From contig CAIPZZ010000226.1 of the NCBI GenBank assembly GCA_903869665.1, positions 1-35,245 of the forward strand: 35,245 nucleotides of DNA, written 5' to 3'. Every line of letters starts with the position of its first letter. The first letter of the stretch is position 1. Under the pieces are notes generated by a model. The model searched no databases, was not told the DNA's origin, and saw nothing but the letters and a program-made list of their open reading frames with translations. Source of the stretch: an uncultured Opitutia bacterium. Its GTDB lineage: Bacteria; Verrucomicrobiota; Verrucomicrobiia; Opitutales; Opitutaceae. The position numbers and the translations under genes were made by a program. Shown here piece after piece: positions 1 to 35,245 of the stretch.

Positions 1-50
1 CCCTGACGGGCGCGGGTTGAAGCTTAGGGCGGATGCGGTGCGCGGCCGGC

Positions 51-1070
51 TCAGAAGTGGACCTGGTAGGACGTGGCGATCCAGAGGCTGGCGGCCTGGC
101 CGACCGTGGTCGCGTTGGCCGAGATCGAGAACAGGCCACGGCCCGTGTCGTATTCAAAGCCGAGCGTGCCGCGCGCCCAATCCTGACGCTGGCGCTGGCC
201 GGGCGTCGTCACCGAGCCGATGCCGGGGCCGAAGTCCGCCGTCGTCGAGGCGCTCGTATCCTGGAAGCGGTGCACGCCTTCTAGCGTTCCGACCAGGCGC
301 AGGTTGGCGCGGAGATCGTAGGCGCTGTTGACGCCCACGGACACCTCGGAAGCGAGGTCCTTGCGGCCGGCGATGATGGCGGGGAAGCCGCCGCCGGTCT
401 CGGCATATGTCGGCGTGCTCGTCTGCGCGATGGTGCCCTTCACATAGGGCGTGAAGGCGATGCCGTGCAGCGTGAGCGCATTCTCCCAGTCGGCGCGGAG
501 CGCGCCGCCGACGGTGTGCGCGTCAAACGCGGCCGTGGAAGCGTCGGGCGTGCCGGCGTTCAGGTAGCCGCGGCGGATGTCCAGCGAGTTGAGCTGGTAG
601 AAGCCCGTGAGCGTGACCCAGACCGCGCGGTTGGGCAGCTGGGCGATCAGGTCGGCGATCAAGTAGATACCGTCAAGGCTGGTCTCGCCCGCCACCGGTG
701 TGTGCTGCGTGGCAGTGGTCTTGCCGAGGGCCAAGTTGGCCTGGAGCTTGCCGAAATTGCGGCCCACGCCGATCTCGCCGACGCTCAGCTCGCCGTCGCG
801 GCTAGCGTGCTCGTCCGCGCCGAAGTCTCCGGCGGCCCATGCGGTGAACTTGCCCTCGGGCACGCGGCGCGAGAGCGGGTGGCCGTGCGCGCCGTTGAGC
901 ATCGTCCAGCCCGCGTCCGTCGCCAAGCTCAGCGAGTTCGCCGTGCTCAGAAGGCCGACCTGCAGGTCGGCGAGCGTGATCGCGACCGGCGCCGCGCCGC
1001 CACGCGCGATGAACGGGGCATAGTTCGCGTCAGATCCGAGATTGCCCACCACCACGGAGACATGCTCCAA
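51..1070 (-). CDS. Autotransporter beta-barrel domain protein, probably 5'-truncated
   Basis: The translation (339 aa) looks like the C-terminal translocator barrel of a type V autotransporter. It has many amphipathic beta strands, Gly/aromatic turns such as FTAWAAGDFG and VGEIGVGRNFG, and ends in a strand closing with Phe (YQVHF), the usual signal for outer-membrane insertion by BAM. There is no signal peptide and no passenger domain. The first codon is TTG directly after an in-frame TAG, and only 44 bp separate it from the stop of nadC. An ATG at 902 is another possible start, but using it would remove barrel-linker sequence. I infer a remnant of a longer autotransporter whose 5' part was deleted or replaced. 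A functional standalone barrel is less likely, because nothing would carry it across the inner membrane. The fold assignment is by pattern only. Confidence 0.6.
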   Translation of the reverse strand: MEHVSVVVGNLGSDANYAPFIARGGAAPVAITLADLQVGLLSTANSLSLATDAGWTMLNGAHGHPLSRRVPEGKFTAWAAGDFGADEHASRDGELSVGEIGVGRNFGKLQANLALGKTTATQHTPVAGETSLDGIYLIADLIAQLPNRAVWVTLTGFYQLNSLDIRRGYLNAGTPDASTAAFDAHTVGGALRADWENALTLHGIAFTPYVKGTIAQTSTPTYAETGGGFPAIIAGRKDLASEVSVGVNSAYDLRANLRLVGTLEGVHRFQDTSASTTADFGPGIGSVTTPGQRQRQDWARGTLGFEYDTGRGLFSISANATTVGQAASLWIATSYQVHF

Positions 1071-1114
1071 CTACCGCGAGTAGGTGGCTCGCCTAATCCG
1101 AAATCCCGAAAATT

Positions 1115-2047
1115 CTATGCGCGCCAATCGAGGCCGATATCGGCCCACGAGCTGTGGTGGACCAGCGCACCGGTCGAGACGAAGTCGAGACCGAGGCCGG
1201 CGTAGCGCGGGAGAGATTTCAGCGTGATACCGCCACTGGCCTCGGTGAGCGCGTGGCCCGCGATAAGCGCGACGGCACGGCGGATTTGTGCGGGGGCGAA
1301 ATTGTCGAGGAGGATCACATCGGCCCCGGCGTCGAGGACGGGCGGGATTTGCGCGAGGGAGTCCACCTCGACTTCGACGGGAAGGGCCGGGGCAGATTTT
1401 TTCGCGCGCGCCACGGCGGCGGCAAGGTCACCGGATGCACCAAGCAGCGCGAGGTGGTTGTCCTTGAGCATGACGCGGTCGAAGAGGCCGAGCCGGTGAT
1501 TCCAGCCGCCGCCGCAGGCGACGGCATATTTTTCCAGCATGCGGTGGCCGGGGGTGGTCTTGCGGGTGTCGAGTAGGCGCGTGCGGCCGGGGCCGAGGGC
1601 GGTGACGTGACGCGCGGTGTGGGTGGCGATGCCGCTGAGACGTTGGAGAAAATTCAGGATGACGCGCTCGGCGGCGAGGAGCGTGCGCGGGTCGCCGGTG
1701 AGGGTGGCGAGCACGCCGCTGGCCGGCACAGCGCGGCCGTCGCGCGCGTGGAGTTTCACCGTGGCGCGGCCCGCATAGGCGGCGAGGATGAGCGGGATGA
1801 GCGGGAGGCCGCAGGCGATGAGCGGGGTGCGGGCGACGAGGTCGGCGCGGGCTGAACGGATGCGGGCAGGATGCCCGTGCCACGCGAGAGCAGAGGTGGA
1901 AAGGTCTCCGGTGAGGCGGGGTTTCACGCGGAGGCCGAGGCCGGCGAGATCCTCGTCGCGCGCCATCGCGACGAGCCGGCGCAGGTAGGTGGGATCGAGG
2001 TCGGCCCAAGCGAGGCGGTGGAGCAGGGTTTTGATGGCGGCAGGCAT
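1115..2047 (-). CDS. nadC: Nicotinate-nucleotide diphosphorylase (carboxylating), NadC
   Basis: Quinolinate phosphoribosyltransferase converts quinolinate and PRPP to nicotinate mononucleotide, CO2 and PPi in cytoplasmic de novo NAD synthesis. The 310-aa product has normal family length. Family blocks seen in order are NFLQRLSGIAT, LLDTRKTTPGHR, KYAVACGGGWNHRLGL followed by DRVMLKDNH, then VEVEV, ILLDN and EASGGI, which together form the substrate and PRPP site of the alpha/beta barrel. The ATG at 2047 fits the family N-terminus. No Shine-Dalgarno sequence precedes it. The N-terminal domain carries an odd stretch, AWHGHPARI, at about residue 54, where relatives usually have a short IPAD-like loop. 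That stretch is encoded by a dispersed palindromic repeat (listed separately). proA lies 57 bp upstream on the same strand, so the two may be cotranscribed. Confidence 0.95.
   Translation of the reverse strand: MPAAIKTLLHRLAWADLDPTYLRRLVAMARDEDLAGLGLRVKPRLTGDLSTSALAWHGHPARIRSARADLVARTPLIACGLPLIPLILAAYAGRATVKLHARDGRAVPASGVLATLTGDPRTLLAAERVILNFLQRLSGIATHTARHVTALGPGRTRLLDTRKTTPGHRMLEKYAVACGGGWNHRLGLFDRVMLKDNHLALLGASGDLAAAVARAKKSAPALPVEVEVDSLAQIPPVLDAGADVILLDNFAPAQIRRAVALIAGHALTEASGGITLKSLPRYAGLGLDFVSTGALVHHSSWADIGLDWRA
1862..1885. repeat. REP-like palindromic repeat inside nadC
   Basis: On the minus strand this 24-mer pairs a GCGTGGCACGGGC half with a CCTGCCCGC half, so GCGGGCAGG and GCCCGTGCC can fold into an imperfect hairpin. 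Similar GTGGCACGGGC...CCTGCCCGC elements are, to my knowledge, scattered through verrucomicrobial and planctomycete genomes, but I cannot count copies here. It is in frame and adds WHGHPAR to a surface loop of NadC. Only one clear copy is visible in the window. Confidence 0.45.
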
Positions 2048-2063
2048 GGCTTAAATGGGGCAG

Positions 2064-2101
2064 AAATTTTTAACCACGGATTGCAGGGATGCACACGGAT
2101 G
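2064..2101. repeat. CACGGAT-type short tandem repeat between proA and nadC
   Basis: Three CACGGAT-like units (2075-2081, 2084-2090 as CAGGGAT, 2094-2100) follow an AT-rich AAATTTTTAA tract in the proA-nadC gap. The pattern resembles the AACCACGGAT...CACGGAT dispersed intergenic repeat I recall from Verrucomicrobiota and other environmental genomes. It lies just downstream of the proA stop codon and about 17 bp upstream of the nadC start. Its role, if any, is unknown. The similarity is from memory and was not searched. Confidence 0.4.
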
Positions 2102-2104
2102 CTG

Positions 2105-3379
2105 TCACTCCCGCACCTGGCCGGTGCCGTCCACAAGATATTTGTAGCTGCAGAGCTCACGGAGGCCCATGGGGCCGCGAGCGTGGAGGCGGTCGGTGCT
2201 GATGCCGATCTCGGCGCCGAAGCCGAACTCGAAGCCGTCGTTGAAGCGGGTGCTGGCGTTCCAGAGGACGACGGCGCTGTCCACGGCGGCCTGGAAACGG
2301 GCGGCGGTGGCGGGGTCGCGGGTGACGATCGCCTCGCTGTGGCCGGAGCTGTCGCGGTTGATGGTGGCGATGGCGGTGTCGAGCGAGTCCACGACACGGA
2401 CGGCGAGGATGAGGTCGAGAAACTCGGCGGTGAAATCGGCGGGCGTGGCGGCGGTGTGGGCGAGCTTCGCCCTCGCGAGAATCGCGGCGCTCGCGGCGTC
2501 GCACCGGAGCTGAACGTTTTTCGCGAGGAGTGCGGACGCGAGGCGCGGGAGCATGGTCTCGGCGACGGCGGCGTGGACGAGGAGCTGCTCGGCGGCGTTG
2601 CAGACGCCGGGGCGCTGGGTCTTGGCGTTGACGAGAATATGTTCCGCGAGATTGGGGTCGGCGTCCTTGTCCACGTAGATGAAACAGACGCCGGTGTAGT
2701 GCTTGATGACGGGAATGGTGGAGTTGGCCGTGACGTAACGGATGAGGCTCTCGCCGCCGCGGGGGATGATGCAGTGGATGAGCGTGTCGAGCTTCAGCAG
2801 CGTGTTGAGCGCGGCGCGATCAGTGGTCGGAATGAGCTGGACAGCGTCGGCCGGGAGGCCCGCGGCGGTGAGCGCCTGCGAGATGAGCGCCGCGAGCGCG
2901 GTGTTCGTATGGAAGCACTCCTTGCCGCCGCGAAGAATGGCAGCGTTTCCGCTTTTCAGACAGAGGATGGCGCAGTCCACCGTGACGTTGGGGCGCGCTT
3001 CGTAGATGATGCCGATAACGCCGATGGGCACACGGATTTTGCGGATGCGGAGGCCGTTGGGTCGCGTCCAGCCCTCGAGCTCGGCACCGACGGGATCGGG
3101 CAACGCGATGACTTCGCGGACAGATTGGGCGAGGTGGTTGAGTTTCTTTGCGGTGAGGGTGAGACGCTCGCGACTCGCGGCGGCGAGTGCCGTGGCCTCG
3201 GGGGTGGCGAGGTCCTGCGCGTTGGCGGCGAGAAGGGTGGCGTGTGAGGTCTCGATCAGGCCGGCCAGCGCCTCCAGCACGGCGTTTTTTCTCACTGCCG
3301 GCGTCGTTGCGAGCACGAGCGACGCGGCGCGGGCGCGCTGGGCGATGGAAGTGACGAGGCTGGCGAGATCGGCAGGCAT
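2105..3379 (-). CDS. proA: Gamma-glutamyl phosphate reductase, ProA
   Basis: ProA reduces gamma-glutamyl phosphate with NADPH to glutamate-5-semialdehyde, the second step of proline synthesis. The product is 424 aa, normal for the family. Diagnostic segments include PIGVIGIIYEARPNVT, LKSGNAAILRGGKE, the catalytic-cysteine block PGVCNAAEQLLVH, and the C-terminal GPMGLRELCSYKY. I chose the ATG at 3379 because MPADLASLV starts the usual N-terminal helix. The frame stays open upstream to 3967, but that extension is antisense to tsaB, rich in Arg and Ser, and not family-like. No proB (glutamate 5-kinase) is visible next to it. The gap to nadC is 57 bp. Confidence 0.95.
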   Translation of the reverse strand: MPADLASLVTSIAQRARAASLVLATTPAVRKNAVLEALAGLIETSHATLLAANAQDLATPEATALAAASRERLTLTAKKLNHLAQSVREVIALPDPVGAELEGWTRPNGLRIRKIRVPIGVIGIIYEARPNVTVDCAILCLKSGNAAILRGGKECFHTNTALAALISQALTAAGLPADAVQLIPTTDRAALNTLLKLDTLIHCIIPRGGESLIRYVTANSTIPVIKHYTGVCFIYVDKDADPNLAEHILVNAKTQRPGVCNAAEQLLVHAAVAETMLPRLASALLAKNVQLRCDAASAAILARAKLAHTAATPADFTAEFLDLILAVRVVDSLDTAIATINRDSSGHSEAIVTRDPATAARFQAAVDSAVVLWNASTRFNDGFEFGFGAEIGISTDRLHARGPMGLRELCSYKYLVDGTGQVRE

Positions 3380-3677
3380 GGGCAGAGAGAATGAACGAAT
3401 TAAGCAGCAGGATGGAAGGGATTTCAAGCTGACCAGGACGAAGGTGCCCGACTTTGCCAAGCTATAGCCTCTTTGAGGTCTGCGATGTCTCGCAAAGGGT
3501 CCGTGGCGAGTTGAAACCGGGGGAAGGATCAAAATCAAAGCTGGTGGCCGGATTTGACGAATGCTTCTTCTTGGCCGGATTGCGACGGCATCTTTGTCTT
3601 TGCTAAGCAGGTTGCCGGGAAATTTTAAAGGCGTGTGCATTGACACCCGCCCCGCCAACGAAAGATTGGCCAATGTC
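3380..3677. other. Divergent intergenic region proA / tsaB
   Basis: These roughly 300 bases separate the divergent proA and tsaB starts and are clearly richer in A+T than the flanking genes. I see no convincing ORF, RNA gene or terminator. A perfect TTGACA at 3640-3645 could be a -35 box for tsaB-alr, but the matching -10 at 17-bp spacing (AGATTG) is poor. An upstream in-frame ATG at 3561 would give tsaB a 39-residue extension that lacks family resemblance. Promoters for both directions must lie here, but their positions are not resolved. Confidence 0.4.
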
Positions 3678-4421
3678 ATGCCCAGCCTCCGCCAACTACT
3701 CACCGCGCACCCGGTCGCGCTTCTGCTCGACTCGGCCTCGGCGCGGACGCAGGTCGGGCTGCTGTCGCGGGATCCACGCGAGGCGCAGCGCTGGTTTTCC
3801 AGCGACGACGAGGCGGGCGTGGCGCTGTTCGCCGGCGCGGAGAGCCTGCTGGCCGAGAGCGGACGCCGGATCGCTGACGTGCGAGTGTTCCTGTATTGCG
3901 AGGGTCCAGGCTCGGTGCTCGGAATCCGCACCGCCGCGGTGGCGCTGCGGACGTGGCGCGTGCTCAACCCCGCGCCGGTGTTCGCCTACCGCAGCCTAGA
4001 TCTGGTCGCGCACGCGCTGAGTGACCCGACGGTGAGCGTGATCGCCGACGCGCGCCGCGACTCGTGGCACGCCGCCCGGATCGGCGAGCCCTTGCGCCGC
4101 GTCCCGACGGCGGAGCTGCGCGGCGCGCTCGCGATGCCGGAGCATTTTCGGCACTGGACTCCGCTGCCCGAAAGCGTCCGCCGCACGCCCTACGACGTTT
4201 CCGAGCTGCTGCCCGCGCTGCCCGACGCCGAACTGTTCCGGCCAACGGAAGAGCCCGACGCCTTCCTGCACGATGAGCCAAGCTATGCGACGTGGACACC
4301 GCAGGTGCATCAGGCCGGGGCAGGGGGCAACAAGTCCGTAGCCCTGCAGCAACCGTCTCAAGCGGCCACCTCGGTTGGGGCGCGGGCGTCAGCCAGCACC
4401 TCCCCCACCCTTTCCCCATGA
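3678..4421 (+). CDS. tsaB: tRNA threonylcarbamoyladenosine biosynthesis protein TsaB-like
   Basis: TsaB is the catalytically inactive ASKHA-fold paralogue that scaffolds TsaD/TsaE when threonylcarbamoyl-AMP is transferred to A37 of ANN-decoding tRNAs (t6A). The N-terminal strand VALLLDSASARTQVGLL and the block YCEGPGSVLGIRTAAVALRTW match the TsaB hallmark (usually GPGSFTGLRIG). The product is 247 aa. The ATG at 3678 puts the beta strand where relatives have it. The last 35 or so residues are a low-complexity Gly/Ala/Ser tail that looks like added sequence. The stop TGA overlaps the alr start codon as ATGA (4418-4421), so the two are probably translationally coupled. The family call is strong, and the gene name rests on that homology. 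Confidence 0.82.
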   Translation: MPSLRQLLTAHPVALLLDSASARTQVGLLSRDPREAQRWFSSDDEAGVALFAGAESLLAESGRRIADVRVFLYCEGPGSVLGIRTAAVALRTWRVLNPAPVFAYRSLDLVAHALSDPTVSVIADARRDSWHAARIGEPLRRVPTAELRGALAMPEHFRHWTPLPESVRRTPYDVSELLPALPDAELFRPTEEPDAFLHDEPSYATWTPQVHQAGAGGNKSVALQQPSQAATSVGARASASTSPTLSP

Positions 4422-5566
4422 GCGACGACCACCGCTCCGCCGCACGCTGTCGGGCCGACGTGGATCTGGCCGCGCTCGACCGCAACGTGCGCCTCATCCG
4501 CGCCGCGCTGCCCGCACGCATGGCCTACATCTCCGTCGTCAAGGCCGATGCCTACGGCCACGGCCTGCCGCAAATCGCCGCGCGGCTGATGCACGCAGGC
4601 GTGGATCTCTTCGCCGTGGCCAACCTCGCCGAGGCCGCCGCGCTGCTGGAGACCGGGGCAGGCTGGCCGGTGTTAGTGCTCGGGCCGCTCCTGCCGGGCG
4701 AGGACCGACGCGCGGTGGAGCGCGGCGTGGCCGTCACCGTCTCGTCGGCCGACGAGGCCACACGGCTCAATGCGGCGGCGCGCGCGCTAGGCAAGACGGT
4801 GAGCGTCCACCTAAAAATTGACACTGGCATGGGCCGGGCCGGCGTGTGGCACGAGGAGGCGGCCGGACTGTGGGCAACCATTGCCGCCGCACCGTGCCTG
4901 CGACTCGCGGGCGTGTGCACACATTTCGCCAGCCCGGACGACGACGCGGCGTTCACCACCGAGCAGCGCCGTCGGTTTCTCGCCGCGCTCGCGCTCTGCC
5001 CCGGCCTCGACGCGACAAAACTCCTCGTCCACGCTGATAACAGCGCGGGGCTGGAGACGATGGCCAACGGTGGACCGTTCAACGCGGTGCGCGTGGGCTT
5101 GTTGCAATTTGGCGTGCTGCCGCGCCCAGGTTCATTGCTCGCGGCGGCGCGCACGGAGCCGGTGCTCAGTTTTCACACTCGCATCGGACTGGTGAAAAAA
5201 CTGCCCGCTGGCGCGACCGTGAGCTACGGGCGCACGCACACGCTGCGGCGCGACTCCACCGTGGCCGTGCTCACCGCCGGCTACGGCGACGGTGTGCCGC
5301 GCGCCGCGAGCAACCGCGCGTCCGTGCTCGTGCGCGGCCAACGCTGCCCGGTGCTCGGCCGCGTGACGATGGACCAGACGGTGGTGGACGTAAGCGACGT
5401 GCCGGGCGTGGCCGTCAACGACGAAGCCGTGCTCATCGGCCGACAGGGCGAGGAAGTGATCTCGCTGACTGAGTTCAGCGCGTGGGCGGGCACGATTCCG
5501 TGGGAGACGCTTTGCTCGCTTACCAAGCGCGTGCCGCGCTTTTACCGGGCGTCGTTAGGGGTGTGA
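4418..5566 (+). CDS. alr: Alanine racemase
   Basis: This PLP enzyme interconverts L- and D-alanine to supply D-Ala for peptidoglycan. The 382-aa product has the PLP-lysine motif VVKADAYGHG (Lys42), KIDTGMGRAGV, HADNSAGLE, RVGLLQFGVLP, the C-terminal-domain catalytic tyrosine in AGYGDGVPR (about Tyr289), and LGRVTMDQTVVDV. Both catalytic bases are therefore present. The ATG at 4418 overlaps the tsaB stop, there is no Shine-Dalgarno sequence, and coupling from tsaB is the likely mode of initiation. An in-frame extension back to 4292 would run antiparallel to nothing recognisable and overlap tsaB by 130 bp, so I rejected it. Relatives in other bacteria also sit near cell-wall or tRNA-modification genes, so no special role is implied. 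Confidence 0.95.
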   Translation: MSDDHRSAARCRADVDLAALDRNVRLIRAALPARMAYISVVKADAYGHGLPQIAARLMHAGVDLFAVANLAEAAALLETGAGWPVLVLGPLLPGEDRRAVERGVAVTVSSADEATRLNAAARALGKTVSVHLKIDTGMGRAGVWHEEAAGLWATIAAAPCLRLAGVCTHFASPDDDAAFTTEQRRRFLAALALCPGLDATKLLVHADNSAGLETMANGGPFNAVRVGLLQFGVLPRPGSLLAAARTEPVLSFHTRIGLVKKLPAGATVSYGRTHTLRRDSTVAVLTAGYGDGVPRAASNRASVLVRGQRCPVLGRVTMDQTVVDVSDVPGVAVNDEAVLIGRQGEEVISLTEFSAWAGTIPWETLCSLTKRVPRFYRASLGV

Positions 5567-5774
5567 ACAGCCGCCCGGACATTTTAAATCAATCTATACG
5601 CGGCGAATAATGGGAGGCGGAGGCAGCTCATTCCGGCTCCCCGTCCTCGCTTCGAATGTTTGGCTCCAGTAACGAACCGCCCTAGATCGGCCCCTTTAAA
5701 ATACGCACCGCTCATCTTCGTCCGTCACCCGCTCACGGCTTGCATCGTCTTAGTCACTAGTTAACATCAATCCC

Positions 5775-7391
5775 ATGCCGGACGCCCCCATAGTGCCGCC
5801 ACCCGCCGCGTCACCTTCGAAAACGCGGCTGTCGCCTGTCGAGGCGTGGCAGCCGCTCCCCGCCGCCGAATGGAATCTCGACGCCGCGCGCCACTTGTTG
5901 CGCCGCTCCGGGTGGACCGCCCGGCCCACCGATGTCGCGCAGGCGCTCAAGGACGGCCTCGCCACCACACTTGATCGGCTGTTCCCCGCGAAAGCCGCGC
6001 CGTTTCCGCCCCCGCACGCACTTGTCGAGCTGGAAAACCTCATGTCCGACATGCGGGCGCAGATGAACGCCGCGCCCGCCGGCCCGGGCCGGCAGGCGGC
6101 GCAGGTCGCGCTGAACCAAGATTTCCAACAGGCGGAGCAGGAGCTGATCGTGGGCTGGCTCGATTTTGCCAATCGCCCGGAACGCTCGGCGCAGGAAAAG
6201 TGGGTGCTGTTTCTCGGCGACATCTATGTCATCAGCCAGGAGAAGGTCCGCAACCCGCAGCTCGTCCACCAGCACCAGGCGATCATCCGTGAGCTGGGCT
6301 ACGGCCCCGCGCCCGCGCTGACCAAGGCCGTGTCGCGCTCGCCCGCGATGGTGCAATTTCTCGACCTTGGGCAGAGCCAGCTCGGCGCGCCCAACGAGAA
6401 CTTCGCCCGCGAGTTGTTCGAGCTCTTCACGCTCGGCGAGGGCAACTACACGGAACGCGACATCAAGGAGGCCGCGCGCGCCTTCACCGGCTACCGCCAG
6501 CAGGAGGGCGAGTTTTTCTTTGCGCCCCGCCAGCACGACCCGACGCCAAAAACAGTATTCAACCGCACGGGCAACTTCGACGGCGACGCCGTCATTGACC
6601 TCGTCTATGCGAAACCCGCTGCTGGCGAGTTCGTGCCGCACGAGCTGGCGCGGTTTTACCTGACCGATGACCCGCTGCCGAAGGAGCACCTCGCCATGCT
6701 GGGCGACTGGTGGCGCACGACCGCCCGCTACGATCTGCGGCGTCTCGCGCAGCGTTTTTTTGGCAGCCGACTGTTTTTCGAGCCGGCCTATCGCGGCAAC
6801 TACATCAAGAGCCCGGTGCAGTTTCTGCTCGGACTGCTGCAAGACCTCAACCTCGACCTTGTGCCCGTGCCGCGCCGTGCCGCCGGCCCGCTCCGCCAGA
6901 TGGGCCAAATCCCCTTCCGCCCGCCCAACGTCCGCGGCTGGGTCGGTGGCCGGAACTGGATTAACTCCTCCACGCTCGCCGCGCGCCGCCAAGCAGTCGA
7001 GTTGCTCTTCGCCCCACTCAACGAAAACAACTTCAACGCCGACGAGCGCGAGGCCATCGAGGCCGCACGCAAGGAGGGACGCGGAAATTTCACCTTCGAC
7101 CAGACGCGCTTCGCCAACTTGCTCGACCTCTCCGCCGCCGAGCTGACCGATCAGCTCCTCTCCACCCTCCTTCCGGTCAAGGTGGACGAAGCTTACCGTG
7201 GCATCATCCGCGATTTTCTCGCCGCAACCGGCCCGCTCGACGACACCGCGCCACCACCCGGCCGACGCGGCGCAGGGAGGGGGGCGCGCGCCGGCGGCCC
7301 GCGCGGCGGCGGCGTGCTCGCTCAACGCGTCAACCGCCTCCGCAACGCCCTCGTCACCATCCTCCAGTCACCCGAATACCAGCTCTGCTGA
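5775..7391 (+). CDS. DUF1800 family protein
   Basis: The 538-aa product carries the DUF1800 hallmark NENFARELFELFTLGEGNYTERD followed by an AARAFTGYR-type block. The N-terminal part has AARHLLRRSGW and the C-terminal part has RPPNVRGWVGG and WINSSTLAARR. DUF1800 proteins are common in Planctomycetota and Verrucomicrobiota and are almost always encoded directly before a DUF1501 gene, as here. Their biochemical role is not established. No signal peptide is seen, although the partner has a Tat signal, so co-export is conceivable but not shown. An Arg/Gly/Pro-rich insert lies at about residues 493-515. The 208-bp upstream gap contains AT-rich tracts (5582-5610) but no clear promoter. The frame closes at TGA 7389-7391. 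Confidence 0.88.
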   Translation: MPDAPIVPPPAASPSKTRLSPVEAWQPLPAAEWNLDAARHLLRRSGWTARPTDVAQALKDGLATTLDRLFPAKAAPFPPPHALVELENLMSDMRAQMNAAPAGPGRQAAQVALNQDFQQAEQELIVGWLDFANRPERSAQEKWVLFLGDIYVISQEKVRNPQLVHQHQAIIRELGYGPAPALTKAVSRSPAMVQFLDLGQSQLGAPNENFARELFELFTLGEGNYTERDIKEAARAFTGYRQQEGEFFFAPRQHDPTPKTVFNRTGNFDGDAVIDLVYAKPAAGEFVPHELARFYLTDDPLPKEHLAMLGDWWRTTARYDLRRLAQRFFGSRLFFEPAYRGNYIKSPVQFLLGLLQDLNLDLVPVPRRAAGPLRQMGQIPFRPPNVRGWVGGRNWINSSTLAARRQAVELLFAPLNENNFNADEREAIEAARKEGRGNFTFDQTRFANLLDLSAAELTDQLLSTLLPVKVDEAYRGIIRDFLAATGPLDDTAPPPGRRGAGRGARAGGPRGGGVLAQRVNRLRNALVTILQSPEYQLC

Positions 7392-7419
7392 GCCAAAATT
7401 ATTCTTTCTCGCTCCTCTT

Positions 7420-7488
7420 AATCTTTCTCTTTCTCCCCTCCCCCTTTTTTGACCGAGGAGCCAAACTTTGGCGAGAAAGCGAAAGATT
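7420..7488. repeat. Long imperfect inverted repeat between the DUF1800 and DUF1501 genes
   Basis: The arm at 7420-7435 (AATCTTTCTCTTTCTC) matches the reverse complement of 7473-7488 at 15 of 16 positions, and weaker pairing extends outward to about 7400 and 7510. The 37-nt loop holds a second small palindrome, CCAAACTTTGG (7461-7471). In RNA this would make a purine/pyrimidine-asymmetric stem within the DUF1800-DUF1501 transcript. It could attenuate, stabilise or process the mRNA. It lacks the GC-rich stem plus U-run of an ordinary intrinsic terminator. Confidence 0.55.
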
Positions 7489-7528
7489 TAGAGTAAGAGT
7501 AAAAAGTTCCATAAACTCCGCCACCGCC

Positions 7529-8785
7529 ATGAACACCGACTTCACCCCGCTCCCCGTCACGCGCCGCGAGTTCTTCCGTTGGGGTGGGCGCGGCCTCGGC
7601 CTACTCGCGTTCTCGCGCTTCGCGCCGTCCTTCCTCGTCCAGTCCGCGCTCGCCGCCACGCCCGCGCCAGAGAAGGACCGCAGCGTCCTTGTGCTCGTCC
7701 AGCTCGCCGGCGGCAACGACGGCCTCAACACCGTCGTGCCCTTCGAGGACGCCGCCTACTACAACCTCCGCCCCACCCTAGCCGTGCCGAAGGCCCAGGC
7801 GCTCCGCCTCACCGCCACCGCCGGCCTCAACCCCGCGTGCGCACCGCTCGCCGCGCTCTACAAGTCCGGCAAGCTGGCCATCGTGCAGAACGTCGGCTAC
7901 CCCAATCCCAACCGCAGCCACTTCCGCTCGACGGAAATCTGGGAGACCGCCAGCGCCGCCGACCAGAGCCTCTCCACCGGCTGGGTCGGCCGCTACCTCG
8001 ATAACTACTGCGCCGGCCGGCCCGGCCTTGAGGGCCCGGTCGCCTTGCACGTCACCGGCGAGACGCCGCAGTCGTTCCAGTCCGCCATGCCGCACCCGAC
8101 CTTCGGCCTCGCCGCCGGCGGACTCGGCCGCCAACAGCAGAGCGAAAACCTCGGCCTCCTCCGCCGGCTCGCCGCGCATGACGGCGGCCACGCCGACGGC
8201 AACAGCTCGTTTCTCCGCGCCACGCTCATGGACGCGCTCGTGACCGAGGAGAAGGTGCAGGGCATCCTCGCCGCCTACCGGCCCAGCACCGGGGCGGACT
8301 ACGCCGGCAGCCAGTTCGCGCAGGCGCTCCGCAACGTCGCTGCCCTCGTCGCCGCCGGCCTGCCCACGCGCGTATATTTCGTCTCGCTAGGCGGATTCGA
8401 CAACCACAGCAACCAAGCCAACCCTCACACCAACAACCTCCGCACGCTCTCGGAGGGCCTTGCCGCGTTCCAGGCCGACCTTGAGGGCAAGAAGCTCGAC
8501 GGCCAGGTGCTCACCATGACGTTCTCCGAGTTCGGTCGCCGCCCTGCCGAAAACCAAAGCCGTGGCACCGACCACGGCACCGCCGCGCCGCTCTTCGTGA
8601 TGGGCTCCCGAGCAAAAGGCGGCCTCCACGGCACCGCCCCGCTACTCTCCGGCCTCGCCCCCAACCAGGACCTGACCTTCAGCACCGATTTCCGCCGGAT
8701 CTACGCCACCGTGCTCGATAAGTGGCTAGCCACCCCGTCCCGCGTTATCCTCGGCGCCAACCACGCGCCGCTGGGGTTTGTGTGA
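7529..8785 (+). CDS. DUF1501 family protein with Tat signal
   Basis: The 418-aa product starts with a twin-arginine export signal: TRREFFRW, a hydrophobic stretch around residues 20-30, and a likely AxA cleavage site near SALAATP. The body matches DUF1501, which has an alkaline-phosphatase/sulfatase-like fold. Seen are VLVQLAGGNDGLNTVVPF, the GYPNPNRSHFRSTEIWETAS block, VYFVSLGGFDNHSNQ and TMTFSEFGRRPAENQSRGTDHGT. The latter His/Asp-rich positions are candidates for metal binding. It is paired with the upstream DUF1800 gene across 137 bp that contain the inverted repeat. The function is unknown; a periplasmic hydrolase is a reasonable guess. The ATG at 7529 puts the RR motif at residues 12-13, ideal for Tat. 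Confidence 0.9.
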   Translation: MNTDFTPLPVTRREFFRWGGRGLGLLAFSRFAPSFLVQSALAATPAPEKDRSVLVLVQLAGGNDGLNTVVPFEDAAYYNLRPTLAVPKAQALRLTATAGLNPACAPLAALYKSGKLAIVQNVGYPNPNRSHFRSTEIWETASAADQSLSTGWVGRYLDNYCAGRPGLEGPVALHVTGETPQSFQSAMPHPTFGLAAGGLGRQQQSENLGLLRRLAAHDGGHADGNSSFLRATLMDALVTEEKVQGILAAYRPSTGADYAGSQFAQALRNVAALVAAGLPTRVYFVSLGGFDNHSNQANPHTNNLRTLSEGLAAFQADLEGKKLDGQVLTMTFSEFGRRPAENQSRGTDHGTAAPLFVMGSRAKGGLHGTAPLLSGLAPNQDLTFSTDFRRIYATVLDKWLATPSRVILGANHAPLGFV

Positions 8786-8922
8786 AGTGAGTTCTGTGTC
8801 ATCGAATTGCGCGCGCCCTCCACCTTGTCGAAAGTTCATTCATGACCCCCTTTCGATTTCTAATTTCACGGCCTTTACGATTCATCATTTCAGGAGTTCC
8901 CGCCCGTGGGCCCAATAACAAA

Positions 8923-9721
8923 ATGCTGGTGCGAAAACTCAGATTCTTGGTTGCTGCCGCCGCCCTTTGGGCGGCAGCCCCGGTCGTTTTTTCTGCCGAC
9001 GCCGTGCGCGGAGTGATTGGTGAAGGGACCGCCTTGCAACAGCTTGCTCTCGTCGCAGAAATGCCAAATGGCAAATATGCCACCAGCCTGGCGGACTTGC
9101 ATGAGTATGATATCGAGCAGTTCGTGAAGACCGGCATCGGCACTCCGAGTGGCGCGGTAGGCGACCGCTACGGTTTTCCCGACGGCGAGCTGATTTTGCC
9201 GGGGAAAGGCCGTGTGCTGTTTATGGCGACCAAACCGCTATTTGGAACACCCGATCGGGGCTATGGCTACGGCAAAGGCTACAATACCGTGGTGCCGCTC
9301 GCCTATTCGGACACTGCTGCCGATCTGCCACGGGATCCTTCTCCTCAGCGAGCCGGACGCCGCCGCGCTACTCGCGGCCAACCCCACCGTGCATCTGCTG
9401 ACCATGGGCACCAAGGTGGTGCCGCCTCCGGCACACGACGTGATCTTGAACGAGGAGGACAAGAAGCTGCAGCAACTGTTCATCGAGGGTAAAATCCACA
9501 TCACCACCCGCGCCGAGCTCGCCGCGCAGCACCCCGAACTGCACCTCGACCAGCTGCCCCCGATCAATGACACGCCAGGGGCAGTGCGGGCTTCGACTCC
9601 GAAACCAACCAGTCTCCCCGCGCCCCCGTCGCCATCCTCCACCGTGCTTAAATGGCTGCTCCTCGCCGCCGCGACCCTTGCCGCGTTCGCCCTCGGTCGG
9701 CGTCTCCTCCGACGCAAATAG
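8923..9721 (+). pseudogene. Exported, C-terminally anchored hypothetical protein, split by a frameshift
   Basis: An ATG at 8923 opens a reading frame with a signal peptide (basic start, hydrophobic LVAAAALWAAAPVV, cleavage near FSADA). It continues sensibly to LAYSDTAADLP and then turns into Arg-rich nonsense ending at 9492. The next frame picks up with LLLSEPDAAALLAAN and runs to the TAG at 9719-9721, ending in a Pro/Ser linker, a membrane helix (WLLLAAATLAAFAL) and a basic tail. Dropping one G from the GGG at 9332-9334 joins the two into a 265-aa protein. The result has signal peptide, periplasmic domain and C-terminal anchor. I do not recognise the domain. It may be a recent pseudogene, a sequencing error or programmed frameshifting; nothing in the sequence decides. 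It follows the DUF1501 gene by 137 bp. Confidence 0.6.
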
Positions 9722-9747
9722 CGCCCGCTCGCGAAAGTTTAGACACC

Positions 9748-10845
9748 CTAACGCACCACACGCGCGCCGCCGCCAGCGAAAGTTTTCTCGACCTCCTTGC
9801 GGGTGGCCATTGAGGTGTCGCCCGGAGTGGTCGAGGCGAGCGCGCCGTGGGCCGCGCCGTAATCCACTGCCTTCTGGGCGTCGTTGAACTGAAGGAAACC
9901 AAACTGCAGGCCGCTTGCGAACGAGTCGCCGCCGCCCACGCGGTCGAGGATCTCGAGCTCCGGGTATTGGCGGCTCTCGTGGAATTTGCCGTCGTGCCAG
10001 AGGATCGCGCTCCAGTCGTTCTTCGTCGCCGTGATGACGCGACGCAGCGTGGTGGCCGCGACCTTAAAGTTGGGGTAGGCTTTAACGGCGGTCTCGATCA
10101 TGGCTTTGAAGGCGTCGGTCTCAATGGAGGAGAGACTGTGGTCCGCGCCCTTGACCTCAAAGCCGAGCGAGGCGGTGAAGTCCTCCTCGTTGCCGATCAT
10201 CACGTCCACATGCTTGGCGATCTCGCGGTTGACCTCCTGTGCCTTCTTCAGACCGCCAATGGTTTTCCAAAGCGATGGCCGGTAATTGAGGTCGTAGCTG
10301 ACGATGGTGCCGTGTTTTTTCGCGGCTTTCACGGCCTCGACGGTCAGCTCGGCGGTGGTCGCTGAAAGCGCGGCGAAGATTCCGCCCGTATGGAACCAGC
10401 GCACCCCAAGCTGGCCGAAAATGTGCTCCCAGTCGAAGTCGCCCGGCTTGAGCTGCGAGGCGGCGGTGTTGCCGCGGTCGGGGTTGCCGACCGCGCCGCG
10501 GATGCCGAAGCCGCGCTCGGTGAAGTTGAGGCCGTTGCGCACGGTGCGGCCGATGCCGTCGTCCTCACGCCATTTGATGAAGTCCGTGGCGACGCCGCCT
10601 TGCATGATAAAGTCCTCAATCAGGCGGCCGATTTCGTTGTCCACGAACGCGGTCGCGACAGCGGTTTTCAGGCCGAAACATTTGCGGAGCCCGCGCGACG
10701 TGTTGTATTCACCACCGCCCTCCCATGCCTTGAACTCCCGCGCGGTGCGAATGCGACCCTCGCCGGGATCGAGGCGGAGCATAATCTCGCCAAGCGAGAT
10801 CTGGTCAAAGGCACAGGCAGTGGTGGGCTTGATGGAAAGGGACAT
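9748..10845 (-). CDS. PfkB-family sugar kinase, 2-keto-3-deoxygluconate kinase-like
   Basis: This ribokinase-fold enzyme most resembles KdgK, which phosphorylates 2-keto-3-deoxygluconate in uronate and pectin breakdown. The 365-aa product has the N-terminal SLGEIMLRLDPGEG, GGGEYNTSRGLRKCFGLKTA, the middle VSYDLNYRPSLW (typical of KDG kinases), GNEEDFTASLGF, and the C-terminal catalytic signature DRVGGGDSFASGL with its Asp base. The usual GAGD anion hole reads GGGD here. I took the ATG at 10845 because MSLSIKPT leads directly into the first strand; a longer frame to 11016 is not family-like. No KDPG aldolase or other uronate gene is adjacent, so the substrate remains inferred. Confidence 0.82.
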   Translation of the reverse strand: MSLSIKPTTACAFDQISLGEIMLRLDPGEGRIRTAREFKAWEGGGEYNTSRGLRKCFGLKTAVATAFVDNEIGRLIEDFIMQGGVATDFIKWREDDGIGRTVRNGLNFTERGFGIRGAVGNPDRGNTAASQLKPGDFDWEHIFGQLGVRWFHTGGIFAALSATTAELTVEAVKAAKKHGTIVSYDLNYRPSLWKTIGGLKKAQEVNREIAKHVDVMIGNEEDFTASLGFEVKGADHSLSSIETDAFKAMIETAVKAYPNFKVAATTLRRVITATKNDWSAILWHDGKFHESRQYPELEILDRVGGGDSFASGLQFGFLQFNDAQKAVDYGAAHGALASTTPGDTSMATRKEVEKTFAGGGARVVR

Positions 10846-10917
10846 GGGTCGAAGGGATCGCAGCAAAAATCCGGCGCGCGTCCGGGTCAACCACCGAGCC
10901 ACACGTCCGACGTAACG

Positions 10918-11655
10918 ATGGCTTGCGCCCGCCCACGCCGACCTCAGGTGGCCTATAAACTTGATCCAAGTGGAATAAAGCAACTTGCCACCATGCTGGA
11001 AACTCAGCCCGTGCATGAAATCATGTCGCTGATCCGAAACGGCGCGGCAATGAAACGCTACGACACCAAAATTGCCGACCAGCTCGGGATGGCATGGGGA
11101 TCCCCGCCCATACCAGTCACGACGGCGGCTAGGCTTGTTGGATGGTATACGAGATTGGCTGCTAGCCGTGGGCAGATTGAGGAGGCGTATACGGGTATTT
11201 GGGATATGACCAACCTGGCAGAATTACTGGAAAAAGAGCCGGGACTTTCATCTCAATTCACCCGTTGGGGTGTCTGGCGTAGGGCACTCAAGGAATTGGA
11301 GTGTGTGTCGGCAATCTGTGCTTTGCCTGCGGACTGGAACCGCAAATTATCAGATCGTCTGGCGGGCTTGGACATTTTCACCGGTTATGCGCGCGCTCTA
11401 GATGCGGATCGGATTACGGTTGGCGAATTTTATTACCAGCAATTGATGAGCGGCCAATTAACAGCCGAGCAAATCTTTGAAGGCTTACCGTCGCGTGATG
11501 GCCCTATTCAGCTCAGTTTGGAGGATAGGCTTCTCTTACTGAGTGAGTGGCACTTAATTTGCGGTCAGCAGGTGGCACAGCCGCAGCATTATCGCGGCGA
11601 AAACTGTATTTGTGGCAAGACGCCACCCCCGTCCGCCAGCATTTGTGCGAACTGA
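10918..11655 (+). CDS. Hypothetical protein, low-GC orphan
   Basis: I do not recognise this protein (245 aa from the ATG at 10918; an ATG at 10993 is equally possible). It appears soluble and helical, with segments such as TNLAELLEKEPGLSS, WGVWRRALKELECV and LSLEDRLLLLSEWHL, and no signal peptide or membrane helix. The DNA is visibly poorer in G+C and uses more A/T-ending codons than every neighbour, which suggests horizontal acquisition. The last 67 bp run antisense over the end of the LTxxQ gene. The final residues (from about YRGENCICG on) look like read-through into that gene's opposite strand, so the original C-terminus may be lost. It stands alone on its strand between a sugar kinase and a small exported protein. 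Confidence 0.55.
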   Translation: MACARPRRPQVAYKLDPSGIKQLATMLETQPVHEIMSLIRNGAAMKRYDTKIADQLGMAWGSPPIPVTTAARLVGWYTRLAASRGQIEEAYTGIWDMTNLAELLEKEPGLSSQFTRWGVWRRALKELECVSAICALPADWNRKLSDRLAGLDIFTGYARALDADRITVGEFYYQQLMSGQLTAEQIFEGLPSRDGPIQLSLEDRLLLLSEWHLICGQQVAQPQHYRGENCICGKTPPPSASICAN

Positions 11656-12047
11656 AGCTTTTGGGGCTCGGTGAGCGCGCTCCAGACATCCATGAGAAAG
11701 GAGGTGTTATGCGTGGCAAATTTTGCCCGTGAGGCGAGGGCGGCCTGCCGGGCCTTCTCCGTCTCGGCCAGCAGCGGGATGATTTGCCGCGCCTGTTCAG
11801 GGGTGAGGTTGAGCGCGGAAGTGAACCCGGCGACATCGGGCCCCGGCGCAAGCTCATCGTCGGGAGCGACGGCGCCGCCACGCGGTCGGGTTTGGTCTAA
11901 GCCCACCAGCAGCGCCCCGGCGCCGATTGCTAGCACCGGATGGGCGGCGGCGACCAGCCCGACAACCGCGCACCCCGTCGGCACGCTGACGGCGAGAGTG
12001 CCGAGCCCCACAAGCGAGACGATGCGGGCGAGAAAGCGGGTTTTCAT
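11589..12047 (-). CDS. Small exported protein with LTxxQ motifs (Spy/CpxP-like)
   Basis: The 152-aa product begins with a signal-like segment (MKTRFLARIVSLVGLGTLAVSV). A cysteine follows in VPTGC, which is a poor lipobox because Pro occupies the -3 position. A second hydrophobic stretch (AHPVLAIGAGALLVGL) is next, and then a helical domain. That domain contains LNLTPEQARQIIPLL and SALTEPQKLQFAQML, two LTxxQ-like motifs as in the Spy/CpxP periplasmic chaperone superfamily. This supports an envelope-located helper or stress protein; the exact role is not known. The gene converges on and overlaps the low-GC orphan by 67 bp. A Gly/Pro-rich linker separates the hydrophobic and helical parts. Confidence 0.6.
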   Translation of the reverse strand: MKTRFLARIVSLVGLGTLAVSVPTGCAVVGLVAAAHPVLAIGAGALLVGLDQTRPRGGAVAPDDELAPGPDVAGFTSALNLTPEQARQIIPLLAETEKARQAALASRAKFATHNTSFLMDVWSALTEPQKLQFAQMLADGGGVLPQIQFSPR

Positions 12048-12157
12048 GGGGTAAGGCTATTGGTCTAGCAGAAGCATCCAAGCGGAACACGGGTGAAGCG
12101 CAAATTGATAAACCCGATACCTCCATCGCGGACGGCGCACGCTGGTCAACGGTCGAG

Positions 12158-12193
12158 GCCCGGCCGGGCTTGCATTCCCCGCCGTGGGGCGGG
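12158..12193. repeat. Two adjacent GC palindromes upstream of the molybdopterin oxidoreductase
   Basis: GCCCGGCCGGGC (12158-12169) is a perfect 12-nt palindrome. Eight bases later CCCGCC-GTGG-GGCGGG (12178-12193) makes a 6-bp hairpin. Both lie 23-58 bp before the ATG at 12216, within the likely leader. They could be an operator, an attenuator or simply GC-rich chance. I could not fit them to a molybdenum-cofactor riboswitch. Confidence 0.35.
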
Positions 12194-12215
12194 ACATTCG
12201 CGCCGCGTCCCCCAC

Positions 12216-14447
12216 ATGAGCCGGAACCAAGTCACTTCCACCCTCGGCGAGCGCCTTGCGCGGCTGTCACCGTTCGGCGTCGGCCTGACGAAGCCCAAGC
12301 ATTTCCGCGACATGGCAGATGTCATATGGAAAAACCGCGACAACCTCGGCTACGCTTGGCAGGTCATCAGCAAGGGGGTGTGCGACGGCTGCGCGCTCGG
12401 CGTAGCCGGGCTGCACGATTGGACGATCCCCGGCGTCCACCTCTGTATGACGCGTTTGAATTTGCTGCGGCTAAACACCATGCCGGCGATGGCGCCGGAG
12501 CGGCTGGCCGACGTCGCGCCGCTTATGGCCCTCGACAACACCGCGCTGCGCGGCCTGGGCCGGCTCGCGCACCCGATGCTGCGGCGACGCGGCGAGAGAG
12601 GTTTCAGCCGCATCTCATGGGACGAGGCGCTGGCGCTCGCCGGCGGTCGCCTGCGCGGGGCCGGCCCGCGGCGGACGGCGTTTTTTTTGACCGCGCGCGG
12701 CGTGACCAACGAGGTCTATTACGCCGGGCAGAAGGCCGCGCGCTTCCTCGGCACCAACCACGTGGACAACGCCGCGCGCATCTGCCACTCGCCCTCGACC
12801 GTCGCTATGAAACGGACGCTCGGCGTCGCCGCCTCGACCTGTAGCTATACCGACTGGATGGGCACGGACCTCGTGGTCTTCTTCGGCTCCAATCCGGCCA
12901 ACGACCAGCCGGTGAGCACCAAATATCTGGACATCGCGAAGCGGCGCGGAACGAAGATCGCGCTCGTCAACCCCTACCTAGAGCCGGGCATGAAGCATTA
13001 TTGGGTGCCCTCCACCGCCGGCAGCGCGCTCTTTGGCAGCGACCTCGCGGACTGGTGGTTTCCGGTGGCGCAGGGCGGCGACATCGCGCTGCTCCAAGGC
13101 GTGCTCAAGCGGCTGATTGAACTGGATGCGGTGGACAAGCAATTTGTCGCGGAGCACACCGCCGGCTTTGACGAGGTCGCGGCGCGCGCGGCGCAGACAG
13201 GCTGGGACGAGATCGAGAAAGGCAGCGGCCTAAAGCGCGCGAGTATCGAGGAACTGGCCGGGCTGATCGCGCGGGCTAAGTCGGCGGTGTTTGTGTGGAG
13301 CATGGGCATCACGCAGCACACATTTGGCGGCGACTCAGTGCAGATGATCCTGAACGTCGCGCTAGCGCGGGGCTTCTTGGGGCGCGAGTGCTGTGGCGTG
13401 ATGCCGATCCGCGGCCACTCGTCGGTGCAGGGCGGCGCGGAGATGGGCGCGTATGCGACGGCCTTCCCCGGCGGCGTGCCCGTCAACGCCGCCAACGCAT
13501 CCGCGCTCGCCGCGCACTACGGTTTCCCCGTGCCCGACTGGGCGGGCCTCACCAGCACCGAGATGGTCGAGGCGGCGGCACGGGGCGAGCTGGATGTGTT
13601 TTACCTCGTGGGCGGAAATTTCCTGCGGACCCTGCCCGAGCCAGAATACGTGCGCGCCGCGCTGGCCCGTGTGCCGCTCCGCATCCACCAGGACATCATT
13701 GTAACCGACCAGATGCTCATTGAGCCGGGCGAGGCCGTGCTGCTGCTGCCGGCGAAGACGCGCTACGAGCAGGACGACGGCGGCACCGAGACGAGCACGG
13801 AGCGGCGCGTGATGTTCACACCAGAGCTCCCCCGACAGGTCGGCGAGGCGCGCGCGGAGTGGAAGATTTTGCTCGAGGTCGCCGCCGCCGCATGGCCCGA
13901 ACGCGCCGCGCCGCTGCGCGGCGTGACCGGGCAGGCGCTGCGCGAGGAGATCGCGCGCGTGGTGCCGTTTTACGACGGCGTGCAGCATCTGAAAAAGAGT
14001 GGCGACGCCTTCCAATACGGCGGCCGCCTGCTCTGCCGCGACGGCGTGTGCCCGACCCCGGACGGACGGGCGCATTTTCACGCCGTGCCGCTGCCCGCGC
14101 CACCACCAGGCGATGGCACGTTTCACGTCAGCACCCGGCGTGGCAAACAGTTCAACACCCTCGTCTATGCCGAGGTGGATCCGCTCAACGGCGCGCCGCG
14201 CGACGCTGTGCTGATGAGCGCGGAGGATGCCGCCGCGCTGCACCTGAAGAACGGGGACCGCATCGCGCTCACCAACGCCACCGGCCGCTACGAGGGGCGG
14301 GTCTTCCTTGCGCCGCTAGCGCCAGGCAACCTCCAGGTCCACTGGCCGGAGGGCAACGTCATCGTCCCGCGCGGGCGCGTGGACCCGCTCGCCGGTGTGC
14401 CCGACTACAACGCCCGTGCGCGCGTCGAACCGCTAGCGCACGTATGA
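12216..14447 (+). CDS. Molybdopterin oxidoreductase, FdhF/YdeP-like (formate dehydrogenase alpha-like)
   Basis: The 743-aa product belongs to the DMSO-reductase superfamily and is closest in pattern to the FdhF/YdeP-like group. Cys56 and Cys59 (VCDGC) and Cys77 (HLCMTR) could form part of an N-terminal Fe-S site. ARICHSPS puts Cys190 where E. coli FdhF has its selenocysteine Mo ligand. TDLVVFFGSNPANDQP, GVMPIRGHSSVQGGAEMG, YLVGGNFLRTLPE and the C-terminal RRGKQFNTLVYAEVDPLNG with LKNGDRIAL are the usual bis-MGD binding blocks. No membrane or quinone partner is adjacent, so the electron acceptor is unknown. The ATG at 12216 is preferred over a frame opening at 12093 that reads Arg/Pro-rich. 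Its TGA overlaps the fdhD ATG. Substrate (formate or another) is not determined by sequence. Confidence 0.85.
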   Translation: MSRNQVTSTLGERLARLSPFGVGLTKPKHFRDMADVIWKNRDNLGYAWQVISKGVCDGCALGVAGLHDWTIPGVHLCMTRLNLLRLNTMPAMAPERLADVAPLMALDNTALRGLGRLAHPMLRRRGERGFSRISWDEALALAGGRLRGAGPRRTAFFLTARGVTNEVYYAGQKAARFLGTNHVDNAARICHSPSTVAMKRTLGVAASTCSYTDWMGTDLVVFFGSNPANDQPVSTKYLDIAKRRGTKIALVNPYLEPGMKHYWVPSTAGSALFGSDLADWWFPVAQGGDIALLQGVLKRLIELDAVDKQFVAEHTAGFDEVAARAAQTGWDEIEKGSGLKRASIEELAGLIARAKSAVFVWSMGITQHTFGGDSVQMILNVALARGFLGRECCGVMPIRGHSSVQGGAEMGAYATAFPGGVPVNAANASALAAHYGFPVPDWAGLTSTEMVEAAARGELDVFYLVGGNFLRTLPEPEYVRAALARVPLRIHQDIIVTDQMLIEPGEAVLLLPAKTRYEQDDGGTETSTERRVMFTPELPRQVGEARAEWKILLEVAAAAWPERAAPLRGVTGQALREEIARVVPFYDGVQHLKKSGDAFQYGGRLLCRDGVCPTPDGRAHFHAVPLPAPPPGDGTFHVSTRRGKQFNTLVYAEVDPLNGAPRDAVLMSAEDAAALHLKNGDRIALTNATGRYEGRVFLAPLAPGNLQVHWPEGNVIVPRGRVDPLAGVPDYNARARVEPLAHV

Positions 14448-15259
14448 TCACTGGCGCGCAAACTCGACCGTGGCGCGTGCGCCGCCTCGCACACGGACGG
14501 CGCGTGGCGGCCGTGGCCGATGAGCTCGCCGTGGAGGAGCCTCTGGAACTGCGGGTAATGGGGCGCTCCGTCGCCGTTGTCATGCGAACGCCTGGCCACG
14601 ACGCGGAACTGGCGGCGGGTTTTCTTCTGACCGAGGGCGTGATTCACTCGGCGGACGACCTGCTGGACGTGACCCAGTGTCGGACGCCCGGCACGCGCGC
14701 GGCGGCGGGTAACGTCGTCGAGGCCGTCCTGGCGAAATCGGCGCGGGTGGACTTCGCGAAGCTCATCCGCCACGTCTTCAGCGCGACAAGCTGCGGACTG
14801 TGCGGCAAGGCGACCATCGAGTCGGTGCAACAGCGTTTTCCCCCGCTGCGGAGGCCGTGGCGCGCGCCGGCGACTCTGTTTGAATCTTTGTCGGACAAGC
14901 TCGCGGCGGCGCAGCCGGTTTTCCGCGCGACGGGCGGGCTGCACGCGGTGGCGTTGTTTGACTCGACGGGCACGATGCTCGTGGCACGCGAGGACGTGGG
15001 CCGGCATAATGCGGTGGACAAAGTTTTGGGCCACGCGCTGCGCGCGGGCTGGCTGCCGCTGCGGCGGCACGTGCTGCTGGTGAGCGGGCGCGTGTCGTTC
15101 GAGGTCGTGCAGAAGGCGCTGGCGGCGCGCGTGCCGGTGGTGGCGGGCGTGTCCGCACCGACGAGCCTCGCGGCGGAGTTCGCCCGCGCCAACGGGCAGG
15201 CACTCGTTGGGTTTCTCCGCGATGACCGGCTCAACCTCTATGCGGGCCGGCTGGCGTGA
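14444..15259 (+). CDS. fdhD: Sulfurtransferase FdhD, formate dehydrogenase maturation
   Basis: FdhD takes sulfur from the IscS desulfurase and passes it to the Mo-bisPGD cofactor of formate dehydrogenases, which need the sulfido ligand for activity. The 271-aa product shows EEPLELRVMG, RTPGHDAELAAGFLLTEGVI, the active SCGLCGK loop (Cys117 and Cys120, equivalent to the E. coli CxxC) and REDVGRHNAVDKVLG, followed by LLVSGRVSFEVVQKAL. The start ATG at 14444 overlaps the oxidoreductase stop (ATGA), so the two are translationally coupled. This is strong evidence that the upstream enzyme is the client and uses a sulfurated Mo site. The last 29 bp overlap the convergent membrane-protein gene. Confidence 0.95.
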   Translation: MITGAQTRPWRVRRLAHGRRVAAVADELAVEEPLELRVMGRSVAVVMRTPGHDAELAAGFLLTEGVIHSADDLLDVTQCRTPGTRAAAGNVVEAVLAKSARVDFAKLIRHVFSATSCGLCGKATIESVQQRFPPLRRPWRAPATLFESLSDKLAAAQPVFRATGGLHAVALFDSTGTMLVAREDVGRHNAVDKVLGHALRAGWLPLRRHVLLVSGRVSFEVVQKALAARVPVVAGVSAPTSLAAEFARANGQALVGFLRDDRLNLYAGRLA

Positions 15260-15821
15260 CAGCGGGCGTGCCGCCGTCGTCATTCTTCTTTGCCCGATAA
15301 TATTTGAGGCCTTTTTTCCAAAACCAGACGGCGAACATGCTCCACGCGATCAGATGGAGCCTCGCGATCAGCTCGCAGAGCGCGGGAACCCATTGATCCA
15401 AATCTGGAATTTTCAGCCACGGCCAACGGACTAGGCTGATGGCGAAAAACACCAGATGGTAAGCCGCCATCGTCAAAAAGGTGACGCGCAACGGCCGCAC
15501 AAAATCGGATAGACTGAGGACAACGCCCGCAGTGAACGCAGCCGTGATTTGCGCCCCAGACCATTGAATATAAAATGCCAAAATCCGCGCAACCACCCAC
15601 CCATCGTGACTGTGGCCGGGAGGAATAATAATGAGTGATTCAAGGGTTACGGGACGGGGACGAAACTCCCAGTAAACTCCCGCCGTTGAAAGCAACCAAT
15701 ATCCCGCCAGCGCGAAACCGACAGCGAGTTTGCGATCCATGGGTTTGGCCGCCTGCATGACTGGCAGCATGGCGGCGAGTGCTAGCACGTCAAGAAATGA
15801 TAAATCGCCTGATTGTTTCAC
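15231..15821 (-). CDS. Five-helix membrane protein of unknown function
   Basis: The 196-aa product has about five hydrophobic segments: residues about 9-25, 32-50, 92-110, 113-131 and 151-167. It ends in a basic, Pro/Gly-rich cytoplasmic-looking tail. I recognise no family. The GTG start at 15821 overlaps the TGA of the upstream pyrophosphatase gene (GTGA, 15818-15821), which both fixes the start and argues for translational coupling. The 3' end overlaps fdhD by 29 bp on the other strand. A functional link to pyrophosphate handling is an inference from the overlap only. The segment is a little less GC-rich than its neighbours. Confidence 0.65.
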   Translation of the reverse strand: MKQSGDLSFLDVLALAAMLPVMQAAKPMDRKLAVGFALAGYWLLSTAGVYWEFRPRPVTLESLIIIPPGHSHDGWVVARILAFYIQWSGAQITAAFTAGVVLSLSDFVRPLRVTFLTMAAYHLVFFAISLVRWPWLKIPDLDQWVPALCELIARLHLIAWSMFAVWFWKKGLKYYRAKKNDDGGTPAVTPAGPHRG

Positions 15822-17548
15822 CCAGCCCGGAACGGCGTCTCCGACTTTCCGGACGACGGCGCGACGCCCTCGGCCTCCAGCTCCTTGAGGAGGCCTGCTA
15901 GATAGGGCACGAGCTGCTTCTTACGGCTCACGACACCGGGGAGGTCGAAGACTTCGTGCTCGACGACAGGCGCGTGGCCGATGCGCGCGACGAACGCGGG
16001 GTCGCCCTTGATGAGGAGGAGCGAATTCTGGGTGTTGATGTCCGTCACGAGCAGCGCGGCGAACACGAGCCGCTCCTCGGCGCGCAGGTCAGCGAGCGCC
16101 GAGGCGATGGCACCGGCACGGGCGCGGAAGTTGTCGAAGCCGAGCTCCTCGACCTGCGAGACGGAGAAACGCGCTCCGCCCTCGTCATAGAGCTTGAAGT
16201 CGGCGCGGACGATCTTATCGGGCGGGCTGGCGAGAACGACGGAGCCGGAGCTGAAGATGAGATCCGCCAGCTCACGCGCGCCCATGCCCGCGCGTGCCTC
16301 GAGCCATGCGAGCAGCCGGGCGTCCTTTTCGGTGGAGGTGGGGCTCTGAAGGTTGAGCGTGTCGGACACCAGGCCGGCCATCATCAGGCCGGCGAGATCG
16401 GCGGAGGGTTCGAGCCCGTCGCGCCGGAAGAGGTCCGCGACAATGGTGCAGGTTGAGCCGACCGGCTCATTGAGAAAAAGGATGGGCTGCGGCGTAGCGA
16501 CGGGGCCGAGGCGGTGATGGTCAATGATGCCGACAATGGTAGCCTGGTCGGCGCCGGGCACGGCCTGCGAGAGCTCGTTGTGGTCCACCAGCACCAGCCG
16601 CGTAGGAGCGGGCTTGAGCAGGTCGCCCTTGGAGAGCACACCGACGAGCGCGCCGGTGTCGTCCACTACCATCAACGCAGGCGTGTGCATGGCGGCGGCG
16701 AGGCGGCGGCGGATGTCGGCGACGCGGGCGTCGGGGTGGACGCTCGAAAACTGCACATCCACCACACGGTCAAGCGTGGCGGCGGCGCGCACGAGCCAGG
16801 CAGTAGTGGCCGAATCGTGAGGGCTGACGAGCAGGCCGACGCCGCGCGCGCGGGCCTGCGCGAGGATGTCGTCGTCCACGGGCAGACCGCTCGTGATGAC
16901 CAGCGCGCGCACTCCGAGTGCGATGGCGCGCTCCTGAATGTCGCGGCGGTCACCGACGATGATCAGCGAGCGGCCCGGCGGGATGTTTTCGCGCTCGGAA
17001 ACTTTCCAAAAGGAGGCGACCGCCATCGTGCCGAGGCGGATGTAAAGTTCCTCGACGCGCGCGTCGTCAGGCGCGTGGAGCGCGCGGGCGGTGAGAGCAC
17101 TGGCGATGTGCCCGAGGGAGGTGCGAACCTGCCGCATGAGGCGCGGTTCGGCCGCACGGGGGAGGAATATTCCGCCGAGGCGCGCGAGCGACACCGTGCC
17201 GATGACACGGCGGCCCGGGCCGGTGACGGGCAGCACACGGAGGTTGTGCCGGTCAAGCAGATCGAGCGCCTCGGCGCAGGTGGCTTCGGCGGCAACCTCC
17301 ACGACGTCGGCGGCCATGAGCTCTCGCACACGCGGCGAAACGTCACCGAGGAACAGCGGTAGCGGGTGCCGGAAGCGCGCTAGAATGGCGTCAATGCGGG
17401 CGTTGGAGTTGCCGCAGCGTGCAGCGACATGACCGCGCTCGCCACGCGCCTCCTGATAGGCGGCATAGGCGATGGCGGAGCAGATGGCGTCGGCATCGGG
17501 ATTGCGGTGACCGATAACGTAGGTGGCTAGCGCAGTGGGCGCGTTCAT
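15818..17548 (-). CDS. CBS/DRTGG-regulated manganese-dependent (family II) inorganic pyrophosphatase
   Basis: This cytoplasmic DHH-superfamily enzyme hydrolyses PPi to two phosphates. At 576 aa it is far longer than a plain family II PPase (about 310 aa) because regulatory domains are inserted. In order: DHH domain with GHRNPDADAICSA (metal ligands His14, Asp18, Asp20), a CBS motif (residues about 71-126), a DRTGG-like domain (about 180-260), a second CBS (about 262-316), then the rest of the DHH domain with LVDHNELSQ and IIDHHRLG, and DHHA2 ending in SRKKQLVPYL, the substrate-binding Arg-Lys-Lys motif. In characterised CBS-PPases, AMP/ADP inhibit and diadenosine polyphosphates activate when DRTGG is present; that is family knowledge. 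The gene overlaps the downstream membrane protein by 4 bp. Confidence 0.92.
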   Translation of the reverse strand: MNAPTALATYVIGHRNPDADAICSAIAYAAYQEARGERGHVAARCGNSNARIDAILARFRHPLPLFLGDVSPRVRELMAADVVEVAAEATCAEALDLLDRHNLRVLPVTGPGRRVIGTVSLARLGGIFLPRAAEPRLMRQVRTSLGHIASALTARALHAPDDARVEELYIRLGTMAVASFWKVSERENIPPGRSLIIVGDRRDIQERAIALGVRALVITSGLPVDDDILAQARARGVGLLVSPHDSATTAWLVRAAATLDRVVDVQFSSVHPDARVADIRRRLAAAMHTPALMVVDDTGALVGVLSKGDLLKPAPTRLVLVDHNELSQAVPGADQATIVGIIDHHRLGPVATPQPILFLNEPVGSTCTIVADLFRRDGLEPSADLAGLMMAGLVSDTLNLQSPTSTEKDARLLAWLEARAGMGARELADLIFSSGSVVLASPPDKIVRADFKLYDEGGARFSVSQVEELGFDNFRARAGAIASALADLRAEERLVFAALLVTDINTQNSLLLIKGDPAFVARIGHAPVVEHEVFDLPGVVSRKKQLVPYLAGLLKELEAEGVAPSSGKSETPFRAG

Positions 17549-17581
17549 ACGGACGAAAGGTGATGGACGTAGGCGAAAAGG

Positions 17582-17615
17582 AAAAACAAAAAGCCCCGCC
17601 GTTGGAAGGCGGGGC
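17582..17615 (-). terminator. Intrinsic terminator after the prepilin gene
   Basis: GCCCCGCC (17593-17600) and GGCGGGGC (17608-17615) form a perfect 8-bp stem with a 7-nt loop. On the minus strand the stem is followed by TTTTTGTTTTTC (17592 down to 17581). It starts 25 bp after the prepilin stop codon and 33 bp before the pyrophosphatase start, so it separates those two units and the pyrophosphatase needs its own promoter or read-through. Confidence 0.9.
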
Positions 17616-17640
17616 CGGAGGAATTCGCAAATAAACTTGT

Positions 17641-18402
17641 TTACTGAGCGTTTTCAGGCGGAGTGCCACCAGGGGTGCCGATAACGCTATTCATGCCATA
17701 GACGTTCTGTTTGGCATTGTTCGGAATCGCCTGGAGTATGTTGCTGGTCGGTTTGCCCCGCGTGTTTGTCAGCTTGTTGTTAATACTGTCGAACTTTTCC
17801 AAGTTGCCGCCTAAAAACACCACGAATCCGCCCGTGTCTGCGTAGGGTGCCTTGTCCTTGTCCCAGTCGCCGTCCTTGCGAAGACCGCGGGTGAAGCCGA
17901 TGGGCGCGGTGGAGGGATCGCTGGTGCGCAGGCCACCAACAACGTCAAACATGATGGGGTATTTTGTGATACCTTGATTTATCGCCCTTTTATTGTCGGG
18001 GTTGAGGATCGAGACAGGAGCATCAACGGGAAACGGATTTTTGGGGTCAATCTTGGACCAGTAGAGCTTGGGATCATTCAGGCCGGCGCGGGCGAGCTGC
18101 GCCATCCACACATGCAGACGGTCGCCACCGGTGATTTGGGCAGCGGCCGGTCCCTGAGGATCGGGCAGCGCGCCTTCACTGGTATCGTTGCCAAAGGCGA
18201 TGGCGGCCTGCCCGATGGTGCGGAGATTGGTGCCTTCAAGAGCCTTTTTGACGTTATTCTGGGCGGTTCCGATCGCGGGGAAAATGATAGCGGCAAGCAG
18301 GCCGATGATCGCGATGACCGTCAGCAGTTCGATGAGGGTGAAGCCCGCGTGCGGGCGACGAGTTTGGGTGGGCATAATGGAGGGGGGGGATGAGGTTTTC
18401 AT
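17641..18402 (-). CDS. Prepilin-type N-terminal cleavage/methylation protein (type II pseudopilin-like)
   Basis: The leader ends in HAG followed by FTLIELLTVIAIIGLLAAIIFPAI. This is the classic class III prepilin signal cut by PilD-type peptidase before Phe, with the conserved Glu at position +5 of the mature protein. The roughly 230-residue C-terminal domain is large and polar (for example LHVWMAQLARAG, GFVVFLGG, NVYGMNSV) and resembles the many multi-copy Verrucomicrobiota pseudopilin-like proteins rather than a pilus major subunit. From the ATG at 18402 the product is 253 aa with a 20-residue leader; the ATG at 18375 (11-residue leader) is also possible. No other secretion gene is nearby. 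A strong terminator follows. Confidence 0.88.
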   Translation of the reverse strand: MKTSSPPSIMPTQTRRPHAGFTLIELLTVIAIIGLLAAIIFPAIGTAQNNVKKALEGTNLRTIGQAAIAFGNDTSEGALPDPQGPAAAQITGGDRLHVWMAQLARAGLNDPKLYWSKIDPKNPFPVDAPVSILNPDNKRAINQGITKYPIMFDVVGGLRTSDPSTAPIGFTRGLRKDGDWDKDKAPYADTGGFVVFLGGNLEKFDSINNKLTNTRGKPTSNILQAIPNNAKQNVYGMNSVIGTPGGTPPENAQ

Positions 18403-18498
18403 GGTGAAAAAAAAGCTGGGTAACGCGAAAAAGCAACACAAGAAATAAAATTTTTCCGACGCTGGACAATTTCTCGTGGGGCTTCCTACGCTGGCGCA
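18403..18498. promoter_or_regulatory. AT-rich divergent promoter region, prepilin / aminotransferase
   Basis: These 96 bp separate the divergent starts and are the most A/T-rich stretch in this part of the window (A runs at 18407-18414, AATAAAATTTTT at 18443-18454). Promoters in both directions must fit here. I cannot assign -35 and -10 boxes with confidence. Confidence 0.4.
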
Positions 18499-19365
18499 AT
18501 GAAAATCTTCCTCGACGGGAAATTTGTCAACGAGGCCGACGCCAAGGTGTCCGTGTTCGATCACGGACTGCTCTATGGCGACGGCGTCTTTGAGGGCATC
18601 CGCCTCTACCAAGGCAACGTGTTCCGGCTGGAGGAGCACTTGGAGCGCCTCGAATACTCCGCCAAGGCCATCCTGCTCGCGCTCCCCATGACGCGCGCCG
18701 AACTGCGCGAGGCCACCTGCGAGACCTGCCGCGTCAACGGCCTGCGCGACGCCTATATCCGCCTCGTCGTCACGCGTGGCGTGGGCGACCTCGGCCTCGC
18801 CCCTTGGTCGTGCGCGAAGCCCACCGTCTTCATCATCGCGGGAAAAATCTCCATCTACCCGCAGGAACACTACGACAACGGTCTCGCCATCGTCACCGTG
18901 CCCACGCGCCGCATCGGCCCCGCCGCGCTACCGCCGACGGTGAAGTCCCTCAACTATCTCAATAACATCCTCGGCAAGATCGAGGCACGGCAAGCCGGCG
19001 CGCTCGAGGCCATCATGCTCAACGACCAGGGCCATGTCGCCGAATGCACGGCGGACAACGTCTTCATCGTCCACAAGGGCGAGGTGCTTACGCCGTCCGC
19101 CTCGCACGGCGCGCTCAAGGGCATTACGCGCGGCGCGATCCTCGACATCGCCGCCGAGCTCGGCCTGCCCGTGCGCGAGGCAGCGCTCACGCGCTACGAT
19201 ATCTGGTGCGCCGACGAGTGCTTTCTCACCGGCACCGGCGCGGAAGTCATACCTGTCGTCAAGCTCGACGGCCGCGAGATCGGCGCCGGCAAGCCCGGCC
19301 CTATCACCGCGCGCATCCTCGCCGCCTTTCGCCGCCGTGCGCAAAGCGAGGGGACAAAAATTTGA
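18499..19365 (+). CDS. ilvE: Class IV aminotransferase, branched-chain type (IlvE-like)
   Basis: This fold-type IV PLP enzyme most likely transfers amino groups to and from Val, Leu and Ile. The 288-aa product contains VFDHGLLYGDGVFEGIRLYQG, YIRLVVTRGVGDLGL, the PLP-lysine block VKSLNYLNNILGKIEA (Lys149), EAIMLNDQGHVAECTADNVF and LTGTGAEVIPVVKLDGR. Members of this family that act on D-amino acids or aminodeoxychorismate look similar, but the LYGDGVFEG and GTGAEV blocks favour the branched-chain group. The start at 18499 matches the family N-terminus (MKIFLDGKFV). A 12-nt perfect palindrome (19369-19380) begins three bases after its stop codon. Confidence 0.87.
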   Translation: MKIFLDGKFVNEADAKVSVFDHGLLYGDGVFEGIRLYQGNVFRLEEHLERLEYSAKAILLALPMTRAELREATCETCRVNGLRDAYIRLVVTRGVGDLGLAPWSCAKPTVFIIAGKISIYPQEHYDNGLAIVTVPTRRIGPAALPPTVKSLNYLNNILGKIEARQAGALEAIMLNDQGHVAECTADNVFIVHKGEVLTPSASHGALKGITRGAILDIAAELGLPVREAALTRYDIWCADECFLTGTGAEVIPVVKLDGREIGAGKPGPITARILAAFRRRAQSEGTKI

Positions 19366-19554
19366 GCATGCCCCGGGGCACGGCTGCGGGCCACGCCATT
19401 GATTGACCTTGCCTCCCGTCAGACCGGCGCGGCATGCCGGCCACGGTTGCGGCCTCGTTCCGCTCCCGCGCTTGCCAACGCGCCCGACCTTGGCATGGTC
19501 GCTGCATCCATCGCCACCATTTCCATTCCTTATCACCGCCTGCTTCTCACCCAC
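19366..19554. other. Gap between the aminotransferase gene and mcsA with palindromes
   Basis: No gene is seen. The palindromes TGCCCCGGGGCA (19369-19380) and CGGCATGCCG (19430-19439) begin two loosely similar stretches (GCATGCC...CACGG-TGCGG) about 60 bp apart. The rest of the gap should hold the promoter of mcsA-mcsB-clpC, but no convincing CtsR-type heptad repeat or CIRCE inverted repeat is visible. Confidence 0.4.
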
Positions 19555-20070
19555 ATGGCCAGCCCGCTCAAATGCGACCTCTGCACCAAGCCCGCCACCG
19601 TCCATCTCACCCAGATCGTGAACGGCAAGGCCAGCAAGCTCGACCTCTGCGAAGCCTGCGCACAGGCCAAGGGTGTGACTGACCCCGGCGGCTTCTCGCT
19701 TGGCGATCTGTTGCAGAAGGCTGCGCTCACCCCTGGCTCTGCCGCCGCCGGCCTGCGGTGCGAGCAGTGCGGGGCGACCGCCGGCGACTTCAAGAAGCAC
19801 GGCCGCTTCGGCTGCCCGCATTGTTACGAGACTTTTGCCGAGCTGCTCGCGCCGCTGCTGGAGAACATGCACAAGGGTGTCACGCACGCCGGCAAGGTTC
19901 CCCAAAAAGCCCTCGCCCGCAAAAGCCTTTACGACCGCCTGACCCGTCTCGAGTCCGAGCTCGGCAACGCCATCAAAGCCGAGCGCTACGAGGACGCCGC
20001 TCGTTTCCGCGACGAAATCCAGCAGGTGAAGCAGTCCGCCCCCTCCGCGCCTCCTGCCCGCACGCCATGA
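19555..20070 (+). CDS. mcsA: McsA, protein-arginine kinase activator
   Basis: McsA binds zinc and stimulates the arginine kinase McsB. The 171-aa product has four CxxC pairs: CDLC and CEAC in the N-terminal finger, CEQC and CPHC in the second. A C-terminal UVR helix hairpin follows (LESELGNAIKAERYEDAARFRDEI), as in UvrB/UvrC and ClpC. Length and order match Bacillus McsA. MASPLKCDLC at 19555 puts the first finger at the N-terminus; the open frame upstream to 19399 has no counterpart. The stop TGA overlaps the mcsB start (ATGA, 20067-20070). Order and overlap argue for one operon with mcsB and clpC. Confidence 0.92.
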   Translation: MASPLKCDLCTKPATVHLTQIVNGKASKLDLCEACAQAKGVTDPGGFSLGDLLQKAALTPGSAAAGLRCEQCGATAGDFKKHGRFGCPHCYETFAELLAPLLENMHKGVTHAGKVPQKALARKSLYDRLTRLESELGNAIKAERYEDAARFRDEIQQVKQSAPSAPPARTP

Positions 20071-21152
20071 CCATCACCGCCCTGCTCGCCACGCCCTCGG
20101 AGCTGACCGACACCGCCAGCGACAAGACCGCCATTGTGCTGATGACGCGCATCCGGCTCGCGCGCAACCTCACCGGCCGCCCGTTCCCCGGCCGCGCCAA
20201 ACCCGCCCAGCGCGCCGCCGCCCTTGAGGCCTGCCGCGCCGCGCTCGCCGACACCAGCCCGCTCCGCCGCGCCGCCAACGCCGAGGTCTCCGCCCTCACC
20301 GACCTCGACCGCCAAATGCTGGTCGAGCGCCATTTGATCTCGCGCGAGCTCAGCGGCTCGCCCGGCCAGTCCGGCGCAGTCATCAACCGCGAGCAGACCG
20401 TCTCCGTCATGGTCAACGAGGAGGATCATCTCCGCCTCCAGGTGCTCCGCTGCGGCTTGCAGCTCAAGCGCGCTTGGACGGCCATTGACGAGCTCGACTC
20501 CGCGCTAGAGGAGCGCCTCGACTTCGCCTTCTCCCCCACCCTCGGCTATCTCACCGCCTGCCCCACCAACCTCGGCACTGGCATGCGCGCCTCCGCCATG
20601 ATGCACCTGCCCGCGCTCGTCATCTCCGGGCAGATGGAGAAGGTCGTCCGCGCCGTCAACCAGCTCGGCATGGTCGTGCGCGGACTTTTCGGCGAAGGCT
20701 CGGACGCCTCAGGTAGTATTTTCCAGATCTCCAACCAGACCACTCTCGGCGAGAGCGAACAACAGATCCTCCAGCGCCTCGGCAGCGTCCTCGACACCAT
20801 CACCGAGCATGAGCTCAACGCCCGCGCCAAGCTCCTCGAGACCGACGGCCACAAGCTCCTCGACAAGATCGGCCGCGCCTACGGCATCCTCCAGCAGGCC
20901 CATCTGCTAACCTCCGGCGAAGCCACTAATCTCCTCTCGCTCCTGCGCCTCGGCATTGATCTTGGCATCTTTCCCCCCGCCGTGCGCGCCGTGATTGACC
21001 GTCTCCTCATCGAGGCCCAACCCGGCCATGTGCAGCACGCCGCGCGCGGCACCTTCGAGCCCGGCCAGCGCGACGTGCTCCGCGCCGGTCTCCTGCGTGC
21101 CGAGTTTGCGAATTTCCCGAAACCCAACTTCATGCCCCTTGGCCGCAACTGA
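20067..21152 (+). CDS. mcsB: McsB, protein-arginine kinase
   Basis: McsB phosphorylates arginines on misfolded proteins; phosphoarginine then targets them to ClpCP. The 361-aa product has the phosphagen-kinase fold blocks MTRIRLARNL, LVERHLISREL, REQTVSVMVNEEDHLR, TACPTNLGTGMRAS (Cys165) and GLFGEGSDASGSIFQISNQ with the catalytic glutamate around residue 210. It also has the RDVLRA box at residues 335-340. That RDxxRA motif is the phosphoarginine-binding regulatory site of true McsB and is absent from metabolic creatine/arginine kinases, so this is a protein kinase by sequence. The ATG at 20067 overlaps the mcsA stop. The gap to clpC is 16 bp. Confidence 0.95.
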   Translation: MTITALLATPSELTDTASDKTAIVLMTRIRLARNLTGRPFPGRAKPAQRAAALEACRAALADTSPLRRAANAEVSALTDLDRQMLVERHLISRELSGSPGQSGAVINREQTVSVMVNEEDHLRLQVLRCGLQLKRAWTAIDELDSALEERLDFAFSPTLGYLTACPTNLGTGMRASAMMHLPALVISGQMEKVVRAVNQLGMVVRGLFGEGSDASGSIFQISNQTTLGESEQQILQRLGSVLDTITEHELNARAKLLETDGHKLLDKIGRAYGILQQAHLLTSGEATNLLSLLRLGIDLGIFPPAVRAVIDRLLIEAQPGHVQHAARGTFEPGQRDVLRAGLLRAEFANFPKPNFMPLGRN

Positions 21153-21168
21153 CGCGCCACCTCACCAC

Positions 21169-23706
<2,538 letters not shown>

Positions 23707-23766
23707 CTCTGGCGCACGCGAACGAATTTACCATGCACGTGTAGGTGCTGCCGGTTAATTGTCCGC

Positions 23767-26388
<2,622 letters not shown>

Positions 26389-26471
26389 AGTGGAGATGGT
26401 TGTTGGGCAACGCGGTTGCGCCGTCCAGAGGACGACAGCAGACGACCGGCAGCGGTCGCGTCGCTTGAGAC

Positions 26472-27998
26472 TCAATACACCTGCTCGTCGAGCAAGGCGA
26501 ACAGCTCGGCCTCGGTGACGCGGCGCTGCGCCATCGAGTCGCGCTCGCGCAGGGTGAAGGTGTCGCCGGGCTTCTCGATGGTGTCGAAGTCCACCGTCAC
26601 GCACCACGGCGTGCCGATCTCGTCCTGCCGGCGGTATCGGCGGCCGATATTGCCGCCGTCGTCGTAGAACACGGCGTAGCGGCGCTTGAGCTTCGCGTGC
26701 AGCGCGCGGGCGCGAGCAACGAGCGGTTCCTTGTTTTTCAGCAGCGGGAGCACGGCGACCTTCACGGGCGCGACGCGCGGCGAGAGGCGGAGCACGGTGC
26801 GTTTCTCGACGCTGCCCTTCTCGTCGGTCACGTCCTCCTCGGCATAGCCGGCGCAGAGCACCGCAAGTAGGATGCGGTCCACGCCCACGGCGGGCTCGAT
26901 GACGTGCGGGACGAATTTCTTCTTCGTCGCCTCGTCGAAAATCTCCTGCGGCTTGCCACTGGCGGTGCCGTGCTGCGTGAGGTCGTAGTTGCCGCGCGCG
27001 GCGATGCCCCACAGCTCCTGCACGCCGAAGGGATACTGGAACATGATGTCGGTCGTGCCCTTCGAGTAGAACGCGAGCTTGGCCTTGGGGTGGTCGTATT
27101 CGCTCAGATGCGAGTCGGGCAGGCCGATGGAGCGCAACCAATCCTTGCACCAGTCAATCCAGTGGCGGTGCCACTTCGCCCAGTCGTCGTCCTCGTGGAT
27201 GAAGAACTCCATCTCCATCTGCTCGAACTCGCGCGAACGGAAGATAAAGTTACGCGGCGTGATCTCGTTGCGAAACGACTTGCCGATCTGCGCGATCCCG
27301 AACGGGAGTTTCACGCGGCCGGTGTCCACGATGTTCTTGAAATCAACGAACATCCCCTGCGCCGTCTCGGGCCGAAGGTAGGCGACCGACGAGGCGTCGG
27401 TCATCGCGCCGACGTTCGTCTGAAACATCATGTTGAACGAGCGCGGCGGCGTGAGGCTGCCCGGCTCGCCGGTGGCGGGGGACGGGATGAGCGCGATATC
27501 CTCGGGTTTGGCCTCGGTGAAATCCTTGGCGACGACGGGCGCAAGCGCGCCTTGGATGGCCTTCTTGCGCTTGAACGCTTCGGCGGCGGTTTGGAGTTCA
27601 CCGACTGTGTTCTCGCTTTCGAGGGCGGAAACGTAGCCGACGGTGTTGCCATCAACGACGACAGCGGCGAAGAAAAGCTGGTCGGCGCGGTAACGGTTTT
27701 TCGAGACCTTGCAATCCACGAGCGGGTCGGTGAAGCCGGCGACGTGGCCGGACGCTTCCCAGACCTTCGGGTGCATGATGATGGAGGACTCAAGGCCGAC
27801 GATGTCCTCGCGGCGGCGGACCATGTCGGCCCACCAGCAATCGCGGATGTTTTTCTTCAGCTCGGAGCCAAGGGGACCGTAGTCGAAAAAGCCGTTGAAG
27901 CCGCCGTAGATTTCGGAGGACGGGAAGATGAAACCGCGGCGCTTGGCGAGCGACACAACGGCTTCCATGAGGTTGGCAGGAGGGACGGACGTGGACAT
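26472..27998 (-). CDS. glyS: Glycyl-tRNA synthetase, single-chain (eukaryotic/archaeal-like) type
   Basis: This class II synthetase charges tRNA-Gly. The 508-aa product is the homodimeric type, not the alpha2beta2 GlyQS type. Motifs are [25 protein letters not shown] at the N-terminus (split over residues about 20-44), [15 protein letters not shown], motif 2 [20 protein letters not shown] with QMEMEFF, motif 3 [16 protein letters not shown], and the anticodon-binding domain ([31 protein letters not shown]). The usual SFGVDR reads AVGVDR. The ATG at 27998 ([10 protein letters not shown]) is chosen over an in-frame GTG at 28013. No upstream T-box is apparent. Confidence 0.96.
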
Positions 27999-28236
27999 AG
28001 GAACGGGCAGCACTACCCGCCCGATCCGCCGGGGTCAATGGCGCGTTACGGTTCCCTGATAAGAAACCTGTGACAATGCGCGACCACCATAAGCCAGCGG
28101 CTATGTCAGCAGCCTGCTCGCAGACGCGCTTATCTCCCGTCGGATCGCTTGCTGTGGACAAAGACAATGAAAGGCATCCGACCAGCCATGGAGGTAGATG
28201 CGCTACTAGAGTCAGCTCGCAACAGATGGGCTCGGA
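27999..28236. other. Gap between glyS and the Gly-rich gene, no gene recognised
   Basis: About 240 bases of average composition follow the Gly-rich gene and precede glyS on the minus strand. No tRNA, hairpin-plus-U-run or family-like ORF is seen. The glyS promoter probably lies here. Confidence 0.4.
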
Positions 28237-28710
28237 TCAAAATGCTACCGCATCGCCACCGTTGTCCACGGGATTGTTGTCGCCAGCGGCACCGGCATCG
28301 ACATCGCCGAAGTCTGGCAATCCGCCGCCGCCAAAGCCGCCCGGTCCGCCGAATCCGCCGGCGCCGCCGCCAAAGTCGGGAGGGCCTCCCCCCGCTCCGC
28401 CGAAACCTCCGGCGCCGCCAAAGCCACCACCGCGCCCACCGCGCCCACCGAACCCGCCCTGCCCACCAAAATCGGGCGGGCCGAAGTTGTTGAAGCCGCC
28501 GGCGTCGGGCGGAGCGAAGTTGTCAGCCGGCACGTAATCGTTGTAGGCGAGGCCGGTGTCGCGCGCCACTGCGGCGGCTGGCGCGGGGCCGGACACAGAC
28601 GGAGCGGTGGGAAGGTCACGTTGCCCCAAGCGCGCACCCAGATACGCGACTGAGGTCGCGACAAGGAGCAGCAGGGCAATGGTGAGTGCGGTTTGAGTTT
28701 TGTGATTCAT
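28237..28710 (-). CDS. Small Gly-rich exported or membrane-anchored protein
   Basis: The 157-aa product starts with an uncleaved-signal-like helix (ALTIALLLLVATSVAYLGA, residues 8-26). A Pro/Ala linker and then a region of about 65 residues made largely of Gly and Phe follow. PDFGG-like units recur at residues 79-83, 111-115 and 132-136 with GGFGG runs between them, and an acidic tail ends in Phe. I recognise no family; such sequences are often envelope, adhesive or low-complexity surface proteins. No terminator is visible downstream. It lies just beyond the terminator of the neighbouring 53-aa gene, so it probably has its own promoter in the AT-rich stretch 28711-28763. Confidence 0.6.
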   Translation of the reverse strand: MNHKTQTALTIALLLLVATSVAYLGARLGQRDLPTAPSVSGPAPAAAVARDTGLAYNDYVPADNFAPPDAGGFNNFGPPDFGGQGGFGGRGGRGGGFGGAGGFGGAGGGPPDFGGGAGGFGGPGGFGGGGLPDFGDVDAGAAGDNNPVDNGGDAVAF

Positions 28711-28763
28711 TGGAAAGTGAAGTATCTGATTGTAGTAATAATGGTGACAGACGCGGACTTTTC

Positions 28764-28799
28764 AAAAAAGCCGCCGGCGATCCCGCAACCGCCGGCGGC
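28764..28799 (-). terminator. Intrinsic terminator after the 53-aa peptide gene
   Basis: GCCGCCGGCG (28770-28779) pairs perfectly with CGCCGGCGGC (28790-28799) across a 10-nt loop, followed on the minus strand by six T (28769-28764). It lies 38 bp after the stop of the 53-aa gene and 53 bp before the start of the Gly-rich gene. Confidence 0.92.
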
Positions 28800-28837
28800 C
28801 AGTGTGTGTATGACGTGGTGGGTGAGCGCGGGAAATT

Positions 28838-28999
28838 TTATCCTGTGAAACCGTCGGGGCCTCCACCCTGCGGCCCGGGGCCGCCGGGATTTTGTGGGCC
28901 ACGACCTTGGCCGCCGCGCGGGCCGCCGGGTTGCGTGAGGGAAAGCGAGGTGACCGCGAGCAGCCACGCGCCGCTAAGGATGAGGTGTTTTGTCTTCAT
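28838..28999 (-). CDS. 53-aa exported Gly/Pro-rich peptide
   Basis: This short frame runs from ATG 28999 to TAA 28838. The peptide has a signal-peptide-like start (MKTKHLILSGAWLLAVTSLS) and then an almost pure Gly/Pro/Gln/Arg tail (QPGGPRGGQG, NPGGPGPQGGG). Signal cleavage would release a peptide of about 30 residues. Support for a real gene is the textbook signal, a strong terminator 38 bp downstream, and an upstream element (29062-29088) shared with the next small gene. No family is recognised. There is no Shine-Dalgarno sequence, as elsewhere in the window. Its closest companion is the 50-aa peptide at 29300-29452, which shares the GAWL(I/L)A segment in its hydrophobic helix. Confidence 0.6.
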   Translation of the reverse strand: MKTKHLILSGAWLLAVTSLSLTQPGGPRGGQGRGPQNPGGPGPQGGGPDGFTG

Positions 29000-29061
29000 G
29001 TTGGCAACTGGTTCGGCCCACAGTGAACACCCGCTGTGTAACGCCGTGATGTGCGTGGGCG

Positions 29062-29088
29062 GAGATTTTGTTAAGCGCGGGTAAAATC
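29062..29088. promoter_or_regulatory. Upstream element copy 1 (GTTAA-N6-GTAAA)
   Basis: The plus strand reads GAGATTTTGTTAAGCGCGGGTAAAATC in two parts: GAGATTTTGTTAAG then CGCGGGTAAAATC. Copy 2 at 29524-29549 is nearly the same. The core GTTAA-N6-GTAAA is an 11-bp-phased direct repeat, the spacing bound by OmpR/PhoB-type response regulators and close to the enterobacterial CpxR box. It lies about 62 bp before the start of the 53-aa gene. The binding protein is unknown. Confidence 0.5.
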
Positions 29089-29134
29089 CTCACGGCACGC
29101 GCCCGCCGCAATGTCCCACGCGCGTCTCACGGCC

Positions 29135-29171
29135 AAAAATGAAAAGTCCGGCGGCCCCCCGGCCGCCGGAC
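29135..29171 (-). terminator. Intrinsic terminator after the 50-aa peptide gene
   Basis: GTCCGGCGGCC (29146-29156) and GGCCGCCGGAC (29161-29171) form a perfect 11-bp stem with a CCCC loop. On the minus strand TTTTCATTTTT follows. It lies about 130 bp after the stop of the 50-aa gene, so the transcript would carry a sizeable 3' untranslated segment. Confidence 0.88.
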
Positions 29172-29299
29172 ATCCATGCGTGCGCAACTTTGTCCAGCCA
29201 ACGCACGAAATTATTCTCCCGCGATGCGGGGCGGCAGCATAGCCGCTCCGCCAATCGCGACCTCACCCGGGGAACATCCCGGATGGCGTGCACGAAATA

Positions 29300-29452
29300 T
29301 CAGCGACCCGGAGCGGTGGTCGCGTTCACGGCCGGCTGGCCGGCCATGCGGGCGGCGGACGTCTGGGGGCGGGCGACTACGAGCACGGCGGCGGCGATCA
29401 GCCAGGCACCGGCGACGCCGGCGAGAAGGGTCTTGTTGCTGAGATGGGTCAT
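29300..29452 (-). CDS. 50-aa membrane-anchored or exported peptide
   Basis: The frame runs from ATG 29452 to TGA 29300. It encodes a short polar start (MTHLSNK), one hydrophobic helix (LLAGVAGAWLIAAAVLVVA, residues 9-27) and a small Ala/Thr/Gln tail of about 22 residues. Like its 53-aa neighbour it has GAWL in the helix, a conserved element about 72 bp upstream (29524-29549) and an intrinsic terminator downstream. I recognise no family. It is transcribed divergently from the DUF2330 gene, whose start is 157 bp away, so the two may share control. It is too short for homology to be judged by eye, and chance remains possible. Confidence 0.5.
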   Translation of the reverse strand: MTHLSNKTLLAGVAGAWLIAAAVLVVARPQTSAARMAGQPAVNATTAPGR

Positions 29453-29523
29453 GGCGTTTCAGGGAGGATTGTTTGCGCCGCCATGAAACATCCGGCGCGT
29501 TAGGCCTGTGTGTGCGCGACAGC

Positions 29524-29549
29524 GAGATTTGTTAAGCACACGTAAAGTC
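29524..29549. promoter_or_regulatory. Upstream element copy 2 (GTTAA-N6-GTAAA)
   Basis: The plus strand reads GAGATTTGTTAAG then CACACGTAAAGTC. Apart from one missing T and four substitutions it equals copy 1 at 29062-29088. It lies between the 50-aa gene (minus) and the DUF2330 gene (plus), about 60 bp before the latter's ATG, so it could serve either or both. Confidence 0.5.
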
Positions 29550-29609
29550 GCCCAGCACGCGGCGGGAAAACGTCTCGCCTTACCGCTCCTTCCGCGTTGT
29601 CCTGCGGCC

Positions 29610-31187
29610 ATGCGACCCCACCGCGTTACCCCACCGTCCGGAGCGGCCCGTCCCCGACCGAGCGCGCGGCATTGGTTGGCCGCGCTGCTGCTCCTGCTGA
29701 TCGCGGCCGCCGCGCCTGCGCTCCGGGCCGATGGCATCGTGCTGCCGCCGATCGCCGCCCCGGCGGTGACAATGCCCGACCAGCGCGCGCTGCTTGTGTG
29801 GCACGAGAAGGAACAGACCGAGAAGCTCGTGATCGAGTCGCGTTTTGTCGGGCGTGGGCGCGACTTCGCGTGGGTTGTGCCACTGCCGTCGAAGCCAGAG
29901 ATCGCGCCTGCCACGCGCGGCACGCTGCCGACGCTGGAGGCGCTGTTCAAACCTTCGCTGGCGCCGAGATGGGATCTCGCGCCGATATTAGTCGTGGTGC
30001 TCACGCCGTTGGCTCTGCTGTGGCTGGCATCTGGCGGCGCGTTTTTTTCAAAGGGATTTTTCACCAGCCTGCTCGCCGGGCTGCTGCTGGCGGGGCTGAT
30101 TTTTCCCGCAATTGGCAGTATTAGCGCGGGCGTCGGTGGCACCGTGACGGTGGGCGTATCTATTGAGCGCAGCACGGTGGGTGAATACGACGTGGCTGTG
30201 CTGTCGGGCGAATCGGCAGGCGGTATCACACAATGGTTGCTTGAAAACAATTTCGCCCTGCCTAAGGCGGCTGAGCCGGTCGTGGCGGAGCACGCCCGCG
30301 CTGGGGGATTTTTCGCGGCCGTGCGCCTGCGTCGCCCACAGGATGAGACTGAGCCAACCGCGCCCGCGCCGCTGGTGTTCACGTTCAAAACCGCGCAGCC
30401 GGTCTACCCGATGAAACTCACTGGCGCTGGCGCGACGGAGCCGCTGGAAGTCGAGCTCTTTGTGTTCGGAGACGCGCGAGCCGAGGCGGACGGGCTGCGG
30501 ATGACGGCCTGCGCGCCGGTGGCCGGTTACGCGAGCAGGGAAGCCCGGATATTTGAGCGCCCAGACCCAACGGGCGCGCTAACCCTCTCGCATCCGGCAC
30601 TGCGCGAGCTCTGCCGGACAAGCACGGTTGGCACATGGCTGCGGGGCGTCCTCTCTCCGACCGAGATGACGCGCGACCTCGCGATCCGCTGGCGGCCGTT
30701 TTCCAGCCCAGTGGGTATGGTAAAGCTTTCCGAGAAGGAGGCGGGATGGCGGAGCCTGCTGGCGGCGACAGGCGTGCTGGTGTTAGCCGCGATTTTTGCG
30801 GCATGGCGCTGGTGGGGAGAGGCACCACCCTGGCAATTTAGTCTGAAGGCGTTGCTTGCCGCCACCGCGCTGGGCGGCACGGTCTGGTGGTTGCTGCCCA
30901 GCGTGCCGACCGTCCCCTATGGGGTCGGCCGCAAGGCCGGAGCAGTGCGCGCAAGCATCTCCGACTCTTTTTCCCGTGCCGTGCGCGAACTGGGGCCCGG
31001 GGAACAAAACGAGGCGCGCGTCAGGGGAAAATTTCTTCGCGCGCTCGCCGAGAACCAATACCTGCCCTCGCCCCTACCGCACGAAGGCGACGCGCCGGGC
31101 GACTACAGTTTCCGCCAACTGCCGGGCGGTGCGTGGCGGCTGGTGTGGATCGCGGAGAACGGGCAGGAGGTCTACCAGCCGGAATAG
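29610..31187 (+). CDS. DUF2330 domain membrane protein
   Basis: The 525-aa product has a long basic N-region, a signal sequence (WLAALLLLLIAAAAPALRA, cleavage before about residue 41) and a DUF2330-type domain. Blocks of that domain are VLPPIAAPAVTMPDQRALLVWH, EKLVIESRF and DFAWVVPLPSKPEI, later YPMKLTGAG. Hydrophobic helices lie at about residues 126-145 and 150-172, breaking into the domain, and further helices at about 390-410 and 413-434 are followed by a polar C-terminal domain. The function of DUF2330 is unknown; it is an envelope protein by topology. The ATG at 29610 is chosen because the frame upstream to 29508 is antisense-like. Its promoter region is shared with the divergent 50-aa gene and holds element copy 2. 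Confidence 0.75.
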   Translation: MRPHRVTPPSGAARPRPSARHWLAALLLLLIAAAAPALRADGIVLPPIAAPAVTMPDQRALLVWHEKEQTEKLVIESRFVGRGRDFAWVVPLPSKPEIAPATRGTLPTLEALFKPSLAPRWDLAPILVVVLTPLALLWLASGGAFFSKGFFTSLLAGLLLAGLIFPAIGSISAGVGGTVTVGVSIERSTVGEYDVAVLSGESAGGITQWLLENNFALPKAAEPVVAEHARAGGFFAAVRLRRPQDETEPTAPAPLVFTFKTAQPVYPMKLTGAGATEPLEVELFVFGDARAEADGLRMTACAPVAGYASREARIFERPDPTGALTLSHPALRELCRTSTVGTWLRGVLSPTEMTRDLAIRWRPFSSPVGMVKLSEKEAGWRSLLAATGVLVLAAIFAAWRWWGEAPPWQFSLKALLAATALGGTVWWLLPSVPTVPYGVGRKAGAVRASISDSFSRAVRELGPGEQNEARVRGKFLRALAENQYLPSPLPHEGDAPGDYSFRQLPGGAWRLVWIAENGQEVYQPE

Positions 31188-31195
31188 GGCGGGCA

Positions 31196-31223
31196 GCCCG
31201 GCGCGGCGCAGCGCATGCCGGGC
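31196..31223. terminator. Possible bidirectional hairpin between convergent genes
   Basis: GCCCGGC (31196-31202) and GCCGGGC (31217-31223) can pair across a 14-nt loop in the 41-bp gap between the DUF2330 gene and the convergent ABC permease gene. There is no U-run on either side, so this is a weak call. Confidence 0.35.
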
Positions 31224-31228
31224 GCGTC

Positions 31229-32020
31229 TCACCCGTCCTTGCGCGCGTAGGAGTCGTGCCAGTGGCCGAGGGCGAGCCGGGCCGCGACCACCACCGCGCC
31301 GACGAGCGCGAAGCCGAGCGCACATGTCACGGCGGCCGTGGCGAAGAGCGCGGGGTATTTGGCGTTGCTCGCGTAGATAAGCGCGCGGAAACCCAGCCCG
31401 CCACCGTCGCCCGCCGACTCGCCCGCCGTGAAGTCGCCCCACAGCGCGCCGATGGGCGCGAGCGTCGCGGCGATCCGCAGCCCGGTGAAAAAAGACGGCA
31501 GCGCCGCCGGCGCGCGCAGCCGCCACAGCTCCTGCCAGCGCGTCGCCCGATACATCCGGAACAGCTCGACGAGCTGGCGGTCGGCGGAGACGAGGCCCTG
31601 CGTGGTGTTCACCACGAGCGGGAAAAAGCAGACCAAAAACGTGATCAGCGTGACGCTCGGCAGCCCCGGCCCGACCCAGACGATGAGCATCGGCGCGATG
31701 ATGGTGATGGGCGTCATCTGGAGAACCATCAGCCACGGGTAAAGCCCCGCGCGGACCCATCGCGCCGAGGCGAGCAGCAGCGAGAGGGCGCCGCTGACCG
31801 CGACGGAGAGCGCGAGACCGAGCACCGCGCCGACGGCGGTGTTTCGAGCCGCAATGGAAAGCGCGGGCCATTCGGCGTGCAACGCCCGCAGCACGGCGAC
31901 GGGCGCGGGCAACAAAAAACGGTGGTCGTCGTCGAGCAGCAGGCAGACGGCCTGCCAAGCGCCGAGCACGAGCGCGCCAGCGAGCACAGGAAGCAGGAAG
32001 TTGAAATTTTTTCGCGACAT
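31229..32020 (-). CDS. ABC transporter permease, SsuC/TauC-like
   Basis: This inner-membrane subunit belongs to a type I ABC importer (BPD_transp_1 superfamily; nitrate/sulfonate/taurine group). The 263-aa product has about six membrane helices. The coupling-helix region reads ELFRMYRATRWQELWRLRAPAALPSFFTGLR, seen in pieces around residues 150-185; its EAA-loop glycine is replaced. TPITIIAPMLIVWVG and FLVCFFPLVVNTTQG are typical of the group. The ATG at 32020 directly follows an in-frame GTG (32023). The ATPase gene ends 18 bp upstream. No substrate-binding protein is adjacent, so the ligand is unknown. Confidence 0.88.
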   Translation of the reverse strand: MSRKNFNFLLPVLAGALVLGAWQAVCLLLDDDHRFLLPAPVAVLRALHAEWPALSIAARNTAVGAVLGLALSVAVSGALSLLLASARWVRAGLYPWLMVLQMTPITIIAPMLIVWVGPGLPSVTLITFLVCFFPLVVNTTQGLVSADRQLVELFRMYRATRWQELWRLRAPAALPSFFTGLRIAATLAPIGALWGDFTAGESAGDGGGLGFRALIYASNAKYPALFATAAVTCALGFALVGAVVVAARLALGHWHDSYARKDG

Positions 32021-32038
32021 CACGGAGGCAGGCGGCTG

Positions 32039-32812
32039 TCACGCGGCAACCGTTTCCACCGAACGCAGGCGGTGCGAGACCTCGACCACGAGGTTCTGGT
32101 AATCACGTGACGACCTGGTCTCCGCCACGCGCGGCTGTGGCAATGGCACGGCGATTTCGGCGGCGAGCCGGCCAGGCTGCGGCGACACGACAAAAATCCG
32201 GTCGGCCAGAAACACCGCCTCCGTGACCGAGTGCGTAACAAACAGCGCCGTCCAGCCCTGTTGCGCGCGGATGGCAAGGAGTTCCTCCTGCAGGCGCTCG
32301 CGCGTCATCGCGTCGAGCGCGCCGAACGGTTCGTCAAGTAGAAGGAGTTTCGGCGCGAGGGTGAGCGCGCGGGCGAGCGACACACGCATCCTCTGCCCGC
32401 CCGACAGCTCGCGCGGGAGCGCACTTTCGCGCCCGGCCAGGCCGACGAGCCGCAGCGCGGCGTCGCGCGCCGCCTCCCGCGTCGCGCGAGGCACGCCGCG
32501 CAGGCGCAGCGGCACCTCCACATTACTGGCCGCATCGAGCCACGGCAACAGCGCGGGCTCCTGGAACACAAATGCCAGCTCAGTCGACGCGTCCGCGGGT
32601 GCCCGGCCGGCAATTCGCACCGCGCCGGAAGAAGGCTCCGCCAGCCCGGCAACGAGCCGGAGCAGGGTGGACTTGCCGCAGCCGCTCGGCCCGATGAAGG
32701 CGACGATCTCACCGGCCCGCACCGCCAGCGACACATCCGCCAGCGCTGGCGGCCCGCCGCCGAAGCGCTTGGCGACGCCGCGCAACTCGACGAGGACGGA
32801 GGGGGAAGTCAT
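32039..32812 (-). CDS. ABC transporter ATP-binding protein, SsuB/TauB-like
   Basis: This is the ATPase of the importer whose permease follows 18 bp downstream. The 257-aa product has Walker A GPSGCGKST, Q-loop VFQEPALLPWLDA, signature LSGGQRMRVSLARAL, Walker B LLLLDEPFGALD and the switch His in FVTHSVTEA. The FGALD and LPWLDA segments are characteristic of the nitrate/sulfonate/taurine group. I chose the ATG at 32812 (MTSPSVLVELRGV); the frame stays open to 33028 but the extension is Arg-rich and overlaps the next gene's leader. The gene is divergent from the glycosyltransferase at 32929. Confidence 0.93.
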   Translation of the reverse strand: MTSPSVLVELRGVAKRFGGGPPALADVSLAVRAGEIVAFIGPSGCGKSTLLRLVAGLAEPSSGAVRIAGRAPADASTELAFVFQEPALLPWLDAASNVEVPLRLRGVPRATREAARDAALRLVGLAGRESALPRELSGGQRMRVSLARALTLAPKLLLLDEPFGALDAMTRERLQEELLAIRAQQGWTALFVTHSVTEAVFLADRIFVVSPQPGRLAAEIAVPLPQPRVAETRSSRDYQNLVVEVSHRLRSVETVAA

Positions 32813-32928
32813 GGGTTGGCTTTGTGCGCCGTAGCGGCGCGGTTGCCAAGGCGTTTTGCATGTCGCGCGGGAACTTGGCCGCCAGTCATCGGTCGCAACC
32901 CAGTCGCGATGGCGAAGGCAAAAGAGAA

Positions 32929-35245
32929 ATGTTGCCGAGCCGCGCGGCATCGCTCTTTCTGACCGCTTTTCACCCACACCGCCCCGTCCCCGTGCCCTCT
33001 GTCCCTCCCTCCCCTCCCCTGCCGCCATCCGCCACCACGCCTGCCGCGCCTGCCGACGGGCAGGCGGTGCCGCGCTGGTTCCTCTCCGTGGCGGTGCTGT
33101 TCCTCATCCTCATCGCGGGGCTGTCCTACTCGAACTCGTTCCGCACCGAGTTCGCCTTGGACAACGCGCTGGTCATCGGACAGGACACGCGCCTGCGGGC
33201 CTGGGACTGGGGCGAGAAGGATCCCATGACGGACTATGTGCGGCCCCAGCTCCGACTGGTGTTCACCGAGGGCTACTGGTATCCTAACTTCCCCAGCGAC
33301 CTCTACCGCCCGCTCACGACCCTCACCTACGCGTTCAACTGGAGCGGACCGCGCCTGTATTATTTCGACCTGCGGGCCATGAAGTGGAAGCTGACCGGCG
33401 CGAAGCCCGGGGAGGCCGACCACGGGCCCGAACTCAGGGAAGGCGATTTCTTTTCCGCCCTCAGCTATCTCTTCGGCGCGGCGTCGTCGCCGATTCCGCC
33501 CAAAGGCATCGGCATGGTCTCCGGCCTGCTTTACCTCCTCGGCCTGGGCGCGGCCTTTCTCGTGGCGCGGCAGTTTGTCCGGCGCTGGTGGCTCGCGCTG
33601 ATTTTCGCCGCGCTGGCGGTGCTCGTTCTACCCTCCCTCAACTGGTCGCTGATGCAAAACGGCCCCGAGCCGGGCACGGCGCTCACCCGCAACCACACTT
33701 ACGGTTTTCACCTCACCAACCTCCTGCTGCACCTGGTCAACGTGACCCTGGTGCTGGTGATCGCGCGGCGGCTCACGAACCGCCCCTGGCTCGCGCTGCT
33801 GGCGGCGGCGATCTTCGCCGTGCATCCCGCCGAGACAGAGTCGGTGACCAACGTCGTCGGGCGCGCGGACGAGCTCGCGACACTGTGGATTTTGACTGGC
33901 TTCTGGTGCTACCTGCGCGCGGTGGCGACGGAGGATATCGCGGACCCGCTGCTGCGGGTGTTCGCGCGGCTGGGCTGGCTGATTGGTCTCATGCTGGCCG
34001 CGATCGCCGGCATGTTCTCCAAGGAGAGCGGCATCATGATCGGGTTGCTCGTGCCGCTCTATGATTTCATCTTCCGCTGGCCCCGTCTCGTCGGCTCATT
34101 GTGGGAGCGGCTGCGCGCGGCGGGCTGGGAGTTTTTTATCAAGGGCTGGGCGGCCATGATCCCGGCCGCGCTGTTTTTCTTTGTCGTCCGCGCCGGCATG
34201 ATCGAGGACACGCCCACCTACGGCCAGCTCTTCATTGACAACCCCATCGCCCGCGTGCCCGACGAGCTCGCGCAGGTGACAGCCGAACACAAACTGAACC
34301 TGCTGGAAAAGGCCGCAGTGTGGTCGAAGCAGATCACCTTCTCGGGTGAGCTCACCGCGATGAAAGTGCTTGGCCGCTATCTCGGCCTACTCGCCTACCC
34401 CGACACCCTCTCGTGCGACTACTCCTACAACCAGATTCCACTCTACGGCGAGTCCGGCACGCCGCTGTGGGAGAACATTGAGTGCTGGATCAGCCTGGTG
34501 GTCGTGCTCGGGTTGCTGGCGGCGGCGTGGTTCCGCCGGCTGAAAAACCCCCTCTTCTCCTTTGGCGTGTTCTTTTTCTTCGTGATGATGCTGCCCACGG
34601 CGAACCTCCTCTTCCCCATCGGCAGTATCATGGGCGAGCGTTTCCTTTATCTTCCCTCCATCGGGTTCTGCCTCGTGGCCGCGCTGGGTCTGCGCCTTGC
34701 GGGCGAGAAGCTCGCCGGCGTGCTCACCATCCCCACCGGCTGGCGCCTCTGGGCTGGGCTAGGCCTGCCGCTTGTCGCACTGGCCGCGCTCGGCCTCCGC
34801 ACCCACGCGCGTAACGCCGACTGGGATTCCGAGTTCTCCTTGTGGAAAGCCGGCGTGGCCGCCGCGCCTGACAGCTTCAAGGTCCACAAGGGCCTCGCCA
34901 ACGGCTACTGGAACCGCACCGCCGGCTTCAGCAATGCCATTCGCGAGGCGGGCCTAGACGACGCCATCGCCCGCGCCGAGGTCGGCCTCGCGGTGCTCAA
35001 CGAGCACCCACTGCCCCGCAACCGGCAGGACAACACCCTCTTTTGCGACCTCGGGATGTATTACAACCTCAAGGCCCGCTTTCTCAGCGACCCCAACCGT
35101 CCTGGCGGCCCGGTTCCAGGCGAGGCCGCGAAGTTTTTCCAGAAGAGCGTGGACGTGATGGTCCGCGCGCGCGTCGTGGACAGCTGGGTCAATCTCGCCT
35201 CGCGCGGTTCCAAGCTCCAGCGCGGCACCAAGCTCGCCGAGATCA
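32929..35245 (+). CDS. TMTC-like GT-C membrane glycosyltransferase with TPR-type C-terminus (partial)
   Basis: The frame opens at ATG 32929 (alternative GTG 32992) and is still open at the window end, giving at least 772 residues. After a Pro-rich N-terminus come many membrane helices and motifs of the TMTC/DUF1736 family: FALDNALVIGQDTR in the first loop (Asp78-Asn79 where relatives have Asp-Asp), LYRPLTTLTY (127-130), FHLTNLLLHLVN (260-271), HPAETESVTNVVGRADELA (299-317) and IMGERFLYLPSIGF. Such proteins are GT-C glycosyltransferases; eukaryotic TMTCs O-mannosylate cadherins. The last 120 or so residues begin the soluble helical repeat part. About 115 residues with two extra helices are inserted between RPLT and HLTN. 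The acceptor is unknown. Confidence 0.82.
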   Translation, partial: MLPSRAASLFLTAFHPHRPVPVPSVPPSPPLPPSATTPAAPADGQAVPRWFLSVAVLFLILIAGLSYSNSFRTEFALDNALVIGQDTRLRAWDWGEKDPMTDYVRPQLRLVFTEGYWYPNFPSDLYRPLTTLTYAFNWSGPRLYYFDLRAMKWKLTGAKPGEADHGPELREGDFFSALSYLFGAASSPIPPKGIGMVSGLLYLLGLGAAFLVARQFVRRWWLALIFAALAVLVLPSLNWSLMQNGPEPGTALTRNHTYGFHLTNLLLHLVNVTLVLVIARRLTNRPWLALLAAAIFAVHPAETESVTNVVGRADELATLWILTGFWCYLRAVATEDIADPLLRVFARLGWLIGLMLAAIAGMFSKESGIMIGLLVPLYDFIFRWPRLVGSLWERLRAAGWEFFIKGWAAMIPAALFFFVVRAGMIEDTPTYGQLFIDNPIARVPDELAQVTAEHKLNLLEKAAVWSKQITFSGELTAMKVLGRYLGLLAYPDTLSCDYSYNQIPLYGESGTPLWENIECWISLVVVLGLLAAAWFRRLKNPLFSFGVFFFFVMMLPTANLLFPIGSIMGERFLYLPSIGFCLVAALGLRLAGEKLAGVLTIPTGWRLWAGLGLPLVALAALGLRTHARNADWDSEFSLWKAGVAAAPDSFKVHKGLANGYWNRTAGFSNAIREAGLDDAIARAEVGLAVLNEHPLPRNRQDNTLFCDLGMYYNLKARFLSDPNRPGGPVPGEAAKFFQKSVDVMVRARVVDSWVNLASRGSKLQRGTKLAEI

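Follow-up and report, generated by a model that had tools for sequence, protein, structure and literature searches.

Small peptides controlled by two-component systems are already known, MgrB, CpxM and CpxP among them. MgrB is a 47-aa feedback inhibitor of PhoQ (PMC2789325), and CpxM of Pseudomonas is a small peptide under two-component control (PMC12802237). The CpxR box in target promoters is defined as GTAAA-N(4-8)-GTAAA; the CpxR sites of P. aeruginosa include GTAAAGCTTGGGTAAA and GTAAAGCAAGGGTAAA (PMC12802237). In Pseudomonas, the iron/cation-stress system BqsRS uses a four-pentamer layout (PMC4682146). The sequence-only reading of the DNA studied here, according to which no described system has this form, was thus too strong, although we found no description of this particular regulon in the open-access literature, and nothing relevant there on YHYH or EF-hand proteins together with Verrucomicrobia and two-component regulation.

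The analyzed window, a stretch of 35,245 nucleotides from an uncultured freshwater Opitutia bacterium, contains two minus-strand genes for peptides of 53 and 50 aa. Each of these genes likely forms a transcription unit of its own, ended by its own terminator, and both probably belong to the regulon of a two-component system that distantly resembles CpxA/CpxR; rather than random short reading frames, they appear to be parts of an envelope stress response that are switched independently of each other. The putative regulatory pair is encoded on another contig of the same genome (G000) by intact genes for a full-length response regulator (RR, C63:3351-4073) and a histidine kinase (HK, C63:1707-3326), with a partial promoter copy beside the RR gene. 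RR is approximately 90% identical to its orthologs in the genus, and the G079 ortholog contains the receiver (PF00072) and Trans_reg_C (PF00486) domains in Pfam, which assigns it to the OmpR/PhoB family. The OmpR and CpxR models of NCBIfam match RR best, at 203.8 bits (cut-off 331) and 200.9 bits (CpxR equivalog PRK10955, cut-off 341 bits), respectively, and the two best models for HK are both CpxA models, at 159 and 162 bits against cut-offs of 486 and 800; all these scores lie below the family thresholds.

The pair resembles the Cpx system of Proteobacteria (CpxA/CpxR/CpxP, CpxM) in its OmpR-family regulator, its CpxA-like kinase core, and the putatively co-regulated small exported or membrane proteins encoded beside it, and may resemble it in its sensor fold and direct-repeat box. 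The solved structures nearest to the HK core are mostly CpxA crystal structures, behind one integrative WalK model. The AF2 model of the sensor domain (pTM 0.71) aligns with the periplasmic domain of E. coli CpxA (8uk7_A; Z 8.8, rmsd 3.1, 104/116 residues), although many PAS/Cache receptors score similarly, and Pfam gave no CpxA sensor domain at E <=0.1. Box 1 upstream of the 53-aa gene reads GTTAAGCGCGGGTAAA on the reverse strand, that is GTTAA-N6-GTAAA, one base from GTAAA-N6-GTAAA, and this form is near-invariant in 29 aligned sites, which were themselves selected on that pattern. Unlike the Cpx system, the promoters described here contain two boxes 32 bp apart whose orientation relative to the coding strand is reversed, the sensor domain has a Gly/Pro-rich insert, the regulon is different, and the neighbourhoods read contain EF-hand proteins and no recognised LTxxQ periplasmic protein of the CpxP type. 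The kinase of G120 (L126:3373-5151) has a periplasmic insert with LTDAQ/MTDAQ helices that resemble CpxP/Spy motifs and lack Pfam support; its orthologs have a Gly/Pro-rich sequence in this place. Based on the structural likeness, the box resemblance and the best-scoring models, whose scores lie below the cut-offs of the Cpx families, the pair is called Cpx-like by working and resemblance, and not a Cpx family member.

Promoters and terminators of the 53- and 50-aa genes

Three consecutive minus-strand open reading frames and two strong GC terminators were located where the sequence-only reading had placed them. The frames encode proteins of 157 aa (28237..28710; start 28710, end 28237), 53 aa (28838..28999), and 50 aa (29300..29452, starting with MTHLSNKTLLAGVAGAWLIAAAVLVVARP), and none of them has a confident family match in Pfam or NCBIfam; no plasmid relatives were found, and Rfam gave no match. 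The N-terminal helices reported earlier are reflected in the best 19-residue mean hydropathies near the N-termini (2.15, 1.31, and 2.49, respectively), and the Gly-rich tails are present in the 157- and 53-aa frames, that of the latter being Gly/Pro-rich. A GAWL motif does occur in both short frames of the window; however, the orthologs of the 53-aa protein have GALT or AGLM instead, thus it is not a common functional motif.

The predicted intrinsic terminator of the 53-aa gene (28769..28800, minus strand) has a 14-bp stem followed by TTTTTT, and that of the 50-aa gene (29146..29171, minus strand) has an 11-bp GC stem, a GGGG loop, and TTTTCATTTTT; both were found by a hairpin scan and folding, with a folding energy of about -29 kcal/mol for each. 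By a matched criterion, a terminator-like hairpin follows 8 of 16 motif-driven small genes or relics, compared with 11 of 205 other ORF ends (5%) and 36 of 2100 random stretches.

Upstream of each short gene, we identified a 22-nt direct repeat that the sequence-only reading had overlooked (29067-29088 for the 53-aa gene and 29528-29549 for the 50-aa gene). The repeat has the form TTTAC-N4-GCTTAACAAA, and its TTTAC lies 86 and 94 nt from the ATG of the 53- and 50-aa genes, respectively. In the predicted promoter layout, box 1 (TTTAC-N6-TTAAC) is followed 32 bp downstream by box 2 with the same 11-bp spacing, then by a -10-like element, and the ATG is located at approximately +85 to +94. The promoter region of the 53-aa gene (29017..29088, minus strand) thereby comprises box 1 TTTACCCGCGCTTAAC (29085->29070), box 2 CACATCACGGCGTTAC (29053->29038), and the -10-like element TTCACT (29027->29022), and that of the 50-aa gene (29478..29549, minus strand) comprises box 1 TTTACGTGTGCTTAAC (29546->29531), box 2 CACACACAGGCCTAAC (29514->29499), and TTTCAT (29488->29483). 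With profile R1, the two promoters are among the top-scoring ones of the family, at 56.9 bits (E 3.6e-15) and 55.7 bits (E 8.8e-15), each site being itself in the alignment of the model. In the 2.75-Mb genome, the exact repeat pattern occurs only three times; the third copy, on another contig, precedes a small exported ORF of 90 aa followed by a terminator, and the promoter copies number about five. In the other genomes of the genus, the element stands upstream of orthologs of the 53- and 50-aa genes.

Conservation was assessed in an alignment of 29 sites selected on the box 1 pattern, with column statistics for positions outside the search pattern. At +44 to +47, T(A/T)AC is found in 27/29, 29/29, 29/29, and 29/29 sites, and the -10-like positions T58, T60, and T63 in 22/29, 21/29, and 24/29. 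The AC steps at +3/4 and +14/15 recur at A35/Y36 and +46/47, which gives two 11-bp-spaced pairs at a distance of 32 bp from each other. Of these, the second is separated by 10 bp from the -10-like element and would overlap with the -35 region, a layout through which regulators of the OmpR family commonly activate transcription. An RNA leader or riboswitch was also considered for the conserved upstream element and leader and was dropped, as RNAalifold gives no pairs.

The earlier suggestion that the two short genes are independently controlled is well supported, since a two-box promoter and a terminator are dedicated to each of them. Its extension to a cluster of three tiny peptides does not hold for the first gene: a protein of 157 aa is not tiny, profile R1 has no match upstream of its gene, and no terminator follows it by the same criterion. 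The 157-aa gene is a neighbour, and its membership in the regulon is not supported. Farther along, the gene of the class II glycyl-tRNA synthetase (26472..28013, minus strand; PF00587 and PF03129) marks a syntenic block common to the window genome, G001, G102, and G120. On the opposite side, a divergent exported DUF2330 protein (29508..31187, plus strand; PF10092, E 3.3e-26) is encoded in the place that the kinase gene takes in relatives. The listed GTG start of this gene overlaps the promoter and is probably too far upstream, the true start being probably an ATG near 29610; the intergenic region (29508-29610) may also drive the DUF2330 gene.

Products of the two short genes and their orthologs

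The 50-aa gene is conserved in four of the six genomes of the genus and missing from two, all of which look like MAGs, in which missing genes and contig breaks may stem from the assembly. Its orthologs in three of the five other genomes encode 55, 63, and 44 aa, each behind the promoter, and are located directly behind the histidine kinase gene, between it and the EF-hand gene or its relic. Within the first 30 codons, substitutions at the three codon positions, summed over six pairs, are 40/22/64, and dN/dS is 0.15-0.55, while the C-terminal tail varies freely. A conserved AxA cleavage site is not evident in the orthologs, therefore we infer that the product is a single-pass membrane peptide. 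It resembles MgrB in size, in its single helix, in its putative two-component control, and in the position of its orthologs directly behind a kinase gene; the sequences have no recognised relation, and a role as an MgrB-like kinase modulator would rest on size, helix, promoter, and gene position.

The orthologs of the 53-aa gene are found at the same place, downstream of the same promoter, and encode exported proteins of 144, 174, 184, and 237 aa. They carry pairs of EF-hands (PF13202), one of the orthologs being recognised by Pfam, whereas both Pfam and ortholog comparison indicate that EF-hand loops are absent from the window copy, which keeps only the N-terminal helix and the Gly/Pro-rich tail. 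The 53-aa gene is a shortened gene for an EF-hand exported protein whose EF-hands were lost, and it may be decaying. In G120, the EF-hand gene itself has disappeared and its promoter and terminator flank the vanished ORF (L126:2570-2827); this is the one instance of the case named in advance as refuting, a frame lost while the terminator stays.

It might be argued that both genes are decaying leftovers that are losing function after separation from the kinase locus. The 53-aa frame without EF-hands, which has SLSLTQ where relatives carry SFAQ and lacks the usual signal-peptidase Ala, fits this reading, as do the weaker constraint in its N-terminal codons (43/29/44), the loss of the EF-hand gene from G120, and the location of the regulator pair elsewhere in G000. 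However, conservation of the 50-aa frame, two perfect terminators, and two promoters that are among the best of the family speak against it, and we regard decay of both genes as unlikely.

Distribution of the promoter and its link to the regulator gene

A search of 252 family genomes with the extended promoter pattern gave 35 among the matches listed, vs. 3 for the reversed control. A sequence-only promoter profile matched 76 of 250 family genomes (Opitutaceae-type MAGs), and an ortholog of the OmpR/CpxR-type regulator, at 64% identity or more, was found in 68 of the 250. Both are present in 67 genomes, the promoter alone in nine, several of which are incomplete MAGs, the regulator alone in one, and neither in 173; the corresponding Fisher value of 1e-49 is overstated, because the genomes share ancestry. 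Among named records, the full pattern occurs almost exclusively in MAGs of Opitutae, Opitutaceae, or other Verrucomicrobia, together with Pedosphaera, Akkermansiaceae, and one MAG labelled Proteobacteria. In a sample of the phylum, 13 of 288 genomes match the promoter, including four outside the family. The neighbourhoods of the sites repeatedly contain an OmpR-family regulator and a histidine kinase, for instance in the gene orders RR-HK-50aa-EF-hand (G079) and RR-HK-EF-EF-301aa-glyS (G102). At least 23 genomes have a promoter within 32-85 bp of the regulator gene, an arrangement that points to autoregulation or to a divergent target.

In addition to the two short genes, the promoter precedes genes for EF-hand exported proteins, YHYH proteins, MbnH-like di-heme enzymes, single-helix peptides of 27-90 aa (27 aa; 84-90 aa), a VTC polymerase (partial promoter), and a glucose/sorbosone dehydrogenase (GSDH). 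A conserved 27-aa single-helix peptide (MNAKLYTFLA...VLR) is found behind it in four genomes (L048, L040, L051, L065). Behind the same promoter, the window genome encodes an exported protein resembling glucose/sorbosone dehydrogenases (G000:C251:22864, L008); a gene that looks similar is adjacent to a promoter match in a Pedosphaera MAG (L219), but on the opposite strand. Fusions of an MbnP domain with a di-heme MauG domain are encoded near the regulator gene at L088:12610-14358 and L092:6082-7884, which hints at copper. In G001 (L082:9468-12780), a partial promoter copy is followed by genes for a VTC polyphosphate polymerase, a small membrane protein, and a CotH protein. A Pho regulon, considered from the VTC gene alone, was rejected because most promoter targets are not phosphate genes.

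Another regulator of the PhoB, OmpR, or BqsR type could use the boxes, with the adjacent CpxRA-like pair merely a fellow target. Indeed, BqsR likewise uses pentamers spaced by 6 bp, with an extra upstream pair and a last pentamer that overlaps the site of RNA polymerase (PMC4682146), the E. coli OmpR consensus is TTTTACTTTTTG(A/T)AACATAT (PMC5559549), and the VTC gene of G001 stands behind a promoter copy. The half-sites of BqsR are TTAAG, not TTTAC/TTAAC as here, and BqsRS belongs to a different family and phylum. On the other hand, the RR ortholog tracks the promoter in 67 of the 68 genomes that encode it, and other OmpR-family regulators of the genus share no more than about 30-44% identity with RR, so that control by another regulator appears improbable. 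Finally, it is very improbable that the units are small regulatory RNAs of 150-300 nt with an RNA-borne function and incidental ORFs, as the sequence-only reading had considered: the strong terminators and the retention of one promoter and terminator in G120 after loss of the EF-hand ORF would suit such RNAs, but the orthologs of the 50-aa gene keep their frame and N-terminal helix with third-position-biased changes, the same promoter class precedes clear protein genes (EF-hand, YHYH, MbnH-type, GSDH), and neither conserved RNA structure in the promoter or leader nor an Rfam match was found.

A proposed envelope response

For the two short genes as members of a Cpx-like regulon, we propose that an envelope signal would activate the histidine kinase, and that the phosphorylated OmpR-family regulator would then bind the two boxes of 11-bp-spaced half-sites, box 1 being centred approximately 62 bp upstream of the putative start site and box 2 overlapping the -35 region. 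Regulation would presumably be positive and yield a short transcript terminated by the GC hairpin. With its single helix, the 50-aa product would be anchored in the inner membrane, and the 53-aa product would represent a remnant of a periplasmic EF-hand protein. Like MgrB, CpxM, or CpxP, the 50-aa peptide might modulate the kinase or the envelope; feedback on the kinase is plausible from its position, size, and co-regulation. Given the copper-linked MbnP/MbnH proteins and the Ca-binding EF-hands, a metal cue is a reasonable guess for the signal.

Only tentatively do we extend this scheme to the Opitutaceae and some other Verrucomicrobia, where a Cpx-like response might operate via co-induced single-helix microproteins (27, 44-63, and 84-90 aa) with a direct effect on the kinase or membrane; this feedback layer would be similar to that of MgrB, but would have evolved independently and multiplied into several families. 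Envelope stress circuits are poorly described in this phylum, and the analysis provides a regulator, a putative binding motif, and a list of genes for one of them. Unannotated ORFs of 27-90 aa thereby become a testable regulon, and the promoter model detects small genes that are missed by length-based annotation.
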